Shown piece after piece: positions 1-64,000 of a stretch of 64,000 nucleotides of DNA. Position 1 is the first letter of the stretch, and the number at the start of each line of letters is the position of its first letter. A program made the position numbers and the translations under genes. The stretch is from Deltaproteobacteria bacterium (GTDB lineage: Bacteria; Desulfobacterota; Desulfobulbia; Desulfobulbales; Desulfurivibrionaceae): NCBI GenBank assembly GCA_021802775.1, contig JAJZRJ010000001.1:62001-126000 (forward strand), written 5' to 3'. The notes beneath the pieces were generated by a model. The model saw only the letters and a list, made by a program, of their open reading frames with translations. It did no database searches and had not been told where the DNA came from.

Positions 1-231
1 AAAATGGACGGCATCGACGTGCTGCGGGAAATAAAGAAGCGGAACCCGGCGGTCCGGATCATCGTCCTCACCGGCTACCCCACCGTCGATGCAGCCAGAC
101 GGGCGCTCACCATGGGCGCTTACGCCTATTGCGCCAAACCAATCGACAAGGACGAACTGGAAACAAAAGTCGCCGAGGCGTTGGGCGCCCCGCTCACCGC
201 GATGCCAGATAATGGAAGTACATCTGGGTAA
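1..231 (+). CDS. Response regulator receiver domain, 3' end only
   Basis: This is the C-terminal part of a CheY-like receiver domain; the 5' end lies outside the window, so the phospho-acceptor Asp cannot be seen. The visible part has the conserved Thr in 'VLTGYP', the GAYAYCAKP segment with the conserved Lys, and the final receiver helix. After that there is only a tail of about 20 residues and no output domain, so it is probably a single-domain regulator acting by protein contact. The last 38 bases overlap the 3' end of the convergent phosphatase gene. A partner histidine kinase is encoded at 3730-4836 on the other strand, but pairing is inference. Confidence 0.85.
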   Translation, partial: KMDGIDVLREIKKRNPAVRIIVLTGYPTVDAARRALTMGAYAYCAKPIDKDELETKVAEALGAPLTAMPDNGSTSG

Positions 232-1246
232 AGCGTCCGGAAACCGCGTCCACACAAGAAAAGGACAAATCCCCCTTCTCCGGGAAAGCCCCTGACAGGA
301 CGAAAAAAACGTTCCGCGAGATGTTGATCAGGATATCCTCCACAAGCGCCTGGCCAAACGCCTCCGCCGGCACGCCATGGGTTCGGCAGATGATCGGCCG
401 GTGGTCAAAAACCAGGCAGCGCCCGGCGCTGTTGAGCGGGCAGCAATATTTGGCGGCGGCATAGAGCTGCGGCATCTCCGGATGGCCGCTCTCCTCGGCC
501 GCCATTTTTTTGATCCGCTGAAAAAAGCCCACCGCCCGGTCGACGCATTCCTGCCGCTGCTGACTTTTCAGCACCTTGTTCATCCGGGTGCTGAGGTAGA
601 TGGCCTCGATCAAACGCAGCTCGAAATAACAACGGCAGCACTGGTCGTGCTCCCGGCCACAGCGGCCCTCTTCCATGCCCTGCCCGGCATGATACGCCGC
701 GACCTTCTCCTCCACGTCCTGCACCAGGCCTTCATATTCCGCGAAGAAATCCGCCAGGTCAACCACCGCCCGATTTTCCGCGGTCGGCGGCCGCACGGTG
801 AGGGTGCCGGCCTTGCGGCCGTATTTCTTGAGCAATTTCCATTGCGCATAATTTGCCGGGGTGGCCCGGGTGTGCGCAAGCCGGTCGCCCGCCACCCTCA
901 GACCGAGACCGCGGCGCAACAGATAGGCGGTGACAAAGGTGCCGGTACGGCCGATGCCGTGACGGCAATGCACCAGCACCTTTTTGCCCAGGTAAACCGC
1001 CTCGTCGAGCCAGGCAAGCGCCTGCTCCATGGCCGCCATGTCCGGCGCGGTCTCGTCCGGAATGGGCAGGAAGTAGACCTCGAAGCCGGTTTTCTCCTCG
1101 ATCTCGTGCAGGTCGCAGAACTCGCCGCAGAGGTTGACGATGGCGTCCACTCCCTGCGCCTTGATGGCATCGAGATCGTCAAAGGACATCGGGGCCGAGC
1201 CCACGGCGAGATAGGGGGTAATCCAGGTCAATTCGTAACGCGCCAT
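194..1246 (-). CDS. Dual-specificity phosphatase fused to a YkgJ-type metal-binding domain
   Basis: A 350-residue two-part protein. Residues 1-150 form a dual-specificity/tyrosine phosphatase with the HCX5R signature HCRHGIGRTG (nucleophile Cys94, phosphate-binding Arg100) and a candidate general acid, Asp64, in 'PDETAP'. Residues about 185-300 carry a Cys-rich YkgJ/UPF0153-like zinc- or iron-chelating domain: a CX6CCXXC cluster near 196-206, then CC and 'GRCLVFDHRPIICR' near 268-290. The gene is the last of a four-gene minus-strand operon and starts 11 bases after the PEP-synthase-like gene, with GGAAAGG upstream of its ATG. Phosphatase chemistry is secure from the motif. The substrate and the role of the metal site are unknown. 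A redox- or metal-gated phosphatase is a speculation from the fusion. Confidence 0.85.
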   Translation of the reverse strand: MARYELTWITPYLAVGSAPMSFDDLDAIKAQGVDAIVNLCGEFCDLHEIEEKTGFEVYFLPIPDETAPDMAAMEQALAWLDEAVYLGKKVLVHCRHGIGRTGTFVTAYLLRRGLGLRVAGDRLAHTRATPANYAQWKLLKKYGRKAGTLTVRPPTAENRAVVDLADFFAEYEGLVQDVEEKVAAYHAGQGMEEGRCGREHDQCCRCYFELRLIEAIYLSTRMNKVLKSQQRQECVDRAVGFFQRIKKMAAEESGHPEMPQLYAAAKYCCPLNSAGRCLVFDHRPIICRTHGVPAEAFGQALVEDILINISRNVFFVLSGAFPEKGDLSFSCVDAVSGRFTQMYFHYLASR

Positions 1247-1257
1247 TGCCTTTCCGT

Positions 1258-3708
1258 TTATGGGTCGGTGGGGGGGGCGGCAGCGGTAAAAAAATCGCAG
1301 CGGCCCGCCATGAATTCCTGCGCGAATCGTCGCGCTGTTTCCTCGTTCGCGATAACCATATCGAGCAACCTGGTGGCGCCGAGAAGCCGACCAACCTCCT
1401 GCAGCCTCGCCAATAACAAGGCGGCCGGCTCCCGACTGCGCATCGCATCCAGCAGATCACCCCGGATGGTCACCCGGAATCCGCTTTCCCGCAACACCTC
1501 GGCAATGAAGCGGAGCCTGAGGAGCCGGCCGCCAAGGGACGCCCCGCCGCCGACAAACCGCAAGGTGGCGTAGTTGTTCTCCGATTCATCGGTGGCCAGG
1601 GCCTCCACCACGGTATAGTGGTAGCCAAAGCGGATATGGAAATGCACGTAATCCTGATCCACCACCGCATAACTGGCATAGGCAGGGGAATCCGGCGGCA
1701 CCACCCCGCCACCCTGCACTGCCTCGCTAAAGGTCTGCCAGTCGAAATGGTGCGGCGACCGCCAACGGAGGTCGGGATGGCAAAGTCCCTGCCAGATCGC
1801 CCGCATGGGCCGACTCGTCACCTGCTCGATAGCGACCGCCTCCTGCTCGCCAACCGCCGGAAGACCGTGGCCGATATCCAGCAGATAGGCCTGCAACGGC
1901 AGGGTGCTCAGCAATTGCCGCCCCGCGGCGCGCGCCCGGCCTCCATGGCGCGTGGCAACGGCAAACATCTCGACCATCCCCTGTTCGTGGACAAACCGGA
2001 TGATGTCGTGGAGTGAACGGCACTTTTCCACCGTAAAGTCTGGCTGTCCAGGCTCCGGCAGATGCAGCGGGGCAAGCTCGGCCAGCAGTGCCGCCACCAG
2101 GCTGGCCAGCGGAGTTTCCGGCAGCGGCCGGCGCCGCAGCGGCACCTCGCCGAGCAACCCGGCGTAAATTACCGCCTGATCGGCGTCCACGGTAACCGCC
2201 TGCCCTTCGGCCAGTACCGCCCTGGCCTGCGCCACCTGCACCAGGGTTGGCACCCCGTATTCGCGGGCCACCAAGGCACAATGGCCGACGCTGCTGCCCT
2301 CTTCGGCCACCACCGCCGCCAGCCGTGGCAGCAAGGGGGCATATTCCGGCGGCAGGCTCGCCGCCACCAGTACCGCGCCATCGGGCACCGTCGGCAACGC
2401 CTGTCCCGGCCGGACCCGCACCACCTGACCACTGCCGACCCCGCCCATGGCGCGCACCCCGCCGTGGAGCAGAGGCGGCAACGCCACCGGGGGCGAGGGC
2501 GCGGAGACCACCGACCCCGATGGCCCAACAGGCAGGGGCCGGCACTGCAGCAGCAAGAGGCGGCCCTGTTGGTCCCGGCACCACTCGATATCCTGGGGCT
2601 GCCCATAGAAATGGGCGATTCGACGCCCCCATGCCGCGAGTTGCTCGATTTCCCGGGCCGTCAACAGCGCGGAGGCCCCAGCGGCATCCACCCGAATCAC
2701 CTCCGGGGTGGCCTCGCCATGTACCAACTGCTCCCCCTGCCCGGCCACCGCATGAATCACCACGCTTTCCGCCCCGCCCTCGGCGGGGTCGCCGACCGCC
2801 ATCACCCCGCTTACCGCCGCATCCACCATGGCCAGCACCAGCACCGCCATGGGGGTCATGTTGTCAGCAAGACCGTGCTGCACGCGGTAATGGAGAGCGC
2901 GCTCGCCATAACGGCTCGCAATCACCTGCCGGTAGCCGTCCATAATTGCCGTGACCGGCACATCGAGCACCGTCCGGTATTGTCCGGCAAAGGTCAGCTC
3001 ACTGTCCTCCGCCCGGGCGCTGCTCCGCACGGCAAAACGGTTCGCCCCGGCCGCGGTCATGCCGGCGGCAGCCGCCGTCACCGCCGCGCTCACCTCGTCA
3101 GGCACCGGCGTCGCTTCGATCAGGGCGGTCAGTGCCGCCGCGATGGTGGCTACCTGCTCCTCGGCGGCGAGATCGAGGGTGGCAAGGCGCCGGTCAATGT
3201 CCTGCTGGAGTGCCGCCGAAAGAACGCGGTAAAAAGCGGTGGTGGTGATGATAAAGCCGGCTGGCACCGGCAACCCCAACTCCTGATGCACCTGAACCAA
3301 ATGGGCCGCCTTGCCGCCGACCAGGGCCGGATCAGTGGCCACCGCCTGCGCAAACCCCACGACATAGGGCGGGGTATCCAACCGTTCCGCACGCGGCCAC
3401 TGGCGCCACACCGCCTCCTCGCAGGCCCGCACCTTCCGGCGCAGCAGATCGTAGCGCCCTGGCGCCATGGCCATCAGTTCCGTCACCATGTCGGAAACCG
3501 CTGCCAGTAATGCCTCGTAGCGCGCCTGCACCAGCAGCCAGTCCACCCGGCGGTGGCCGAACCCGATCTCCTCCTGTTCGGCCAGCAGTTCGTGCGCCGT
3601 GCGGTCACGGGCCAAAAGCCGCCGGAAGGCGGCGTAGCGCACCGGCAAGGTATAGCTGGCGGGAAAGAATCGGGAAAGCCACTGTCGCCAGCGTCTACCT
3701 ACTCCCAT
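1258..3708 (-). CDS. PEP synthase-like phosphotransferase (ATP-grasp plus phosphohistidine domain)
   Basis: About 816 residues. After an N-terminal region of about 90 residues comes a PPDK/PEP-synthase ATP-binding domain (residues about 100-420, beginning near 'VGGKAAHLVQ'), then a swivelling phosphohistidine domain near 440-540 with 'GSSVGHCALVAREYGVPTL', the variant of GGXTSHXAIVAR that keeps the His. The last 270 residues do not resemble the PEP/pyruvate TIM barrel, so true PEP synthase activity is unlikely. The architecture recalls ATP-grasp/His phosphotransferases with a replaced acceptor domain, such as rifampin phosphotransferase. AGGGAGGA lies 7 bases before the second in-frame ATG (3708) and abuts the first (3714), so 3708 is preferred. 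It lies 21 bases after the histidine kinase gene in one operon. The acceptor is unknown. Confidence 0.8.
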   Translation of the reverse strand: MGVGRRWRQWLSRFFPASYTLPVRYAAFRRLLARDRTAHELLAEQEEIGFGHRRVDWLLVQARYEALLAAVSDMVTELMAMAPGRYDLLRRKVRACEEAVWRQWPRAERLDTPPYVVGFAQAVATDPALVGGKAAHLVQVHQELGLPVPAGFIITTTAFYRVLSAALQQDIDRRLATLDLAAEEQVATIAAALTALIEATPVPDEVSAAVTAAAAGMTAAGANRFAVRSSARAEDSELTFAGQYRTVLDVPVTAIMDGYRQVIASRYGERALHYRVQHGLADNMTPMAVLVLAMVDAAVSGVMAVGDPAEGGAESVVIHAVAGQGEQLVHGEATPEVIRVDAAGASALLTAREIEQLAAWGRRIAHFYGQPQDIEWCRDQQGRLLLLQCRPLPVGPSGSVVSAPSPPVALPPLLHGGVRAMGGVGSGQVVRVRPGQALPTVPDGAVLVAASLPPEYAPLLPRLAAVVAEEGSSVGHCALVAREYGVPTLVQVAQARAVLAEGQAVTVDADQAVIYAGLLGEVPLRRRPLPETPLASLVAALLAELAPLHLPEPGQPDFTVEKCRSLHDIIRFVHEQGMVEMFAVATRHGGRARAAGRQLLSTLPLQAYLLDIGHGLPAVGEQEAVAIEQVTSRPMRAIWQGLCHPDLRWRSPHHFDWQTFSEAVQGGGVVPPDSPAYASYAVVDQDYVHFHIRFGYHYTVVEALATDESENNYATLRFVGGGASLGGRLLRLRFIAEVLRESGFRVTIRGDLLDAMRSREPAALLLARLQEVGRLLGATRLLDMVIANEETARRFAQEFMAGRCDFFTAAAPPTDP

Positions 3709-3729
3709 GGCCATTCCTCCCTGCTGCGG

Positions 3730-4836
3730 TTAGCCCAACTCCCGTTCCCGCAGCACGCTAAGATGGGTCGGCAGCGTTATCTCAACCGTCGTACCGGTCC
3801 CTGGCTGGCTGCGGAGCGCCAGTTCCCCCCGATGGCCTTCGACGATCTGCTTGACGTAGGAAAGGCCGAGGCCCGTCCCACGGCGGTCGACGAGCGCCAT
3901 GGGAGTCATAATCTGGTTGAGGCGTTCGGCAGGAATCCCGGGGCCATTGTCCTCGATGCGCAACATCACCCCGCCTTCCGCCAGCAAGGTCGTCAGCCGA
4001 ATCGCCTCGCCCCGCCGGCACGCCTCGATGCTGTTGCGTAACAGATGCATGATGGCGATCTTCATCAACCGTTCGTTGCCTTGGAAAAGCAGCAGGGCCG
4101 ACGAGAGATTCGTGGTGAGCACCACCCCCTTTTCCGCCGCCTCCGGGGCCAGCAACGCCACGCATTCCTCGGCCATGCCACCAAGATCGAGCGGCACAAA
4201 GGCACCCGGTACCTCGGTCCGGACCGACTCGAACCGGGTCACCAATTCCTCCAACCGTTCGGCCTGCTCCCGGACCCTGGCCAGACGCTCGCCATCCGCC
4301 GCCGGCATCTGGCCGATCTCGTGCGTCATCCGCCGCACCAGCCCCCCGATGATCACTGCCGGATTCCGAATGTCGTGGGCAAAACGCAGCGCCATTTCCA
4401 TCCGGGTCCGCTCGGAGACCGCGCTTTCCAGAGCCCGGTTCAGGTCAAGTAATTCCCGGCTGGTGCGTTCGATTTTGTTGTGGTCGCGGGCCATGCGGCT
4501 GATGATCGTCTGCATCCGTTGAAAAAAAAGGGTAACGCTGGCGATGACGACAAAGGTGAGGGTATTGATCGAGCCGCTGATCGGCGAAAGGTGCTGCCAC
4601 CAGTCACGGCGGCCGCCCAGAACGAGCAGGTGCTTGGCAATATGGCCCCCGGCGCGCGAGACGGCAAAGGCAACAAGGGCGCCGCAGAACCAGACCAGGT
4701 AGGTGGCCAGCGGATCTTCGTCATTGCGGTCGAGGATTTTGTAGGCCATGCGCAGGCAGAGGACCGAGCCGACGAACATCAAGGCCGAGCCGACGATGTC
4801 GATAGCCCAGACCGGCAGGAGCGAGATGGTGGTCAT
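3730..4836 (-). CDS. Membrane sensor histidine kinase
   Basis: A 368-residue histidine kinase. The N-terminus has hydrophobic stretches at about 7-30, 47-62 and 88-107, indicating a small membrane sensor with little periplasmic sequence. A coiled-coil linker leads to the H-box 'RFAHDIRNP' (His154), followed by an N-box 'HLLRNSIEA', a G1 box 'DNGPGIP' and a G2 box 'GTGLGLSYVKQIV'. All catalytic elements are intact. Its start overlaps the stop of the preceding membrane-protein gene as ATGA, which suggests translational coupling, and the PEP-synthase-like gene follows closely. The sensed signal is unknown. The receiver protein at 1-231 is a candidate partner by proximity. Confidence 0.9.
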   Translation of the reverse strand: MTTISLLPVWAIDIVGSALMFVGSVLCLRMAYKILDRNDEDPLATYLVWFCGALVAFAVSRAGGHIAKHLLVLGGRRDWWQHLSPISGSINTLTFVVIASVTLFFQRMQTIISRMARDHNKIERTSRELLDLNRALESAVSERTRMEMALRFAHDIRNPAVIIGGLVRRMTHEIGQMPAADGERLARVREQAERLEELVTRFESVRTEVPGAFVPLDLGGMAEECVALLAPEAAEKGVVLTTNLSSALLLFQGNERLMKIAIMHLLRNSIEACRRGEAIRLTTLLAEGGVMLRIEDNGPGIPAERLNQIMTPMALVDRRGTGLGLSYVKQIVEGHRGELALRSQPGTGTTVEITLPTHLSVLRERELG

Positions 4837-5321
4837 GCGCCGCCTCCGCCTGCCTCGCCATTCTCCCGGCCAAGGGTCCGGTGGAGACCGCGCATGCCGA
4901 AATAAAAACAGAAGATGGCCGGCACGGCCAGCAAATGATCCATCTTCACAATGTAGTAGAGAATCTCGCGCCAGGAAACAAAAGCAAGACGCGGCACCAC
5001 TTGGCCCGGCTCACTGAGCAGGGATGCCTCCGGCACCAGCACCTCGACAAAATGACCGCCAAAGGCCCAGATATTCCAGAGGGCGAGCAGCCAGCCGCCG
5101 GCCGCCATCAACTGCCAGGGCCGACGGGTGCTGAGCCAGCTCCGCTGAATGCCCAGCGCAAAGAAGATCATGGCGGCCAGGAAAAAGAGATGGGCAAGCT
5201 GATGGAGGTAGAGACCTTCGTAGGCGTGGGTCTGCAAGGCAAACGCCGGCGTCGGCACCGCGAAAGGAAGGAGCACCAGCCATCCTCCTGCCATCACCCT
5301 GCGCCACCGGTCAGATAACAT
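4833..5321 (-). CDS. Multi-pass membrane protein coupled to a histidine kinase
   Basis: About 162 residues if started at the ATG at 5321, which follows a GGTGAGGGG purine-rich stretch; an upstream in-frame start at 5384 adds only a basic, Arg-rich lead that does not look like protein. An N-terminal hydrophobic stretch ending near 'PTPAFA' may be a signal sequence or first membrane helix. Further hydrophobic segments follow at 'LAHLFFLAAMIFFALG', 'LMAAGGWLLALWNIW' and 'LLAVPAIFCFYFGM'. Several His and Trp residues sit in or near the membrane segments. The stop overlaps the kinase start (ATGA), so it may be the kinase's sensory partner. I do not recognise a named family. Confidence 0.7.
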   Translation of the reverse strand: MLSDRWRRVMAGGWLVLLPFAVPTPAFALQTHAYEGLYLHQLAHLFFLAAMIFFALGIQRSWLSTRRPWQLMAAGGWLLALWNIWAFGGHFVEVLVPEASLLSEPGQVVPRLAFVSWREILYYIVKMDHLLAVPAIFCFYFGMRGLHRTLGRENGEAGGGGA

Positions 5322-5390
5322 CCCCTCACCCCCCCCTGCGCTGCCCTCTCTCCGCTCCGGTCGCCTCCGGTGCCGGACCGCCACTTTCTT

Positions 5391-5399
5391 ATCTTAGCA
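5391..5399 (-). promoter_or_regulatory. Possible extended -10 promoter of the kinase operon
   Basis: Read on the minus strand the sequence is TGCTAAGAT, an extended -10 (TGN before TAAGAT). No good -35 is present. It lies about 70 bases upstream of the ATG at 5321 and is the only promoter-like site before the four-gene operon. Confidence 0.35.
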
Positions 5400-5457
5400 A
5401 AATCACCGCACCAACGAAAAGCGCGAAATTACAAGGCGCACAGCGCCACGAAAAAAG

Positions 5458-6447
5458 TCAGCGCAGGAAGTGCTGCCGGCGGCAGGCATCAAGCACCAGC
5501 TTCGTCAGGCCGGCAATGAAGCGGGGATCGGCATTGGGGACGGCAGTACGCATAAGCCGTATCCCATAGGCGTTGGCAAGATCCCGATACTGGATGTCGA
5601 TCTCGTAGAGCGTCTCCACATGATCGGAGACAAAACTGATGGGTACCATGAGGATGTTCTTCACGCGCTGATCGGCCAACTCCCGGATCATCTCCTGGGT
5701 GGAGGGGGTGAGCCACTTGACCGGCCCGCTACGGCTCTGGAAACAAAGCTTGCCGGTGATGCCGGTTTCGCGTTCCACCGCGGCGATGGTGCGCGAGATG
5801 TGGTCGAGATAGGGGTCGCCCTCGACGATGAAGGAAACCGGCAGGCTGTGAGCGCTGTACACCACGGTAACCTGCTCCGGTGCGTCGAACCGCTGCAACC
5901 CCTGGCGGATGGTCTCGGCCAGGGCCGCGACGTAATCGGGCTGGTCGGGCCAGGCATTGATCACCGCGAGTTCGAACGGGGTAGCGGACTCGGCCACCGC
6001 CCGCCGGAGGTCCTTGAACGAGGAACCGCTGGTGGCCTTGGAGTAATGCGGGTAGAGCGGCAGGGCCACCAGCCGACGCACTCCGTGGGCCGCCAGTTTG
6101 GCCAGGGTTTCATCGGCCCGCGGCCGCCAGTAACGCATCACCGCCCCCACCAGAAAACGGCCGTGCGGCGTAAGCTGCTTGGCCAGGGCCTTGCCTTGCT
6201 CCGCGGTGATCCGGGCCAGGGGCGAACTGCCGCCGATGAGTTCGTAGGACTTGCGGCTTTTCACCGCCCGTTTGCGGGCGATCTTCCGGGCGATGAACTT
6301 TTGCAGAAAGGGAAAAGGGGAAAGGCGGATGATGTTGCGGTCGGCAAAGAGGTTGAAAAGAAAGGGCTCGACATCGGCCAGTTTCTCCGGGCCGCCCATG
6401 TTGAGCAGGACGACGCCGATGGGTTCGCTCCGGTGGTTGCCCATCAT
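5458..6447 (-). CDS. hemH: Ferrochelatase
   Basis: A 329-residue HemH/CpfC-family ferrochelatase, the usual length for a bacterial enzyme. It opens with 'GVVLLNMGGPEKLADVEPFL', has 'GAVMRYWRP' and 'LPLYPHYS' in the first half, the metal-site His in 'VVYSAHSLP', and the second conserved segment 'PISFVSDHVETLYEID' with its His and Glu residues. It inserts Fe(II) into a porphyrin. The substrate (protoporphyrin IX or coproporphyrin III) cannot be told from the sequence. The start is 6447 or the adjacent ATG at 6444; AAAGGAG lies just upstream. The HD-domain gene ends 9 bases before it, and hemE lies further upstream on the same strand. Confidence 0.95.
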   Translation of the reverse strand: MMGNHRSEPIGVVLLNMGGPEKLADVEPFLFNLFADRNIIRLSPFPFLQKFIARKIARKRAVKSRKSYELIGGSSPLARITAEQGKALAKQLTPHGRFLVGAVMRYWRPRADETLAKLAAHGVRRLVALPLYPHYSKATSGSSFKDLRRAVAESATPFELAVINAWPDQPDYVAALAETIRQGLQRFDAPEQVTVVYSAHSLPVSFIVEGDPYLDHISRTIAAVERETGITGKLCFQSRSGPVKWLTPSTQEMIRELADQRVKNILMVPISFVSDHVETLYEIDIQYRDLANAYGIRLMRTAVPNADPRFIAGLTKLVLDACRRQHFLR

Positions 6448-6456
6448 GCTCCTTTG

Positions 6457-7029
6457 TCAGAATGTCTCGTTGCCAAGAGTGACGGCATACTCCGCCACCA
6501 CCCCGGCGAGTTCGGCCGGCGCCCACGGCAGCAGCGTGAAAAGCCGCTCCTCCACCTGGCGACAGAGCGCGAAGTTCTGCCGGATCAGGCGGTGCAGCCG
6601 TTCGTCGTTGCGACCATACCGGGCGATGATATAATCGAGCCGCTCGTCAAGACCTACCACCTGATCGTGCAGCACCCGTTTATCGGCGTAATAGACGATC
6701 TCCTTCTCGCGGCAGCACTCGGGCGAAACATCACGCAACAGCACATGCTCGGCCACGATCTCGGCGATCTCGGCGTAATCGTGACGCCGGCAGATCTCGC
6801 TGCCCATGGCCGCGTGGTTGCCGTCGCAATCGAGGCAGGCGGTCTTGGCAATGTCGTGCAACAGGGCGCCGGCCACGGTCAGTTCCACCGAAACGCCCAC
6901 CCCGCGTCGGCTCAGGTTCTCGGCCATCAGGCCGGCTACCCGCGCCACCAGCAACGAATGGTCACGGATGTTGGCCAGCATCCGGTACGCATCCATGAGC
7001 GCGAAGCACTGGCTGACCGTGGGGATCAT
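6457..7029 (-). CDS. HD-domain phosphohydrolase
   Basis: About 190 residues from the ATG at 7029. It contains an HD fold with His in 'RDHSLLVARVAGLMAE', the HD pair in 'GALLHDIAKTACL', a later 'HAAMGSEICRRHDY' and 'IVAEHVLLRD', as in HDIG-type metal-dependent hydrolases. The frame stays open to 7101, but that upstream part lies inside a palindromic repeat, so the ATG at 7029 is the better start even though AAGGAG abuts it directly. The gene sits between hemE and hemH on the same strand. Its substrate is unknown and it need not act in heme synthesis. Confidence 0.8.
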   Translation of the reverse strand: MIPTVSQCFALMDAYRMLANIRDHSLLVARVAGLMAENLSRRGVGVSVELTVAGALLHDIAKTACLDCDGNHAAMGSEICRRHDYAEIAEIVAEHVLLRDVSPECCREKEIVYYADKRVLHDQVVGLDERLDYIIARYGRNDERLHRLIRQNFALCRQVEERLFTLLPWAPAELAGVVAEYAVTLGNETF

Positions 7030-7054
7030 CTCCTTCTCACCGACTGCATGTTTT

Positions 7055-7167
7055 GGCCACGAAAACCACGAAAGGAAGAGCGGATGCGAAACCCTCATCA
7101 TCGGGACGCGGCACGCCGGACCCCTTTGTCCGGTTTTCTTTCGTGAATTTCGTGGGGTTCGTGGCGG
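7055..7167. repeat. Palindromic intergenic repeat, family A copy 1
   Basis: The left arm is GGCCACGAAAACCACGAAAG (7055-7074) and the right arm at 7138-7167 reads as its approximate reverse complement, with units CGTGAATTTCGTGG and GTTCGTGGC. A small inner hairpin, CCGGAC/GTCCGG, lies at 7116-7133. A shorter relative is at 9390-9447. It lies between hemE and the HD gene and looks like a REP-type element. Confidence 0.75.
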
Positions 7168-7176
7168 AATTCTCCC

Positions 7177-8214
7177 TTATCCCCGCCTGCTCAGCCGGTG
7201 GACCGCCTCCACCATGAACTTGGCCTGTGCCGGCGGAATCTCCGGCAGGATGCCATGGCCGAGGTTGAAGATATGGCCGCGAGCGCCCTTGGCGCCGGCA
7301 AGGATGGCGCTGATGCGTTCCTCCATCTTGGCGGGCGGCAGCAGCAGGGCGCAGGGATCGAGGTTGCCCTGGAGCGCCACTTTCGGCCCCACCACCTTGA
7401 CAGCCTCGGCCATGTCGATACGCCAGTCAAGGCCCAGCACATCGGCGCCGCTGGTGAGACTCTGGGGCAGCAAGGTCGCGCCGTTGTTGGCAAAGTAGAT
7501 GATCGGCACCGTGACGCCGCCCTCTTTCAACTCGCGGATGATGCGCTGCACATAGGGCAGGGCGAACTTGCTGAAATCGTAGGGCGAGAGCACCCCGACC
7601 CAGGAGTCGAAGATCTGCAACGCCTGGGCGCCGGCCGCCACCTGCGCCTTGAGATAAAGCGTGGTGCAGGCGGTGATCTTGTCGAGCAGGGCCGCGTAGA
7701 GCTCCGGCTCGGTGTACATCATCTGCTTGGTGAGCAGGAACTGCCGCGAGGAACCGCCCTCGATGAGGTAGGTGGCCAGGGTAAACGGCGCGCCGGAAAA
7801 GCCGATGAGCGGCACCTTGTTGGCCAGTTCCCGCCGCAACAGGCGGATGGTGTCGAGCACGTAGGGGAGTTCCAGTTCCGGGTCCGGCACCACCAGTTTC
7901 GCCACCGCGGCGCGGTCGCGCACCGGCTGGGGAAAGACCGGCCCCCGCTTTTCGTGGAACTCCAGGGGGGCGCCCATCTTTTCGAGCGGCACCAGGATGT
8001 CGGAGAAGAGGATGGCGGCGTCCACCCCGAGGATATCCACCGGCTGGATGGTAACCTCGGCCGCGGCCGCCGGCGTCTTGCACATCTCCAGGAAGGTATA
8101 TTTGCTGCGGACCGTGTGGTATTCCGGCAGATAGCGGCCGGCCTGGCGCATGAGCCACACCGGGGTGTAATCGGTCTGCTCACCCCGGCAGGCCTTGAGA
8201 AAAGTCTCGTTCAT
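7177..8214 (-). CDS. hemE: Uroporphyrinogen decarboxylase
   Basis: 345 residues, the normal family length. The N-terminal signature 'PVWLMRQAGRYLPEY' contains the conserved Arg residues that bind substrate carboxylates. The central 'GFSGAPFTLATYLIEG' signature and the catalytic Asp region 'ILFSDILVPLEKMG' are also present. It decarboxylates the four acetate side chains of uroporphyrinogen III to give coproporphyrinogen III in the cytoplasm. A strong AGGAGG lies upstream of the ATG at 8214. The gene follows the heme-type radical SAM gene, with a palindromic repeat in the spacer, and precedes the HD gene and hemH. Confidence 0.97.
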   Translation of the reverse strand: MNETFLKACRGEQTDYTPVWLMRQAGRYLPEYHTVRSKYTFLEMCKTPAAAAEVTIQPVDILGVDAAILFSDILVPLEKMGAPLEFHEKRGPVFPQPVRDRAAVAKLVVPDPELELPYVLDTIRLLRRELANKVPLIGFSGAPFTLATYLIEGGSSRQFLLTKQMMYTEPELYAALLDKITACTTLYLKAQVAAGAQALQIFDSWVGVLSPYDFSKFALPYVQRIIRELKEGGVTVPIIYFANNGATLLPQSLTSGADVLGLDWRIDMAEAVKVVGPKVALQGNLDPCALLLPPAKMEERISAILAGAKGARGHIFNLGHGILPEIPPAQAKFMVEAVHRLSRRG

Positions 8215-8229
8215 GAAGATCCTCCTAAA

Positions 8230-8319
8230 AAAATTCAGAATGAAGAATGCATAATGAATAATGGACTACGCGGAACGGGAATAACTTCGTCACATTCTTC
8301 ATTCTTCATTCTTAATTTT
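8230..8319. repeat. Palindromic repeat, family B (AATGAAGAATG type)
   Basis: The left arm at 8231-8249 contains CAGAATGAAGAATG and the right arm at 8293-8319 contains CATTCTTCATTCTTC, its inverted counterpart, around an AT-rich and GC-mixed loop. The right arm supplies the stop codon and last codons of the radical SAM gene, so that protein's final 'KIKNEE' is repeat-encoded. Confidence 0.7.
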
Positions 8320-9372
8320 CTTCGGCACGTAGGTGCAGAAAGGCTCCTCGGCCATATAATCGCCGGTCACCGCATAGGCCCGCGCCCGGCAGCCGCCGCA
8401 GACATTCACGTACTCGCAACTGCCGCAGCGCCCCTTGTACGCCTTGAAATTGCGCAGGTCCTGAAAGAGCTTGGACTGCTCCCAAATCTCCTTGAAGGAT
8501 TTCTCCCGGATGTTGCCGGCGGCCATGGGGAAATAACTGCACGGCAGCACATTGCCGTCCACGTCGATCAGGGAGATAAGCTGCCCGGCCAGGCAACCTT
8601 TGGAGCCCCCGGTGGAAAACTGCAAGGTCCGGCGCTGGAAGTCGTCGCCCTGTTCCTTGGCTTTCTGGAGCACGACCCGATAATAATTGGGCGCGCAGGT
8701 GGGACGCACCAGAAGCTCGTGCTCCTCCTTCTCCATTGCATAGTGCCATTCAAGGAGCTTTTCATAGTCCGCGGGCGAGATCAGCTCGTCCATGATCTCT
8801 TCCCCGCGGCCGGTCGGAACGATCATGAACATGTACCAGGCCGTGGCGCCCAACTCCTTGGCGAGCCTGTAAATCTTGGGGATCTCCGCCTGGTTGCGCT
8901 TGGTGAAGGAGGAGTTGATGAGAAAGGCGATGCCGTGCTGCTTGAACAGCCGGGCGGCATTGATGGTGCCGGCAAAGGCGCCGGGTTGGCAGCGGAAATC
9001 GTCATGCACCGCCGCGGTGGAGCCGTCGAGCGAGAGCGAGACCATGCGGATACCGGCCGCCTTGATCTTGCCGCAGATATCCTCGGTCACCAGGGTGCCG
9101 TTGGTGGCAAGGCACATGCGCAGCCCCTGGTCGGAGCCGTAGCGGGCGATCTCGAAGAGATCGGCGCGCAAGAGCGGCTCGCCGCCGGAGAGCACCATCA
9201 CCGGCTTGGCATAGGAGACGATGTCGTCGATGACCCGCTTCGCTTCGGCCAAAGAGAAATCCGGGTGGCCCTTGGCCTCCAGTTCCGAGGAGGAACGGCA
9301 GTGCACGCACTTGAGGTTGCAGCGCCGGGTGATCTCCCAGGCCAGCCATTTCGGTTCAAACTCCACAATCAC
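8299..9372 (-). CDS. AhbC/AhbD/NirJ-type heme-biosynthesis radical SAM protein
   Basis: 357 residues. The radical SAM cluster CX3CX2C is 'CNLKCVHC' (near residues 18-25), followed by the 'LSGGEPLLR' SAM-binding loop. The C-terminal SPASM-like part has Cys in 'KGCLAGQ', 'VLPCSYFP', '[20 protein letters not shown]' and a last Cys near the end, so one or two extra Fe-S clusters are expected. The '[15 protein letters not shown]' ending is typical of AhbC, AhbD and NirJ proteins of the alternative or d1 heme routes. Which of these reactions it does cannot be fixed by eye. The GTG at 9372 has AGGAG abutting it; the GTG at 9366 has better spacing. hemE is next downstream. Confidence 0.85.
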
Positions 9373-9389
9373 TCCTCACAAGTTTTTCT

Positions 9390-9447
9390 GCCACCAACCC
9401 CACGAAAAAACACGAAAACTTTAGTGCGCTTTCGTGGGGTTCGTGGC
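9390..9447. repeat. Palindromic intergenic repeat, family A copy 2
   Basis: The left arm GCCACCAACCCCACGAAAAA (9390-9409) is mirrored by CTTTCGTGGGGTTCGTGGC (9429-9447). It shares the GGGGTTCGTGGC and CACGAAAA units with the element at 7055-7167 and lies between the PhoH-like gene and the radical SAM gene. Confidence 0.75.
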
Positions 9448-9509
9448 TGACTCCTGATGTCGTTTTTCGTTTTGTGACACTTCCTCCGTATCTTTCGTTC
9501 CCGAACCCC

Positions 9510-10832
9510 TTACAGGTAGCTGGCGGCGGCCGCGGCCAGCGGGCTGCGTTCGCTCTTGGCCAGGGTGATGTGGCCGTGGAAGGGCTGGCCCTTCATGCGC
9601 TCCACCGCATAGGTGAGGCCGTTGCTGCTGGAGTCGAGATAGGGGTTGTCGATCTGATACGGGTCCCCGGTCAACACCATCTTGGTGCCCTCGCCGGCCC
9701 GGCTGATGATGGTCTTGACCTCATGCGGCGTCAGGTTCTGCGCCTCATCGACAATCACATACTGCCGGGGGATCGAGCGGCCGCGGATATAGGTCAGCGC
9801 CTCCAACTCCACCACGTGGCTGTTGAGCAGCCGTTCCACCTTCTGGCGGGTGGATTCCGACTGCCCTTCCTTCTCCTTCCTTTCCTTGCCGTCGCCCATG
9901 AGGTACATCAGGTTGTCGAAGATGGGCTGCATCCAGTGAGCCAGCTTCTCGTCCTTGTCGCCGGGCAGGAAGCCGATGTCCTTGCCCAGCGGAATGATGG
10001 GCCGGGAGACCAGGATACGATCATAACGCTTATGGCGGACGGTGTTCTCCAGGGCGGCGGCGATGGCGATGAGGGTCTTGCCGGTGCCGGCCTGGCCCAC
10101 CATGGTCACCAGCTGGATATCCGGATCCATGAGCAGCTCCATGGCCATGCGCTGCTCCTTGTTCCTGCTGCGGATATTCCAGACCGTTTCATTCTCCGGG
10201 TTGAGGGGCAGCAGGGTGACGGCGTTCCTGGTCCGGGCCAGGGCAGTGTGCTTGGGCTCCTTTTCGTCCTGGAGCAGCACGAACTCATTGGGTAGCAACT
10301 CGAAGCCCTCGACGGCCACCTCCTTCTTGCCGTAGAATTCATCGAGCACCGCGGCCGGCACCTCCACCTCGCGGTAGCCCTGATAGAGTTCATCGAAGTT
10401 GACCTTCTGCTTCTCGAAGTCCATGACCCCCAGTCCCAGGGCATCGGCCTTCAGGCGGGCATTGATGTCCTTCGAGACGAAGATCACCTTTTCGCCCTGC
10501 ATGTGCAGGGTATAGGCCACGGCGAGAATACGGTTGTCCGGCACGTGCATGTCGAGGCCGGGGTCCACGCATTTGCCCTTTTCAGTGAAAATCTTGAGGA
10601 TGCCGCCGTTGTCCAGGTCCACCCCTTCGCCAAGGCGGCCCTTGGCGCGCAGGGTGTCGAGCTGACGGATGACCCGGCGGGCGTTACGGCCCAATTCGTC
10701 GTTATGGGACTTGAATTTATCGAGTTCCTCGATGACCGACATCGGCAGCACCACCACGTTGTCGGCAAAGGAATTGATGGAATCCGCGTTGTGCAGCAGG
10801 ACGTTGGTATCGAGCACAAAATATTTTCTCAT
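9510..10832 (-). CDS. PIN-PhoH family RNase/ATPase
   Basis: About 440 residues. The N-terminal PIN nuclease domain begins 'YFVLDTNVLLHN', with acidic residues continuing to 'DINARLKADALG'. The C-terminal PhoH-type P-loop ATPase has 'GQAGTGKTLIAIAAAL' (Walker A) and 'YVIVDEAQNLTPHEVKTI' (Walker B), then 'VLTGDPYQIDNPYLD'. The fusion matches the YlaK/PhoH2 family, in which an ATP-driven helicase-like motor is joined to an RNase. The start at ATG 10832 is chosen because the PIN domain begins there; the frame stays open to 10889 but adds no conserved sequence. GGGGTG lies just upstream. Its cellular RNA target is not indicated by its neighbours. Confidence 0.93.
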   Translation of the reverse strand: MRKYFVLDTNVLLHNADSINSFADNVVVLPMSVIEELDKFKSHNDELGRNARRVIRQLDTLRAKGRLGEGVDLDNGGILKIFTEKGKCVDPGLDMHVPDNRILAVAYTLHMQGEKVIFVSKDINARLKADALGLGVMDFEKQKVNFDELYQGYREVEVPAAVLDEFYGKKEVAVEGFELLPNEFVLLQDEKEPKHTALARTRNAVTLLPLNPENETVWNIRSRNKEQRMAMELLMDPDIQLVTMVGQAGTGKTLIAIAAALENTVRHKRYDRILVSRPIIPLGKDIGFLPGDKDEKLAHWMQPIFDNLMYLMGDGKERKEKEGQSESTRQKVERLLNSHVVELEALTYIRGRSIPRQYVIVDEAQNLTPHEVKTIISRAGEGTKMVLTGDPYQIDNPYLDSSSNGLTYAVERMKGQPFHGHITLAKSERSPLAAAAASYL

Positions 10833-10978
10833 GAACACCCCGAAGAGAACTCCGTTGATAGAGACCGGCAGGCGCTCCACCTGCCCCAAATCGCAAAGTA
10901 ACCGCTTTAAAGAATGGTTGGCAAGGGAAATGATCCCCGGCGCGCCTTAATGCTTTCTTGACATCATTGCCCCCTCTT

Positions 10979-11011
10979 TTGACCCCGCCTTGACCATTGT
11001 TGCGCTATAAT
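10979..11011 (+). promoter_or_regulatory. Possible kdp promoter region
   Basis: A perfect TATAAT lies at 11006-11011. Candidate -35 boxes are TTGACC at 10979-10984 (21-base spacer) and at 10990-10995 (10-base spacer), and TTGACA at 10958-10963 is further away. None has the ideal 17-base spacing, so activator-assisted use is possible but not shown. Confidence 0.3.
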
Positions 11012-11080
11012 ATGGTTGCACCAAAGGACACCGCCGGGCGCGGACCTTGTTGCCACTCATCCGTGAGGAAAGAAATCGCC

Positions 11081-12865
11081 ATGAGTCTGCCCAACGACCT
11101 CTTCCAGTTTTCCGCCCTGCCTGCCGCCGTGCTGCTGGCGATACCCCTTGGCGGCTTCATGGCCAGGGTATACAACGGCGAACGTACCCGGCTTTCCCCC
11201 CTCCTTGCGCCGTGCGAGGATTTCTGCTACCGGTTCTGCGGGGTGGACAAGAACGACGACATGGGCTGGCAGCGCTACGCCGTGGCCATGCTGTTCTCCA
11301 ACCTGGTGCTCTTTATCCTCCTCCTGCTGATGCTGCTGGCCCAGCCGGCTCTGCCCCTGAACCCGCAGAAGCTGCCGGGCCTCTCCTGGCTACTGGCCCT
11401 CCACACCGCGATAAGCTTCGTCAGCAACACCAACTGGCAGAATTACAGCGGCGAATCCAGCCTTAGCTACTTCAGCCAGATGATGGGCCTCACGGTGCAT
11501 AATTTTGTCTCCGCCGCCAGCGGCATGGCCATCGCCATCGCCCTGATCCGCGGCTTTGCCCGGCGCACCACCGCCACCATCGGCAACTTCTGGGTGGATC
11601 TGACCCGTTCGGTCCTCTACATCCTGCTGCCGCTCTCGCTGCTTGCCGCCCTATTCCTGGTCTCCCAGGGGGTGATCCAGAACCTCTCCCCTGCCCGGGC
11701 CGTCTCCCTGGTCGAGGGTGCCACCACCGAGCAGCCGCGGCTCGACGGGCTGGGCCACCCCATGCTGGACCAAGCCGGCAAGCCGCTCACCGCGAAGGTG
11801 ACGGTGACAAAGGCCACCATCCCCATGGGGCCGGTGGCCTCCCAGGAGGCGATCAAGGAATTGGGCACCAACGGCGGCGGCTTCTTCAATGCCAACGCGG
11901 CCCATCCCTTCGAGAACCCCACCCCGCTAAGCAATTTCGTCGAGGTGCTGCTCATCCTGCTGATCCCGGCCGCGCTCACCCGCACCTTCGGGGTAATGGT
12001 GGGGAACCCCCGCCAGGGGTGGGCGCTCCTGGGGGTGATGCTCTTCTTCCTCGTGCTCGCCCTGAGCATGCTCCACTGGCGTGAGTCGGCCTCCACCCCC
12101 ATGCTGCACCAACTCGGGATCGTGGGCGGCAACCTGGAAGGCAAGGAACTCCGCGCCGGCCTGGCCGGCACCACCATGTTCGAGGTGGCCACCACCGCCA
12201 CCTCCTGCGGGGCGGTCTCCGCCATGCACGACTCCCTCACCCCGCTCGGCGGGCTGGTGCCCCTCTCCCTGATCCTCCTGGGCGAGATCGTCCCCGGCGG
12301 CGCGGGTTCCGGCCTCTACACCATGCTCGCCTTCGCCGTCATCGCCGTCTTCGTCGCGGGGCTGATGATCGGCCGCACCCCCGAGTACCTGGGCAAGAAG
12401 ATCGAGCTGCGGGAGATGTGGATGGCCATCGTCACCATCCTCATCGCCGGAGTGGTGGTCCTGATCTTTTCCGGCCTGGCCATGATCACCCCCTCTGCCG
12501 TGGCCACCATGGCCAATCCCGGCGCGCATGGCCTCTCCGAAGTGCTCTACGCCTTCGCCTCCATGGCCAACAACAACGGCAGCGCTTTTGCCGGACTTGA
12601 CGGCAACACCCCCTTCCACAACCTGCTCGGCGCCCTGGCCATGCTGATCGGCCGCTACGTGCCGGCCATCGCGGTGCTGGCCATGGCCGGCGGCCTGGCG
12701 GCGAAAAAATACGTGCCCCCCAGCCTGGGCACCCTGCCCACCGATAGATTCCCTTTTGCCTTCTGGCTGACCCTGGTCATCCTCATCGTCGGCGCCTTGA
12801 CCTTTTTCCCGGCTCTGGCCCTGGGGCCGATGGCCGAACACCTTACCATGGCGGGAGGAAACTAA
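11081..12865 (+). CDS. kdpA: Potassium-transporting ATPase subunit A
   Basis: 594 residues from the ATG at 11081, which follows GAGGAAAG; the frame is open upstream but KdpA homology begins here ('[15 protein letters not shown]'). It is the multi-helix K+ channel-like subunit of the KdpFABC pump. The four selectivity-filter regions are visible: '[10 protein letters not shown]', '[19 protein letters not shown]', '[17 protein letters not shown]' and 'NNGSAFAGL'. kdpB follows 4 bases after the stop. No kdpF-like small hydrophobic ORF is visible between the promoter region and kdpA. Confidence 0.97.
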
Positions 12866-12869
12866 GGCC

Positions 12870-14939
12870 ATGTCGAAGCATCTGCCTGAACGGGAATCGA
12901 TCTTTGATCCGGCATTGCTGCGCGCCGCGTTCAGCGAATCGATCAGGAAGCTCGATCCCCGCATTCTCTGGCGCAATCCGGTGATGTTCGCGGTGGAGAT
13001 CGCAAGCTGCATCACGGTGGTGACCTTCCTGAGGTCGCTCACCGGCGCGGGCCGCGAACCGGCCTGGTTCACCGGCCTGGTCGCGCTCTGGCTCTGGCTG
13101 ACCGTCATCTTTGCCACATGCGCCGAGGCGCTGGCCGAAGGCCGGGGCAAGGCCAGGGCCGCCTCTTTGCGCAAATCGCGCACCGACGTGATCGCCAAAC
13201 GCCTCGCCGGCCCCGATCGGGCCGGCGAAACCACCAGCGTCCCGGCCAGCGCCCTGCGCAAGGGGGATCACATCCTGGTGGAAACCAACGAGATCATTGC
13301 CGGCGACGGCGAGATCGTCTCCGGCGCCGCCCTGGTCAATGAGTCAACGGTGACCGGCGAATCGGCCCCGGTGGTGCGCGAATCCGGCGGCGACCGCAGC
13401 GCGGTGACCGGCGGCACCACGGTGGTTTCCGGCACCATGGTGGTGCGGATCACCGTTGACCCCGGCGAGACCTTCCTCGACCGCATGATCTCCCTCATCG
13501 AGGGGGCCAAGCGGCGCAAAACCCCCAACGAGGTGGCGCTGGAGGTACTGCTCATCGCGCTCACCCTGGTCTTCCTGCTGGTCTGCGCCAACCTTGGGCC
13601 GCTTTCCCGGTACAGCGTCGCGGCCGCCGGCCAAGGCACTCCGGTCTCCCTCACCGTGCTGGTCGCCCTCTTCGTCTGCCTGGCGCCCACCACCATCGCG
13701 GCCCTGCTGCCGGCCATCGGCATCGCCGGCATGGATCGCCTCTTCCGGAAGAACGTCATCGCCCTTTCCGGCCGGGCCATCGAGGCAGCCGGCGACGTCA
13801 ACGTGCTGCTGCTCGACAAGACCGGCACCATCACCCACGGCAACCGCGAGGCGGTGGAGTTCATCCCGGTGGGCCGCCATAACGAGCGGGCAGTGGCCGA
13901 GGCGGCGCTGATGGCCTCGCTGGCCGACGAGACCCCGGAGGGCCGCAGCATCGTGAGTCTGGCCCGCCAGCGCTTCAACCTGCCCCAGCCGGCCAGGCCA
14001 GCCGACGCCGAGGCAGTGGAGTTCAACGCCGCCACCCGCCTCTCCGGCCTCAACGCCGGCGGCAAACAGTACCGCAAGGGCGCGGCCGACTCGTTGATCG
14101 CCTTTGTCCGCGCCCTGGGCGGTGAATCGATCCCGGCCGAGCTGGCCCAGGTGGTGGACCGGGTCGCCAGGGCCGGCGCCACCCCGCTGGTGGTCTGCTG
14201 CGACACCGAGGTCCACGGAGTGGTCAACCTCAAGGACATCGTCAAGTCCGGCATCCAGGAACGCTTTCGGCAATTGCGCTCCATGGGGATCAGAACGGTG
14301 ATGATCACCGGCGACAACCCGCTCACCGCCGCGGCCATCGCCGCCGAGGCCGAGGTGGACGACTTCCTGGCCCAGGCCAAGCCGGAGGACAAACTGCGCC
14401 TCATCAAGGAAAATCAGGAGGCGGGCCTGATGGTGGCGATGACCGGCGACGGCACCAACGACGCCCCGGCCCTGGCCCAGGCCGACGTGGCGGTGGCGAT
14501 GAACACCGGCACCCAGCCGGCCCGCGAGGCGGCCAACATCATCGATCTGGACAGCAATCCCACCAAGCTGCTCGACATCGTCGAGGTGGGCAAACAGATC
14601 CTGATGACCCGCGGCAATCTCACCACCTTCAGCATCGCCAACGACATCGCCAAATACTTCGCCATCATCCCGGCGGCCCTGGTCTCCATCTATCCGCAGC
14701 TCGGGGTGCTCAACATCATGCGCCTCATGAGCCCGGCGAGCGCCATCCTTTCGGCGGTGATCTTCAACGCCCTGGTCATCCCCTTTCTGGTGCCGCTGGC
14801 CCTGAAGGGCACCAAATTCCGCCCCCTGCCGGCGGAACGGCTGCTGATCCACAATCTGCTCCTCTACGGGGTGGGCGGCATCATCGCGCCCTTTGTCGGC
14901 ATCAAGACCATCGACCTGGTGGTCGGTTTGTTTGTATGA
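12870..14939 (+). CDS. kdpB: Potassium-transporting ATPase ATP-binding subunit
   Basis: A 689-residue P-type ATPase, full length for KdpB. The phosphorylation motif '[13 protein letters not shown]' places the aspartate at about residue 316. The actuator loop 'TVTGESAPV', the hinge '[20 protein letters not shown]' and several membrane helices are present. It couples ATP hydrolysis to K+ uptake through KdpA. GGAGG lies before the ATG. The following 133-base spacer carries a hairpin before kdpC. Confidence 0.98.
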
Positions 14940-14943
14940 TGAC

Positions 14944-14985
14944 AACTGTCCAGCAGCACCGCAGATGCGTCGTTGCTGAACAGTT
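14944..14985 (+). other. Hairpin between kdpB and kdpC
   Basis: AACTGTCCAGCAGCACCGC (14944-14962) pairs imperfectly with GCGTCGTTGCTGAACAGTT (14967-14985) around a four-base loop. There is no T-run, so it is not a classic terminator; it may modulate kdpC expression or be a repeat. Its centre GCAGATGCG also occurs in the element at 22061-22287. Confidence 0.6.
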
Positions 14986-15072
14986 ATCTTCCGTGGTTTC
15001 GTTCTATTCCGGCATGAAGCTGAATAGTTACGTATTAATGAATTATCCTGACGACATCCGGGGAACCGAAAG

Positions 15073-15642
15073 ATGAAGGAACTGAAACCAGCCATTTTAA
15101 TGTGCCTCTTCTTCACCCTGCTCTGCGGCGGGCTCTACCCGGCACTGGTTACCGGTATCGGCCAGGCGCTCTTCCCGCGCCAGGCCAATGGCAGCCTGAT
15201 TTTCGACCAGGGCGGCCGGCTGGTGGGCTCGACCCTCATCGGCCAGCCCTTCACCGCCCCCCGCTATTTCTGGCCCCGCCCTTCGGCCACCGCCGGGTTC
15301 CCATACAACCCCATGGCCTCGGGCGGCTCGAACCTCGGCCCCACCAATCCGGCCCTGCTCGCCACGGTGACGGAACGGGTTGGCGCCCTGCGCGCCACCG
15401 GGATCACCGGTCCCATCCCCGCGGATTTGGTGCTGGCGTCGGCCAGCGGCCTTGATCCGCATCTCTCCCCGGCAGCGGCCAGGTTGCAGATTCCGCGTAT
15501 CGCCAAGGCCCGCGGCATCAGCGAAGAGACCGTGGCCGGCCTGGTGACCAGTCACACCGAGGCAGGACAGTTCGGGGTGCCGGGTGCGCCGCGGGTCAAT
15601 GTGCTGGCCGTGAACCTGGCCCTGGACGGGATCAGCCGGTGA
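15073..15642 (+). CDS. kdpC: Potassium-transporting ATPase subunit C
   Basis: A 189-residue KdpC, normal length. It has one N-terminal membrane helix ('LMCLFFTLLCGGLYPALVTGI') and a periplasmic part with the family blocks 'QANGSLI', 'FTAPRYFWPRPSA', 'SGGSNLGPTNPAL', 'ASASGLDPHLSP' and 'VNVLAVNLALDG'. KdpC assists nucleotide binding or assembly of the Kdp complex. The start is preceded by a GGGGAACCGAAAG purine stretch. The stop overlaps the kdpD start (GTGA at 15639-15642). Confidence 0.96.
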   Translation: MKELKPAILMCLFFTLLCGGLYPALVTGIGQALFPRQANGSLIFDQGGRLVGSTLIGQPFTAPRYFWPRPSATAGFPYNPMASGGSNLGPTNPALLATVTERVGALRATGITGPIPADLVLASASGLDPHLSPAAARLQIPRIAKARGISEETVAGLVTSHTEAGQFGVPGAPRVNVLAVNLALDGISR

Positions 15643-16790
15643 ACAACGCCACCGACGACAGCCGGCCCTCGCCGGAAGCCCTGCTCAAGCTGGCGCAGGC
15701 GGAGGAGGCCCAGGAGAACAAGGGCAAGCTCAAGATATTCCTCGGCTACGCGGCCGGGGTGGGCAAGACGTACTCCATGCTGAGCGCGGCCCGCCAGCGC
15801 AAGCGGGAAGGCCGGGAGGTGGTGGCGGCCTACGTCGAATCCCATGGCCGGGCCGAGACCGATGTCCTGCTCGAAGGGCTCGAATCCATTCCCCGGCTGC
15901 GGATCGTCTACCAGGGGGTGACGCTCTTCGAGCTCGACACCGACGCGGTGCTGCAAAGACGCCCGCAGATCGCCCTGGTGGACGAACTGGCCCACACCAA
16001 CGCCCCTGGCTCCCGCCACGAAAAACGCTGGCAGGACGTGCAGGAGCTTTTGTCCGCCGGCATCGACGTCTACACCACGGTCAACGTCCAGCACTTCGAG
16101 AGCCTGAACGACGTGGTGGAGAGGATCACCGGGGTGGTGGTGCAGGAGACCGTGCCGGACCTGCTGCTCGACCTGGCCGACGAGATCCAGCTGGTGGACA
16201 TCCCGCCCGACGAACTGCTGGAGCGCCTTGCCGAGGGCAAGATCTACATCCCGGAGCAGGCGGCGCGGGCCATGGAAAAATTCTTCCAGCCCGGCAACCT
16301 CATCGCCTTGCGCGAACTCTCGTTGCGCCGCGCCGCCGCACGGGTGGACGACCAGATGCGCTCTTATCTCGAGACCCGCGCCGTGGCGGGCTCGCGCACG
16401 GTGGCGGAACGGATCCTGGTCTGCATCAGCGGCAGCCCCTTCGGCGAGAAGCTGCTGCGTACCACCCGGCGGCTGGCCGACGAGATGAAATCCCCCTGGC
16501 ATGCCCTCTACATCGAGACCCCGGACACCGGCCGCTTCAGCCGCGAGAACCGGGAACACATCTGGCGCGACCTCCGGCTGGCCGAGAGCATGGGCGCCAC
16601 CGTGGCCTCGGTGTCCTCGACCACGGTGGCCGAGGCGGTGGCCGACTACGCCGGCCGCCACCATATCACCAAGATCGTGGTGGGCAAACCCACCAAGCCG
16701 CGCTGGCGCGAGCTGCTGCGGCCGCCCATCGCGGATCGGATCGGATCATCCGCGCCAGCGGCGAAATCGACGTCTACGTCGTCAGCATGA
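15639..16790 (+). CDS. kdpD: KdpD sensor, N-terminal half (KdpD and USP domains)
   Basis: 383 residues from a GTG overlapping the kdpC stop. Residues about 28-240 form the KdpD domain with Walker A 'GYAAGVGKT' and the conserved 'LVDELAHTNAPGSRH'. Residues about 250-365 are a universal-stress-protein-like domain ending '...ITKIVVGKPTKPRWRELLRPPIADRI'. The normal continuation of KdpD is lost because three tandem copies of CGGAT (16732-16746) shift the frame; with two copies the frame reads through 'RIIRASGEIDVYVVS' into the kinase half. The last 15 or so residues are therefore out-of-frame. The stop overlaps the ATG of the kinase half (ATGA), so a split two-protein KdpD, a phase-variable gene, a mutation or an assembly error are all possible. 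Confidence 0.9.
   Translation: MNNATDDSRPSPEALLKLAQAEEAQENKGKLKIFLGYAAGVGKTYSMLSAARQRKREGREVVAAYVESHGRAETDVLLEGLESIPRLRIVYQGVTLFELDTDAVLQRRPQIALVDELAHTNAPGSRHEKRWQDVQELLSAGIDVYTTVNVQHFESLNDVVERITGVVVQETVPDLLLDLADEIQLVDIPPDELLERLAEGKIYIPEQAARAMEKFFQPGNLIALRELSLRRAAARVDDQMRSYLETRAVAGSRTVAERILVCISGSPFGEKLLRTTRRLADEMKSPWHALYIETPDTGRFSRENREHIWRDLRLAESMGATVASVSSTTVAEAVADYAGRHHITKIVVGKPTKPRWRELLRPPIADRIGSSAPAAKSTSTSSA
16732..16746 (+). repeat. Tandem pentamer CGGAT x3 splitting kdpD
   Basis: CGGATCGGATCGGAT is three perfect copies of a 5-base unit at the exact point where the two kdpD halves change frame. Removing one copy restores a single KdpD frame of usual layout. Confidence 0.9.
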
Positions 16791-18340
16791 GCCTGGCCGA
16801 ACGGCGCACCGCCACCCGGCAGCATCGGCCAGCCCGCCTTATCCCCTGGGGCGGGCATGTGGCCGCCGTGCTCCTGGTGGCCGGCACCACCCTCTTCTGC
16901 GCCTCGGTCCGGCCCTTCTTTTCCCTCACCAACATCGTCATGTTCTACCTGCTGGCAGTGGTGGTGGCCGCGATCCGGCTCGGGCTGCAACCGGCCGTGC
17001 TCACCGCTTTCTTAGGCGTGCTCGCCTTCGACTTCTTCTTCGTGCCTCCCCGCTTCACCCTGGCGGTGGCCGACAGCGAATATCTGGTGACCTTCGCCGG
17101 TTTTCTCGCCGTGGGCCTGGTGATCGGCTCGCAGGTGGCCAGGAGCCACCAGCGGGCAGAGTCCCTGCGACTGCGCGAGGTGCAGACCGCCAGCCTCTAC
17201 TACCTAAGCCGCGATCTTGCCGGCGTCGCCGACCTGGTTTCCGTTACCGCGGCGGTGCTCCGCAACCTGCGGGAAAGCCTCAAGGCGGAGATCGTCATTT
17301 TCCTCGCCGATGGCGAACAGCTCAAGATCATCTCCGAAAGCGAACACCTGCTCCTCGACCTCAAGGAACGGGCCGTGGCGGACTGGACCTTCCGCAACCG
17401 CCAGCCGGCCGGCCGCGGCACCACCACCTTAAGTTCCGCCGGCCTGCTTTACCTGCCGCTCCAGACCGCGACCGCGGTCCACGGCGTGCTGGGAGTCAAA
17501 CTGGAACAGGAGGCGGACTACACCTCGCAGCAGCACCGTCTGCTGCTCGATGCCTTTGCCAGCCAGACCGCCATGGCCCTGGAACGGGTGCGTTTCTCCC
17601 AGCAGGCGGAGCAGGCCCAGATCCTGCAAGCCCGGCAGAACCTGGAGCGGGCGCTGCTCAATTCCATCTCCCACGACCTGCGCACGCCGCTGGCCTCGAT
17701 CACCGGGGCATTGAGCAGCCTGCGGGACCAGGAGGGCATGGCCGACCAGGCCCGGAGCGCTTTGGTGGCCACCGCCTGCGAGGAGGCAGACCGGCTGAAC
17801 CGCTTTGTCGGCAACCTGCTGGACATGACCCGCCTGGAAGCCGGAGCCGTGCGGTTGAAGTACACGCCCTGCGACATCGAGGAACTGATCGGCTGCGCCC
17901 TCGCCGTGCTCGATCCGCGTCTGGGCAAACGCGAGATCGCGGTGCACCTGCCGCCGGACCTGCCGCGGGTGCCGCTGGACATGGGCTGCATGACCCAGGT
18001 GCTGGTCAACCTGCTCGACAACAGCCTCAAGTATTCGCCGCCGGAAAAACCCATTGCCATCGCCGCCCGCACCGACCGGGCATGGCTGGTGCTGGAGGTG
18101 ATCGACCACGGGCCCGGCGTGGCCGAGGCGGACCTGCACCGGATCTTCGACAAGTTCCACCGGCTGCCGACGCCGGAGAGCGCCCGCGGCACCGGGCTCG
18201 GCCTCTCCATCTGCAAAGGGTTCGTCGAGGCGCATGGCGGCCGGATCGCGGCCAGCATCACGCCGGGCGGCGGGCTGACCGTCACCTTCCGGCTGCCCCT
18301 GGTCCCGCCCCTGCCCAGCGAGGCCGCTGCCCATGGCTGA
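16787..18340 (+). CDS. kdpD: KdpD sensor, C-terminal histidine kinase half
   Basis: 517 residues. Four short membrane helices lie near residues 22-110 ('AAVLLVAGTTLF', 'IVMFYLLAVVVAAIRLG', 'FLGVLAFDFFF', 'LVTFAGFLAVGLVIG'), then a GAF-like domain with the family 'SLYYLSRDLAG', then the kinase: H-box 'NSISHDLRTPLASI', N-box 'NLLDNSLKYSPPE', 'DHGPGVAEADLHRIFDKF' and 'GTGLGLSICKGFVEAHGG'. All kinase motifs are intact. The ATG overlaps the stop of the N-terminal half (ATGA) but has no clear Shine-Dalgarno, so expression would depend on coupling. Its cognate kdpE downstream is degenerate. Confidence 0.9.
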   Translation: MSLAERRTATRQHRPARLIPWGGHVAAVLLVAGTTLFCASVRPFFSLTNIVMFYLLAVVVAAIRLGLQPAVLTAFLGVLAFDFFFVPPRFTLAVADSEYLVTFAGFLAVGLVIGSQVARSHQRAESLRLREVQTASLYYLSRDLAGVADLVSVTAAVLRNLRESLKAEIVIFLADGEQLKIISESEHLLLDLKERAVADWTFRNRQPAGRGTTTLSSAGLLYLPLQTATAVHGVLGVKLEQEADYTSQQHRLLLDAFASQTAMALERVRFSQQAEQAQILQARQNLERALLNSISHDLRTPLASITGALSSLRDQEGMADQARSALVATACEEADRLNRFVGNLLDMTRLEAGAVRLKYTPCDIEELIGCALAVLDPRLGKREIAVHLPPDLPRVPLDMGCMTQVLVNLLDNSLKYSPPEKPIAIAARTDRAWLVLEVIDHGPGVAEADLHRIFDKFHRLPTPESARGTGLGLSICKGFVEAHGGRIAASITPGGGLTVTFRLPLVPPLPSEAAAHG

Positions 18341-18550
18341 GGCGAGCATCCGCCCCGCATCCTGGTGGTGGCTGACGAGGCCGCCGTACTCGGCAGCAAC
18401 GGCTTCACCGTCCAGCTGGCGGAAACCGGCCGCCTGGGCCTGACCGCCGCCGCGGCGGTGCGGCCGGACCTCATCCTGCTCGGCCTCGGGCTGCCCGACC
18501 TGGACGGGGTGGAGGTGGCCCGGCGGCTCCGCGAATGGTCGCGGAGCTCT
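18333..18550 (+). pseudogene. kdpE: Remnant of the response regulator kdpE
   Basis: A short KdpE-like receiver remnant follows kdpD. After an ATG at 18333 the frame breaks within the first ten codons. The readable part then runs 'ILVVADEAAVLGSNGF', which lacks about eight residues of helix 1, to 'DLILLGLGLPDLDGVEV' and 'RRLREWSR', where homology ends. The acidic-pocket Asp is Ala and the phospho-acceptor Asp, expected at 'LLxLGLPD', is Gly. The second half of the receiver and the whole DNA-binding domain are missing. It cannot work as a phospho-regulator. The sequence downstream is already the nadE promoter region. Confidence 0.85.
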
Positions 18551-18603
18551 GACGCAAACCCGGCCCGGCTCTCGCCTTTTCCCATGCCAACCGGCCGGGG
18601 CTG

Positions 18604-18612
18604 TGCTATGAT
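18604..18612 (+). promoter_or_regulatory. Extended -10 promoter of nadE
   Basis: TGCTATGAT is an extended -10 element (TGN-TATGAT) ending 8 bases before the nadE ATG at 18621. Transcription would start at or within about two bases of the start codon, so a leaderless mRNA is predicted. There is no Shine-Dalgarno before this ATG. Confidence 0.45.
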
Positions 18613-18620
18613 AAGCCGCT

Positions 18621-20270
18621 ATGAAAATCGCCCTTATCCAATACAATCCGGTCATCGGCGATTTCCGCCGCAACAGCGGGGCCATTCGCCACTGGGCGGA
18701 AAAGGCCAGGGCCGCCGGTTGCGATCTGGCGATCTTTCCGGAACTGGCCTTGAGCGGCTACCCGCCCCAGGACCTGCTGGAACGCCCCGCCTTTCTCGTT
18801 GACCACGACCGCGCCCTCCACCACCTGGTGGCCGGCATCTCCGGCATCGGCGTGATTCTGGGCGCCGTGACCCGCCACACCGGCGCCACCGGCAAAACCC
18901 TCCACAACAGCGCCATGCTCTTTGAAAACGGCGCCATCCTGGTCACGGCCTGCAAACGGCTGTTGCCCACCTACGATGTCTTTGACGAGGCGCGCTACTT
19001 CGAGCCGGCACGCGAGAGCCGGATCGTTGCCTACAAGGGACTCCGGCTCGGCCTCACGGTCTGCGAGGACATCTGGAACGACCCCGACTTCTTCCCGCGG
19101 CCGCTCTACGCTATCGACCCGGTGGCCGAACTCGCCGCCAGCGGTCTCGATTGCCTCATCAATATCGCCGCCTCGCCCTTCCACCAAGGCAAGCGGCTGA
19201 TCCGGCAGGGAATCTTCGCCAACCTCTGCACCCGCCATCACCTGCCGCTGCTCTATGTGAATCAGGTCGGGGGGCAGGATTCGCTGATCTTCGACGGTGG
19301 CTCGCTGGCCATGAACCGGAGCGGCGCCATCGTCGCCCAGGCCCGCCACTTCAGCGAGGATATGGTCATCGTCGATACCGCCTTCTGGCGGGGCGAGCTG
19401 CGCGAAGAGCCGGCCACGCCCCTGGCCGCGGCCGAAGTCTGCCAGGCCCTGATCCTCGGCACCCATGACTACGTGACCAAGTGCGGCTTCAAAAAGGTGG
19501 TGATCGGTCTCAGTGGCGGCATCGACTCGGCGCTCACCGCCGCCATCGCGACCCAGGCCCTGGGACCGGCCAGCGTGCTGGGAGTGGCCATGCCCTCGCC
19601 CTACACCGCCCCGGAGAGCATCGCGGATGCCGAGACCCTGGCCAAAAATCTCGGCATCGGCTTTACCCTGCTGCCCATCACCCCGCTGGTCGAGGCCTAC
19701 CAGGCCAGCCTGGCCCCGCTTTTTGCCGGCCGGCCGGCGGACGTCACCGAACAGAACATCCAGGCCCGCATCCGCGGCAACCTGCTCATGGCCATCGCCA
19801 ACAAGGAAGGGCGGCTGGTGCTCTCCACCGGCAACAAGAGCGAGATGGCAGTGGGCTACTGCACCCTCTACGGCGACATGAGCGGGGGGCTGGCCATGCT
19901 GGCCGACGTGCCCAAGATGCTGGTCTACGAACTGGCCCGCTATCTGAACCGGGAAACAATCGTCATCCCGCAGCGCACCATCGACCGGGCGCCCACCGCG
20001 GAACTCAAGCCCGACCAGCGCGACGAGGACGACCTGCCACCCTACCCCATCCTCGACCAGATTCTGACCGCCTACCTGGAAGAGCATAAGCCGGTGGCGG
20101 AAATCATCGCCATGGGCTTTGACCCGGCCGTGGTCCACGACGTGGTGCGCCGCATCCGCATAAACGAATACAAACGCAAGCAGGCGCCGGTCGGGCTCAA
20201 GGTCACCTCCAAGGCCTTTGGCTACGGCCGCCGCTACCCCACGGCCGAGCATTACCTGGAGGGCGCGTGA
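18621..20270 (+). CDS. nadE: Glutamine-dependent NAD+ synthetase
   Basis: 549 residues with two domains. The N-terminal nitrilase-type glutaminase (1-270) has its Glu in 'IFPELALSGYPPQDLL', its Lys in 'CKRLLPTYDVFDEARYF' and its Cys in 'LTVCEDIWND'. The C-terminal synthetase (290-549) has the PP-loop 'GLSGGIDSALTAAIA', 'LSTGNKSEMAVGYCTLYGD' and 'RAPTAELKPDQRDEDDLPPY'. It makes NAD+ from deamido-NAD+, ATP and glutamine. nadA, which acts earlier in the pathway, is elsewhere in this window (35.3 kb). The stop overlaps the GTG start of the multiheme cytochrome gene. Confidence 0.97.
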   Translation: MKIALIQYNPVIGDFRRNSGAIRHWAEKARAAGCDLAIFPELALSGYPPQDLLERPAFLVDHDRALHHLVAGISGIGVILGAVTRHTGATGKTLHNSAMLFENGAILVTACKRLLPTYDVFDEARYFEPARESRIVAYKGLRLGLTVCEDIWNDPDFFPRPLYAIDPVAELAASGLDCLINIAASPFHQGKRLIRQGIFANLCTRHHLPLLYVNQVGGQDSLIFDGGSLAMNRSGAIVAQARHFSEDMVIVDTAFWRGELREEPATPLAAAEVCQALILGTHDYVTKCGFKKVVIGLSGGIDSALTAAIATQALGPASVLGVAMPSPYTAPESIADAETLAKNLGIGFTLLPITPLVEAYQASLAPLFAGRPADVTEQNIQARIRGNLLMAIANKEGRLVLSTGNKSEMAVGYCTLYGDMSGGLAMLADVPKMLVYELARYLNRETIVIPQRTIDRAPTAELKPDQRDEDDLPPYPILDQILTAYLEEHKPVAEIIAMGFDPAVVHDVVRRIRINEYKRKQAPVGLKVTSKAFGYGRRYPTAEHYLEGA

Positions 20271-22030
20271 AAAGGCGCTCCCCCCGCTGGGCCATCCTCG
20301 GCGTGCTGCTGGTGGTCTTGGTCCTCGTCATCCGCGAGAATCGCGCCAAGCGGCCGGCGAAACTCCCGCAGCTCGCCAGCGGCCAGGTGGAGATGTGCCT
20401 CTCCTGCCATAAGGAACGGCTCGACCCGGCCCACGATGCGCCGGTGCTGGGCTGCGCCGCCTGCCACCTCGGCAATCCGCTCGCCATCGGCAAAGAGACT
20501 GCGCATCGGGGCATCGTCAAGAACCCCGGCGACCTGCGGGTGGTGGAGAAGACCTGCGGGGTCGAAGGCTGCCACGCCCAGGACGTGAAGAAGGTCAAGA
20601 ACTCGCTGATGGCCACCAACCGCGGCATCCTCGCCACCCTGCTTTATTACTGGAAGGAGGCGCCGGACCAGCATGGCGATTTCTCGGTGGAGCAGCTCAT
20701 CAAGAGCGGCGAGACCTCGCTCGCCATCGACTACTACCGCAAGCTCTGCGCCACCTGCCACCTGTGGAAGGAAAAGGGCGACATGGAGGGCTTTTTCGGC
20801 GAAAAGGGCGGCGGCTGCACTGCCTGCCACCATGTGCGGCCCCAGACCCCCACTGCCGAGCGGCCGTGGGAGACCTTTCTCCGCTTCAGCGGCCTCAAAC
20901 CGCAGCAGAGGCCGCATCCGCACATCGTGAAAAAGGTGCCCACGGAAAACTGCGTGCGCTGCCACAACCGGAGCGGCCGGGTCGGCACCTCCTATCTCGG
21001 CATCTACGAGGGCGAGAACTACGGCACCCCCTATAAGGGCGGCAAGCCCGCAGCGAACGAACTGCCCGGCGACCGCTTCTACCTCGAACTGCCGGACGAC
21101 ATCCACCACAAGCAGGGCATGGCCTGCATCGACTGCCACACCCGCGACGAGATCATGGGCGACGGCAAGCGCCACGCCCACTACGAGCAGGCCCTGGAGA
21201 TCGGCTGTGGCGTCTGCCACAACCGGAACTTGCCGGCCAAGACCAGAAAGGGCAAGGAACTCAACAACGTCAAGATCGTGGACGGCAAACCGGCCTTGAT
21301 CGGCAAGCTCGACAACAATCCCCGCCCCCTCAACCCGCCCAAACCGGGGATCTGCGATTACCAGGGCCACAAGCGCCTCACCTGCGAGGCGTGCCATTCC
21401 GACTGGGTGCCGCAGTGCTACGGCTGCCACGTGAAGCGCGACCTGCGCGAGACCCATCTCGACAAGCTCACCGGCAAGGAGACGCCGGGCTGGTGGGACG
21501 AGGGCCGCTCCTATCTGCGCTACGAACGGCCGATGCTCGCGGTGTGGGGCGAGGAGGTGGTCATCGTCACCCCTGGCTGCCAGGACATCGTCACCCTGAT
21601 CGACAAGGAGGGCAAGCCCGCAGGCGGCTTCAATTCCCTCACCATGGCGGCCCTCAACCCGCACACCACCGCCAAGAAGGGCAAAACGTGCGCCGACTGC
21701 CATACCAAGACCAAGGTGATGGGCCTGGGCGAGGGCACGGCGTGGAAGGAAAAAGGCGAGTGGCGCTTTGCCCCGCTTGACCAGGGCGTGCAGACCGCCC
21801 ACGGCCAGACGCCGCCGCTGGACGGCTACGTGGACATCAACGGCAAGCCGCTGCAGAAAAGCGCCCGCCCCGATCTGCGGCCCTTCAATAAGGAGGAGAT
21901 CAGCCGCATCCTGCGGGTCGGCCAGTGCCTGCCCTGCCACAAAGATTATAACGACAAGATTTACAAGGACTATACGCCCGAAAAGAAATGTCCGGTGTTT
22001 GATGAGGAGAGCGGGACGACGAGGCGGTAG
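20267..22030 (+). CDS. Membrane-anchored multiheme cytochrome c (about 12 hemes)
   Basis: 587 residues from a GTG that overlaps the nadE stop. An N-terminal helix ('WAILGVLLVVLVLVI') anchors or exports the protein. There are eleven CXXCH heme sites (CLSCH, CAACH, CATCH, CTACH, CVRCH, CIDCH, CGVCH, CEACH, CYGCH, CADCH, CLPCH) and one CX4CH site (CGVEGCH), giving up to twelve hemes. Many extra His residues could be distal ligands. Long spacers (for example between CGVCH and CEACH) suggest more than an electron wire and leave room for an active site. I cannot assign a substrate; a periplasmic oxidoreductase or electron-transfer module is the safe call. Cytochrome maturation genes are not in the window. 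Confidence 0.9.
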   Translation: MKRRSPRWAILGVLLVVLVLVIRENRAKRPAKLPQLASGQVEMCLSCHKERLDPAHDAPVLGCAACHLGNPLAIGKETAHRGIVKNPGDLRVVEKTCGVEGCHAQDVKKVKNSLMATNRGILATLLYYWKEAPDQHGDFSVEQLIKSGETSLAIDYYRKLCATCHLWKEKGDMEGFFGEKGGGCTACHHVRPQTPTAERPWETFLRFSGLKPQQRPHPHIVKKVPTENCVRCHNRSGRVGTSYLGIYEGENYGTPYKGGKPAANELPGDRFYLELPDDIHHKQGMACIDCHTRDEIMGDGKRHAHYEQALEIGCGVCHNRNLPAKTRKGKELNNVKIVDGKPALIGKLDNNPRPLNPPKPGICDYQGHKRLTCEACHSDWVPQCYGCHVKRDLRETHLDKLTGKETPGWWDEGRSYLRYERPMLAVWGEEVVIVTPGCQDIVTLIDKEGKPAGGFNSLTMAALNPHTTAKKGKTCADCHTKTKVMGLGEGTAWKEKGEWRFAPLDQGVQTAHGQTPPLDGYVDINGKPLQKSARPDLRPFNKEEISRILRVGQCLPCHKDYNDKIYKDYTPEKKCPVFDEESGTTRR

Positions 22031-22060
22031 CCCCTTTGCCTTTGGCGCCCTTCGCCGACC

Positions 22061-22287
22061 GTGTTTAATCAGAGCCTTTTCCTGAATCCGTGAGCGTTCG
22101 AGAACGGTGCAGAGGCAAGGCGGCGACGATGTTGATGATACACCTGGTATATCAACGAGTCGCCAACGCGGCAGATGCGCCGTTATCGGTCGCCCCGCAG
22201 GGCGGCGGGGTGAACCCCCGGGGAAAATCCTTCGGAAACGACCTTTTGTTCATTTTGCAAAAGGCTCATCAGTTGGTGTTTAATCAG
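22061..22287. repeat. Repeat element with inverted termini and flanking 12-bp direct repeats
   Basis: In the 435-base spacer after the cytochrome gene, the 12-mer GTGTTTAATCAG occurs at 22061-22072 and again at 22276-22287. Just inside are perfect 9-bp inverted repeats, GAGCCTTTT (22072-22080) and AAAAGGCTC (22259-22267). Further inside is an imperfect palindrome built on GGCGAC...GTTGAT...ATCAAC...GTCGCC, then GCAGATGCGCCGTTATCGG and a GC-rich hairpin-prone stretch. There is no ORF of note. It resembles a MITE or a REP-type bacterial intergenic element. The rest of the spacer holds the promoter at 22292-22320. Confidence 0.6.
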
Positions 22288-22291
22288 TTGG

Positions 22292-22320
22292 TTGACAAAT
22301 ATTCGGCTTTTGGGTAGCAT
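22292..22320 (+). promoter_or_regulatory. Sigma70-type promoter of the hdrC-mvhD-metV operon
   Basis: A perfect TTGACA (22292-22297), a 17-base spacer and TAGCAT (22315-22320, 4 of 6 matches to TATAAT) lie about 145 bases before the first gene, just downstream of the repeat element. Confidence 0.55.
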
Positions 22321-22465
22321 TCGACGCTCTTGTGACCAGCCCCCTACTTTCCGGCTTCGGGCGGGTCATCCTGCGGTTGCCGCACCGTGACGCGGTCTTT
22401 TACGGAACATATCCTGCGCGTTTGTTACGGGCAGACAAGAAAGTTCTTTTGAAGGGGCTTTGTGT

Positions 22466-23032
22466 ATGGCAATTACCAGCAAGGAAATCAACCCGGCCTT
22501 CAGCGGCGAGGTCACCGCGCAACCTGGCGGCGAGAACCTGAACCGCTGCTACTCTTGCGGGGCATGCAGCGGCGTCTGCCCGGTCAGCCAGGCCATCCCG
22601 GATTTTGACCCCCGGCGGCTCATCCACATGATCCGCATGGGACTCAAAGAAAAGTTGCTCTCCTCGGAGCTGCTCTGGTTCTGCTCCAAGTGCCGGAGCT
22701 GCGTCTTCGTCTGCCCGCAGGATGTCCGCTTCGCCGACATCGTGGGCGCGCTGCGCAGCTTAGCCATGGAGCAGGGCTACGTCTCCGTGCAGGATCTGCT
22801 CGACAAAGGCAAGGCCGCCTGGGTGGAGCGCGACCTCTGCGTCTCTTGCCTCACCTGCGTGCGCGTCTGCCCGTGGCGGATTCCGAGGATCGACGCCGAG
22901 GGCAAGGCAGCCATCGACCCGAAGCAATGCCGTGCCTGTGGTATCTGCCCGGCGGAATGCCCGGCCCAGGCGATCCGGCTCAACCAGTCTGAAGACGAGC
23001 GGCTGCTCGCCGCCTGCGGCACCGGTAAGTGA
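22466..23032 (+). CDS. HdrC-like iron-sulfur protein with four [4Fe-4S] motifs
   Basis: 188 residues from the ATG at 22466, with GAAGGGG 7 bases upstream. Four complete CX2CX2CX3CP motifs are present at residues 28-38, 73-83, 125-135 and 155-165. The first two, with 'DFDPRRLIHMIRMGL' between them, match heterodisulfide reductase subunit C; the last two form a bacterial dicluster ferredoxin domain. So HdrC is fused to a ferredoxin here. It should pass electrons inside a soluble complex. mvhD and metV follow closely, as in HdrABC-MvhD-MetVF complexes of acetogens, but HdrA and HdrB are not in the window. Confidence 0.88.
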   Translation: MAITSKEINPAFSGEVTAQPGGENLNRCYSCGACSGVCPVSQAIPDFDPRRLIHMIRMGLKEKLLSSELLWFCSKCRSCVFVCPQDVRFADIVGALRSLAMEQGYVSVQDLLDKGKAAWVERDLCVSCLTCVRVCPWRIPRIDAEGKAAIDPKQCRACGICPAECPAQAIRLNQSEDERLLAACGTGK

Positions 23033-23041
23033 GGTAAGACC

Positions 23042-23518
23042 ATGGCATTCGTTCCCGATATCCAGGCATTCTGTTGTCATTACACCGCCCAGCAATCCTG
23101 CGCCGAAGGCCAGGGAGGGCTTGCGGCCGATGGTTTCCCGCAAAACATCACGATCAACCGGCTGGCCTGCGGTGGCAAACTTGAAGTGACCATGCTGCTC
23201 AAGGCCTTTGAAAACGGAGCGGACGGCGTCTATATGATTGGTTGTCCGACCGACAAATGCCACAATCTCATGGGCAGCCAGCGGGCCGCCAAACGGGTGG
23301 CCGCGGCCAAGAAGGCCCTGGCCGAACTGGGGGTCGAACCCGAGCGCGTTGCCATGTTCCATCTGGAGCGCGGCCTCCATCCGGAGTTCGTCCAGGCCGG
23401 CCGGCAGATGCAGGAGACCATCACCGCCCTCGGCCCGAGCCCGTTTAAAGCTGAGTTGAGCAGCTTGCCTGCTCAAACGAAACTTATGCCCTCTGGGTGC
23501 AAGGGAGGAGCACAATGA
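23042..23518 (+). CDS. mvhD: MvhD/FlpD-family iron-sulfur electron-transfer subunit
   Basis: 158 residues. The opening 'PDIQAFCCHYTA', the middle 'NITINRLACGGKLEVTMLLKAFENGADGVYMIGCP' and 'DKCHNLMGS' match the MvhD family that links a hydrogenase or dehydrogenase to HdrA. The Cys residues (CC near 11-12, C20, the 'ACGG' Cys and the 'GCPTDKCH' pair) would bind a [2Fe-2S] cluster. It starts 9 bases after hdrC, and its stop overlaps the metV start (ATGA). In known systems MvhD transfers electrons into the Hdr core for flavin-based electron bifurcation; here that is inference. Confidence 0.88.
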   Translation: MAFVPDIQAFCCHYTAQQSCAEGQGGLAADGFPQNITINRLACGGKLEVTMLLKAFENGADGVYMIGCPTDKCHNLMGSQRAAKRVAAAKKALAELGVEPERVAMFHLERGLHPEFVQAGRQMQETITALGPSPFKAELSSLPAQTKLMPSGCKGGAQ

Positions 23519-24183
23519 TCATCGCCGAACGCAAACCACTGAACGAAATCATCGAGATGGTCACGGATGCCAAGCGCATCCTGGTCCTGGGCTGCCGCGG
23601 CTGCGTCACCGTCTGCTCCGCCGGCGGCGAACGCGAGGTGGAGATCCTCGCCTCGCTCATTCGCTTGGGCAAGATGAAAGCCGGGCAGCAGTGCGAGGTG
23701 ATCGAGGCCACCCTGGTCCGCCAGTGCGACAAGGAATACGTGGACTCCATCGACCAGTGGGACGGCCAGTATGACGCCATCGTCTCCATGGCCTGCGGGG
23801 TCGGAGTCAACTTCATCGCCAACCTGCGCCCCTGCGACAAGGTTTATCCCGGCGTCAACACCACCGCCTTCGGCGGCTCCGCCGAACAGGGGGTGTGGAG
23901 CGAGCAGTGCGCCGGTTGCGGCGACTGCGTGCTGCACCGCACCGGCGGCCTCTGCCCGGTGGCCCGCTGCGCCAAGAGCCTGATGAACGGCCCGTGCGGC
24001 GGTTCGGTGGGCGGCCGCTGCGAGATCCACCAGGAAGTGCCCTGCATCTGGCAGTCGATCCACGACCGCCTGGAGCGGACCGGCAAGAAGGCCGACATGG
24101 ACCGGATCGCCCCGATCCGCGACTGGAGCACCGCCGGCCACGGCGGCCCGCGCAAGACGGTGCGCAACGACCTGACCGTCTGA
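23515..24183 (+). CDS. metV: MetV-like zinc/iron-sulfur partner of methylene-THF reductase
   Basis: 222 residues from the ATG that overlaps the mvhD stop. It has an N-terminal alpha/beta part with 'VLGCRGCVTVCSAGGERE' and a C-terminal Cys-rich MTHFR_C-like part, 'CAGCGDCVLHRTGGLCPVARCAKSLMNGPCGG', which ends with the typical 'NGPCGGSVGGRCE'. This is the MetV family, which binds zinc and/or Fe-S clusters and partners MetF in reducing methylene-tetrahydrofolate in the Wood-Ljungdahl pathway. No metF follows; the operon ends at a terminator. The partner reductase must be encoded elsewhere if this complex works as in acetogens. Confidence 0.88.
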   Translation: MIIAERKPLNEIIEMVTDAKRILVLGCRGCVTVCSAGGEREVEILASLIRLGKMKAGQQCEVIEATLVRQCDKEYVDSIDQWDGQYDAIVSMACGVGVNFIANLRPCDKVYPGVNTTAFGGSAEQGVWSEQCAGCGDCVLHRTGGLCPVARCAKSLMNGPCGGSVGGRCEIHQEVPCIWQSIHDRLERTGKKADMDRIAPIRDWSTAGHGGPRKTVRNDLTV

Positions 24184-24207
24184 GCCACCCGTTCAAGCCG
24201 CATTCTC

Positions 24208-24241
24208 AAGGGAGACCGCCCTCGGCGCGTCTCCCTTTTTT
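24208..24241 (+). terminator. Intrinsic terminator after metV
   Basis: AAGGGAGAC (24208-24216) and GTCTCCCTT (24229-24237) form a perfect 9-bp stem followed by a T-run. It lies at the convergent metV/bioD junction and overlaps the bioD stop codon. Confidence 0.85.
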
Positions 24242-24929
24242 ATTCCGACAACCGGGAAAGAATCTTCTCGCCGATGGGCGCAAAGTGCCGGGGCAATTCG
24301 ACGGCATCCTCGCACCACGGCAGACGTCCCAACCCCGGCACTTGGCCCAGCGCGGCAATGGTCCGCAGATTGTCGGCCGCGATGCGTTCCTCTTCCTGGG
24401 GACCGGAGTCGGTCAGCATCACGCCCAGGATGGGAATCCTCCGTGCCCTGAGTGCCTCGATGGTGAGCAGGGTATGATTGAGGGTGCCAAGACCGCTCCG
24501 GGCCACGATCAAGGTTGGCAACCCTACGCGCGCCATGAGGTCGGCCAGCAGCAATTCGCGGTTGAGCGGCACCAGCGCGCCGCCCACCCCTTCAACCACC
24601 AGCACCTCGCAGGCAGCCCGCGCGATGCGCATAGCCGCCATGATACGCTCGGGATCCACTGCACGCCCGGCCAGTTCGGCGGCCAGGTGGGGCGAGGCCG
24701 GCAAGGCAAAGCAATAAGGCACCCGCCATTCCAGCTCCTCCGGCAAGAAGACCATCTCGGCCAGCCCGGCCACGGTTTCCATATCGGCCGAGGTCGCGCC
24801 GCCGGTGCTGACCCATTTCTGATATCCCGCCACCACCCCCTGCTCCTTCAGCAAGCGGAGCAACAGCCCGCAAACAAGGGTCTTGCCCACCCCGGTATCG
24901 GTGGCAGTGACAAAAAGGGTTTGTTTCAT
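24240..24929 (-). CDS. bioD: Dethiobiotin synthetase
   Basis: About 229 residues from the ATG at 24929, which overlaps the stop of the preceding fusion gene as ATGA. The P-loop 'VTATDTGVGKTLVCGLL' is at the N-terminus, 'LVVEGVGGALVPLN' is in the middle and 'LIVARSGLGTLNHTLLTIEALR' follows, all BioD signatures. It forms the ureido ring of dethiobiotin from DAPA, CO2 and ATP. It is the second gene of a two-gene biotin operon. bioA, bioB and bioF are not in the window. An ATG two codons upstream (24935) is an alternative start. Confidence 0.96.
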   Translation of the reverse strand: MKQTLFVTATDTGVGKTLVCGLLLRLLKEQGVVAGYQKWVSTGGATSADMETVAGLAEMVFLPEELEWRVPYCFALPASPHLAAELAGRAVDPERIMAAMRIARAACEVLVVEGVGGALVPLNRELLLADLMARVGLPTLIVARSGLGTLNHTLLTIEALRARRIPILGVMLTDSGPQEEERIAADNLRTIAALGQVPGLGRLPWCEDAVELPRHFAPIGEKILSRLSE

Positions 24930-26380
24930 TGGCATCGCACCAGAAAAATTTGAAAAGTGAGCGGAAACCCGCCGTATTCCTTTAAAAACCACTGCCCCAG
25001 TTCGGCCAGTCGCTGTTTGCCCCAGAAAGGCGCACCACCATGCCAGCCGCCGGTGCCGGTCTTCTTGAAATGGTAGAGCAGTTCGCTGAGGGTGGCGTAC
25101 TGCCGGGTCAGCCGGAGTTCGCGAATCTCGATCTGCCCAAAGACCCGGCCAAGAAGGGCAGACAGTTCCTCCTGGGCGAGAAAACGGGCAGCCGGAACAT
25201 GGATCGCACCGCCGAATACCTGACGCAACCCTTCTTCCAGTTCGTGCAAGGTCTCACAGCCAAAGAGCGAGCCCCAGAAAAACCCGACAGGGGTCAACAT
25301 GGCACGGACCCCTTGGAAGGCGCACTCCACATCCTCAAACCACTGCATGGTGGCATTGGTGGTAATGAGGTCGAAACGGCCCTGGCCGGCGGCGAGGAAA
25401 GACTCGGCATCGGCGCAGAGAAAATCGACCTGTCCCGCCCTTCCCACCTTTTGCCGCGCCCGCTCCAGCATGGCCGGTGCGAAATCGAGGGCGGCCAGCC
25501 GGGCGGCCGGGAATTTGCCGGCCAATTGCAGGGTATAGGTGCCGGTGCCGCAGCCGAGCTCGAGAATGGTCTTGACCGCCGGATCGGCATCGAGGCCATT
25601 GATCAGGGTTGCAGCCAGCTCTGCTTGCACATCGGCGTGGGCATCGTAGGTGGCCGCCGCTTTGGAGAAACGCTGCCGGATGGCACGCTTGCGTTGGCTG
25701 CCGGGTCGCGCCATCTCCGCCTCCAGAAAAAGCGGATGCCCGCCGTGGTCAAGAGTTACCTGCTGTGCCCCGATGAGCATGAGCCGTTCGGCAATGGACG
25801 CGATGACGTCGCGCCGGCCATGGCAACAAAGGGTCTCGCAGGGGGCTCGTTCCGGCGCCTCGAACCTGGCAAGATAATGCAGCCCTTCCCCCAGCACCTC
25901 AAGGTCGGCAAGATCAAGATAATAGGGTTCCACTTCGGCCACAAACCGCTGGTAGGCGGACTTGTAGCCGAGAAAGCACTTGCGGTAAAAGGAGGAGAGA
26001 AACACCTTGGGCGACGCGGTCAGCTCCGCCTCCAGCGCCGCGATCTCCTTCAGCGGCCATTGCTGCCGGACCGCATGCAGCGTGAGGGAGGCTACCTGCT
26101 TCGGATAGCGGCGGGCAAACTCCAACGCACAATAGCCGCCCAGGGACCAGCCCACCAGATCAACCGCTTCGATCCGTTGCGCCACCAGCCACTCGTGAAA
26201 TTGATCGGCAAAACGCGTCGGCGACGTTAAACCCAATGGCGCCAGCCATGGCAGGTCCGAGGTCAGTTCCAACACCCGGCCGTCGAACCCCCAGCCGGGA
26301 ATGAAAAAGACCGGCCGCGCCGGCAGCGGCCCGGCGGGACGACATATCTGCAACTCTAGATCCTGCGCCATTCTTCCCAT
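24926..26380 (-). CDS. Fusion of a BioH-like esterase with BioC methyltransferase
   Basis: 484 residues. Residues 1-225 are an alpha/beta hydrolase with nucleophile elbow 'GWSLGG', acid in 'GRRDVI' and catalytic His in 'DHGGHPLFL', consistent with a pimeloyl-ACP methyl ester esterase. Residues about 230-484 are malonyl-ACP O-methyltransferase BioC, opening 'IRQRFSKAAATYDAHADVQ' with SAM motif 'ILELGCGTGTYT' and 'ITTNATMQWFED'. BioC methylates malonyl-ACP to let fatty-acid synthesis build pimelate and the esterase later removes the methyl group, so both ends of this detour sit on one chain. bioD overlaps downstream. The start is 26380 or the ATG at 26371. Confidence 0.9.
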   Translation of the reverse strand: MGRMAQDLELQICRPAGPLPARPVFFIPGWGFDGRVLELTSDLPWLAPLGLTSPTRFADQFHEWLVAQRIEAVDLVGWSLGGYCALEFARRYPKQVASLTLHAVRQQWPLKEIAALEAELTASPKVFLSSFYRKCFLGYKSAYQRFVAEVEPYYLDLADLEVLGEGLHYLARFEAPERAPCETLCCHGRRDVIASIAERLMLIGAQQVTLDHGGHPLFLEAEMARPGSQRKRAIRQRFSKAAATYDAHADVQAELAATLINGLDADPAVKTILELGCGTGTYTLQLAGKFPAARLAALDFAPAMLERARQKVGRAGQVDFLCADAESFLAAGQGRFDLITTNATMQWFEDVECAFQGVRAMLTPVGFFWGSLFGCETLHELEEGLRQVFGGAIHVPAARFLAQEELSALLGRVFGQIEIRELRLTRQYATLSELLYHFKKTGTGGWHGGAPFWGKQRLAELGQWFLKEYGGFPLTFQIFLVRCQ

Positions 26381-26573
26381 CCAGACCGCAACACCCCCCG
26401 CCCGCCGCTGGCCGTTGCCAAATCATGTTAATTGCAGCAGCAAGGCCGCATTGTAAAACAAAGGGAAAGGGGTGCGCCAGCCTAATCGTCACTGACAACC
26501 AAGCCAAGGAACGGACGGTTGCTCATCCACCGGCCGGCAACAGCAGATTAGATGCTGCGGAGCGTACGACGCA

Positions 26574-27515
26574 TCAACGGCGGAATCGCCCCTGATTGGC
26601 GAGGTACCACTGATAGGTGGAGACGATGCCGTCGCGGAGGCTCACCTTGGCGCGCCAACCCAAAGCATCGAGACGCGAGACATCAAGGAGTTTGCGGGGA
26701 GTGCCATCCGGTTTGGTGGCATCGAAAACGATCATGCCGCTATAGCCGACCACCTCTCCTACCAGACGGGCAAGTTCGGCAATGGTCACATCCTGCCCCA
26801 CACCGACGTTGATGATCTCTTCCCCGTCGTAATGGCGCATCAGGAAAAGGGAGGCATCGGCCAAATCATCCACGTGAAGGAGCTCGCGACGCGGGGTGCC
26901 GGTACCCCAGACCACCACCTCGCCAGCTCCCTGCTCCTTGGCCTCGTGGAACTTGCGGATCAGAGCCGGCAGGACGTGGGAGTTGGCCAGATGGAAATTA
27001 TCCTCCGGACCATAGAGATTGGTGGGCATGAGGGAGATGGCGTGAAAGCCGTACTGGCGGCGGTAGGCCTGGCAGAGTTTGATCCCGGCAATCTTGGCCA
27101 CCGCATACCATTCATTGGTGGACTCCAGCGCGCCGGTAAGCAGGCAACTTTCCGGCACGGGCTGCGGGGCAAACTTGGGGTAGATGCAGGATGAGCCCAA
27201 GAAAAGCAGCTTGCGTGCCCCGTGGCGGTAGGCGGCATCGATGACATTGAGCTCGATGGCGAGATTGTCGTGGATGAACTCGGCCGGATAGGTGTCGTTG
27301 GCCTGGATGCCGCCCACCTTGGCCGCAGCCAGGAAGACATATTCCGGGCGCTCTTGGGCAAAAAAATCCCGCACCGCCTGCTGGTTGGTCAGGTCGAGTT
27401 CCGCATGAGTGCGGCAGAGGATATTCGTATAGCCCCCCGCCTTGAGTCGGCGCAGGATGGCCGCGCCCACCAGGCCGCGGTGGCCGGCTAAATAAATCCG
27501 TGCCTCTTTATTCAT
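26574..27515 (-). CDS. fcl: GDP-L-fucose synthase
   Basis: A 313-residue extended short-chain dehydrogenase. It has the NADP site '[15 protein letters not shown]', '[16 protein letters not shown]' with the catalytic Ser, and the YXXXK pair in '[15 protein letters not shown]'. '[18 protein letters not shown]' is characteristic of Fcl/WcaG epimerase-reductases. It converts GDP-4-keto-6-deoxymannose to GDP-L-fucose. The start overlaps the last 8 bases of gmd, and it is the last gene of manC-gmd-fcl. The 190-base spacer on its 3' side toward the bioHC gene holds no feature I can support. Confidence 0.97.
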
Positions 27516-28641
27516 GGTAATTAAAAGTCTTGAACCCTTTGCCCTGACAAAGGGCGTCGCGCTGGGCGGTTTTCAGATCTTCCTCCACCATCTCCGCCAC
27601 CAGTTCGCCGAAGCTCACCTCCGGCACCCAGCCGAGCCTTTCCTTGGCCTTGGTCGGGTCGCCGAGTAGGGTTTCCACCTCGGTGGGCCGGAAATAGCGA
27701 GGATCGACCCGAACGATCACCGCACCGGGCTGGGGCATCTTCGCCCCATCGAGCCCCTTGCCCGCGGCATCCACCGCTTCCACCACTCCGGTTTCCTCCA
27801 CGCCGCGCCCTTGCCAGCGCAGCCGGATACCGAGTTCGCCAAAGGCGCGATCGCAGAACTCCCGCACCGAATACTGCACCCCGGTGGCGATGACGTAATC
27901 CTCCGGCGTCTCCTGCTGGAGCATGAGCCACTGCATGCGCACGTAATCACGGGCATGACCCCAATCGCGCTTGGCCGCGAGGTTGCCGAGATAAACGCAC
28001 TGCTGCAACCCGAGGGCGATGCGGGCCGCGGCCCGAGTGATCTTGCGGGTGACAAAGGTCTCGCCGCGCACCGGCGACTCGTGGTTGAACAAGATGCCGT
28101 TGCAGGCGAAAAGCCCATACGCCTCGCGGTAGTTGACGCAGATCCAGTAGGAGTAGAGCTTGGCCACCGCATAGGGCGAGCGGGGGTAGAAGGGAGTTTT
28201 TTCGGTCTGTGGCGTCTCCTGGACCTTGCCGTAAAGTTCCGAGGTGGATGCCTGGTAGAACTTGGTTTTCTTCGCGAGCCCCAGGATGCGAATCGCCTCC
28301 AGCAGCCGCAAGGTGCCCAGGGCATCGGCATTGGCGGTGTATTCCGGGGTCTCGAAGGAGACCTGCACATGACTCTGGGCTGCCAGGTTATAAATCTCGT
28401 CCGGCTGCACCTGCTGGATGATGCGGATCAGGTTGGTGGCATCGGTAAGGTCGCCGTAGTGGAGCACAAACTTCTGCTCCGGTTCGTGCGGATCCTGGTA
28501 GAGATGGTCGATGCGATCGGTATTGAAGAGCGAGGCCCGGCGTTTAATACCGTGCACCTCATACCCCTTGGCCAAAAGGAACTCGGCCAAGTAGGCGCCA
28601 TCCTGCCCGGTCACGCCGGTGATCAATGCGACTTTTTTCAT
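27508..28641 (-). CDS. gmd: GDP-mannose 4,6-dehydratase
   Basis: About 377 residues from the ATG at 28641, with AAAGGA upstream; the frame is open to 28710 but overlaps the end of manC and has no homology there. Rossmann motif '[19 protein letters not shown]', '[19 protein letters not shown]', '[16 protein letters not shown]' and the YXXXK pair in '[12 protein letters not shown]' identify Gmd. '[17 protein letters not shown]' is the diagnostic loop, with Pro where most Gmd proteins have 'SPRRG'. It makes GDP-4-keto-6-deoxymannose for the Fcl enzyme next door. Confidence 0.97.
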
Positions 28642-28651
28642 TGTATTCCTT

Positions 28652-30079
28652 TCAACCTTGCGTCTGTTCGCGGCCGTAGACATCATCGAACCGCTCGATA
28701 TCATCTTCACCCAGATAGCTGCCCGACTGCACCTCCACCATTTCCAGGGGGATGTTGCCGGGATTCCTCAGCCGATGGGTGACACCCACCGGGATGTAGG
28801 TCGATTCGTTCTCGCTCACCAGGAAGGTGCGCTCGCCGTTTGTCACCTCGGCAGCGCCCTTGACCACCACCCAGTGCTCGGCGCGGTGATAATGGCGCTG
28901 GAGCGAGAGACTGGCGCCGGGCTTTACCTCGATGCGCTTCACCTGGAAACGCTCGCCGTGGTCGATGCACTCGTAGGAGCCCCAGGGGCGATAAACCCGA
29001 CGGTGGAGTACCGCCTCGCTCCGTTTTTCCGCTTTGAGCTGCTGGACAATGGCCTTCACCTCCTGGGCCTTGTCCTTGTGGGCAACCAGCACCGCGTCGG
29101 CGGTCTCGACAATGACGTGGTCATGGACCCCGACCACCGCCACCAGCCGGCCGGCAGCATGAACATAGCAATCGCGGACATCACGCGCCAGCACGTTACC
29201 ATGAAGGATGTTGCCGGCTGCATCGCGGCTGCCGATCTCCCACAAGGCCGCCCAGGAACCTACGTCACTCCAGCCGCAGTCAAGCGGGATCACCGCCGCC
29301 GCCTGGGTCCGCTCCATCACCGCATAATCCAAGGATTTGGCCGGGCAACGGGAGAACTCCTCCCTGCCGAGCCGGATGAAATCGAAATCCTGCCGCCGAG
29401 CGGCATACGCCCCCTTGACACAAATGTTCATCTCCGGCTCGAACTCAGCGAGTTCCGCGAGGAACCGGGAGGCGCGGAAGAGAAACATACCGCTATTCCA
29501 CAGATAGCCCTCGGCCAGGTACTGCTCCGCCGTGACCACGTCGGGCTTCTCGACGAAACGTGCAACGCGGAAGCCTGCTTCCGGACTCTCCGCCCCCAGC
29601 CGCTCACCCTTCTGGATATAGCCGTAGCCGGTTTCCGGCCGGCAGGGCACGATGCCGAAGGTAACCAGCTGACCACTCTCAGCCAGAAGTGACCCGGCCT
29701 GCACTGCCGCGGTAAAGGCGGCCGGATCGGCAATCACATGGTCGGCGGGCAGCACCAACAGAAGCGGGTCTCCTCCCTCGGCCATGGCCCCCAACGCTGC
29801 CGCAGCTACCGCCGGGGCGGTATCGCGGCCAAGGGGCTCGATGAGCACCATGGCCTTCCCTCCGATCGCCCGGAGCTGCTCTGCCACCATGAAACGATGA
29901 TCCTCGGTGCAGACCACGATGGGCTCGGCAATGGCTGGCACCTGACGTGCCCGCTCCACGGTCGCCTGGAGCATGGTTTCTTCCCCGGCCAACGGCAACA
30001 GCTGCTTGGGATAGAGTTCGCGGGAAAGCGGCCAGAGCCGGGTGCCGGACCCGCCGGCAAGGATGACGGGGATGATCAT
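28652..30079 (-). CDS. manC: Mannose-1-phosphate guanylyltransferase / mannose-6-phosphate isomerase
   Basis: About 475 residues. The N-terminal nucleotidyltransferase has '[24 protein letters not shown]', '[11 protein letters not shown]' and 'FVEKPD'. The C-terminal cupin isomerase has '[19 protein letters not shown]' and '[13 protein letters not shown]'. This bifunctional ManC/AlgA layout supplies GDP-mannose to gmd, which begins 10 bases downstream. GGAG sits 9 bases before the ATG at 30079; the ATG at 30094 is an alternative. No strong promoter was found in the 263-base divergent spacer with the comEA-like gene. Confidence 0.96.
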
Positions 30080-30237
30080 CTGGGGGGACTCCATAAAAAA
30101 AGAGGACTCAACGCCAACACCTTTTCATTAATAGTCAATTGCCGCAGAAAATACCAGATAAAACCGGGCGCCCAGATATGGCCCCAAGGCGCCGCGGAAC
30201 AATTCGTACCGGTACTCAAGCAACAAAAAGAATTAGA

Positions 30238-30267
30238 TTGACAGGATACCTAACCCTGAAATACCTT
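30238..30267 (+). promoter_or_regulatory. Weak promoter candidate before the comEA-like gene
   Basis: TTGACA lies at 30238-30243. The best -10 is TACCTT (30262-30267) with an 18-base spacer, only 3 of 6 matches. The rest of the spacer from 30080 has no other clear signal. Confidence 0.3.
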
Positions 30268-30342
30268 GTTAAGATAATCGCTGGCCACTGACCACGACCA
30301 ACGGTGCATGGTGGCACCACACCAACCAGAAGGAGAGAGACT

Positions 30343-30600
30343 ATGCTCAAATTTCTTGTTTCGACGCTGTGCGGCCTGCTACTCATGGCATCTACCGCCC
30401 TGGCCGCCATCAACATCAACACGGCAACCGCTCAGGAACTTTCGAAGTTGTCGGGTATCGGTCCAGCCAAAGCGCAGGCAATTGTCGACTATCGGGACAA
30501 AAACGGCCCGTTCAAGTCCGTGAACGACCTCGCCAAGGTAAAAGGAATCGGTCTCAAGACGGTTCAGAAACTCAGCCCCGAAATCTCGATCGGGAAGTAA
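30343..30600 (+). CDS. Small secreted helix-hairpin-helix protein (ComEA-like)
   Basis: 85 residues from the ATG at 30343, behind AGAAGGAGAGAG. A signal peptide ('[18 protein letters not shown]') is followed by '[18 protein letters not shown]', then two HhH motifs ('[16 protein letters not shown]' and '[12 protein letters not shown]'). This is the ComEA domain that binds double-stranded DNA without sequence preference. Free-standing ComEA-like proteins of this size act in DNA uptake in some Proteobacteria, but no other competence gene is nearby. It is transcribed divergently from manC. Confidence 0.9.
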
Positions 30601-30638
30601 GACGTTCAAAAAAGGACAACCGCCACCATGCGCCGCGT

Positions 30639-31055
30639 TTATGATAGGATATGCGCCTTGAACCACCCCCACAGGCCGAGATCGTGTTTGGGGAACAGAT
30701 TGATGCCAAAAGCAGATTTCAGAAGATAAACAATGCCCACGCCGGTGAGTGCGGAGAAAAGCAGAAAGGAGGCGACCAAAACCGCCTTGGCGGTTCGCGT
30801 CATGCGAAGTTCCTTGCGGGAAAGATGCCGCCGCTCGCGACCAAGGAGAAACACGTAATAATAACGCCAACGGCCGAAGGAACCACGAATATCCACCTTG
30901 TGGCGGCTGCCCCGGTGGGCGCCCAAGGCGTTCTTGATACAAATGAGTTGCTCGTCGGAAAGGGTCTGCCCTACCTTTTCCGGCATCCGTTCAAGCAATC
31001 CATGAATGCAGGGATCCAGCCGGATATCCTTTGTCGCCAGCTCATCCGATTCCAT
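30639..31055 (-). CDS. Conserved small single-helix membrane protein
   Basis: 138 residues. The N-terminal half is soluble and has 'LDPCIHGLLERMPEKVGQTL' followed by 'HKVDIRGSFGRWRYYYVFLLG' and 'RERRHLSRKE'. One transmembrane helix lies at about 90-113 ('VLVASFLLFSALTGVGIVYLL'), with a short C-terminal tail. I recall proteins with the 'VDIR...FYxxLLAGRERR' pattern as widespread and of unknown function, sometimes misannotated as shikimate-pathway enzymes; that label should not be used. It ends close to the convergent comEA-like gene and starts 38 bases after the epimerase gene on the same strand. Confidence 0.7.
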   Translation of the reverse strand: MESDELATKDIRLDPCIHGLLERMPEKVGQTLSDEQLICIKNALGAHRGSRHKVDIRGSFGRWRYYYVFLLGRERRHLSRKELRMTRTAKAVLVASFLLFSALTGVGIVYLLKSAFGINLFPKHDLGLWGWFKAHILS

Positions 31056-31093
31056 GCAGTTCGTGCCCCCTTGAGTTTTTTCCTACCCAAGAT

Positions 31094-32056
31094 TCAAACA
31101 TCTGCTTTGGCAAGCCGCCAGGCAAGCGTTGCGGTTAGTCCCTTGCCCAGGGAACACGCCGCAGCAAACGCCAACACCCTCTCCGCCTTGCTCACCTCCA
31201 GGCAGCTGCGTGACAAATCCCCTGGTCGGGCTGGCCCACTGAACGGCACCGCCAGTTCCGAAGCGATCTCTGGCCGCGCCACCTTGATCGCCGTAAACAC
31301 CGCATCAAAAAGTTCCCTGGTCCGGGTCGGCTTGCCGGTACCGATATTCACCGCTTCGCCACTCCCATTTTCCAGGGCCAGCAGATTCGCCCGCACCACA
31401 TCCCCCACGTAACAGTAGTCACGGGCCATGCCCAACGGCTCATCAGAGAAATGATACACGGTACAGGGCTGGCCGGCGAGCAATCGATCCATGAAGATCG
31501 CAACCACCCCGGCCTCGCCGTGCGGCACTTGCCGTGGGCCATAGACATTGGCATAGCGCAGCACGGTATAGTCAAGGCCGTACTGGTGGCGATAGAAATA
31601 AAGATACTGCTCGGAAACTGTTTTGGTGATGGCGTAGGGGGAAAGCGGCACCGGCGATGTTGTTTCCGGAGTCGGATACTCGGTGGCCTCACCATAGATG
31701 GCACCACCGGATGAGATGAAGACGACCTTTCTGACCCCGGTGGTCCGGGCCGCCTCCAGGACATTGACAAAGCCCCGCACGTTCACATCGGCATCGAAGA
31801 GCGGGTCTGCCACCGAGGCGGGTACCGACATCTGCGCCGCGTGATGGTTCACCACGTCGAACCGTTCCCGGGCGAACAGCTCGGTCAACCGGGGCGAGCG
31901 GATGTCCATGAGGTGGAATCGCGCCTTGGGGTTCAGGTTTTCCCGTTTGCCGGTGTACAGATTGTCGACCACGGTCACATTATGGCCGGCAGCAATATAA
32001 CCATCCACCACATTGGACCCGATGAATCCCGCCCCGCCGGTAACCAGGATCTTCAT
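31094..32056 (-). CDS. NAD-dependent nucleotide-sugar epimerase (GalE-like SDR)
   Basis: A 320-residue extended SDR. 'KILVTGGAGFIGSNVVDGYI' is the NAD site, 'VVDNLYTGKRENL' follows, 'VFISSGGAIYGEA' carries the catalytic Ser and 'SPYAITKTVSEQYL' the YXXXK pair. 'LRYANVYGPRQ' and 'DYCYVGDVVRANL' are typical of UDP-glucose/UDP-GlcNAc 4-epimerases. It starts 8 bases after glmS ends, so an amino-sugar substrate (UDP-GlcNAc) is plausible, but specificity cannot be read from the sequence. The product would feed surface polysaccharide, as would the nearby GDP-fucose operon. Confidence 0.88.
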   Translation of the reverse strand: MKILVTGGAGFIGSNVVDGYIAAGHNVTVVDNLYTGKRENLNPKARFHLMDIRSPRLTELFARERFDVVNHHAAQMSVPASVADPLFDADVNVRGFVNVLEAARTTGVRKVVFISSGGAIYGEATEYPTPETTSPVPLSPYAITKTVSEQYLYFYRHQYGLDYTVLRYANVYGPRQVPHGEAGVVAIFMDRLLAGQPCTVYHFSDEPLGMARDYCYVGDVVRANLLALENGSGEAVNIGTGKPTRTRELFDAVFTAIKVARPEIASELAVPFSGPARPGDLSRSCLEVSKAERVLAFAAACSLGKGLTATLAWRLAKADV

Positions 32057-32064
32057 GCGCCCAC

Positions 32065-33903
32065 CTATTCCACCGTGACGCTTTTGGCAAGATTACGTGG
32101 CTGATCCACGTCGCAACCGCGGAGGTTGGCAATCTCATAGGCCAGCAACTGGAGCGGGATGGTGTAGAGGATGGGATTGAGGTCCGCCGGTACCGTGGGC
32201 AACAGGAGCACATGGCCGCTCATGCGGGCCAGCCCCTTGTCGCCCCTGCTGCCGATGAGGATCAGCCGGCCGCTCCGGGCCTTGACCTCCTCCACGTTGG
32301 AGATCACCTTCTCGTACACCCCATCCTTGGGGGCAATGGCCAGCACCGGCATCTCCTGGTCGATGAGGGCGATGGGGCCGTGCTTCATCTCGCCGGCCGC
32401 ATAACCCTCGGCATGGATGTAGGATATCTCCTTGAGCTTTAACGCCCCTTCCAGGGCGATGGGGAAATTCTCGCCCCGGCCGAGATAGAGGAAATCACGG
32501 CTCTGGGCGAACTCCCGGGCCAATTGGCCGGTCTCCGCCTGAATCCGCGGCAACTCCTCTTCAAGTACAGCGGGCAGATCGACCAGCGCGTGGATGAGCT
32601 TCTTGCGCTCCCTGGCCTCCACGGTACCGCGGACCTGGGCCAGATAGAGGGTGAGGAGGTAGAGGGCGGTGAGCTGGCAGGTAAAGGCCTTGGTGGAGGC
32701 AACGCCGATCTCGGGACCGGCGTGGGTATAGATGGTGCCGTGGGCTTCGCGGGTGATGGTGCTGCCCACCACGTTGCAGATGGCAATGATCCGCGCTTTC
32801 ATTTTCTTGGCCAGCCGGAGGCCGGCCAGGGTATCGGCGGTCTCGCCGGACTGGGAAATGGGGATCACCATGACCGACTTATCGAGCAGCAGGCGGCGAT
32901 AGCGGAACTCGGAGGCGATATCCACCTCCACCGGGATACCGACATACTTTTCCAGCCAGTACTTGGCCACCAGGGCGGCATGCCAGGAGGTGCCGCAGGC
33001 CACCAGCACGATGCGGGAGAGTCCCTTGATCTCCTTGGCGGTGAGACCGACCTCCGGCAGGGCAATGATGCCTTCCTCGGGACTCACCCGCCCGCGGAAG
33101 GTGGAGAGAATCGCCTGGGGCTGCTCGAAGATCTCCTTGAGCATGAAGTGGCGGAAACCGGCCTTCTCGGCCATGGCCGCGTTCCAGTCGATGGTCCGCA
33201 CCTGTTTGGCCACCTTGCGGCCGGTGGTGAGCTTCATGACCTCGAAGCCCGTGGCCCGCAACACCGCCAGTTCCTGATCCTCGAGAAAAACCACCTCACG
33301 GGTATAGGGCAGCAGCGCCGGGATATCGGAGGCCATCAGGCTGCCGCCCTCCTGCACTCCCAGCACCAGGGGGCTCTGATTGCGGGCCGCGACGATGGTG
33401 TCCGGCTGGCCGGCCCACAGCACGCCGATGGCATAGGAGCCTTCCACCCGCTTCAGGGCCTTGCGCACGGCAGCGACCAGATCGCCGTCAAGATACGTCT
33501 CGATGAGATGGGCGAGCACCTCGGTATCGGTTTCCGAGGTGAAGATATGGCCCTGCGCCCGCAATTCCTCGCGCAGGGTCTGATAATTTTCGATGATACC
33601 GTTGTGGACCACCACCAGATTGCCGGTGCAGTCGCTGTGCGGATGGGCATTCAGCTCGCACGGCGCCCCGTGGGTCGCCCAGCGGGTGTGGCCGAGACCG
33701 ATGTGGCTCGTGGTATCGCGAACCGCCTCGAGCTTCTCCTCCAGCTGACCGAGCTTGCCCGGCGCCCGGTGCTTGACGAGCTTTTTGCCCGCCACATAAA
33801 CCAGACCGGCGGAGTCATAGCCCCGATATTCGAGCCGCCGCAATCCCTCAAGCAGAATGGGCACCACCTTGCGGTGCCCCACATACCCCACGATGCCGCA
33901 CAT
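32065..33903 (-). CDS. glmS: Glutamine-fructose-6-phosphate aminotransferase
   Basis: 612 residues from the ATG at 33903, with AAGGA upstream. The mature N-terminal Cys glutaminase begins 'CGIVGYVGHRKVVPILLEGL' and has 'GHTRWATHGAP' and 'VVHNGIIENY'. Two SIS sugar-isomerase domains follow ('ACGTSWHAALVAKYWLE', 'PISQSGETADTLAGLRLAK', 'GRGENFPIALEGALKLKEISY'), and the protein ends '...DQPRNLAKSVTVE' as GlmS does. It makes glucosamine-6-phosphate, the entry to UDP-GlcNAc for peptidoglycan and LPS. It is the first gene of a pair with the epimerase. Confidence 0.98.
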   Translation of the reverse strand: MCGIVGYVGHRKVVPILLEGLRRLEYRGYDSAGLVYVAGKKLVKHRAPGKLGQLEEKLEAVRDTTSHIGLGHTRWATHGAPCELNAHPHSDCTGNLVVVHNGIIENYQTLREELRAQGHIFTSETDTEVLAHLIETYLDGDLVAAVRKALKRVEGSYAIGVLWAGQPDTIVAARNQSPLVLGVQEGGSLMASDIPALLPYTREVVFLEDQELAVLRATGFEVMKLTTGRKVAKQVRTIDWNAAMAEKAGFRHFMLKEIFEQPQAILSTFRGRVSPEEGIIALPEVGLTAKEIKGLSRIVLVACGTSWHAALVAKYWLEKYVGIPVEVDIASEFRYRRLLLDKSVMVIPISQSGETADTLAGLRLAKKMKARIIAICNVVGSTITREAHGTIYTHAGPEIGVASTKAFTCQLTALYLLTLYLAQVRGTVEARERKKLIHALVDLPAVLEEELPRIQAETGQLAREFAQSRDFLYLGRGENFPIALEGALKLKEISYIHAEGYAAGEMKHGPIALIDQEMPVLAIAPKDGVYEKVISNVEEVKARSGRLILIGSRGDKGLARMSGHVLLLPTVPADLNPILYTIPLQLLAYEIANLRGCDVDQPRNLAKSVTVE

Positions 33904-34052
33904 GCGTCCTTGTTCCCGGCTCCACGCCACAGGCCCCGTCCTGACACAGGCGGGGCGCAATCAAGCGACACTATACGGGGAGGGCAGCGGTCAGGTCAAC
34001 AGAAAAGAATGGCGCCGAAACGGTAACTTCCCGTATTAACAACAAAAGCGAT

Positions 34053-35201
34053 TTAGTCCACAAAACCCTGGCGTGAACGGCGTACCGCCGAGGGCAACGC
34101 GGCCAGCAGGCCATCCACCTCGGTCTCGGCGGTGAAACGGCTCAGGCTGATGCGCAGGGTGCCGTGGCGATATTCCTCCGGCACCCCCATGGCGAGCAGC
34201 ACATGGGAGGGATCGAGATCACCGCTCTGGCAGGCGGAATGGGCCGAGACCGCAAAACCGCGGTCATCGAGATCCTGAATGAGTTGCGCCGAGGAACAAC
34301 CGGCAAAGCTGACGTTCAGGGTGTTGGCCAGCCGCGGGCGCTGCTGGCCGTTGATGCGGGCCGCCGGAATCTCGGCCAGAATGAACGTCTCGATCCGGTC
34401 GCGCAGCGCCGCCACCCGGCGATGGTACATGGCAAGGTGAGCGGCGGCAAGATCGCATGCCTTGCCGAAGCCGACAATGGCGGCCACGTTCTCGGTGCCG
34501 GCGCGGCGGCCGTTTTCCTGGCCCGCCCCCATGACCAGCGGCGTCACCGGCGCCGACCGCCGGACATAGAGGGCGGCGCTGCCCTTGGGACCATGCAACT
34601 TATGACCCGCCACGGTCAGATAATCCACCGGCACGGCCGCGAGATCAAGGGGTACCTTGCCGGCGGCCTGGATGGCATCGGAATGGAAAAGCACGCCGTG
34701 TTTTTGGCAAATGGCACTGATCGCCGCCAGATCCCACAACACGCCGGTCTCGTTGTTGGCAGCCATGAGCGAAACCAATGCCGTATCCGGTCGGATGGCA
34801 CGGGCCAGGCGATCAAGATCAAGGCCACCCTGTTCGTCCACCGGCAGCAGTTCCACCTCGTAGCCAAGATGCACGAGAAACCGGAGCGGCGAGAGCACCG
34901 AGGCGTGCTCCACCTGGGAGGCGATGATGTGTTTCTTCGCCGGGGCGGCCATGACCGCGCTCACGATTGCGGCGTTATTCGCCTCGCTGCCGCCGCTGTC
35001 CAGGACGATCCGGTCCGGCGCGCAATTGAGCAGGGCAGCCACCTGGCTGCGGGCCTCTTCCACGCCATAACGCGCCTTTTCGCCGAAGCTGTGGCCGCTG
35101 GAGGGGTTGCCGAAATGGTCGGCCAGATAGGGCAGCATGGCCTCGCGCACCACCGGATCAAGCGGGGTGGAGGCATTGTTGTCGAAATAGGCTCGCTTCA
35201 T
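34053..35201 (-). CDS. NifS/IscS-type cysteine desulfurase
   Basis: 382 residues, PLP-dependent. 'YFDNNASTPLDPVVREAM' opens the protein, 'SQVEHASVL' carries the His that stacks on PLP, 'AGHKLHGPKGSAALY' contains the PLP Lys, and the catalytic-loop Cys is in 'SAHSACQSGDLDPSHVL'. It provides sulfane sulfur for Fe-S clusters or thio-cofactors. It stands alone without iscU, iscA or nifU, but lies one gene from nadA, whose product needs a [4Fe-4S] cluster. A pairing of nadA with a nifS-like gene is known in some bacteria and may apply here. The spacer to nadA contains a repeat. Confidence 0.92.
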   Translation of the reverse strand: MKRAYFDNNASTPLDPVVREAMLPYLADHFGNPSSGHSFGEKARYGVEEARSQVAALLNCAPDRIVLDSGGSEANNAAIVSAVMAAPAKKHIIASQVEHASVLSPLRFLVHLGYEVELLPVDEQGGLDLDRLARAIRPDTALVSLMAANNETGVLWDLAAISAICQKHGVLFHSDAIQAAGKVPLDLAAVPVDYLTVAGHKLHGPKGSAALYVRRSAPVTPLVMGAGQENGRRAGTENVAAIVGFGKACDLAAAHLAMYHRRVAALRDRIETFILAEIPAARINGQQRPRLANTLNVSFAGCSSAQLIQDLDDRGFAVSAHSACQSGDLDPSHVLLAMGVPEEYRHGTLRISLSRFTAETEVDGLLAALPSAVRRSRQGFVD

Positions 35202-35237
35202 TTGATGGACTCGTAAAAACCCGCAAAAGACATTTTT

Positions 35238-35304
35238 TTAACGCAAGGGCGCAACGTTTTTTACTTCTTCGGATATCTTTGCGCCTCTGCGTCGTTGCGT
35301 TGCG
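35238..35304. repeat. Palindromic intergenic repeat, family C
   Basis: TTAACGCAAGGGCGCAACG (35238-35256) is mirrored by TTTGCGCCTCTGCGTCGTTG and CGTTGCG (35278-35304) around an AT-rich loop. It fills most of the spacer between nadA and the desulfurase gene and resembles REP-like 'CGCAAAGGCGCAA' elements. Confidence 0.6.
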
Positions 35305-35333
35305 CTTTTCAGTTTTTTGCAAGTTTCTCTCAT

Positions 35334-36425
35334 TTAAATAGTCAGCATCCGATCCAGCGCCACCTTGGCCCCGGCGGCCACCTCGGCCGGCACGGTGATG
35401 CGGTTCACCACTTCGCCCCGCGCCAGATGGTCGAGCACCCAGAGCAGGTAGGCCGGCTTGATCCGGTACATGGTGGAACAGAGACACTGAAAGGGGGAAA
35501 GGGAATGGATCTGCTTGTCGGGGTATTGATGTTTCAAGCGGTTGACCAGATTGACCTCGGTGCCGATCGCCCAGATCGACCCGGCCGGCGACCCACTCAC
35601 GGCCTTGATGATCCCCTCGGTCGAACCATACTGATCCGCGGCCCGCACCACCTCGTGCCGGCATTCGGGGTGGACGATCACCCTGACACCCGGCGCCTTG
35701 GCCCGCCACATGGCCACGTGCTCGGCCTTGAACTGCATGTGCACCGTGCAGTAGCCATTCCAGAGGATGACCTTGGCGCGCCGCAGTTGCTCCGCACTGT
35801 TGCCGCCCAGCTTTTCACCACGCCGCCAGAGCACCACCTCATCGTCGGGGATGCCGAGGGCATAGGCGGAGTTGCGGCCCAGGTGTTCGTCCGGAAAAAA
35901 GAAAACCTTCTCGCCCCGGGCAAGCGCCCACGTCAGCACCCGCTCGGCATTGGAGGAGGTGCAGACCGACCCGCCCTGGTTGCCGACAAAGTCCTTGAGC
36001 AGCGCCGAGGAATTGACATAGGTGACCGGGATCACCCGGCCGTCGGCCACTCCGGCCAATTCCCGCCACGCCCATTCCACCTCCTCGCGGCTGGCCATGT
36101 CGGCCATGGGGCAGCCGGCCCGCAGGTCCGGCAGGATGACGATCTGATCATCGGCGGTGAGGATATCGGCCGATTCGGCCATGAAATGGACCCCGCAGAA
36201 AACGATGTACCTGCGGTCATGCGCCTCGGCCGCGAAACGGGCGAGCTTCAAGGAATCGCCAGTGGCGTCGGCAAACTGGTAGACCGCATCCTGCTGGTAA
36301 TGATGCCCCAAAATGAGGAGCCGGTCGCCCAGTTCCCGTTTACGTCCGGCAATCCGGGCGCACAGCTCCTCTTCCGGCTGCGCCAGATACTCGTCGCCAA
36401 TATCCACTTGGGCAGCAAGCACCAT
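35334..36425 (-). CDS. nadA: Quinolinate synthase
   Basis: About 363 residues; the ATG at 36425 lies 9 bases after GGAG, and a GTG one codon earlier is an alternative. 'LGHHYQQDAVYQFAD' and 'VHFMAESADIL' are substrate-site motifs. The three cluster Cys lie in 'RAGCPMADM', 'WNGYCTVH' and 'FQCLCSTMYR'. It condenses iminoaspartate with DHAP to quinolinate, using an oxygen-sensitive [4Fe-4S] cluster as Lewis acid. nadB and nadC are not in the window; nadE is at 18.6 kb. The desulfurase gene downstream on the same strand may serve its cluster. Confidence 0.97.
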   Translation of the reverse strand: MVLAAQVDIGDEYLAQPEEELCARIAGRKRELGDRLLILGHHYQQDAVYQFADATGDSLKLARFAAEAHDRRYIVFCGVHFMAESADILTADDQIVILPDLRAGCPMADMASREEVEWAWRELAGVADGRVIPVTYVNSSALLKDFVGNQGGSVCTSSNAERVLTWALARGEKVFFFPDEHLGRNSAYALGIPDDEVVLWRRGEKLGGNSAEQLRRAKVILWNGYCTVHMQFKAEHVAMWRAKAPGVRVIVHPECRHEVVRAADQYGSTEGIIKAVSGSPAGSIWAIGTEVNLVNRLKHQYPDKQIHSLSPFQCLCSTMYRIKPAYLLWVLDHLARGEVVNRITVPAEVAAGAKVALDRMLTI

Positions 36426-36444
36426 CACATCACGCTCCTTTCGT

Positions 36445-36978
36445 TTACTTACCGGCCCGGACCCAGGCGGCGGTCGGTCCCTTGTCGCCTTCGCCGAGAC
36501 CGAAATGGACCGCGGCCCCCTCGGCCAACTGCTCCAGGGTGAGATCCTTCAGGGCATGCTCGTGGAAATAGACCTCTTCGCCGTCGGGCGTGACGATGAA
36601 GCCATACGCCTCTTCCGGGAAGAGGGATTTCACCGTGCCAGCGAGATGCGTTACCGCGACCTCTTCCGGCACCTTGCCGGTCTGCCGGCGCTTGCGCTGC
36701 AACTCCTTGAGCAGCAGCCCCAAGGTATCAAAGGCCTCCACCAGGAGCGGCCGCACCGACTCGCCCTTCCTGGTCACCACCAGGGTATCGTTGGGAACCG
36801 ACGCTACCACCCGCACCTCAAAGCCGCCGCTCTTATGGCCGGCGGTCTCTTCGATGGCAACCCGCAGATGATGCACCAAGCCGGGATGATGCCGGCCGAG
36901 GCGCTCCTTCTCCTCGTTGATCTTCTCCTGCCAGGAGTTACGGATGTCTACGTTACGGCCTTCAATCTGAAGCTCCAT
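36445..36978 (-). CDS. HPF/RaiA-like ribosome-associated domain fused to a cold-shock domain
   Basis: 177 residues from the ATG at 36978, behind GGAGGG; the open frame upstream to 37173 is untranslated leader with no homology. Residues 1-110 resemble the S30AE/HPF fold ('LQIEGRNVDIRNSWQEKI', then 'HHLRVAIEET' and 'VRVVASVPNDTLVVTRKG'). Residues about 115-177 form a cold-shock-like OB domain ('GTVKSLFPEEAYGFIVTPDG', 'EVYFHEHAL', 'GAAVHFGLGEGDKGPTA'). The joined domains suggest a factor that binds ribosomes and RNA under stress or in stationary phase; this is inference from domain roles. It is the gene just before nadA on the same strand. Confidence 0.85.
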   Translation of the reverse strand: MELQIEGRNVDIRNSWQEKINEEKERLGRHHPGLVHHLRVAIEETAGHKSGGFEVRVVASVPNDTLVVTRKGESVRPLLVEAFDTLGLLLKELQRKRRQTGKVPEEVAVTHLAGTVKSLFPEEAYGFIVTPDGEEVYFHEHALKDLTLEQLAEGAAVHFGLGEGDKGPTAAWVRAGK

Positions 36979-37004
36979 AGTCCCTCCATTGCAGAGTGAG
37001 TAAA

Positions 37005-37024
37005 CAGCAGCGGCCTTGCTGCTG
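37005..37024 (-). other. 5' leader hairpin upstream of the HPF/cold-shock gene
   Basis: CAGCAG and CTGCTG pair around an 8-base loop about 27 bases upstream of the start codon. An AT-rich TATTATAAAAATAAAAAA stretch lies just beyond it on the minus strand and could hold a -10, but no matching -35 was found. Confidence 0.4.
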
Positions 37025-37213
37025 GTACAATGCTCGTCTTTTTTATTTTTATAATACCACGCGGTGGCGACGTTACCCAGTCGCAAACTAAGTTGCAAGG
37101 CAATTTCCCGGCACCCTTGGGCGGCCCCGCCAGCCTCAAGGAACAACGCCCGCGCGCGGCTCCCTTGATTCACTCATAAGCATTTTTGCGAAGTGGGGCA
37201 ACAGGAAACAAGG

Positions 37214-38230
37214 TCACTGGCCGGCAAAACGTCGCTGCACCGCGGCAACCCGACGCACCGACCGGAGCACCCGCTCGGCAGCGAGTCGCCCCGACCGGAG
37301 CGCGGACGACATGGCATCGTAGGCGGCACGGACCTTGTCGTGGTCGTGGCAGATGAGCAACATGTCGGCCCCGGCGGTAAAGGCGATGAGCGAGGCGGCG
37401 GCAACCGACCGGGCGTTTTCAATGGCGCCCATCTCCAGATCGTCGGTGATCACCAGACCGCCATACCCAAGCTCCCGGCGCAGCAGCCCCTGGAGAATGA
37501 CGGACGACAGCGTGGCCGGCGTCTGGCCGTCAAGCCCCCTGTAAATGGTATGGGAGGTCATCACCGCCGCCACGCCGGCAGCACAGGCCGCGGCAAAGGG
37601 GGGCAGATCAAGGCGGCGCAGCTCGGCCGCCGGTCGCTCGACCACCGGCAGCACCTGATGCGGATCAAGGGTGGCGGCGCCTAAGCCCGGAAAATGCTTG
37701 GCGCAGGCCGCCACCCCGGCCAGCTGCATGGTCTCAATCACCAGGCAACCCAGCCGGGCCACGGTCGCGGGCTCGCCGCCCAGGGCCCGGCGCTCCATGA
37801 AGCGCCCCTCGCCAGCCGGACAGACATCAAGGACCGGGGCCAGGTTCATGTTGATGCCAACGCCCCGCAACTCGCGGGCACAGGTTTCGGCGTAGCCGCG
37901 CAACGCTGCCTCCGGCGCCGCGTCCTCGGCCAGGGCCCGGGCGTCCGGAAATTGGGTGAAGGGCGGAGGCAGCCGCGTCACGGTGCCGCCCTCCTGATCG
38001 ATGGAAATGAGCGGCGCCCCCAAGCCCGCCTCCCGGCAGGCCGCCGCCAGCCCGCTGCACAAGGCGGCAAGCTGCTCCGGCGTGGTCACATTGCGTTTAA
38101 AAAGAATGAAATGATTGATCCCGCAACGGCTAACAAGGTCGCGGGTGGAGTCATCCACTTCATGGCCGGCCAACCCCACCATAAAGAGTTGGCCGAGGTT
38201 CTTGGTCGCGGTATCGAGCGCCGTGGTCAT
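37214..38230 (-). CDS. nagZ: Beta-N-acetylhexosaminidase (GH3)
   Basis: 338 residues from the ATG at 38230, with AAGGGTG upstream. 'GQLFMVGLAGHEVD' opens, 'ISIDQEGGTVTRLPPPFTQF' is the NagZ substrate loop, 'CAKHFPGLGAATLDPHQVLP' contains the Asp-His dyad region, and 'GLVITDDLEMGAI' holds the nucleophile Asp. The 'KHFPGLG' form carries Leu where KHFPGHG is more common. NagZ removes GlcNAc from peptidoglycan turnover products in the cytoplasm. It starts 4 bases after queC ends; no functional link to queuosine is evident. Confidence 0.94.
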   Translation of the reverse strand: MTTALDTATKNLGQLFMVGLAGHEVDDSTRDLVSRCGINHFILFKRNVTTPEQLAALCSGLAAACREAGLGAPLISIDQEGGTVTRLPPPFTQFPDARALAEDAAPEAALRGYAETCARELRGVGINMNLAPVLDVCPAGEGRFMERRALGGEPATVARLGCLVIETMQLAGVAACAKHFPGLGAATLDPHQVLPVVERPAAELRRLDLPPFAAACAAGVAAVMTSHTIYRGLDGQTPATLSSVILQGLLRRELGYGGLVITDDLEMGAIENARSVAAASLIAFTAGADMLLICHDHDKVRAAYDAMSSALRSGRLAAERVLRSVRRVAAVQRRFAGQ

Positions 38231-38234
38231 GGCA

Positions 38235-38939
38235 TCACCCTTGGGATTGGTAGGGAACAGGGTCGGGCACGCCGGCCTCGGCAAAGCCCTTGAGGCGCAG
38301 CAGACAGGAGTCGCAGGCCCCGCAGGCACGGCCGGCGGCGTCCGGATCGTAACAACTGTGGGTCATGGAATAATCAACCCCCAGGGCCAGCCCCTGGCGG
38401 ATGATCTCCGCCTTGGTCAGCCGCAGCAACGGGGCATGGATGGCAAAGCGCTGCGCGCCGGTTACCCCGGCCCTGGTGCCCAGATTGGCGACCTGCTCGA
38501 AGGCGGCCAGGAATTCGGGCCGACAATCAGGATAGCCGCTGTAGTCCAGGGCATTGACCCCGATGAAGATGTCGGCCGCGGCCAGCACCTCGGCCCAGGC
38601 CACGGCGTAAGAAAGAAAGATGGTGTTGCGGCCCGGCACGTAGGTAACCGGAATCGCCGCCGCCATCTCGCTCACCTCCCGCCCCTTGGGCACGGCAAGG
38701 TCGCCGGTGAGGGCGGAACCGCCGATGCGATCGAGGTCGAGGCGCAGAATGAGATGTTCCGTCACCCCAAACCGGCGGGCCACCGCCTGCGCCTGTGTCA
38801 ATTCATTGACATGGCGCTGCCCATAGCCGAAACTGAGGCAGCAACAGTGGTAGCCCTCCTGCCGGGCAATGGCCAACACCGTGGTGGAATCAAGCCCGCC
38901 ACTCAGCAGCACCACCGCCTTTTTCCCCGGCCCTGTCAT
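38235..38939 (-). CDS. queC: 7-cyano-7-deazaguanine synthase
   Basis: About 234 residues from the ATG at 38939, with AAGGTGA upstream. The PP-loop '[18 protein letters not shown]', '[13 protein letters not shown]', '[18 protein letters not shown]' and the C-terminal zinc site with Cys in 'HSCYDP...[10 protein letters not shown]' define QueC. It converts 7-carboxy-7-deazaguanine to preQ0 for queuosine tRNA modification. The frame is open further upstream but overlaps the sfsA end. No preQ1-type riboswitch was recognised upstream. Confidence 0.96.
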
Positions 38940-38988
38940 CGTCTTCGTCACCTTCTCCTGCTTGCTTCGAGGGACATCCGCCGCGCTA

Positions 38989-39687
38989 TCACCACGCCAC
39001 CGGCAATGGCCGGCTGACCGCAATCGCCTCCGGGGTCACCGCCGCCTGCCAGGCCAGCACCCGGACTCCGGCCCGAGCCGCCTTGACCAGCATGGCGGCA
39101 TAGTGCGGGTCGATCCGGGCCGCCGGCGCGAAACGGTCGGCATCGGCGCGCTGCACACAAAACAACACTGCCGCCCCGTATCCCTGGCCGGCGAGCGCCA
39201 TCAACTCTTCAAGATGCCTGGCACCCCGACTGGTGACCGCATCCGGAAAGAGGGCCACCCCGTTTTCCGCCAGAGTGCAGTTCTTGACCTCCAGATAAGC
39301 CGTCTGCCCGCTGGTCAGGGCAAGCCGAAAATCCAGCCGGCTGCGGGCCGAGACCTTCACCTCGGCCTGTATCGCCGCCACCGGCCCGAAGTCGTCGATG
39401 ACCCTCTGCTCCAATCCCTCCCGCACCAGCCGGTTGGTCAGTCCCGTATTGATGCCGACCCAGACGTCATTGACCGCGATCATCTCCAGGGTGAGGGGGT
39501 ATTTCCGGCCCGGGTTGCCGGCGCGGGAGAGATAAACCGCGCTCCCCGGCGCCAGACACCCCAGCATGCTGCCGGAGTTGGGGCAATGCACGGTGACCAC
39601 CTGCCTGTCCGCCAGTCGGACATCGGCCAGAAACCGCTTATAACGCCGCACCAGGTGCCCTGGCACCAATCTCTGCTTGAATCGCAT
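38989..39687 (-). CDS. sfsA: SfsA family protein
   Basis: 232 residues, the usual length. The OB-fold N-terminus '[18 protein letters not shown]' with '[11 protein letters not shown]' and the nuclease-like C-terminus 'DFRLAL...[10 protein letters not shown]' with '[17 protein letters not shown]' match SfsA. The family was named for an effect on maltose gene expression in E. coli. Its fold suggests DNA binding or nuclease activity, but its role is not settled. It is divergent from the FlhB-like gene. Confidence 0.95.
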
Positions 39688-39734
39688 CGTCCAGCCGCTA
39701 TAGTAAAGAAAACACCCGCAATCGCCTGGCCATC

Positions 39735-40028
39735 ATGCCCGAAAAAAGCAAAACCGACAAGCAGGAAGCACGGAAAAAGGCGGTGGCCCTGCGCTACGAC
39801 CAGGCCACGGACACGGCGCCCAGAATAGCCGCCAAGGGGGCCGGCCTGCTTGCCGAACGGCTCATCGCCCTCGCCAAGGAACGCAACATCCCGATCCACG
39901 AGGACAGCGATCTGACCGAGGTGCTTTCCCGCCTCGACCTCAATGCCGCGATCCCGCCGGCCACCTATGTGCTGGTTGCCGAGATTCTCGCCTTTGTCTA
40001 CCGCGCCAACCAGCGCTTTTCCCCCTGA
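39735..40028 (+). CDS. FlhB C-terminal-like protein (FlhX type)
   Basis: 97 residues. The core 'KKAVALRYDQATDTAPRIAA' with 'GAGLLAERLIALAKERNIPI' and 'EDSDLTEVL' is the cytoplasmic domain of FlhB without its membrane helices. Stand-alone copies (YlqH/FlhX) occur beside flagellar genes and can partly replace the FlhB cytoplasmic domain in export switching in some species. It lacks the NPTH autocleavage motif. Its place just ahead of the flgF operon fits this role. Confidence 0.88.
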   Translation: MPEKSKTDKQEARKKAVALRYDQATDTAPRIAAKGAGLLAERLIALAKERNIPIHEDSDLTEVLSRLDLNAAIPPATYVLVAEILAFVYRANQRFSP

Positions 40029-40147
40029 TTTCTCGCCCTTCCCGGCTAGGCAAAAACTACCCACCGCGCACCCGCGCCCGGCCCCGGCCGCCCGGCAACC
40101 GCCGCAATCCCTTGCCGTTACCGGGCAAAACGCCCCACATCCATCAA

Positions 40148-40163
40148 CGGCACATCTCTTGCA
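40148..40163 (+). promoter_or_regulatory. Sigma54 promoter of flgFGAH
   Basis: CGGCACATCTCTTGCA matches the -24/-12 consensus TGGCAC-N5-TTGCA, with GG and GC separated by exactly 10 bases. It lies 37 bases before flgF. The rest of the 171-base spacer shows no other signal. Confidence 0.75.
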
Positions 40164-40199
40164 TTATTCTTTCCCAAACCGCAACCCGAGGGGTGCTCC

Positions 40200-40931
40200 A
40201 TGTTCATCCACAACCGGCTGGGAATGGTCGAAAGCGTCGAAACCCTGCTTGCCCAGCAGCAGCGGCTCAACCAGGTCACCAACAACCTGGCCAATGTCGA
40301 TACCGCGGGCTACAAGAAGGAAAGCGTCACCTTCGGCGAAATGCTCTACAACGTCAGCCGCGACCGTCAACGGGTTGGCAAGGCGCTCAATATTCTGACA
40401 AGCCACCAGCAGGGGATGGTGCAACAGACCGGCAACGAGCTGGACCTCGCCATTACCGGCCCCGGCTTTTTCAAAATCGAGACCCCGCAAGGCCCCCGCT
40501 ACACCCGCGCCGGCAACTTCGAACTCGATGTCGACGGCCAGCTCCGCATGCCCAACGGCGGCCTGGTGGTCGGCGAGGGCGGCCCCATCGTGGTGAAAGG
40601 CAACAAAGTGACCATCGACCGCGCCGGCCGGGTAGAGGTGGACGGCCAACGCGTCAATCAGCTAAGCATCGTCACCTTCGCCAACCTCCGCGACCTGGAA
40701 AAGGAGGGGGAAAACCTCTTCCGCGCCAAGGGCACCGCCGCCCTGGAGGAGGCGGTGGAAAATCCCGACGTGAAACAGGGGTTCATCGAAAAGGCGAATG
40801 TCAATACCATCAAGGAGATGACCGAACTCATCGACCTCCACCGGGCCTACGAAGGGCAACAAAAAATGATCCGCGCCATTGACGACATCGACAATCTGGC
40901 CGTCAGCCGGGTCGGCCGCCTGAACACTTAA
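40200..40931 (+). CDS. flgF: Flagellar basal-body rod protein FlgF
   Basis: 243 residues. The N-terminal rod motif 'NRLGMVESVETLLAQQQRLN' with 'VTNNLANVDTAGYKKE', the middle 'ELDLAITGPGFFKIETPQGP' with 'YTRAGNFELD', and the C-terminal 'KANVNTIKEMTELIDLHRAYE' are typical. Its length and position before flgG fit FlgF (proximal rod) rather than FlgG. It has GAGGGGTG before its ATG and lies first in a sigma54-driven operon. Confidence 0.93.
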   Translation: MFIHNRLGMVESVETLLAQQQRLNQVTNNLANVDTAGYKKESVTFGEMLYNVSRDRQRVGKALNILTSHQQGMVQQTGNELDLAITGPGFFKIETPQGPRYTRAGNFELDVDGQLRMPNGGLVVGEGGPIVVKGNKVTIDRAGRVEVDGQRVNQLSIVTFANLRDLEKEGENLFRAKGTAALEEAVENPDVKQGFIEKANVNTIKEMTELIDLHRAYEGQQKMIRAIDDIDNLAVSRVGRLNT

Positions 40932-40958
40932 CAACATCACTTCTTAAGGGGTTTCGCC

Positions 40959-41741
40959 ATGATCCGCGCACTCTACTCCGGCCGCTCCGGCATGAACGGC
41001 CAGCAGCTCCAGCTCGACACCATCTCCAACAACCTGGCCAACGTGAACACCGCCGGCTTCAAGAAAAGCCGCACCCAGTTCGAGGACCTTTACTATCAGG
41101 AACTCCGGGCCATGGGCACCGAAACCGTAGACGGCGGCCGGGTGCCCTCCGGCATCCAGGTGGGCCTCGGCGTCCAGCCCACCTCGGTGCAGAAGATCTT
41201 CACCCAGGGCAGCCTCACCGAAACCGGCAACGAACTCGACTGGGCCATCGAGGGCCGCGGCTTTTTCCGGATCATCCGCAACGGCGAGGAGTACTACACC
41301 CGCTCCGGCGCCTTTACCCGCGACCAGGACGGCTACATCGTCACCCAGAACGGCGACCGCCTGCAGCCGGAGTTTGCCATCCCGGAAGAGGCGGTCAGTA
41401 TCAGCATCGACTCCAGCGGCCGCTTGAGCGCCAAGGACGCCACCCAAACCGAGGTGGCTTCCACTCAGATCACCCTCTACGACTTCATCAACCCCGGTGG
41501 TCTGCGGGCCGAAGGCGCCAACCTCTTCAAGGAGACCGAGGCCTCGGGCAACGCCCGCGAAGCCAATCCCGGCACCGACGGACTGGGCCTCATCATGCAA
41601 CGCTATGTCGAGGTCTCGAACGTCGATGTCACCGAGGAACTGGTCAACCTCATCATCACCCAGCGGGCTTTCGAGTCCAACTCCAAGACCGTGCAGACCG
41701 CGGACCAGCTCCTGGAAATCGCCAACAACCTGGTACGGTAA
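40959..41741 (+). CDS. flgG: Flagellar distal rod protein FlgG
   Basis: 260 residues, the exact usual length. 'MIRALYSGRSGMNGQQLQLD' with 'ISNNLANVNTAGFKKSRTQF' and 'LYYQEL' identify FlgG, and the C-terminal 'VEVSNVDVTEELVNLIITQR' with 'FESNSKTVQTADQLL' is diagnostic. It forms the distal rod crossing the periplasm. It starts 27 bases after flgF behind AAGGGG. Confidence 0.98.
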   Translation: MIRALYSGRSGMNGQQLQLDTISNNLANVNTAGFKKSRTQFEDLYYQELRAMGTETVDGGRVPSGIQVGLGVQPTSVQKIFTQGSLTETGNELDWAIEGRGFFRIIRNGEEYYTRSGAFTRDQDGYIVTQNGDRLQPEFAIPEEAVSISIDSSGRLSAKDATQTEVASTQITLYDFINPGGLRAEGANLFKETEASGNAREANPGTDGLGLIMQRYVEVSNVDVTEELVNLIITQRAFESNSKTVQTADQLLEIANNLVR

Positions 41742-41752
41742 AGGAACCCCTG

Positions 41753-42478
41753 ATGCGCCTGCGGCTCTTTCTACTCATCAGTCTGTTGCTGGCTAGCCTC
41801 CTCCCCGGCCGTCCGGTCTCGGCCCTGGCTCCGGGTCATACCTTGGGCCAGGAGGACTTCTACCGCATCTTCCTTGAGGTCGTAAGCCAGGGGGCGCCAT
41901 GGCCGGCCGATGACCTCGTTGCCCGCAACGTCGATACCCAACCGGCCACCCTTGCCCTCAGCAACCGGGCGTACACCGTGGCTGTACTGGACCAGCCAAC
42001 CGCCAGCCGCCTGGGCAGAAACGTGTTCACCGTGGCCATCCTGGTCAACGGCAAAGAGGAAGGCCGACTCAAGCTGAGCGGCGATCTCCTCCTTTATGGC
42101 ACCGTGCTCTGCACCACCCAGAAACTCGACCGCCACCACCGGCTCACCGCCGGCGACCTCACCACGGTACGCCGCGAGACCGGCAGCCTCGACCCGGCCA
42201 TACTCCGCCGCCCCGAGGATGCCGTCGGCAAACAACTCAAAATCACGCTTCAGCCAGGCGCCATGGTGTATCGCCATCAACTGGTCACCCCACCTCTGGT
42301 CAAACGCGGGGAACGGGTTACCATCATGGCGCGGAACGGCGACATCCAGGTCACTGTGCCGGGCCAGGCCCGGGACAACGGCGCCGCCGGCGACCTCATC
42401 CGGGTAAAAAACCTGATGAGCCGCAAGGAGATTACCGCCCGGGTGGTGGAAAGCGGCGTCGTGCAAACAGAACTGTAA
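41753..42478 (+). CDS. flgA: Flagellar P-ring chaperone FlgA
   Basis: 241 residues with an N-terminal signal peptide ('LFLLISLLLASLLPGRPVSA'). The C-terminal SAF domain ('LVKRGERVTIMARNGDIQVT' and 'GDLIRVKNLMSRKEITARVV') is the FlgA signature. It is a periplasmic protein that helps assemble the FlgI P-ring around the rod. It lies 11 bases after flgG and 11 before flgH. Confidence 0.94.
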   Translation: MRLRLFLLISLLLASLLPGRPVSALAPGHTLGQEDFYRIFLEVVSQGAPWPADDLVARNVDTQPATLALSNRAYTVAVLDQPTASRLGRNVFTVAILVNGKEEGRLKLSGDLLLYGTVLCTTQKLDRHHRLTAGDLTTVRRETGSLDPAILRRPEDAVGKQLKITLQPGAMVYRHQLVTPPLVKRGERVTIMARNGDIQVTVPGQARDNGAAGDLIRVKNLMSRKEITARVVESGVVQTEL

Positions 42479-42489
42479 GGAGGTACGGT

Positions 42490-43200
42490 ATGCCCCGACT
42501 TATCTTGTCTTTCCTCGCCTGCTCCCTCGCCTTGCTGGCGGGTTGCGCCACCACCGGCCAACAGGCCGGCGCGCCCGCGCCGGCGCTGCCGGAACGCTAC
42601 AGCCTGCCGGAGGTAGGGCAGAAACAAGCCGCCCAGCCCGAAGGCTCGCTCTACAACAGCGCCACCGGTCTCAATCTCTATAAGGATACCCGGGCCTGCG
42701 CCGTGGGCGACATCATTCTGGTGCGCATCGTTGAAACCTCCAGCGGCAAAAAAGAGGCCAAGACCAAGACCGAACGCGAGTCGACGGTCTCGGGCGGCGT
42801 TGCCTCCTTCTTCGGCTTCGAGCAGTGGGTAGCGGATAAAAACTCCCGCTTCACTCCGTCATCCACAGAATTGCAGGCGACGTTGACCAACGATTACGAC
42901 GGCAAGGGCAACACCGAACGCAAAAGTGACGTCAAGGCGACGATCTCGGCACGGGTGATCGAAAAGACCATGGACGGCAATCTCGTGATCCGCGGCTATC
43001 AAGAGGTGCGGGTCAACAACGAGACCCAGACCCTGATCCTCTCCGGCATCATCCGGCCGAGCGATGTCTCGGCGGACAACTCGGTGCTCTCCTCACGGAT
43101 CGCCGATGCCCGCATCGAATATAGCGGTCAGGGCATCCTCGCCGACAAGCAGCAACCAGGCTGGCTCGCCCGCGCCCTTGACGTGATCTGGCCATTCTGA
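42490..43200 (+). CDS. flgH: Flagellar L-ring lipoprotein FlgH
   Basis: 236 residues with a lipoprotein signal peptide whose lipobox is 'LLAGC' (Cys19). 'GSLYNSATGLNLYKDTRACA' and 'VGDIILVRIVETSSGKKEA' begin the mature domain, and 'VIRGYQEVRVNNETQTLILS' with 'GIIRPSDVSADNSVLSSRIA' is the conserved FlgH C-terminus. It forms the outer-membrane L-ring, showing a Gram-negative envelope. A strong hairpin follows the stop. Confidence 0.97.
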   Translation: MPRLILSFLACSLALLAGCATTGQQAGAPAPALPERYSLPEVGQKQAAQPEGSLYNSATGLNLYKDTRACAVGDIILVRIVETSSGKKEAKTKTERESTVSGGVASFFGFEQWVADKNSRFTPSSTELQATLTNDYDGKGNTERKSDVKATISARVIEKTMDGNLVIRGYQEVRVNNETQTLILSGIIRPSDVSADNSVLSSRIADARIEYSGQGILADKQQPGWLARALDVIWPF

Positions 43201-43217
43201 TGCCCCGGATACACCCC

Positions 43218-43252
43218 GCCCCGATGCCCGGAAAATTCTGCCGGGCAGGGGC
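43218..43252 (+). other. Hairpin between flgH and flgI
   Basis: GCCCC-GA-TGCCCGG pairs with CCGGGCA-GGGGC around AAAATTCTG, a 12-bp stem with a 2-base bulge, right after the flgH stop. No T-run follows, so it may stabilise or attenuate the flgFGAH transcript. Confidence 0.65.
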
Positions 43253-43330
43253 AGGAACGGCGATACCGTGCGGACTGGAACCAACCGGAACTACCGGAAA
43301 AAATTAGGGGCCATTGCCGCCCACCACGAG

Positions 43331-43346
43331 TGGCATATCCTTTGCT
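43331..43346 (+). promoter_or_regulatory. Sigma54 promoter of the flgI operon
   Basis: TGGCATATCCTTTGCT matches TGGCAC-N5-TTGCW with GG-N10-GC spacing. The predicted start is about 33 bases before the flgI ATG at 43390. Confidence 0.8.
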
Positions 43347-43389
43347 ATTTCATCAGGACAGAAACCTCAACAGAGAATCGGGTGTTGCC

Positions 43390-44523
43390 ATGAACCAACC
43401 GACCACCGCCAGCGCCAAAACCCTTGCTGCGCCGCCGACCCGGCAGGCCGCCACCCTCGTGGCTCTGCTCGCCGCCCTGCTGCTCGCCGCCACCCCGGCC
43501 ATGGCCGCACGGATCAAGGACCTTGCCGCGGTCAAGGGGGTACGCGACAACCAGTTGGTCGGCTATGGGATCGTCGTGGGCCTGAACGGCACCGGCGACG
43601 GCAAGAACGCCGCCTTCACCACCAACGGACTGGCCAACCTGATGCGCAACATGGGGGTCAAGATCGATCCGCAGGAGATCAAGGTGAAGAACGTGGCCAG
43701 CGTCATCGTCACTGCCAAGCTGCCGCCCTTTACCAAGGTGGGCCAGGTCATCGACGTGACCCTCTCGTCGGTTGGCGACGCCTCGTCACTCCAGGGCGGC
43801 ACCCTGCTCGCCACACCGCTCAAGGGCCTTGACAACCAGGTTTATGCCATCGCGCAAGGGGCGATCAGCATCGGTGGCTTCGAGACCCAGGACCCCGCCC
43901 AGGCCATCGGCCGCCAGAAAAACCACCTCACTGTCGCTCGCATCCCGGCTGGGGCCACGGTGGAACAGGAGGTGCCGGTCTCCTTTGCCCGGAAAAAGAA
44001 CATCGCCATCACCCTCGGCACTTCGGACTTCACCACCGCCGACCGGATGGTGGGCGCCATCAACAAGGCACTGGGCGGTGACTATGCCGCCGCCAAAGAT
44101 GGCGCCACGGTGGACGTCACCGTACCGGAAAAATTCAGGAACAAAGAGGTCGCCTTCCTCGCCACCCTGGAAAATCTGGAGGTGCATCCGGATCGCACCG
44201 CCAAGGTCGTGCTCGACGAACGAACCGGCACCGTGGTGATGGGTGAGAATGTACGGCTGACTGCCCTGGCGCTCTCTCATGGCAATTTAAGTCTGCAGAT
44301 CACCCCGGCGCCACCGACCACGCCGCCGTCATCGGAAAAAAAAGAGAAGGTCATGGCCACCGGCAACAATGGCCAAAAACTGGTGAATTTTGCCGAAGGT
44401 ACCTCGCTGGGTGAGGTGGTCCGGGCATTGAACGCCGTCGGGGTCGCGCCTCGCGATCTCATCGCCATCTTCCAGACCATGAAGGCCTCCGGGGCACTCC
44501 AGGCCGACCTGGAAATCATCTGA
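43390..44523 (+). CDS. flgI: Flagellar P-ring protein FlgI
   Basis: 377 residues from the ATG at 43390; the frame is open upstream but a signal peptide ('TLVALLAALLLAATPAMA') starts here. 'ARIKDLAAVKGVRDNQLVGY' with 'GIVVGLNGTGDG', 'LSSVGDASSLQGGTLLATPL' and the C-terminal 'GTSLGEVVRALNAVGVAPRD' are FlgI signatures. It forms the ring in the peptidoglycan layer. It heads a run of seven closely spaced genes to fliW. Confidence 0.97.
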   Translation: MNQPTTASAKTLAAPPTRQAATLVALLAALLLAATPAMAARIKDLAAVKGVRDNQLVGYGIVVGLNGTGDGKNAAFTTNGLANLMRNMGVKIDPQEIKVKNVASVIVTAKLPPFTKVGQVIDVTLSSVGDASSLQGGTLLATPLKGLDNQVYAIAQGAISIGGFETQDPAQAIGRQKNHLTVARIPAGATVEQEVPVSFARKKNIAITLGTSDFTTADRMVGAINKALGGDYAAAKDGATVDVTVPEKFRNKEVAFLATLENLEVHPDRTAKVVLDERTGTVVMGENVRLTALALSHGNLSLQITPAPPTTPPSSEKKEKVMATGNNGQKLVNFAEGTSLGEVVRALNAVGVAPRDLIAIFQTMKASGALQADLEII

Positions 44524-44539
44524 GCGAGACCGCGCAATC

Positions 44540-44845
44540 ATGAAAATCTCTGCCATCCAGCCGACCCTACTCAAGGAAAACGGGCTGCCGGCCGATACGC
44601 TCAAAGAGAAAAAACTGCGCCAGGCCTGTGCCGATTTCGAGGCGATCATTCTGGCCAAAAGCCTGAGCCTCGGCCGCGAGAGCGCGCCGGAAGGCGGGAT
44701 CATCGGCGGTGGCTTTGCCGACGAGATGTACCGCTCCATGTACGACAACGAACTGGCAAAAAAAATGTCGCGGGGCAAGGGCATGGGTTTTGGCGAAATG
44801 CTCTACCGCCAGATCAAGAACCAGCATCCGATTACGCATAAATAA
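44540..44845 (+). CDS. flgJ: Rod-binding domain protein (short FlgJ)
   Basis: 101 residues corresponding only to the rod-binding N-terminal domain of FlgJ: 'KKLRQACADFEAIILAKSLS', then 'GGFADEMYRSMYDNELAKKM' and 'GMGFGEMLYRQI'. The muramidase domain found in enterobacterial FlgJ is absent, as in many other phyla, so another hydrolase must open the wall. It acts as a rod cap or scaffold in the periplasm. It lies 16 bases after flgI. Confidence 0.92.
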   Translation: MKISAIQPTLLKENGLPADTLKEKKLRQACADFEAIILAKSLSLGRESAPEGGIIGGGFADEMYRSMYDNELAKKMSRGKGMGFGEMLYRQIKNQHPITHK

Positions 44846-44858
44846 CGAGGCAGACACC

Positions 44859-45380
44859 ATGCTTGAAACAGCCGATACAGCACCTCGAAATCTTCCTGAT
44901 GAGCTTTTCGAACTCCTGTACAAGGAGGTGGATCTCTCGCAGGAAATGCTCGCCCTGCTCGACCAGGAAAAAACCGCCCTGGTGGCCATGGACATGACCA
45001 CCCTAGTTGAATTGAGCCGCCAGAAACTCAAACAATTGGACCGCATCCGGGCGCTGGACGAATCGTTGCAGAAAACCAGCCGCCAGATTACCGACAGCAC
45101 CGCATCGACCATCAAACTGTCCAGCCTGAACGAACACGCCAGCGAGACGGAACGGCCGCGATTGGAAAGCCTGCGGCAACAGCTCCTCGCCCTGCGGGAA
45201 CAAATCCTCTCCAAAAACATCGTCAACAAGCGCTTTGCCGAGGATACCCGGCATTACCTCAACGACGCCATCTCCCTCATCACCACGGCGACGGCCGGGC
45301 AGCACCCTTCCTACGGCAAGGCAAAGCAAGGCGGTAAGTCGTACGCCAACCAGCCGACCATGATCAGTTGCGAGGTATAA
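44859..45380 (+). CDS. flgN: FlgN-type chaperone for hook-filament junction proteins
   Basis: 173 residues from the ATG at 44859, behind ACGAGG. It is predicted to be almost entirely helical and coiled-coil ('LLYKEVDLSQEMLALLDQEK' with 'LVELSRQKLKQLDRIRALDE'), with little conserved sequence, as in the FlgN family. FlgN binds FlgK and FlgL before export, and both genes follow at once (flgK starts 6 bases later). The assignment rests on fold pattern and position. The open frame upstream to 44709 overlaps flgJ and is ignored. Confidence 0.85.
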   Translation: MLETADTAPRNLPDELFELLYKEVDLSQEMLALLDQEKTALVAMDMTTLVELSRQKLKQLDRIRALDESLQKTSRQITDSTASTIKLSSLNEHASETERPRLESLRQQLLALREQILSKNIVNKRFAEDTRHYLNDAISLITTATAGQHPSYGKAKQGGKSYANQPTMISCEV

Positions 45381-45386
45381 TACGCC

Positions 45387-47921
45387 ATGTCCGGTGTCGG
45401 CCACGTCCTGAGTATTGCCAAGGAAGCGCTCCTGGCCCACCAGCTTTCGGTGCAGGTCGCCTCCCACAACATTGCCAACGTCGATACCCCGGGCTACACC
45501 CGCCAGACGCTGACCCTGCAACCCAACCAGGCAACGCCGATTTCGGCCGGCAGCCTGGGCGGCGGCGTGCGCGGCACCGAAATCATGCGGCAGTACGACC
45601 GCTTCATGACCCAGCGGTTGGTGAGCCAGCAGTCGATCCTGGGCAATCTCCAGGCCCAGCAGGAATCCATGCGGGTTGTGGAAACGGTTTTCAACGAGGC
45701 GCCGGGCCTGGCCCTCAACGACCTCCTGGGCCAATTCTGGAACTCCTGGCAGGACCTGGCCGACAACCCCGAACTTTTCGCCGCCCGCCAGACCGTGGTG
45801 CAATCCGGCCAACTCCTGGTGGACCAGTTGCAGACCATGAGCGCCGAGATCACCCGGGTCAAGCAGGATATCGGCATCAATCTCGATACCGCCATTAAAG
45901 ACGTCAACTCGCTTACCAGCCAGATCGCGACCCTGAACGTCCAGATCACCACCGAGGAGAAACCCGGCCAGCAGGCCAACGACCTCCGCGACCAGCGGGA
46001 CACTTTGATCAGGGAACTCGGTGATCTGCTCAACATCACCTACTTTGAAAACAGCCAGGGCGCCTATACCGTCATGCTGGCGGATGGCCACACCCTGGTG
46101 GAAACCAACGAGGCGTGGCAGATTCAGTGGTCGAACAATACCCTTTACTGGCTCAAAACCACTGGTGACGGCAAGCAGATACGGCAAGGTATCGGCTCTG
46201 GCGCCGAACTCGGGGGCAAAATCGGCGGTTGGCTTGAGGTGCGCGGCAATCTGACCGAAGGCGACCCGAACAACTACCTCGGCCGGCTCGACGCGATGGC
46301 CAACGCCCTTATCCGCGAATTGAACCAGCAGCACAGCCAGGGCGTCGGCTTGGTCCGCTTCGATGGCCGGGTCGTCGGCACCGAACTCGCGGCCAACACC
46401 GCCCGGCTCACCACGCAGGTGGAAGACGCCACCGCCAAAGAAACCATCCCCGCAGGCACCATCACCATCAATGATCGCTCTGTCGGCGAAATCCAAGGGT
46501 CCGGCACCACGACCACCGGCGGCCTGGCCATGACCAAAACGGCCAATGCAGCGACCGCCATCAATGATGCTCTTGCCGGCGTGACGGCCAAAATGACCAC
46601 CCTGGTGGCGGGCGGTACGGTTTCCGCTTACGGCGTTCCGAACGACACCCAAAATGTAAATTTCACAGTCAACGGGGTAACGGTTAACTATACCATCAAT
46701 ACCACGGGCGGCCCCCCAAACGACACCGATCCGGCCACCCTGGCCCAACACGTCGTGGACGCAATCAACGATGCCATTGACAACCGCAACAACCCGGCCG
46801 CCCCGGCCCTGGAACCCAAGCCGCCGATCACCATCGCGGCCAGTGTAGGCACTGGCTTCAATGGCGGGGTGCTCAATTCCATCGTGCTCCGCAACATCAA
46901 TGCAGGCGACGAGTCGCGCATCGTCATCAACGGCATGACCGACGATGCCACCGGGCTCCCAACCCTGGCCGCGAATCTGGGACTCACCGATGGCGAGTAT
47001 GTGGCTGACGCCACCCACAACACCGGCCAGCTCACCCTTTTTTCCGATGCGCCCTTCACGGTCAGGGGCGGAGTCAACGATTTCTACCTCGACCAGCTCG
47101 GCATGACCGGCGTTACCGACGACGCCCCCGACGACGGTCAATTCACCTTCACCTACAACATGGGGCCGGCACCGGCCAACCTGCAAGGCTTCAAATATGC
47201 CGACGAGCTGAACCTGGACGGCACCACCTTCGACCTCTGGCTCTACAACGCCGACAACACCCTGGCGCTGTCGCAACCGGTAAAGGTAAGCCTGGAACGG
47301 GCCTATACCCTCCAGGATGTGGCCGGCGCCATTAATTATGCGGTCAACAACGCCGCCGGCACCACTGCCGATCCCTGGGTCGAGGCCTCGGTGGAGGACA
47401 ACAAGCTCCAGCTCACGCCGGACGCCGCCCACTCCTTTGCCTTTGGCAACGACGCCACCAACTTCCTCCGGGTGGCCGGACTCAACACCTTCTTTACCGG
47501 CCACAGCGCCGGCACCATCGGCATCAATACCGCCCTGGCCAAGGATCTCGACCTTATTACCGCAGGAACCATCAACGCCAACGGCGAATTATTCCAGGGC
47601 GACAACTCCAACGTCTTGCTCATCAACAATATCCAGAAGAAGGAAAACGTGCTCTTCACCGGCGGCAAAAGCAACTCGCTCGATGGCTTCTACAACGCCC
47701 TGGTGGGTGAGGTTGGCAACGAAGGCCGCGCCATCAAACGCAGCCTGGAGTTCAACACCCTGGTGACTACCCAGATGAGCGAACTGCGCGATGCCACCGC
47801 CGGCGTCTCGCTCGATGAGGAAATGGCCAACCTGATCAAATTCCAGCACGCCTATACCGCCGCATCGCGGCTGATCACCATGTCCGACGAAATGCTGCAA
47901 ACCCTGCTCAATTCGGTGTGA
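45387..47921 (+). CDS. flgK: Hook-filament junction protein FlgK, enlarged
   Basis: 844 residues against about 550 in E. coli. Conserved ends are clear: N-terminal 'LSIAKEALLAHQLSVQVASH' with 'NIANVDTPGYTRQ', and C-terminal 'GVSLDEEMANLIKFQHAYTA' with 'SRLITMSDEMLQTLLNSV'. The central region (about 330-690) is expanded and rich in Thr, Asn, Asp and Gly, with beta-type spacing; it would form extra surface domains on the junction ring. The ends carry the D0/D1 helices needed for polymerisation. The gene sits between its chaperone flgN and flgL. Confidence 0.95.
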   Translation: MSGVGHVLSIAKEALLAHQLSVQVASHNIANVDTPGYTRQTLTLQPNQATPISAGSLGGGVRGTEIMRQYDRFMTQRLVSQQSILGNLQAQQESMRVVETVFNEAPGLALNDLLGQFWNSWQDLADNPELFAARQTVVQSGQLLVDQLQTMSAEITRVKQDIGINLDTAIKDVNSLTSQIATLNVQITTEEKPGQQANDLRDQRDTLIRELGDLLNITYFENSQGAYTVMLADGHTLVETNEAWQIQWSNNTLYWLKTTGDGKQIRQGIGSGAELGGKIGGWLEVRGNLTEGDPNNYLGRLDAMANALIRELNQQHSQGVGLVRFDGRVVGTELAANTARLTTQVEDATAKETIPAGTITINDRSVGEIQGSGTTTTGGLAMTKTANAATAINDALAGVTAKMTTLVAGGTVSAYGVPNDTQNVNFTVNGVTVNYTINTTGGPPNDTDPATLAQHVVDAINDAIDNRNNPAAPALEPKPPITIAASVGTGFNGGVLNSIVLRNINAGDESRIVINGMTDDATGLPTLAANLGLTDGEYVADATHNTGQLTLFSDAPFTVRGGVNDFYLDQLGMTGVTDDAPDDGQFTFTYNMGPAPANLQGFKYADELNLDGTTFDLWLYNADNTLALSQPVKVSLERAYTLQDVAGAINYAVNNAAGTTADPWVEASVEDNKLQLTPDAAHSFAFGNDATNFLRVAGLNTFFTGHSAGTIGINTALAKDLDLITAGTINANGELFQGDNSNVLLINNIQKKENVLFTGGKSNSLDGFYNALVGEVGNEGRAIKRSLEFNTLVTTQMSELRDATAGVSLDEEMANLIKFQHAYTAASRLITMSDEMLQTLLNSV

Positions 47922-47936
47922 CACAGGAGTAACGCC

Positions 47937-49913
47937 ATGCGAGTCACCATGCAAACCATCCACCAACGCATCCTGGGCAATCTGGGCAGTGTCGTTTCGG
48001 ACATGAACCGCATCAACAGCCAGATCTCTTCCGGCAAGCGGATGTCCAAGATCTCGGAGGATCCGGTCAACCTGGTCGGTGCGCTGGGCCTGCGCACCAA
48101 CATCACCCAGATTGCCCAGTACCAGAAAAACCTCCGGTATGGCGATAACATAATCAGCGCGTCGGAGTCGGCCCTGAACAGCATGAAGGAGCTGGCCATC
48201 CGCGGCAAGGAACTGGCCATCCAGATGGCCAACGGCACCATGACCCAGGAAAACAGGACAAGCGCCGCGGAAGAGGTGCGCCACCTCTGGGAAGAGGCCA
48301 TCTTTCTCGCCAACTCGGATGTCAATGGCCGGTACGTCTTTGCCGGCTACCGCACCGCCGGGTACTCCGAGACGGAGCCAACCCCCTTTATTGCGGACAA
48401 GGTGGATGGGTATATCATCAATGGCAGCAGCCTCACCCCCCTGGCGGCAGCCGCGGCAACGCAATACAATCTCAACACCGGCGACCTGGCCATCAACGGC
48501 ATTACCATTGGCGCTACCGGGGTCGACGGCCTTTCCTCGGCCCACGCCAATGCCTCGGCTGCGGCCAAGATGGCGGCCATCAATGCCAAGCAGACAGAGA
48601 CCGGGGTAACCGCAGGTTTCACCGCCGCCAGTGTGACGGCCAGCGGAGCAATAACGGCCGGAACCATGGACTCCGGGGATATGGTGATCAACGGCCAGAA
48701 TATCTTTGACGGTACCATCAACCCCGCCTCGGCGGTCATCAGCGCCGGGGATGCAGACAACACCCTGATCAACGCCATCAACGCCCATTCGGCAACCACC
48801 GGCGTAATCGCCTCCAGGGACAGCGGAATCCTCACCCTAACCGCCATCGATGGCCGCAACATCGAGATCGACACCTCACAAAATGCGGGCGACGGCGAGG
48901 CTATCAGCCAACTCAACGGTGCTGCCGCGGACAAAGTCTACTTCGGCACCGTGCAGCTCACCTCGGATCGGCCCTTTACCCTGCAAACCACCTCGGGGCC
49001 GGCAGAGCCAGGCCTCGACGCCCTGGGTCTGGGCGGCGGTTCCGCTGTAACCAATGAGGCAAATGATGCTCCCAACGACGGGCTGTTACAGGTCATCACC
49101 ATCCAGCAGAAGGAAGGCAATGTCCGCTATGCCGGTGACCGCGACAACAACATCGCGATCAAGGTCGGCCCCACCAGCAATCTCGAGGTCTCTAAAAACG
49201 GCGTGGAGGCGGTAATGACCACCGGTGTTTTCTCGGCGCTCAAAGGGCTGGAAAATGCCCTGCGCGCCGAAAAATACACCACCGTCACCGGACCCAACGA
49301 GGCCGCCATGCCCCCCACGGCGGCCCTGAATAGTGGCGCCACCGGCCTGGAGCAGGACGGCATGACCTTTGCCAACGGCACCCTCTCCTTTACCGTGACC
49401 GACCATTCCTACTACCCGCCCCGGAACAAAACCATCAACCTCGCGGTGGACATCGCTACTGACACCCCGGAATCCATCGCCACCCGGATTGGCCGGATTC
49501 CCGGCATGGACGCCTCCTGGTCTGCCGACGGCCATCTCACCATAGAAAGCGGCGATCCGGAGCGCTTCACCTTCACCTACACGGATTCCAGCAACTTCAT
49601 GGCGATGAATGGCATCACCCAGGACGAGGTGCAATTCCAGGCCATCCAGAAGTCCATCGGCGAGATGGGGACCCTGCTGGACAACCTGAGCAACCAGGTT
49701 TCGGACTTCGGCGCCCGCGCCAACCGCATCGAGGTCCAGAGCATGCTCTATGTCAACCTGAACCTGGCGGCCCAGGAAAACCTCTCCCAAAAGGAAGATA
49801 CCGACATGATCGCGGCCCTGATGGAGATCAAGGCCAAGCAGACCGCCTATGAGGCGGCCCTGGCCGCCGCGGCCCAAACGATGCAGCTCAGTCTGGTCAA
49901 TTTTCTCGATTAG
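47937..49913 (+). CDS. flgL: Hook-filament junction protein FlgL, enlarged
   Basis: 658 residues against about 320 in E. coli. The N-terminal 'RVTMQTIHQRILGNLGSVVS' with 'DMNRINSQISSGKRMSKISE' and 'DPVNLVGALGLRTNI', and the C-terminal 'RIEVQSMLYVNLNLAAQENL' with 'LMEIKAKQTAYEAALAAAAQ', are flagellin-like D0/D1 helices typical of FlgL. The middle 350 residues are variable and rich in Thr, Ala, Asn and Gly. It caps the FlgK ring before flagellin addition. Both junction proteins are enlarged here. Confidence 0.94.
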   Translation: MRVTMQTIHQRILGNLGSVVSDMNRINSQISSGKRMSKISEDPVNLVGALGLRTNITQIAQYQKNLRYGDNIISASESALNSMKELAIRGKELAIQMANGTMTQENRTSAAEEVRHLWEEAIFLANSDVNGRYVFAGYRTAGYSETEPTPFIADKVDGYIINGSSLTPLAAAAATQYNLNTGDLAINGITIGATGVDGLSSAHANASAAAKMAAINAKQTETGVTAGFTAASVTASGAITAGTMDSGDMVINGQNIFDGTINPASAVISAGDADNTLINAINAHSATTGVIASRDSGILTLTAIDGRNIEIDTSQNAGDGEAISQLNGAAADKVYFGTVQLTSDRPFTLQTTSGPAEPGLDALGLGGGSAVTNEANDAPNDGLLQVITIQQKEGNVRYAGDRDNNIAIKVGPTSNLEVSKNGVEAVMTTGVFSALKGLENALRAEKYTTVTGPNEAAMPPTAALNSGATGLEQDGMTFANGTLSFTVTDHSYYPPRNKTINLAVDIATDTPESIATRIGRIPGMDASWSADGHLTIESGDPERFTFTYTDSSNFMAMNGITQDEVQFQAIQKSIGEMGTLLDNLSNQVSDFGARANRIEVQSMLYVNLNLAAQENLSQKEDTDMIAALMEIKAKQTAYEAALAAAAQTMQLSLVNFLD

Positions 49914-49987
49914 TCCTTGAATAGCAGGACCAGCATGAATACGCTGAAGAAGAGCGTAGGTGCACACTGCCAGGGAGGGCAAAGGAC

Positions 49988-50266
49988 ATGCTGATCTTGA
50001 CCAGAAAGCACGGCGAAGGGATTGCCATCGGCAACGATATACAGATCAGAATCCTCGAAATCAAAGGGGGGCAAGTCAAGATCGGCATCGAGGCGCCCCA
50101 TGATGTCACGGTGCACCGCGAGGAAATCTACCTGAAAATTTTAGAGGAAAATCAACGGGCGGCCCGGGATACCTCCATCGACTTCTCGTCTCTCACCACG
50201 GCCTTTGCCCAGAGCAAAGGGAAACTGGCCCCCTCCGGGGAAGAAAAAAACAAAAGGCAGCGCTGA
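49988..50266 (+). CDS. csrA: Carbon storage/translation regulator CsrA with C-terminal extension
   Basis: 92 residues against about 61 in E. coli. The core '[20 protein letters not shown]' with '[16 protein letters not shown]' and '[14 protein letters not shown]' is complete, including the Leu4, Arg6 and C-terminal 'VHREEIY' RNA-binding positions. The extra 30 residues are polar and charged. CsrA binds GGA motifs in mRNA leaders; three GGA sites occur in its own leader (49927, 49974, 49984), the last in the Shine-Dalgarno, so self-repression is likely. fliW, its protein antagonist, starts 2 bases after the stop. Confidence 0.97.
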
Positions 50267-50268
50267 TT

Positions 50269-50799
50269 ATGCACGCACAGACTACATCCCCATCAACAGA
50301 CAGGGAACACCCCATGACCCAGCGCCCCAATCACGACATGCCGGCAGGGGAGCAAAAAATGCTTACCGTCTCCACCTCGCGCTTTGGCGAAATCAAGGCG
50401 GACCCGGACAAGATCATCACCATGACCTCGCCTTTTCTGGGGTTCCCGGAATCCAAACACTTCATCCTCATCCCCCATGGCGAGGATACGCCCTTCATGT
50501 GGCTGCAGTCGCTCGACGATGCGCAACTCGCCTTTGTGGTTATCCCGGCCTTGCCCCTGGTCGCGGAGTACCAACCGGAGCTGCCGGCCCAGGCCCGCCA
50601 GGAACTGCAGGCAGGGGCAGCGGACGAACTGAACATCCTGCTGCTGCTGACCATCCCGCAGAGCAATCCGCTCAAAATGACGGCCAATTTGCTCGGCCCC
50701 CTGGTGATCAACCCGGAAAAACGCCTGGCAAAACAGGTCATCCTGGACCCGAACAAATGGGATCCCCGCTGGCCGGTCTTCACAGACGATGGGAGATAA
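50269..50799 (+). CDS. fliW: Flagellar assembly factor FliW
   Basis: 176 residues if started at 50269; an ATG at 50314, behind AGGGAAC, gives about 161 and is equally plausible. 'TSRFGEIKADPDKIITMTSP' with 'FLGFPESKHFILIP' and 'PFMWLQSLDDAQLAFVVI' define FliW. In species where it has been studied, FliW binds flagellin and CsrA, so that free FliW relieves CsrA repression when flagellin is exported. The csrA-fliW pair here is consistent. It is the last gene of the flgI operon and converges on flgM. Confidence 0.95.
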   Translation: MHAQTTSPSTDREHPMTQRPNHDMPAGEQKMLTVSTSRFGEIKADPDKIITMTSPFLGFPESKHFILIPHGEDTPFMWLQSLDDAQLAFVVIPALPLVAEYQPELPAQARQELQAGAADELNILLLLTIPQSNPLKMTANLLGPLVINPEKRLAKQVILDPNKWDPRWPVFTDDGR

Positions 50800-50814
50800 G
50801 GCTTGCATCGGGAT

Positions 50815-50839
50815 AGGTGCCTGCCGTCGGCAGGCACCT
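50815..50839. terminator. Perfect hairpin between convergent fliW and flgM
   Basis: AGGTGCCTGCC (50815-50825) and GGCAGGCACCT (50829-50839) form a perfect 11-bp stem with a 3-base loop. There is no T-run on either side, so it would be a bidirectional transcript-end structure or a weak terminator. Confidence 0.55.
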
Positions 50840-50861
50840 CTTGGGGAAAAACGGGAAAGAA

Positions 50862-51170
50862 CTAATTCACCGACTCGGAAAGCAGGTTAAGCAGCATGTT
50901 ATCCGCTATCCTGTGCGGATCAACAACATATTCGCCGCTGGCGATCTGTTCTTTCAGCGCCTCGACCTTGTCGAGGCGCACATCGGGGGTCTGCCGCAAA
51001 ATTTCCCGCGCCTTCCGGACGTCCTGGCTACCGGTGGACAGCTCAACCCGATCCGCACTCACCGGCGTACCGCCAACAGCGGTCTTGGCGGCGGAATCCC
51101 CTTCGGTCCGCTTGGACCGGACTTTGTTGTCCGTCTTGATCTGGGGTAACACGCTGGTCAGTTTCATCCC
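50862..51170 (-). CDS. flgM: Anti-sigma28 factor FlgM
   Basis: 102 residues from the ATG at 51170. 'GGTPVSADRVELSTGSQDVR' with 'KAREILRQTPDVRLDKVEAL' and 'EQIASGEYVVDPHRIADNML' is the FlgM C-terminal region that binds FliA. The N-terminal half is basic and probably disordered, as expected for an exported anti-sigma factor. A near-perfect sigma28 promoter precedes it. It converges on fliW. Confidence 0.94.
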   Translation of the reverse strand, partial: GMKLTSVLPQIKTDNKVRSKRTEGDSAAKTAVGGTPVSADRVELSTGSQDVRKAREILRQTPDVRLDKVEALKEQIASGEYVVDPHRIADNMLLNLLSESVN

Positions 51171-51231
51171 TATGCTCCGGTATACTGAGACACCCTGTCT
51201 CGTCGCGCACATATTGCTGCCTTTATATACC

Positions 51232-51258
51232 ATATCGGCGTTAGGAAGAGAAACTTAA
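51232..51258 (-). promoter_or_regulatory. Sigma28 (FliA) promoter of flgM
   Basis: Read on the minus strand: TTAAGTTT, an 11-base spacer, GCCGATAT. This matches the class-3 flagellar consensus TAAAGTTT-N11-GCCGATAA at 7 of 8 bases in each box. It lies about 62 bases upstream of the flgM start. Confidence 0.85.
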
Positions 51259-51287
51259 ATAAATTTTCACCGACCCGGCAGCGCGCG

Positions 51288-51316
51288 TTGCCAAAGCCCG
51301 GCCTGATTGGTAGTAT
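51288..51316 (+). promoter_or_regulatory. Sigma70-type promoter of polA, predicted leaderless
   Basis: TTGCCA (51288-51293), a 17-base spacer ending TGG (extended -10) and TAGTAT (51311-51316) end 6 bases before the polA ATG at 51323, so the transcript should begin at or next to the start codon. There is no Shine-Dalgarno. Confidence 0.55.
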
Positions 51317-51322
51317 CATGCC

Positions 51323-53998
51323 ATGCAAACTCCGGAACCGGTCTATCTTATTGACGGCAGCGCTTACATCTACCGTGCCTACCACGCTGTTGCCCCGCTC
51401 ACCAACTCGAGCGGTCTCCCCACCCACGCCATCTACGGCTTCGTCAACATCCTGCGCCGGGTGATCCGGGAAAAGGCCCCGCGCTATCTCGCCATCGCCT
51501 TCGATGCCCGGGGGCCCAATTTCCGCCACGAACTCTACCGGGAATACAAGGCTCACCGGCCGGCGATGCCCGACGACCTCGCCTGCCAGCTCCCCTACAT
51601 TAAAGAGATCGTGGCGGCCTACAACATCGTCAGCCTGGAACAGGCCGGGGTGGAGGCGGACGATCTCATCGCCTCGGCAGTGGCCAGATTGCGGCAACAG
51701 GGCCAGCCGGTGATTGTCGTTTCCGGCGACAAGGACCTTCTCCAGCTCGTGACCGATGACGTCACGGTCTGGGACCCCATGGGCGACAAATTCATGGACC
51801 CGGCCGGGGTGGTCAAAAAATACCATATGGGGCCGGAGCAGCTCACCGACCTCTTCGCCCTTATCGGCGACGCCTCGGACAACGTCCCCGGCGTGCCCGG
51901 CGTCGGCCCCAAGACCGCGGAAAAGCTCCTCCTCGAACACGGCTCTCTGAATCAACTCTACGCCCACCTCGATGCCGTGCCCCAGCAGAAGCTGCGGGAA
52001 AAACTCGCGACCCACCGGGAACTCGCCTTCCTCTCCCGCACCCTGATCCGGCTGAAAGAGGACCTGCCGGTGCCGGCTACCCCGGCTGCCTATGCCATCC
52101 CGGCGCCGAACGAGGAAAAGCTGCGCGAACTCTTCACCTTTCTCGGCTTTACCAGGCTGATCAAGAGCGAACTGACCAGCGCCCCGGTGGAACGTGGCGG
52201 CTTCCGGCTGGTGCGGGACAAAAAGGAACTGACAGCCCTGGTCGCGACCCTGGGCCAGGCAAAAACCCTCACCCTGGACACCGAAACCACCTCACTCGAC
52301 CCGCTCACCGCCGATCTGGTCGGCATCTCGCTCTGCACCGACAGCACGACTGCCTACTACCTGCCGGTCGGGCACCGCCATGAAGACGGCACGCCCCAGC
52401 CGGGCCAACTCCCCCGCGACAACGTGCTCCAGGCCCTGCGACCGCTCCTCACCGGTTCCCAGCTCAAGCTCGGCCACAACCTCAAGTTCGACTATCAGGT
52501 GCTGGCCCACCATGGCGTGACCCTCACCCCGCCGCTGGCCGACACCATGATCGCCTCCTATCTCCTGGACCCCTCCCGGCGCTCCCACAAACTCGACGAC
52601 CTCTGCGAGGAGTTCCTGGAACGGCGCACCACTACCTTCAGCGAGGTCACCAAGGCTGACAAACGGGAGGAGGCCTTTGCCTACGTTGCCCTGCCGGCGG
52701 CACGGGATTATTCCTGCGAGGATGTGGCGGTCACTACCATGCTGTGGGAAAAATTCCGGCCCGAGTTGACGGCATTGGGGCTGACCCCGCTTTTCACCGA
52801 CCTGGAAATGGCACTCCTGCCCATCCTCGCCCGCATGGAGCAGGCCGGCATCCGGGTGGACCCGAAACAACTCGCCGAACTCTCCAGAGAGTTCAGCGCC
52901 GAACTCGACCGACTGGAACGAAAGATCTACCAGTTGGCCGGCAGCGAGTTCAACATCAACTCGCCGCGCCAGCTGGGCGAGATTCTCTTCGAACGGCTGC
53001 ATTTGCCCCATGGCAAGAAAACCAAGACCGGCTATTCCACCGACAGCTCGGTGCTGGAACAGCTCGCCCCGCTCCATGAACTGCCGGCCACGGTCATGGC
53101 CCACCGCAACCTGACCAAGCTGCAATCCACCTATGTGGATAAGCTCGCGAGCCTGATCCACCCCGAGACCGGCCGCATCCACACCTCCTTCAACCAGACG
53201 GTCACCGCCACCGGACGCTTAAGCAGCAGCAATCCCAATCTGCAGAACATCCCGATCCGCACCAAGGAGGGCCAACGGATCCGGGCGGCCTTTATCGCCG
53301 AGCCTCGCCACCTCTTCGTTTCCGCCGACTACTCCCAGATCGACCTGCGGGTGCTGGCCCACTATTCCCAGGACCCGGCCCTGCTCGCCGCCTTCCGCTC
53401 CGGCGAGGATGTCCACCGCCGGACCGCGGCCGAGATCTTCCGGGTCAACCCGGCACTCGTCACCAAGGAGATGCGGCGGGTGGCCAAGACCATCAACTTC
53501 GGCATTGTCTATGGCATGAGCGCCTTTGGCCTGGCAACGCAGCTCAATGTGAGCCGCAAGGAGGCGGGCATGTTCATCGACCGCTACTTTGCCCACTACC
53601 AGGGAGTGAAGCGGTTCATGGAGGAGATCGTGGTGCAGGCACGGCGGGACGGCTTCGTCACCACCCTGATGAACCGCCGCCGGCTGCTGCCGGAAATCAA
53701 CAGCACCAACAAGATGCGGCGCGAGTTCGCCGAGCGCACCGCCATCAACACCCCGATCCAGGGCACGGCGGCCGACATCATCAAGCTGGCCACCATCGCC
53801 TGCGACCGGGCGCTGCGCGAGTCCGGCCTTGCGGCCGAACTCCTTCTGCAGATCCACGACGAACTGGTCTTCGAGGTGCCGGAAAAGGAGACGGAAAACA
53901 CCGCTGTCCTCGTCAAAGCGGCCATGGAAGGGGTATTGGCCCTTGACGTGCCGCTCACCGTCAATCTCGCCACCGGCCACAACCTCGCCGAGGTCTGA
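51323..53998 (+). CDS. polA: DNA polymerase I
   Basis: 891 residues with all three domains. The 5'-3' exonuclease (1-290) has 'YLIDGSAYIYRAYHA', 'VVSGDKDLLQLV' and the helix-hairpin-helix 'GVPGVGPKTAEKLL'. The 3'-5' proofreading domain keeps its acidic residues ('LDTETTSLDPL' and 'LGHNLKFDYQ'). The polymerase has motif A 'VSADYSQIDLRVLAHYS', motif B 'RRVAKTINFGIVYGMSAFGL' and motif C 'LLQIHDELVFEVPE'. It acts in Okazaki-fragment processing and repair. It is monocistronic: the next gene has its own promoter. Confidence 0.98.
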   Translation: MQTPEPVYLIDGSAYIYRAYHAVAPLTNSSGLPTHAIYGFVNILRRVIREKAPRYLAIAFDARGPNFRHELYREYKAHRPAMPDDLACQLPYIKEIVAAYNIVSLEQAGVEADDLIASAVARLRQQGQPVIVVSGDKDLLQLVTDDVTVWDPMGDKFMDPAGVVKKYHMGPEQLTDLFALIGDASDNVPGVPGVGPKTAEKLLLEHGSLNQLYAHLDAVPQQKLREKLATHRELAFLSRTLIRLKEDLPVPATPAAYAIPAPNEEKLRELFTFLGFTRLIKSELTSAPVERGGFRLVRDKKELTALVATLGQAKTLTLDTETTSLDPLTADLVGISLCTDSTTAYYLPVGHRHEDGTPQPGQLPRDNVLQALRPLLTGSQLKLGHNLKFDYQVLAHHGVTLTPPLADTMIASYLLDPSRRSHKLDDLCEEFLERRTTTFSEVTKADKREEAFAYVALPAARDYSCEDVAVTTMLWEKFRPELTALGLTPLFTDLEMALLPILARMEQAGIRVDPKQLAELSREFSAELDRLERKIYQLAGSEFNINSPRQLGEILFERLHLPHGKKTKTGYSTDSSVLEQLAPLHELPATVMAHRNLTKLQSTYVDKLASLIHPETGRIHTSFNQTVTATGRLSSSNPNLQNIPIRTKEGQRIRAAFIAEPRHLFVSADYSQIDLRVLAHYSQDPALLAAFRSGEDVHRRTAAEIFRVNPALVTKEMRRVAKTINFGIVYGMSAFGLATQLNVSRKEAGMFIDRYFAHYQGVKRFMEEIVVQARRDGFVTTLMNRRRLLPEINSTNKMRREFAERTAINTPIQGTAADIIKLATIACDRALRESGLAAELLLQIHDELVFEVPEKETENTAVLVKAAMEGVLALDVPLTVNLATGHNLAEV

Positions 53999-54021
53999 AC
54001 CGGGCCCGCCGAGGAAAGCTG

Positions 54022-54050
54022 TTGACGACCGACACCAAAAAATTTAGGAT
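54022..54050 (+). promoter_or_regulatory. Sigma70-type promoter of the PpiD-like gene
   Basis: TTGACG (54022-54027), a 17-base spacer and TAGGAT (54045-54050) lie 82 bases before the ATG at 54133. Confidence 0.55.
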
Positions 54051-54132
54051 ATCCAGCCGACATTGTCCGTAAAAACCACAAGATACCCGCCGCGCCGGGG
54101 AGCACCGGCGCCGGCCCCACAAAGGACAGACC

Positions 54133-55572
54133 ATGCTTGATTTTCTGCGCAGGAAGGCCCAGTCGCCCTATATCCAGGCCACCATCGTCATCATCATCAT
54201 CGTCTTCGTCTTCTGGCTGCCCAAGATGGGGGGCAACGGCTCCCCCGATGTGGTGGCCACGGTGAACAACGACCAGATCGGCCTGCGCGAATACCAGCGA
54301 ACCTACGAACAGACCGTGGCCCAGTACCGCGACCAGCTCGGCGGCGCTATCCCGCCGGGGCTGCTGGAGTCGCTCGGCCTCAAACGCCAGGTGGTGCGGC
54401 AGCTCATCGAGGAGCGCCTGGTGCTGCAAGGCGCGGCCGCCAGCGGCATCCGCGCCGGCAAACCCGAGGTGCAGGCCGCCATCCAGCAGATGGAATCCTT
54501 CAAGGAAGAGGGCATCTTCAACCTGGACCGCTACAAAAAACTCCTCGCCTCCTCGCGCCTCAGCGCCAAGGACTTCGAAGGCGGCATCCGCACCGATCTG
54601 CTGAAGCGCAAAGTCATGGGCCACCTGGCCCAGTACGCCCACGTCTCGGAGGCCGAGGCACGGGATCGCTTCAGCCGGACCTACGATAAAGTTCGGGTCC
54701 GCTACGCGGTCTTCGAACCGGCGGACTTCACCAGGGCGGTGGCGGTCACCGACGAGGCCTTGCAGAAATACTACGATACCGCCAAAGAGCGGTACAAGAC
54801 CGAGCCCCAGGCCAAGGTGCGCTTTCTCTCCTTCCCGCGAACCGCTGGCGCCGAGGATGCGGCCTTCAAGGCAGCCAGCGAGGCGTATGAGGCGATCATC
54901 CTGGCCGGCAGCCTGGACAAGGGCGCCGCCGCCAAGCAGCTCACGCCGCAGCAGACCGACTTCTTCTCGCAGACCGCGCCGCCTCCGGCCCTGGCCGCCT
55001 ACCCGGAGGTAGTCAACACCGCCCTCACCCTGAAACAGGGGGAATTGAGTTCGCTGCTGGAAACCCGCGACAGCTATTGCATCCTCTTCGTGACCGAACG
55101 CCGGGAGCCGGCGATCCCGCCGCTGGCACAGGTACGCGACAAGGTAACCCGGGACTTCACCGCCGAGAAGGCGAAGGAGCTCGCGAAGCAGGCAGCGGAG
55201 GCAATGCTCGCCGCAGTCAAGGGGGGGAAAGATTTTAACGCCGAGGCCACGGCGGCCAGGAAGGCGGTACGGGAATCCGCTCCCTATTCGCGGGCTTCGG
55301 TGGAGGCAAGCGGTCTGCCGGCCGCAGTCGCCGGCGCCGGCCTCGACCTTTCCGAAAAATCCCCCCTCCCGAACACGGTGCAGGCCGACAATGGGCGCTA
55401 TTATCTGCTCCAGCTCGCGGAGCGCCGCCCGGCGGCCGAGGAACTCTTTGCCGAAAAGCGGCCGGAGCTGACCGCGATACTCCAGCAGGAAAAACGGCTG
55501 CTCCTGCTCAATGCCTGGGTGGAGCACCTGGAAAACCGCGCCAAGATCACCACCAACAGCCAGTATCTCTAA
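54133..55572 (+). CDS. PpiD/SurA-like membrane-anchored peptidyl-prolyl isomerase or chaperone
   Basis: 479 residues. It has a short cytoplasmic start ('MLDFLRRKAQS'), one membrane helix ('ATIVIIIIVFVFWLP') and a long periplasmic part. A SurA_N-like chaperone region (about 40-190) has 'VVATVNNDQIGLREYQRTYE' and 'RQLIEERLVLQGAA'. A PPIC/parvulin-like domain (about 235-360) is diverged; 'LKQGELSSLLETRDSYCILF' is its recognisable end. The SurA/PpiD layout suggests help in folding exported and outer-membrane proteins at the inner membrane. Whether isomerase activity remains is unclear. A structured inverted repeat follows the stop. Confidence 0.88.
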   Translation: MLDFLRRKAQSPYIQATIVIIIIVFVFWLPKMGGNGSPDVVATVNNDQIGLREYQRTYEQTVAQYRDQLGGAIPPGLLESLGLKRQVVRQLIEERLVLQGAAASGIRAGKPEVQAAIQQMESFKEEGIFNLDRYKKLLASSRLSAKDFEGGIRTDLLKRKVMGHLAQYAHVSEAEARDRFSRTYDKVRVRYAVFEPADFTRAVAVTDEALQKYYDTAKERYKTEPQAKVRFLSFPRTAGAEDAAFKAASEAYEAIILAGSLDKGAAAKQLTPQQTDFFSQTAPPPALAAYPEVVNTALTLKQGELSSLLETRDSYCILFVTERREPAIPPLAQVRDKVTRDFTAEKAKELAKQAAEAMLAAVKGGKDFNAEATAARKAVRESAPYSRASVEASGLPAAVAGAGLDLSEKSPLPNTVQADNGRYYLLQLAERRPAAEELFAEKRPELTAILQQEKRLLLLNAWVEHLENRAKITTNSQYL

Positions 55573-55578
55573 CAGGAA

Positions 55579-55712
55579 AAGGCCCCGCTCAAAAGGTTAT
55601 TTCGCGGGTTCGGATGCGGCGGGTTCAGGGATGAACAGCGAGCCGCATCCGCCTCGGAGGCGGACAGGATGTCCGCCGAGAATGAGCGAAATAGCCTTTT
55701 GAGCGGGGCCTT
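55579..55712. repeat. 134-bp inverted-repeat element with nested hairpins
   Basis: The outer arms of 27 bases (55579-55605 and 55686-55712) are inverted copies with one mismatch; the left arm begins AAGGCCCCGCTCAAAAGG. Nested inside are CGGATGCGGC/GCCGCATCCG (55611-55620 and 55642-55651), GTTCA/TGAAC (55623-55636) and GGCGGAC/GTCCGCC (55659-55665 and 55671-55677). The right arm overlaps the stop codon of the J-domain gene. It lies between convergent genes and has no T-run. It may be a small non-coding mobile element or a bidirectional transcript-end structure. Confidence 0.85.
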
Positions 55713-56028
55713 ACTTCCCGCCCTTGCCCCACAAGGGGTCCTGCCCGAAACGATCCATCCACCAATCCTCGCCATCAACCGGCTGATCGCTCTCCTCGCG
55801 GCGAAGCGGGATAGGGTACTGCTCGCAATGGCGCAGCAGCGTCTGATAGGCGGTGGTGAGCTCATGCATGGCAACCCGCTCGTTCTCGGTCGCAGGGTTC
55901 GCCGTATCCGGATGATGCTCCTTCGACAACCGGCGGTAGGCCTGTTTGACCTCCCTGACCGTTGCCCGTTCGCCCAGCCCCAGCAGCTCGCGGGCCGCGG
56001 CCAGCTGTTGCCATTTGTCCCGGCTCAT
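55711..56028 (-). CDS. Small J-domain protein
   Basis: 105 residues. The J domain occupies about 10-70: 'ARELLGLGERATVREVKQAY' with 'RRLSKEHHPDT' contains the HPD tripeptide (39-41) required to stimulate DnaK ATPase. The tail is short and acidic with Trp residues ('DGEDWWMDRFGQDPLWG') and could bind a client. It has no G/F or zinc region, so it is a type III J protein with a dedicated role. Its start overlaps the plsY stop (ATGA). Confidence 0.88.
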   Translation of the reverse strand: MSRDKWQQLAAARELLGLGERATVREVKQAYRRLSKEHHPDTANPATENERVAMHELTTAYQTLLRHCEQYPIPLRREESDQPVDGEDWWMDRFGQDPLWGKGGK

Positions 56029-56627
56029 GGCTGATCCTTTTTCCGCCAGCTCTTCTCTTCATGGCGCATAAGACGGCCGATATTGTCCCGATGCTTGAGC
56101 CAGATGAGCGCACCAAGCCCGACGGCCAGCAGAGCCGGGACCGGCGCCCGATACATGAGCCAGATCAGGCCGGGCAGGAAGAGGGCCGCGGTGAGCGACC
56201 CCAGCGACACATAGCCCCAGTTGTACACCGCCAGCACGAAAAGCGCGGCGGCAGTCAAGGCAGCGAGCGGGGTCAGGTAAAGGAAGATGCCCAGAGCGGT
56301 GGCCACGCCCTTGCCGCCCCGGAACCGGAGATAAATCGGGAAAAGGTGCCCCAGGAAGGCGACCGCGCCGCAGAGCGCCACCATCAGCTCACGCCGGCCC
56401 GGATCCTCCACCAGCCAGCCGGCCACCACCATGGGCAGCACTCCCTTGGCCACATCAGCCGCCAGCGTCAGCAATCCGAGCTTCTTGCCGAGCAGGCGGC
56501 CGACATTGGTGGCGCCGATATTACCGCTGCCGGCCGAGCGAACATCCACGCCGGCGAGTTTACCGATAACCAGCCCAAAAGGCACCGCACCCAGCAGATA
56601 GGCGCCAATAATCAAGAGCGATTCCAT
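56025..56627 (-). CDS. plsY: Acyl-phosphate glycerol-3-phosphate acyltransferase
   Basis: A 200-residue polytopic membrane enzyme. The three PlsY motifs are visible: 'RSAGSGNIGATNVGR', 'GHLFPIYLRFRGGKGVAT' and the late 'LKHRDNIGRLMRHEE'. It transfers acyl groups from acyl-phosphate to glycerol-3-phosphate, the first step of phospholipid synthesis. It overlaps the J-protein gene downstream by ATGA. The 246-base spacer upstream, toward hcp, carries the hcp regulatory site but no clear promoter for plsY. Confidence 0.96.
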   Translation of the reverse strand: MESLLIIGAYLLGAVPFGLVIGKLAGVDVRSAGSGNIGATNVGRLLGKKLGLLTLAADVAKGVLPMVVAGWLVEDPGRRELMVALCGAVAFLGHLFPIYLRFRGGKGVATALGIFLYLTPLAALTAAALFVLAVYNWGYVSLGSLTAALFLPGLIWLMYRAPVPALLAVGLGALIWLKHRDNIGRLMRHEEKSWRKKDQP

Positions 56628-56773
56628 AGTCCAGGTCCTTTTCGCGTTCAGTCAACGACTTCGGCTCGCTATCATAGCATTCGACTGTCCTGGCGTCCCG
56701 TTTTTTTCTTTCGCTGCTCCGGGACCCCTTCTTCCATAAAAAAACCAATCCGGACCGAAAAAATCCATTATGC

Positions 56774-56787
56774 TTGATATAAGTCAA
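56774..56787 (+). promoter_or_regulatory. HcpR/FNR-like operator of the hcp operon
   Basis: TTGATATAAGTCAA is a 5-4-5 palindrome of the FNR/HcpR type. A TATCGT -10 candidate lies at 56810-56815. With a start near 56822 the palindrome centre is at -41.5, the spacing of CRP/FNR-type activation. hcp is the known main target of HcpR in anaerobes. Confidence 0.65.
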
Positions 56788-56873
56788 AGCCGCTGTTGCC
56801 GCCTCCCGCTATCGTAAGGGCAACACAACAGGAACCCACGGTTCACTCATTCCAAGTACAAAGGAGGCTCACC

Positions 56874-58502
56874 ATGTTCTGTTACCAGTGTGAACAAACG
56901 GCAAAAGGTCAGGGTTGCACCATTCAGGGCGTCTGCGGCAAGAACCCCGAGGTGGCGGCCTTGCAGGACTTGCTCATCCACGCCCTGCAGGGGCTTTCCC
57001 TTTACGCCGTCGAGGGGCGCAAGATCGGGGTCATCGACCCGGAGGTCAACCTCTTTACCGCCGAAGGCACCTTCTCCACCCTCACCAACGTCGATTTCGA
57101 TCCGGCCCGCTTTGTCACGCTGATCAACCGGGCAGTGGAACTGCGGGAGAAGCTGAAGGCACAAGTCGCGGCCAAGGGCGGGAAGACCGCTTTTGCCGAG
57201 GCAGCCGCCACCTTCAAGCCCGCCGCCGCCATGGCCGAACTGGTCAAACAGGGCGAGGCGGTCAACCTCAAGGCCGACGCCGGCGAAAACGCCGACATCC
57301 AGTCGTTGAAGCACATCCTGCTCTTCGGCCTGAAGGGTGTCGCCGCCTACGCGGATCACGCCAAGATCCTCGGCCAGGAAGACGACAAGGTTTACGCCTT
57401 CCTCCATGAAGGATTGGCCAGCATCCTTCGCCAGGACCTGGGCCTGCAGGAGTGGGTCGGCCTGGTCCTGAAGTGCGGCGAGATCAACCTGCGCACCATG
57501 GAACTGCTCGATGCCGGCAACACCGGCACTTACGGCCATCCGGTACCCACCGCCGTACCGCTGGGCGCCAAGAAGGGCAAGGCCATCGTGGTCTCCGGCC
57601 ACGACCTCAAGGACATGGAACTGCTCTTGAAGCAGACCGCAGGCAAGGGGATCACCATCTACACCCACGGTGAGATGCTGCCGACCCACGGCTATCCGGA
57701 GCTGAAGAAATACCCGCACTTCTATGGCCACTACGGCACGGCCTGGCAGAATCAGCACAAGGAGTTCTCCCGGTTTCCGGGCGCCGTCCTGATGACCACC
57801 AACTGCATCCAGAAGCCGCAGGACGCCTATAAGGACAACATCTTCACCACCGGCCTGGTGGGCTGGCCGGGCGTGACCCACATCGCCGACAAGGATTTCA
57901 CCCCGGTGATCGACAAGGCCCTCGCCCTGCCGGGCTTTGATGCCGACACCGACCAGGGTTCGGTCATGGTCGGCTTTGCCCGCAACACCGTGATGGGCGT
58001 GGCCGGCACCGTGATCGAGGCGGTGAAGAACAAGGCGATCCGCCACTTCTTCCTGGTGGCCGGCTGCGACGGCGCCAAACCGGGCCGCAACTACTACACC
58101 GAGTTCGTCGAGAAGGTACCCCGGGACTGCGTGGTGCTGACCCTGGCCTGCGGCAAGTTCCGCTTCTTCGACAAGAACCTCGGCGATATCGGCGGCATCC
58201 CGCGCCTCCTGGACGTGGGCCAGTGCAACGACGCCTACTCGGCGATCCAGATCGCGGTGGCGCTCTCCAAGGCCTTCAACTGCGGGGTGAACGATCTGCC
58301 GCTCTCCCTGGTTCTCTCCTGGTACGAGCAAAAGGCAGTGGCAATCCTGCTCACCCTGCTTTACCTTGGTATCAAGGACATCCGTTTGGGACCGAGCCTG
58401 CCGGCCTTCATCACCCCCAATGTCCTCAATGTGCTGGTAGAGAACTTCAACATCAAGCCGATCACCACGCCGGATGAAGATCTGAAGGCGATCCTCGGCT
58501 AG
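56874..58502 (+). CDS. hcp: Hybrid-cluster protein (hydroxylamine reductase / NO-related reductase)
   Basis: 542 residues from the ATG at 56874, behind AAAGGAGG; the upstream open frame is untranslated leader. The N-terminal Cys motif 'MFCYQCEQTAKGQGCTIQGV' with 'CG' (Cys3, 6, 15 and 21) matches the class with the compact [4Fe-4S] spacing. Hybrid-cluster ligands are in 'GEINLRTMELLDAGNTGTYG', 'MTTNCIQKP', 'VAGCDGAKPGRNYYTEF' and 'LDVGQCNDAYSAIQIA'. It is a cytoplasmic NO or hydroxylamine reductase involved in nitrosative stress. It heads an operon with an HD protein and a ferredoxin-like protein. Confidence 0.97.
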   Translation: MFCYQCEQTAKGQGCTIQGVCGKNPEVAALQDLLIHALQGLSLYAVEGRKIGVIDPEVNLFTAEGTFSTLTNVDFDPARFVTLINRAVELREKLKAQVAAKGGKTAFAEAAATFKPAAAMAELVKQGEAVNLKADAGENADIQSLKHILLFGLKGVAAYADHAKILGQEDDKVYAFLHEGLASILRQDLGLQEWVGLVLKCGEINLRTMELLDAGNTGTYGHPVPTAVPLGAKKGKAIVVSGHDLKDMELLLKQTAGKGITIYTHGEMLPTHGYPELKKYPHFYGHYGTAWQNQHKEFSRFPGAVLMTTNCIQKPQDAYKDNIFTTGLVGWPGVTHIADKDFTPVIDKALALPGFDADTDQGSVMVGFARNTVMGVAGTVIEAVKNKAIRHFFLVAGCDGAKPGRNYYTEFVEKVPRDCVVLTLACGKFRFFDKNLGDIGGIPRLLDVGQCNDAYSAIQIAVALSKAFNCGVNDLPLSLVLSWYEQKAVAILLTLLYLGIKDIRLGPSLPAFITPNVLNVLVENFNIKPITTPDEDLKAILG

Positions 58503-58571
58503 GAAAACAACCCGGCAATCGGCGATCAGCCTCGGCTGCTCGCCGATTGCACAACAGGAACCAAGAACGCC

Positions 58572-59312
58572 ATGCAATGCCCCGGACAGGACAGCCGCTA
58601 CTGGGATTTTCACGCCATCTTCGAGGCGCAGTGCCCCAAGTGCGGCCACAGCGTCGAGTTCTTCAAGGATGACGCCAGCCGCAAATGCGGGAGCTGCGGC
58701 ACCCGGATGCTCAACCCGGCCAACGACTTCGGCTGCGCCGCTTATTGCCCCTATGCCGAGCAGTGCCTGGGCACCCTGCCGCCCGAACTGCTGGCCAAGA
58801 AGAAAGAATTGCTCAAAGACCGGGTGGCCATCGCGATGAAGCGCTACTTCGGCGAGGACTTCCGCCGCATCGGCCATGCCAGCCGCGTAGCCCGCTACGC
58901 CGAAGAGATCGGACGCGCCGAGGGGAGCAACCCGGCAATCACGCTCATCACCGCCTATCTCCACGACATCGGCATCAAGGAGGCGGAGCGCAAATTCAAC
59001 AGCTCGGCTGCCCGCTACCAGCATCAGGAAGGGCCACCGGTGGCGCGGCAGATCCTCACCGGTTTGGGGGCGGCCCCGGCCCTCATCGACGAGGTGTGCG
59101 ACATCATCGGCCACCACCACACCCCGCGGCCGGAGGAAACGCTCAATTTCAAGGTCCTTTACGACGCCGACCTCATCACCAACCTGGAGGAAGAACACCC
59201 GGACAAGGCGGCGCATCAGGAGCACTTCCAGAAGATCATCGCCAGGTCCTTTCTCACCAAGAGCGGCGCCGCCCTGGCCCAAAAGGTGCTGCTCTCCGGC
59301 TTTGACCGGTAA
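58572..59312 (+). CDS. Zinc-ribbon plus HD-domain protein in the hcp operon
   Basis: 246 residues. A zinc ribbon lies at about 20-45 ('CPKCGHSVEFFKDDASRKCG' with 'SCG'), followed by more Cys in 'FGCAAYCPYAEQCLG'. Then comes an HD domain with 'RIGHASRVARYAEEIGRAEG', 'TAYLHDIGIKEAERKF', 'IIGHHHTPR' and 'VLYDADLITNLEEE', a complete metal-binding set. It probably hydrolyses a nucleotide or similar phosphate ester; the substrate is unknown. It is 69 bases after hcp and 26 before the ferredoxin gene, so a link to nitrosative stress or metal status is inferred from context. Confidence 0.85.
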   Translation: MQCPGQDSRYWDFHAIFEAQCPKCGHSVEFFKDDASRKCGSCGTRMLNPANDFGCAAYCPYAEQCLGTLPPELLAKKKELLKDRVAIAMKRYFGEDFRRIGHASRVARYAEEIGRAEGSNPAITLITAYLHDIGIKEAERKFNSSAARYQHQEGPPVARQILTGLGAAPALIDEVCDIIGHHHTPRPEETLNFKVLYDADLITNLEEEHPDKAAHQEHFQKIIARSFLTKSGAALAQKVLLSGFDR

Positions 59313-59338
59313 CACGACTGCTCCAGGAGGAGTTTTTT

Positions 59339-60088
59339 ATGAAGGTTACTCGCAAGATCATTGAAATCGACGAGGCGCTCTGCAACGGCTGCGGCCAGTG
59401 CGTACCCGGCTGTGCCGAAGGCGCGCTCCGGATCGTTGACGGCAAGGCCAAGTTGCTGGCGGAGAAATATTGTGACGGCCTCGGCGCCTGCCTGGGCGGC
59501 TGCCCCACCGGGGCGCTGCGCATCGTCGAACGCGAGGCCGAGGACTTCGACGAGGAGGCGGTAGAGGAACTGCTGCACCAGAAAGAGGAAGAGCCCATGG
59601 CCTGCGGCTGCCCCTCCTCCCGGCTCCAGGTCTTCCAGCCGACGGCCACCCCTTGCCAGGCGGCGAATCAGCCCAAATCGCTCACCGGCCCTGGCGAGGT
59701 CACCTCGCGCCTGACCCACTGGCCGGTGCAGATCCGGCTGGTGCCGGCGACGGCTCCCTTCCTCAAAAATGCCGATCTGCTGGTGGCCGCCGACTGCACC
59801 CCGCTCGCCTACCCGCACTTCCACCGCGATCTCTTGGCCGGCAGGGTGGTGATGATGGGCTGCCCCAAGTTCGACGAGACCGGCGGCTACGTGCAAAAAA
59901 TTGCCGAGATCTTCGCCACCGCCCGGATCAAGAGCGTCACCGTGGCGATCATGGAGGTGCCCTGCTGCGCCAACATGCGGGCCATCATCCGCCGGGCCAT
60001 GGAGATGGCCGGCCGCGAGATTCCGGTAACCGAGATCGTCATCAGCGCCCGCGGCGAGATCATCCGTCAGGGCGCCATGGCCGCCTGA
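59339..60088 (+). CDS. Ferredoxin-domain protein, likely electron donor to Hcp
   Basis: 249 residues. The N-terminal dicluster ferredoxin has one full motif, 'CNGCGQCVPGCAEGA' (CX2CX2CX3C), and a second, 'CDGLGACLGGCPTGA', that lacks the second Cys and so may hold a [3Fe-4S] or altered cluster. A linker with 'MACGCPSS' leads to a C-terminal domain of about 140 residues with further Cys ('VAADCTPLAY', 'MMGCPKFDE', 'MEVPCCANM'). Proteins of this layout often accompany hcp in anaerobes and are presumed to reduce it. A terminator follows. Confidence 0.88.
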   Translation: MKVTRKIIEIDEALCNGCGQCVPGCAEGALRIVDGKAKLLAEKYCDGLGACLGGCPTGALRIVEREAEDFDEEAVEELLHQKEEEPMACGCPSSRLQVFQPTATPCQAANQPKSLTGPGEVTSRLTHWPVQIRLVPATAPFLKNADLLVAADCTPLAYPHFHRDLLAGRVVMMGCPKFDETGGYVQKIAEIFATARIKSVTVAIMEVPCCANMRAIIRRAMEMAGREIPVTEIVISARGEIIRQGAMAA

Positions 60089-60109
60089 TCCCTCCGCTCC
60101 TCCTTCTCC

Positions 60110-60163
60110 GCAAAGTGGGGCGCCGCCGCAACAACGGCCGTCCCACTTTGCCCTTTTGTTTTC
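60110..60163 (+). terminator. Terminator of the hcp operon
   Basis: GCAAAGTGGG (60110-60119) and CCCACTTTGC (60142-60151) form a 10-bp stem around a GC-rich inner part, followed by CCTTTTGTTTT. Confidence 0.8.
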
Positions 60164-60259
60164 CGGCAAAACGGGGTAAATAAATCGAAATCAAGCCCTC
60201 GTTGCAGTGCCACATGGTATCACCATCAGGAAAACAAACTCCTCCATAAGGAGCCGTGC

Positions 60260-60757
60260 ATGAATCAGAACACCCGCCGTCATTCCCTGCTCACCCTCTT
60301 CCTGCTGGCCTTGGTGTTGCTGGCAAACACCGCCCACGCCGCCACTCTCATGCCACGCTTTGTGCTGCCTTCGGCCACCGACGGCAAGGCCGTCGACAGC
60401 AACACCTTCAAGGGCAAGGTACTGCTGGTGAACTTCTGGGCCACCTGGTGCCCGCCCTGCCGCAAGGAGATCCCCTCGCTGGTCGCACTCCAGGGAAAAT
60501 ACGCCGCCAAGGGCTTTTCCGTCATCGGCATCTCCACCGACCAGGGCGGCTCCTCGCTGGTGGCCAAGTTCGCCCGGAAAATGAACGTTAATTATCCGGT
60601 GGTCATCTCCGACAACGAAACCCCGCGTAATTTCGGCAACATCCTCGGCATCCCCACCTCCTTCCTGGTGGACAGGGGCGGCAATGTCCGCAAGCGGTAC
60701 GATGGTTATGTGGACTCCGAAACCTTGGAGCGGGATCTGCTGCAAATCCTCAAATAA
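60260..60757 (+). CDS. TlpA/ResA-like periplasmic thioredoxin
   Basis: 165 residues. A signal peptide ('LLTLFLLALVLLANTAHA') is followed by a thioredoxin fold with active site 'WATWCPPC' (Cys64 and Cys67) and the cis-Pro in 'GIPTSFLVDRGG'. 'GISTDQGGSS' is typical of the TlpA/ResA group. Such proteins reduce specific periplasmic disulfides, often in cytochrome c maturation, which would suit an organism with many-heme cytochromes. No ccm gene is adjacent, so this is inference. AAGGAG precedes the ATG. Confidence 0.92.
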   Translation: MNQNTRRHSLLTLFLLALVLLANTAHAATLMPRFVLPSATDGKAVDSNTFKGKVLLVNFWATWCPPCRKEIPSLVALQGKYAAKGFSVIGISTDQGGSSLVAKFARKMNVNYPVVISDNETPRNFGNILGIPTSFLVDRGGNVRKRYDGYVDSETLERDLLQILK

Positions 60758-60796
60758 CACAGCGTGGTACCGAGCAATTACACGTCTTTTTTCATA

Positions 60797-60824
60797 TTGA
60801 CAAGTCAGGCGGATTGCGTAATAT
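60797..60824 (+). promoter_or_regulatory. Promoter of the small secreted protein gene
   Basis: TTGACA (60797-60802), a 16-base spacer and TAATAT (60819-60824) lie about 78 bases before the ATG at 60902. Confidence 0.6.
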
Positions 60825-60901
60825 CAACCGTAAGACTCCGTTGCGCTGCTGGTGAATGGTTCACCCGATAGCTTACAAACATTTGTTCAAGGAGAGATGG
60901 C

Positions 60902-61147
60902 ATGAGCAAGAAGATTGTATCGCTGGCCCTGGCTATGACTTTTGTCGCAACCACCGCGGTTGCTTCCTTTGCTAACGACTGCACCGGCACCGTAACCGCC
61001 GTTGCTGGTAATTCCGCCACTGTAAAATGCGATGACGGCAAGGAAGTAAAGGCCACCGGCGCAGCCAAGGTAGGCGACAAGGTTACCGTAAAGGGCGATA
61101 AGATCGAGGCCGCCAAGAAGGCCAAGAAGAAGATCGAAGGTTGCTAA
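60902..61147 (+). CDS. Small secreted protein with paired Cys
   Basis: 81 residues. A signal peptide ('IVSLALAMTFVATTAVASFA') precedes a mature part of about 55 residues, 'NDCTGTVTAVAGNSATVKCD', continuing 'GAAKVGDKVTVKGDKI' and a Lys-rich end '...AKKKIEGC'. There are three Cys in the mature part. The alternating V-x-V pattern suggests a small beta-barrel, OB- or SH3-like. It has its own promoter, an AGGAGAG ribosome site and a perfect terminator, so it is monocistronic and likely well expressed. I recognise similar periplasmic proteins in related anaerobes but know of no function. Confidence 0.8.
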   Translation: MSKKIVSLALAMTFVATTAVASFANDCTGTVTAVAGNSATVKCDDGKEVKATGAAKVGDKVTVKGDKIEAAKKAKKKIEGC

Positions 61148-61175
61148 TCCCCTTCAACCACGCTGTTGCTTGCAA

Positions 61176-61212
61176 GGAACCGCCCGGCAGCCGCCGGGCG
61201 GTTCCTTTTTTT
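61176..61212 (+). terminator. Strong intrinsic terminator
   Basis: GGAACCGCCCGGC (61176-61188) and GCCGGGCGGTTCC (61193-61205) form a perfect 13-bp stem with a 4-base loop, followed by seven T. Confidence 0.95.
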
Positions 61213-61278
61213 GTCTAGCCCCCTTGCGGACCGCACCGCTGCCCGGCGCCGCCCACCTCAAAGCGTATCGTGGATGCC

Positions 61279-62091
61279 ATGAACCTCCTCCAAGCCATCC
61301 TGCTGGGCCTGATCCAGGGCGCCACCGAGTTCCTGCCCATCTCCAGTTCCGGCCATCTCGCCCTGGCCCATTACTTCTTCGGGATCACCGAGGCAGGGCT
61401 CGCCTTTGACGTGGGCCTGCACCTCGGAACCCTGGTCGCCATCGTCATCTATTTCCGCGACGACCTGCTCACCATGGCCGCCGCCCTGCTCCAGCCCGGC
61501 CGTCAAGACGGCGAACGCCGGCAACGCCGCCAGCTCTTCTGGTTCCTGGTCGCGGCGACCATTCCCGGCGTGATTGCCGGACTGCTGCTGGAGAAGGCCG
61601 CCGAAACCAGCCTGCGCCACCCGGCCATGGTGGCTATCACCCTTTCGGTGGCCGGCCTGTTGCTGCTCATCGCCGACCGCAACGGCGTCCGGAGCCGGCC
61701 GTTCGATACCATCACCCTGAAGGACGCGCTCATCATCGGCTGCGCCCAGGCCATGGCTATCATCCCGGGCGTCTCCCGAAGCGGGGCCACCATCACCGCC
61801 GCACTTTTCCGCCATCTGGATCGCCAGGCCGCGGTGCGTTTCTCCTTCCTGCTCTCCGCCCCGATCATCTTCGGCGCCGGGGTGTACAAGATCCCGGAAA
61901 TCGTCGCGAACGGCCTGCTCACCGACCATTTTTCCGCCTATGTGGCCGGTTTTATCGCCGCCGCCCTTTCCGGTTATCTCTTCATCGCCTTCCTCGTGCG
62001 CTTCATCAAGACGCGCTCCTTTGCCATCTTTGCTTACTACCGTTTCGCCTTAAGCGCCGTGGTACTGCTGGCGCTGCTGCTGAACGCCTAG
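61279..62091 (+). CDS. uppP: Undecaprenyl-diphosphatase
   Basis: 271 residues from the ATG at 61279 (a GTG three codons earlier is possible). The two BacA/UppP signatures are present: 'GLIQGATEFLPISSSGHLAL' near the N-terminus and 'IIPGVSRSGATITAALF' in the second half. It is a polytopic inner-membrane enzyme that recycles undecaprenyl diphosphate to the monophosphate carrier for peptidoglycan and O-antigen synthesis. No clear ribosome site or promoter was seen in the 66 bases after the upstream terminator. Confidence 0.96.
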   Translation: MNLLQAILLGLIQGATEFLPISSSGHLALAHYFFGITEAGLAFDVGLHLGTLVAIVIYFRDDLLTMAAALLQPGRQDGERRQRRQLFWFLVAATIPGVIAGLLLEKAAETSLRHPAMVAITLSVAGLLLLIADRNGVRSRPFDTITLKDALIIGCAQAMAIIPGVSRSGATITAALFRHLDRQAAVRFSFLLSAPIIFGAGVYKIPEIVANGLLTDHFSAYVAGFIAAALSGYLFIAFLVRFIKTRSFAIFAYYRFALSAVVLLALLLNA

Positions 62092-62116
62092 CGCCCTTTC
62101 CAGGAAGAGGTTGGTC

Positions 62117-62815
62117 ATGAATCCCGCCGAACTGCCGGAAAAACGATTCAAGCTCTATCGGGAGCTCCTGAAGCGCTACAAGGTCTCCTTCACGCCGCTC
62201 ACGGTCCGCGGCCACCATCTGGAGATCCTCCAGGTGGATGATCTGGAACCATTGCTGGCCGGCAAGGATCCCTTCAAGGACGTGGAGCGCTTCCCCTTCT
62301 GGGTCAGGTTGTGGGAGGCCTCGCTGGCCCTGGCCGACCTGATGGCCTCGCTGCCGCCCAAGCCGGGCCAGACCCTGCTCGAACTGGGCGCCGGCCTTGC
62401 CGCCCCAGGTTTGGCCGCGGCCGCCGCCGGCTACCAGGTGACCTTGAGCGACTACGAACAGTACATCCTCAACTTCCAGAAGGTCAACGCCGCGGCGAAC
62501 AAGGTAGAGGACCGGGTCCGCCACGTCCTCCTCGACTGGCTCAAGCCGCCCGCAGACCTGCCGCAGTACGACACCATCATCGGCGCCGAGATCCTCTTCC
62601 GCGAAAACTTCTTCGAACCGCTCATCACCATCTTCCGCCAACACCTCAAGCCCGGCGGACTCATCTACCTGGCCCACGACGTGCGGCGCAAGAGCCTGCC
62701 GAAATTCCTGATCGCGGCGGAAAAATACTTCGAGGTGGCGGTGAGCAAGCGCACCCTGCGCACCGAAGACAAGGAACTCACCATCATCGTCAACCGTCTC
62801 ACCTCGCGCAGCTAA
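62117..62815 (+). CDS. Class I SAM methyltransferase (METTL21/Nnt1-like)
   Basis: About 232 residues from the ATG at 62117, behind GGAAGAGG. Motif I is 'TLLELGAGLAAPGLAAAAAG', with an acidic end of strand 2 in 'VTLSDYEQYILNF', then 'YDTIIGAEILFRENFF' and 'LKPGGLIYLAHDVRRKSL'. The 'FPFWVRLWEASLALADLM' lead is like lysine or small-molecule methyltransferases of the METTL21 group, where the 'W..W..S..LA' segment lines the active site. The substrate is unknown. A second methyltransferase gene follows 12 bases later. Confidence 0.85.
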   Translation: MNPAELPEKRFKLYRELLKRYKVSFTPLTVRGHHLEILQVDDLEPLLAGKDPFKDVERFPFWVRLWEASLALADLMASLPPKPGQTLLELGAGLAAPGLAAAAAGYQVTLSDYEQYILNFQKVNAAANKVEDRVRHVLLDWLKPPADLPQYDTIIGAEILFRENFFEPLITIFRQHLKPGGLIYLAHDVRRKSLPKFLIAAEKYFEVAVSKRTLRTEDKELTIIVNRLTSRS

Positions 62816-62827
62816 GGGAGGAGCACC

Positions 62828-63649
62828 ATGCGCTACGACGAAATCGACTGGAACGCCCTCTGGCAGGAGGCGCGCCGCGCCAAATCCTGGAAAAAGAAAG
62901 GCCGGACCGATTGGGATCAGCGGGCCGCCGGCTTTGCCGCCCGCAACATCGACTCGCCTTACGTGACCCAATTCCTCGACAAACTCCCCCTGGAGCGGAA
63001 GTGGAGCGTACTCGATGTGGGCTGCGGCCCCGGCACCTTGTCGCTCCCTTTGGCCCACGAGGTGCGCCAGGTGACGGCCATCGATTTCTCGGCGGCCATG
63101 CTGGCTGAGCTGCGGCAACGGGCCGAGGCGATGGGCGTCGAAAACCTGACGACCATCCAGGCCGCCTGGGAAGATGACTGGGAGGCGCTCCATATCGCAC
63201 CGCACGACGTGGCCATTGCCTCGCGTTCGCTCTCGGTGGACAACCTCGAAGGGGCACTCACCAAGCTCGACTGCTGGGCCACCAAGGCAGTCTATCTCAC
63301 CGACCGGGTCGGCGCCGGCCCCTTTGACCCCGACCTCTTCGCCGCCCTCGGCCGCCCCTTTGCGCCGGGACCGGACTACATCTACACCGTGAATCTGCTC
63401 TACACCATGGGCATTCACGCCCGGGTGGACTTCATCACCCTGGCAGCCACCAGGCGTTACGAATCGCCGGACGAAGCGATCCAGTCCCATGCCTGGATGG
63501 TGGACGACCTCACCCCGGCGGAAACGGAACGGCTCACCGACTACGTGGAAAGACGGCTACGCCGCCATCCGGAGGGCGGCTGGGAATTCCGCCGCCGGCT
63601 GGCGCCCCGGTGGGCGCTCATCTGGTGGCGCAAGGCTGAAGAACGATGA
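62828..63649 (+). CDS. Class I SAM-dependent methyltransferase
   Basis: 273 residues. SAM motif I is '[20 protein letters not shown]', with '[20 protein letters not shown]' and '[13 protein letters not shown]' following. A '[20 protein letters not shown]' start and a C-terminal '[20 protein letters not shown]' frame the fold. I recall related proteins clustered with corrinoid or metal genes in anaerobes, but the substrate cannot be assigned here. AGGGAGGAG precedes the ATG. Its stop overlaps the mnmG start (ATGA), so the two are probably co-translated. Confidence 0.82.
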
Positions 63650-64000
63650 ACAGCCGGGCTGCCTACGACGTCATCGTCATCGGCGCGGGCCACGCCGGTT
63701 GCGAGGCCGCCCTGGCTGCCGCCCGCATGGGCTGCCGCACCGCGGTGCTGGTGATGAACGCCGATTCCATCGGCGCCATGAGCTGCAACCCGGCCATCGG
63801 CGGGCTGGCCAAGGGCCATCTGGTCAAGGAGATCGACGCCCTGGGCGGCGAGATGGCCAAAAACATCGACGCCACCGCCATCCAGTTCCGGCGTTTGAAC
63901 ACCAGCAAGGGGCCGGCGGTGTGGTCCTCCCGCGCCCAGGCCGACCGCCTGCTCTACCGGCTGCGGATGAAATCGGTGCTGGAGCGCCAGCAAAACCTCG
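63646..64000 (+). CDS. mnmG: tRNA uridine 5-carboxymethylaminomethyl modification enzyme, 5' part
   Basis: The first 118 codons are inside the window and the frame is open at its end. The FAD site '[20 protein letters not shown]', '[20 protein letters not shown]' with '[12 protein letters not shown]', and '[20 protein letters not shown]' with 'QADR' are diagnostic of MnmG/GidA. With MnmE it modifies the wobble uridine of several tRNAs. Its ATG overlaps the stop of the upstream methyltransferase. Confidence 0.97.

Follow-up and report, generated by a model that had tools for sequence, protein, structure and literature searches.

A twelve-heme ExtM-like cytochrome with cysteine and predicted selenocysteine forms that co-occurs with a Rieske/cytochrome b pair

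The window analysed here, the whole stretch of 64,000 nucleotides, encodes a dodecaheme c-type cytochrome. It belongs to an ExtM-like family, seen in sulfur bacteria, that, judged from aligned sequences, exists in a selenocysteine and a cysteine form, the window gene being of the cysteine form. The invariant Cys/Sec site, together with the co-occurrence of a small Rieske/cytochrome b module predicted to oxidise quinol, points to an unrecognised respiratory enzyme. Our preferred reading, to which we give a probability of roughly 0.55, is that a minimal Rieske/cytochrome b complex, equipped with a redox site at Cys/Sec, would have this gene product as its 12-heme subunit in the periplasm.

Materials and Methods

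In 395 sampled genomes of the phylum, a scan returned relatives of the window protein, among them some with one internal TGA. The alignment comprised 92 rows, i.e. 91 relatives and the window protein. Two fragments (L040 and L047), L048 (the same as L003) and L001, L002 and L115 were left out, and L097–L114 and L116 are earlier loci again with longer flanks. The tree used 61 of the 92 rows, A1 used 57 and A6 used 50. Hairpins were scored with the SECIS model of a 2026 review (PMC13188914), which was applied without bulges and asks for a loop of 3–9 with G at one of its first two positions, a stem of 4–16 bp, a spacing of 16–37 and an energy ≤ −7.5.

Results

The cytochrome gene is an open reading frame for 587 residues with a GTG start that overlaps the nadE stop by four bases (GTGA, 20267–20270; Table 1). 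Its neighbours in the window are nadE and an HdrC/MvhD/MetV group. The AlphaFold2 model contains a helix at residues 6–26, which is consistent with an uncleaved membrane anchor. The protein carries 11 CXXCH motifs and one CX4CH motif (CGVEGCH, residues 97–103), compared to a mean of 0.05 CXXCH and a maximum of 2 in 2000 residue shuffles of the same protein. The CX4CH motif is kept in all 91 aligned relatives, as are the 11 CXXCH motifs except in L054 and L084, which have 10 by pattern. A preliminary description of this DNA had reported the motif count in 587 residues, the N-terminal anchor and the overlap with nadE, all of which were borne out. It had also taken the CX4CH motif as a sign of specialisation; that motif is instead an ordinary conserved member of the heme set, and the unusual part is C438, a cysteine outside any heme motif.

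Table 1. Coordinates of features in the window, numbered from its first nucleotide
Feature	Position	Strand	Remark
nadE, overlapping neighbour	18621..20270	+	pairing particular to the order; probably outside the system
ExtM-like dodecaheme c-type cytochrome, Cys form, 587 aa	20267..22030	+	
N-terminal membrane anchor (predicted), residues 6–26	20282..20344	+	helix in AlphaFold2 model
Heme motif 1 CLSCH	20396..20410	+	
Heme motif 2 CAACH	20453..20467	+	
Heme motif 3 CGVEGCH (CX4CH)	20555..20575	+	conserved in relatives
Invariant Lys159	20741..20743	+	possible axial ligand
Heme motif 4 CATCH	20747..20761	+	
Heme motif 5 CTACH	20816..20830	+	
Heme motif 6 CVRCH	20951..20965	+	
Residues 260–336, family profile matches NrfA	21044..21274	+	E=8.7e-5, 77 positions
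Heme motif 7 CIDCH	21125..21139	+	
Heme motif 8 CGVCH	21206..21220	+	
Heme motif 9 CEACH	21383..21397	+	
Beta-rich domain, residues 380–505	21404..21781	+	AlphaFold2
Heme motif 10 CYGCH	21416..21430	+	
TGC codon of Cys438	21578..21580	+	TGA (predicted selenocysteine) in 28/92 aligned proteins
Heme motif 11 CADCH	21689..21703	+	
Heme motif 12 CLPCH	21926..21940	+	

Pfam gave generic c3/c7 matches alone for the window protein. The best NCBIfam model was NF040943 (ExtM, named as a c-type cytochrome of a selenite/tellurite operon) at 312.4 bits, which does not reach the curated cut-off of 800; five scanned relatives scored 289–323 bits with the same model. HmcA (NF045713) was rejected as a family name at 31 bits against a cut-off of 400, and ExtN was rejected on score or motif. 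NrfA was also rejected: the family profile matches it over residues 260–336, but the window protein has 12 hemes, all twelve motifs ending in His, and lacks the CXXCK motif that forms the active site of NrfA. ExtM of the GSU2935 type resembles the window protein in having 12 hemes and a similar length, with a profile match across most of the protein. The two differ in that the window protein stands at 312 bits against the 800 of the cut-off, and in that an ext cluster (extHIJKLMNOPQS type) surrounds the ExtM gene whereas none surrounds the window gene. Twelve hemes have been described for the Geobacter ExtM (PMC5877670), and ExtM homologues have been noted in cable bacteria (PMC11976967). We class the window cytochrome as ExtM-like, a distant relative of ExtM of the Geobacter ext cluster, without assigning it to ExtM itself. 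The NCBIfam match supplies the family name that could not be given by eye.

The NCBI name of ExtM would suggest that the cytochrome reduces selenite or tellurite or serves in detoxification, which we consider improbable. NF040943 is the best model, and reduction of selenite and tellurite is impaired in a G. sulfurreducens extI mutant (PMC5877670); however, the name is based on extI rather than extM, the score is far under the cut-off, the gene has no ext cluster around it, and ExtKL does not track the cytochrome.

We then consider C438, which lies in the motif PG[C/U]QD. This column holds Cys or an in-frame TGA in 92 of 92 aligned proteins, with no other residue: TGA in 28 rows, Cys in 55 rows (the query included; some of these rows may be duplicates of a genome present in two collections) and Cys in the nine rows of a third clade. 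Every TGA relative has exactly one internal in-frame TGA, always at this column (28/28). The window gene has no in-frame TGA and reads TGC.

The strict unbulged SECIS model fitted 18 of the 28 TGA genes, whereas synonymous shuffles predict 2.5, and one of the 64 Cys genes, for which 2.1 would be expected. Among the ten TGA genes outside the strict model, nine keep a stem with a loop G and one (L084) has none. Relative to synonymous-codon shuffles, the 48 bases from the TGA had a mean folding z of −1.4 to −1.5, below every other of the 21 windows tested in the TGA genes (0.07 to −0.72); in Cys genes z was −0.30. In the main register group (12 sequences) three of six stem pairs showed compensatory changes, a value reached by 1 of 500 shuffles. 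The second group (nine sequences) showed them at two of seven pairs, a pair count equalled or exceeded in 364 of 500 shuffles; cells and score were above most shuffles, and this group is weaker evidence than the 12 sequences. An Rfam scan of six Sec loci returned two tRNAs, one sub-threshold match and no SECIS family.

selB, a gene that many other bacteria also have, scored above its cut-off in all 50 genomes carrying the cytochrome, and a strong tRNA-Sec (>66 bits) was found in 47 of the 50, with weak matches only in G163, G346 and G205. Five relatives contain a tRNA-Sec with a GCA anticodon. Recoding of the window TGC as Sec by a tRNA of this kind was rejected, as none occurs among the four tRNA matches checked in the window genome. 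With a SECIS-like hairpin after the TGA and Sec machinery in the genomes, the relatives of the TGA clade can be predicted to be selenoproteins.

The tree groups the TGA genes in a single clade; among its 29 rows one Cys gene, L066, is nested. L066 does not fit the hairpin model, as expected if it reverted from Sec to Cys. Annotation pipelines normally call TGA as a stop, and the TGA codons might be taken for ordinary stops, frameshifts or marks of pseudogenes. That explanation is very unlikely: the codon sits in the same column in 28 genomes and is TGA every time, coding constraint persists past it (in each of the six pairs compared, changes at third positions predominate), and the hairpin belongs to the TGA genes only, the nested L066 lacking it.

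In the TGA clade the cytochrome gene often lies downstream of genes for a Rieske protein and a cytochrome b. A cytochrome b profile at E ≤ 1e-40, a cut-off set after the weakest of the 50 had been seen at 3.2e-47, detected 50 of the 395 genomes, exactly the 50 that have the 12-heme cytochrome at 254 bits or more; these genomes span 18 family labels. The Rieske gene adjoins cytochrome b in all 50 carriers, and the pair adjoins the 12-heme cytochrome in 12 of them (G248, G204, G155, G383, G309, G028, G364, G227, G065, G269, G370 and G129), G370 being a Cys-form genome. The genome of the window also encodes both proteins together (G000:C68:256-654 and 707-1495), on contig C68, whereas the cytochrome is on C8; this lack of linkage counts against a complex. 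The cytochrome b has 270 residues and matches ExtP at 65 bits (cut-off 290). An alignment of nine sequences keeps His 56, 70, 154 and 169 and a PWF motif, which we take as signs of a quinol site and of two b-type hemes. ExtKL was rejected as a partner; it is present in G195 and G240 without the cytochrome and absent from several carriers. From these genome comparisons we conclude that the conserved partner of the 12-heme cytochrome is the predicted Rieske/cytochrome b pair and not nadE, although co-occurrence is not proof of contact.

The gene overlapping the cytochrome start encodes a glutamine-dependent NAD synthetase (NF010588, 684 bits, cut-off 479). The preliminary description had the cytochrome coupled to nadE and suggested a search for the pair in other genomes. 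Such pairs exist: among 54 Desulfobulbales-type loci with enough room (G145 counts twice), 42 have nadE immediately before the cytochrome gene, and at the level of DNA the coupling stands. It is weak as a statement of function, as nadE is missing from the other 12 loci, cable bacteria among them, and none was found in the fetched stretches of the selenocysteine clade and the third clade. NadE is cytoplasmic and the cytochrome periplasmic, which also speaks against a role in NAD metabolism; despite the four-base overlap and the 42 loci, we find that idea scarcely credible, and the loci without nadE led us to reject it as a functional partner. The pairing is limited to this bacterial order and probably incidental.

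The AlphaFold2 model has a mean pLDDT of 83.7 and a pTM of 0.82 for the whole protein, and the C-terminal half a pLDDT of 90.5. The heme-free stretch of residues 389–474 falls in the beta-rich domain, and C438 is placed on a strand there. A specialised oxidoreductase had been suggested from the long heme-free spacers; a heme-free stretch in a beta-rich domain with an invariant Cys/Sec supports that suggestion without proving it. Profile and structure searches had been recommended as well. The former led to ExtM, and Foldseek against the PDB gave no match at E ≤ 0.001 with either the whole model or its C-terminal half. A search of solved structures with the single sequence returned two cytochrome c7 matches at E 0.6–0.7, which are unusable. 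VIA with the whole model returned 1sp3 and OcwA only; the alignment to 1sp3, the best neighbour (Z 7.0, rmsd 4.5, 266 aligned), could arise without kinship. With the C-terminal half it gave 1sp3 at Z 3.4 and ribokinase at 2.1, too weak for a claim. Alignment of the family with octaheme tetrathionate reductase by hhalign gave 94% over 88 columns.

The invariant candidate ligands outside the heme motifs are H56, H80, H217, H280, H368, H466, M115, M297, K159 and C438. H305 occurs in every Cys row of the main group, in 79% of the rows with TGA and in a single one of the nine third-clade rows. Ten candidates for twelve hemes leave room for open sites and make C438 a plausible ligand.

Discussion

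We propose that an N-terminal anchor would fix the cytochrome to the inner membrane, with the heme part in the periplasm. Cytochrome b would oxidise menaquinol, and the Rieske protein would hand the electrons to the heme chain, through which they could arrive at the C-terminal beta domain, where Cys/Sec438 may sit beside a heme. This residue might bind or reduce the substrate, or act as the axial ligand of the heme. As substrates, compounds of sulfur or selenium such as polysulfide, sulfur oxyanions and selenite are our best guess, because of the chemistry of a thiolate or selenolate site and because several carriers have a sulfur-based metabolism. Under sulfide-oxidising conditions the system could run in reverse. 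More tentatively, and against the odds as we see them, Cys/Sec438 would be the axial ligand of a c-type heme, and the TGA clade would then have a natural selenolate-ligated heme that ends a Rieske/cytochrome b chain and carries out sulfur chemistry.

The protein may instead be an electron wire only, relaying the electrons of Rieske/cytochrome b to other acceptors in the periplasm, while Cys/Sec438 would do no more than tune one heme. This is possible, if rather unlikely. The large number of hemes would suit a wire; in cable bacteria, which have ExtM homologues (PMC11976967), Rieske/CytB has been proposed to feed periplasmic carriers (PMC12093952). Weighing against it, the site is invariant in 92 of 92 proteins and Sec has been kept in 28 genomes with Cys as the sole alternative. 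Furthermore, the third clade includes tandem 10-heme paralogues without the Cys (three examined), indicating that the fold does not need Cys438. We prefer a 12-heme subunit with a Cys/Sec redox site.

Precedents exist for both parts of this proposal. The Geobacter ext cluster also holds a Rieske protein, ExtO, and a cytochrome b, ExtP; the available part of that report does not mention selenocysteine in ExtM (PMC5877670). In Caldithrix, Rieske/cytochrome b has been proposed to work with or feed a multiheme cytochrome (PMC5317091). Anammox complexes likewise combine Rieske protein, cytochrome b and a multiheme cytochrome (hexa- or octaheme) replacing cytochrome f, but differ in an extra NAD(P) oxidoreductase, one of them having an HAO-like subunit as well, and the accessible text mentions no Sec (PMC12954380). 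Among multiheme cytochromes with Sec, ExtKL (NF040886, a predicted selenocysteine cytochrome, present in the window genome at G000:C4) is also of c type with an in-frame TGA; it has five hemes, belongs to another family and does not follow the dodecaheme cytochrome in its occurrence. Octaheme tetrathionate reductase (TIGR04315, PDB 1sp3), whose likeness is the weak fold similarity found by VIA, has TGA at the column of 1sp3 Cys64 in five of ten fetched loci (10 of the 24 matches listed). It differs in having eight hemes, with Sec before heme 2 and not in a C-terminal domain.

We found neither a selenocysteine ExtM nor a Sec multiheme cytochrome combined with Rieske/cytochrome b in the open-licence PMC literature. 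In the part of a 2026 inventory of 119 prokaryotic selenoprotein families that was available, the heme/CXXCH proteins are ExtKL, GSU2204 and octaheme tetrathionate reductase only (PMC13188914). If our reading is true, the ExtM-like cytochromes would be one more selenoprotein family. The proposal would also give the Rieske/cytochrome b of Desulfobulbales, cable bacteria included, the missing c-type partner by which electrons could leave the quinone pool.

Selenocysteine use and relatives of the cytochrome

The window's own genome appears to use selenocysteine (Sec), since its ExtKL gene carries an in-frame TGA. A 9-heme cytochrome from the same genome (contig 22) is 26% identical to the 12-heme cytochrome and lacks the conserved Cys; its adjoining genes read like [NiFe] hydrogenase. 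Another paralogue group (L145-L154) has 12 CXXCH motifs, no CX4CH and a Cys within the motif PGCQ; several genomes hold such a paralogue as well as the 12-heme protein. Three consecutive genes in the window share the arrangement of methylenetetrahydrofolate reductase modules.

A single in-frame TGA was found at the Cys64 column (PDB 1sp3) in five of the 10 octaheme tetrathionate reductase loci fetched. This family is listed as a GenBank-annotated selenoprotein family in the 2026 review (PMC13188914).

Locations of features
Feature	Location	Bits
ExtKL gene with in-frame TGA	G000:C4:2254-3489	521
9-heme cytochrome	L115:8683-10188
HdrC-like ferredoxin, MvhD-like, MetV-like (DUF5981) genes	window 22460-24183
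Octaheme tetrathionate reductase genes, TGA at Cys64 column	L155, L158, L159, L162, L163
tRNA-Sec-like gene, anticodon GCA	L165:602-691
Same	L166:2494-2583
Same	L167:615-704
Same	L168:1479-1568
Same	L181:231-321

tRNA-Sec-like genes with a Cys anticodon

Five genomes contained a tRNA-Sec-like gene with anticodon GCA, a reader of Cys codons, and in four of them a second selB lay directly downstream. A second selB also occurs in a fifth such module (L169), whose tRNA carries the anticodon TCA rather than GCA. Sec insertion at Cys codons reportedly has published precedent. The GCA genes and adjoining second selB suggest that these genomes insert Sec at Cys codons, alongside the normal UGA system.
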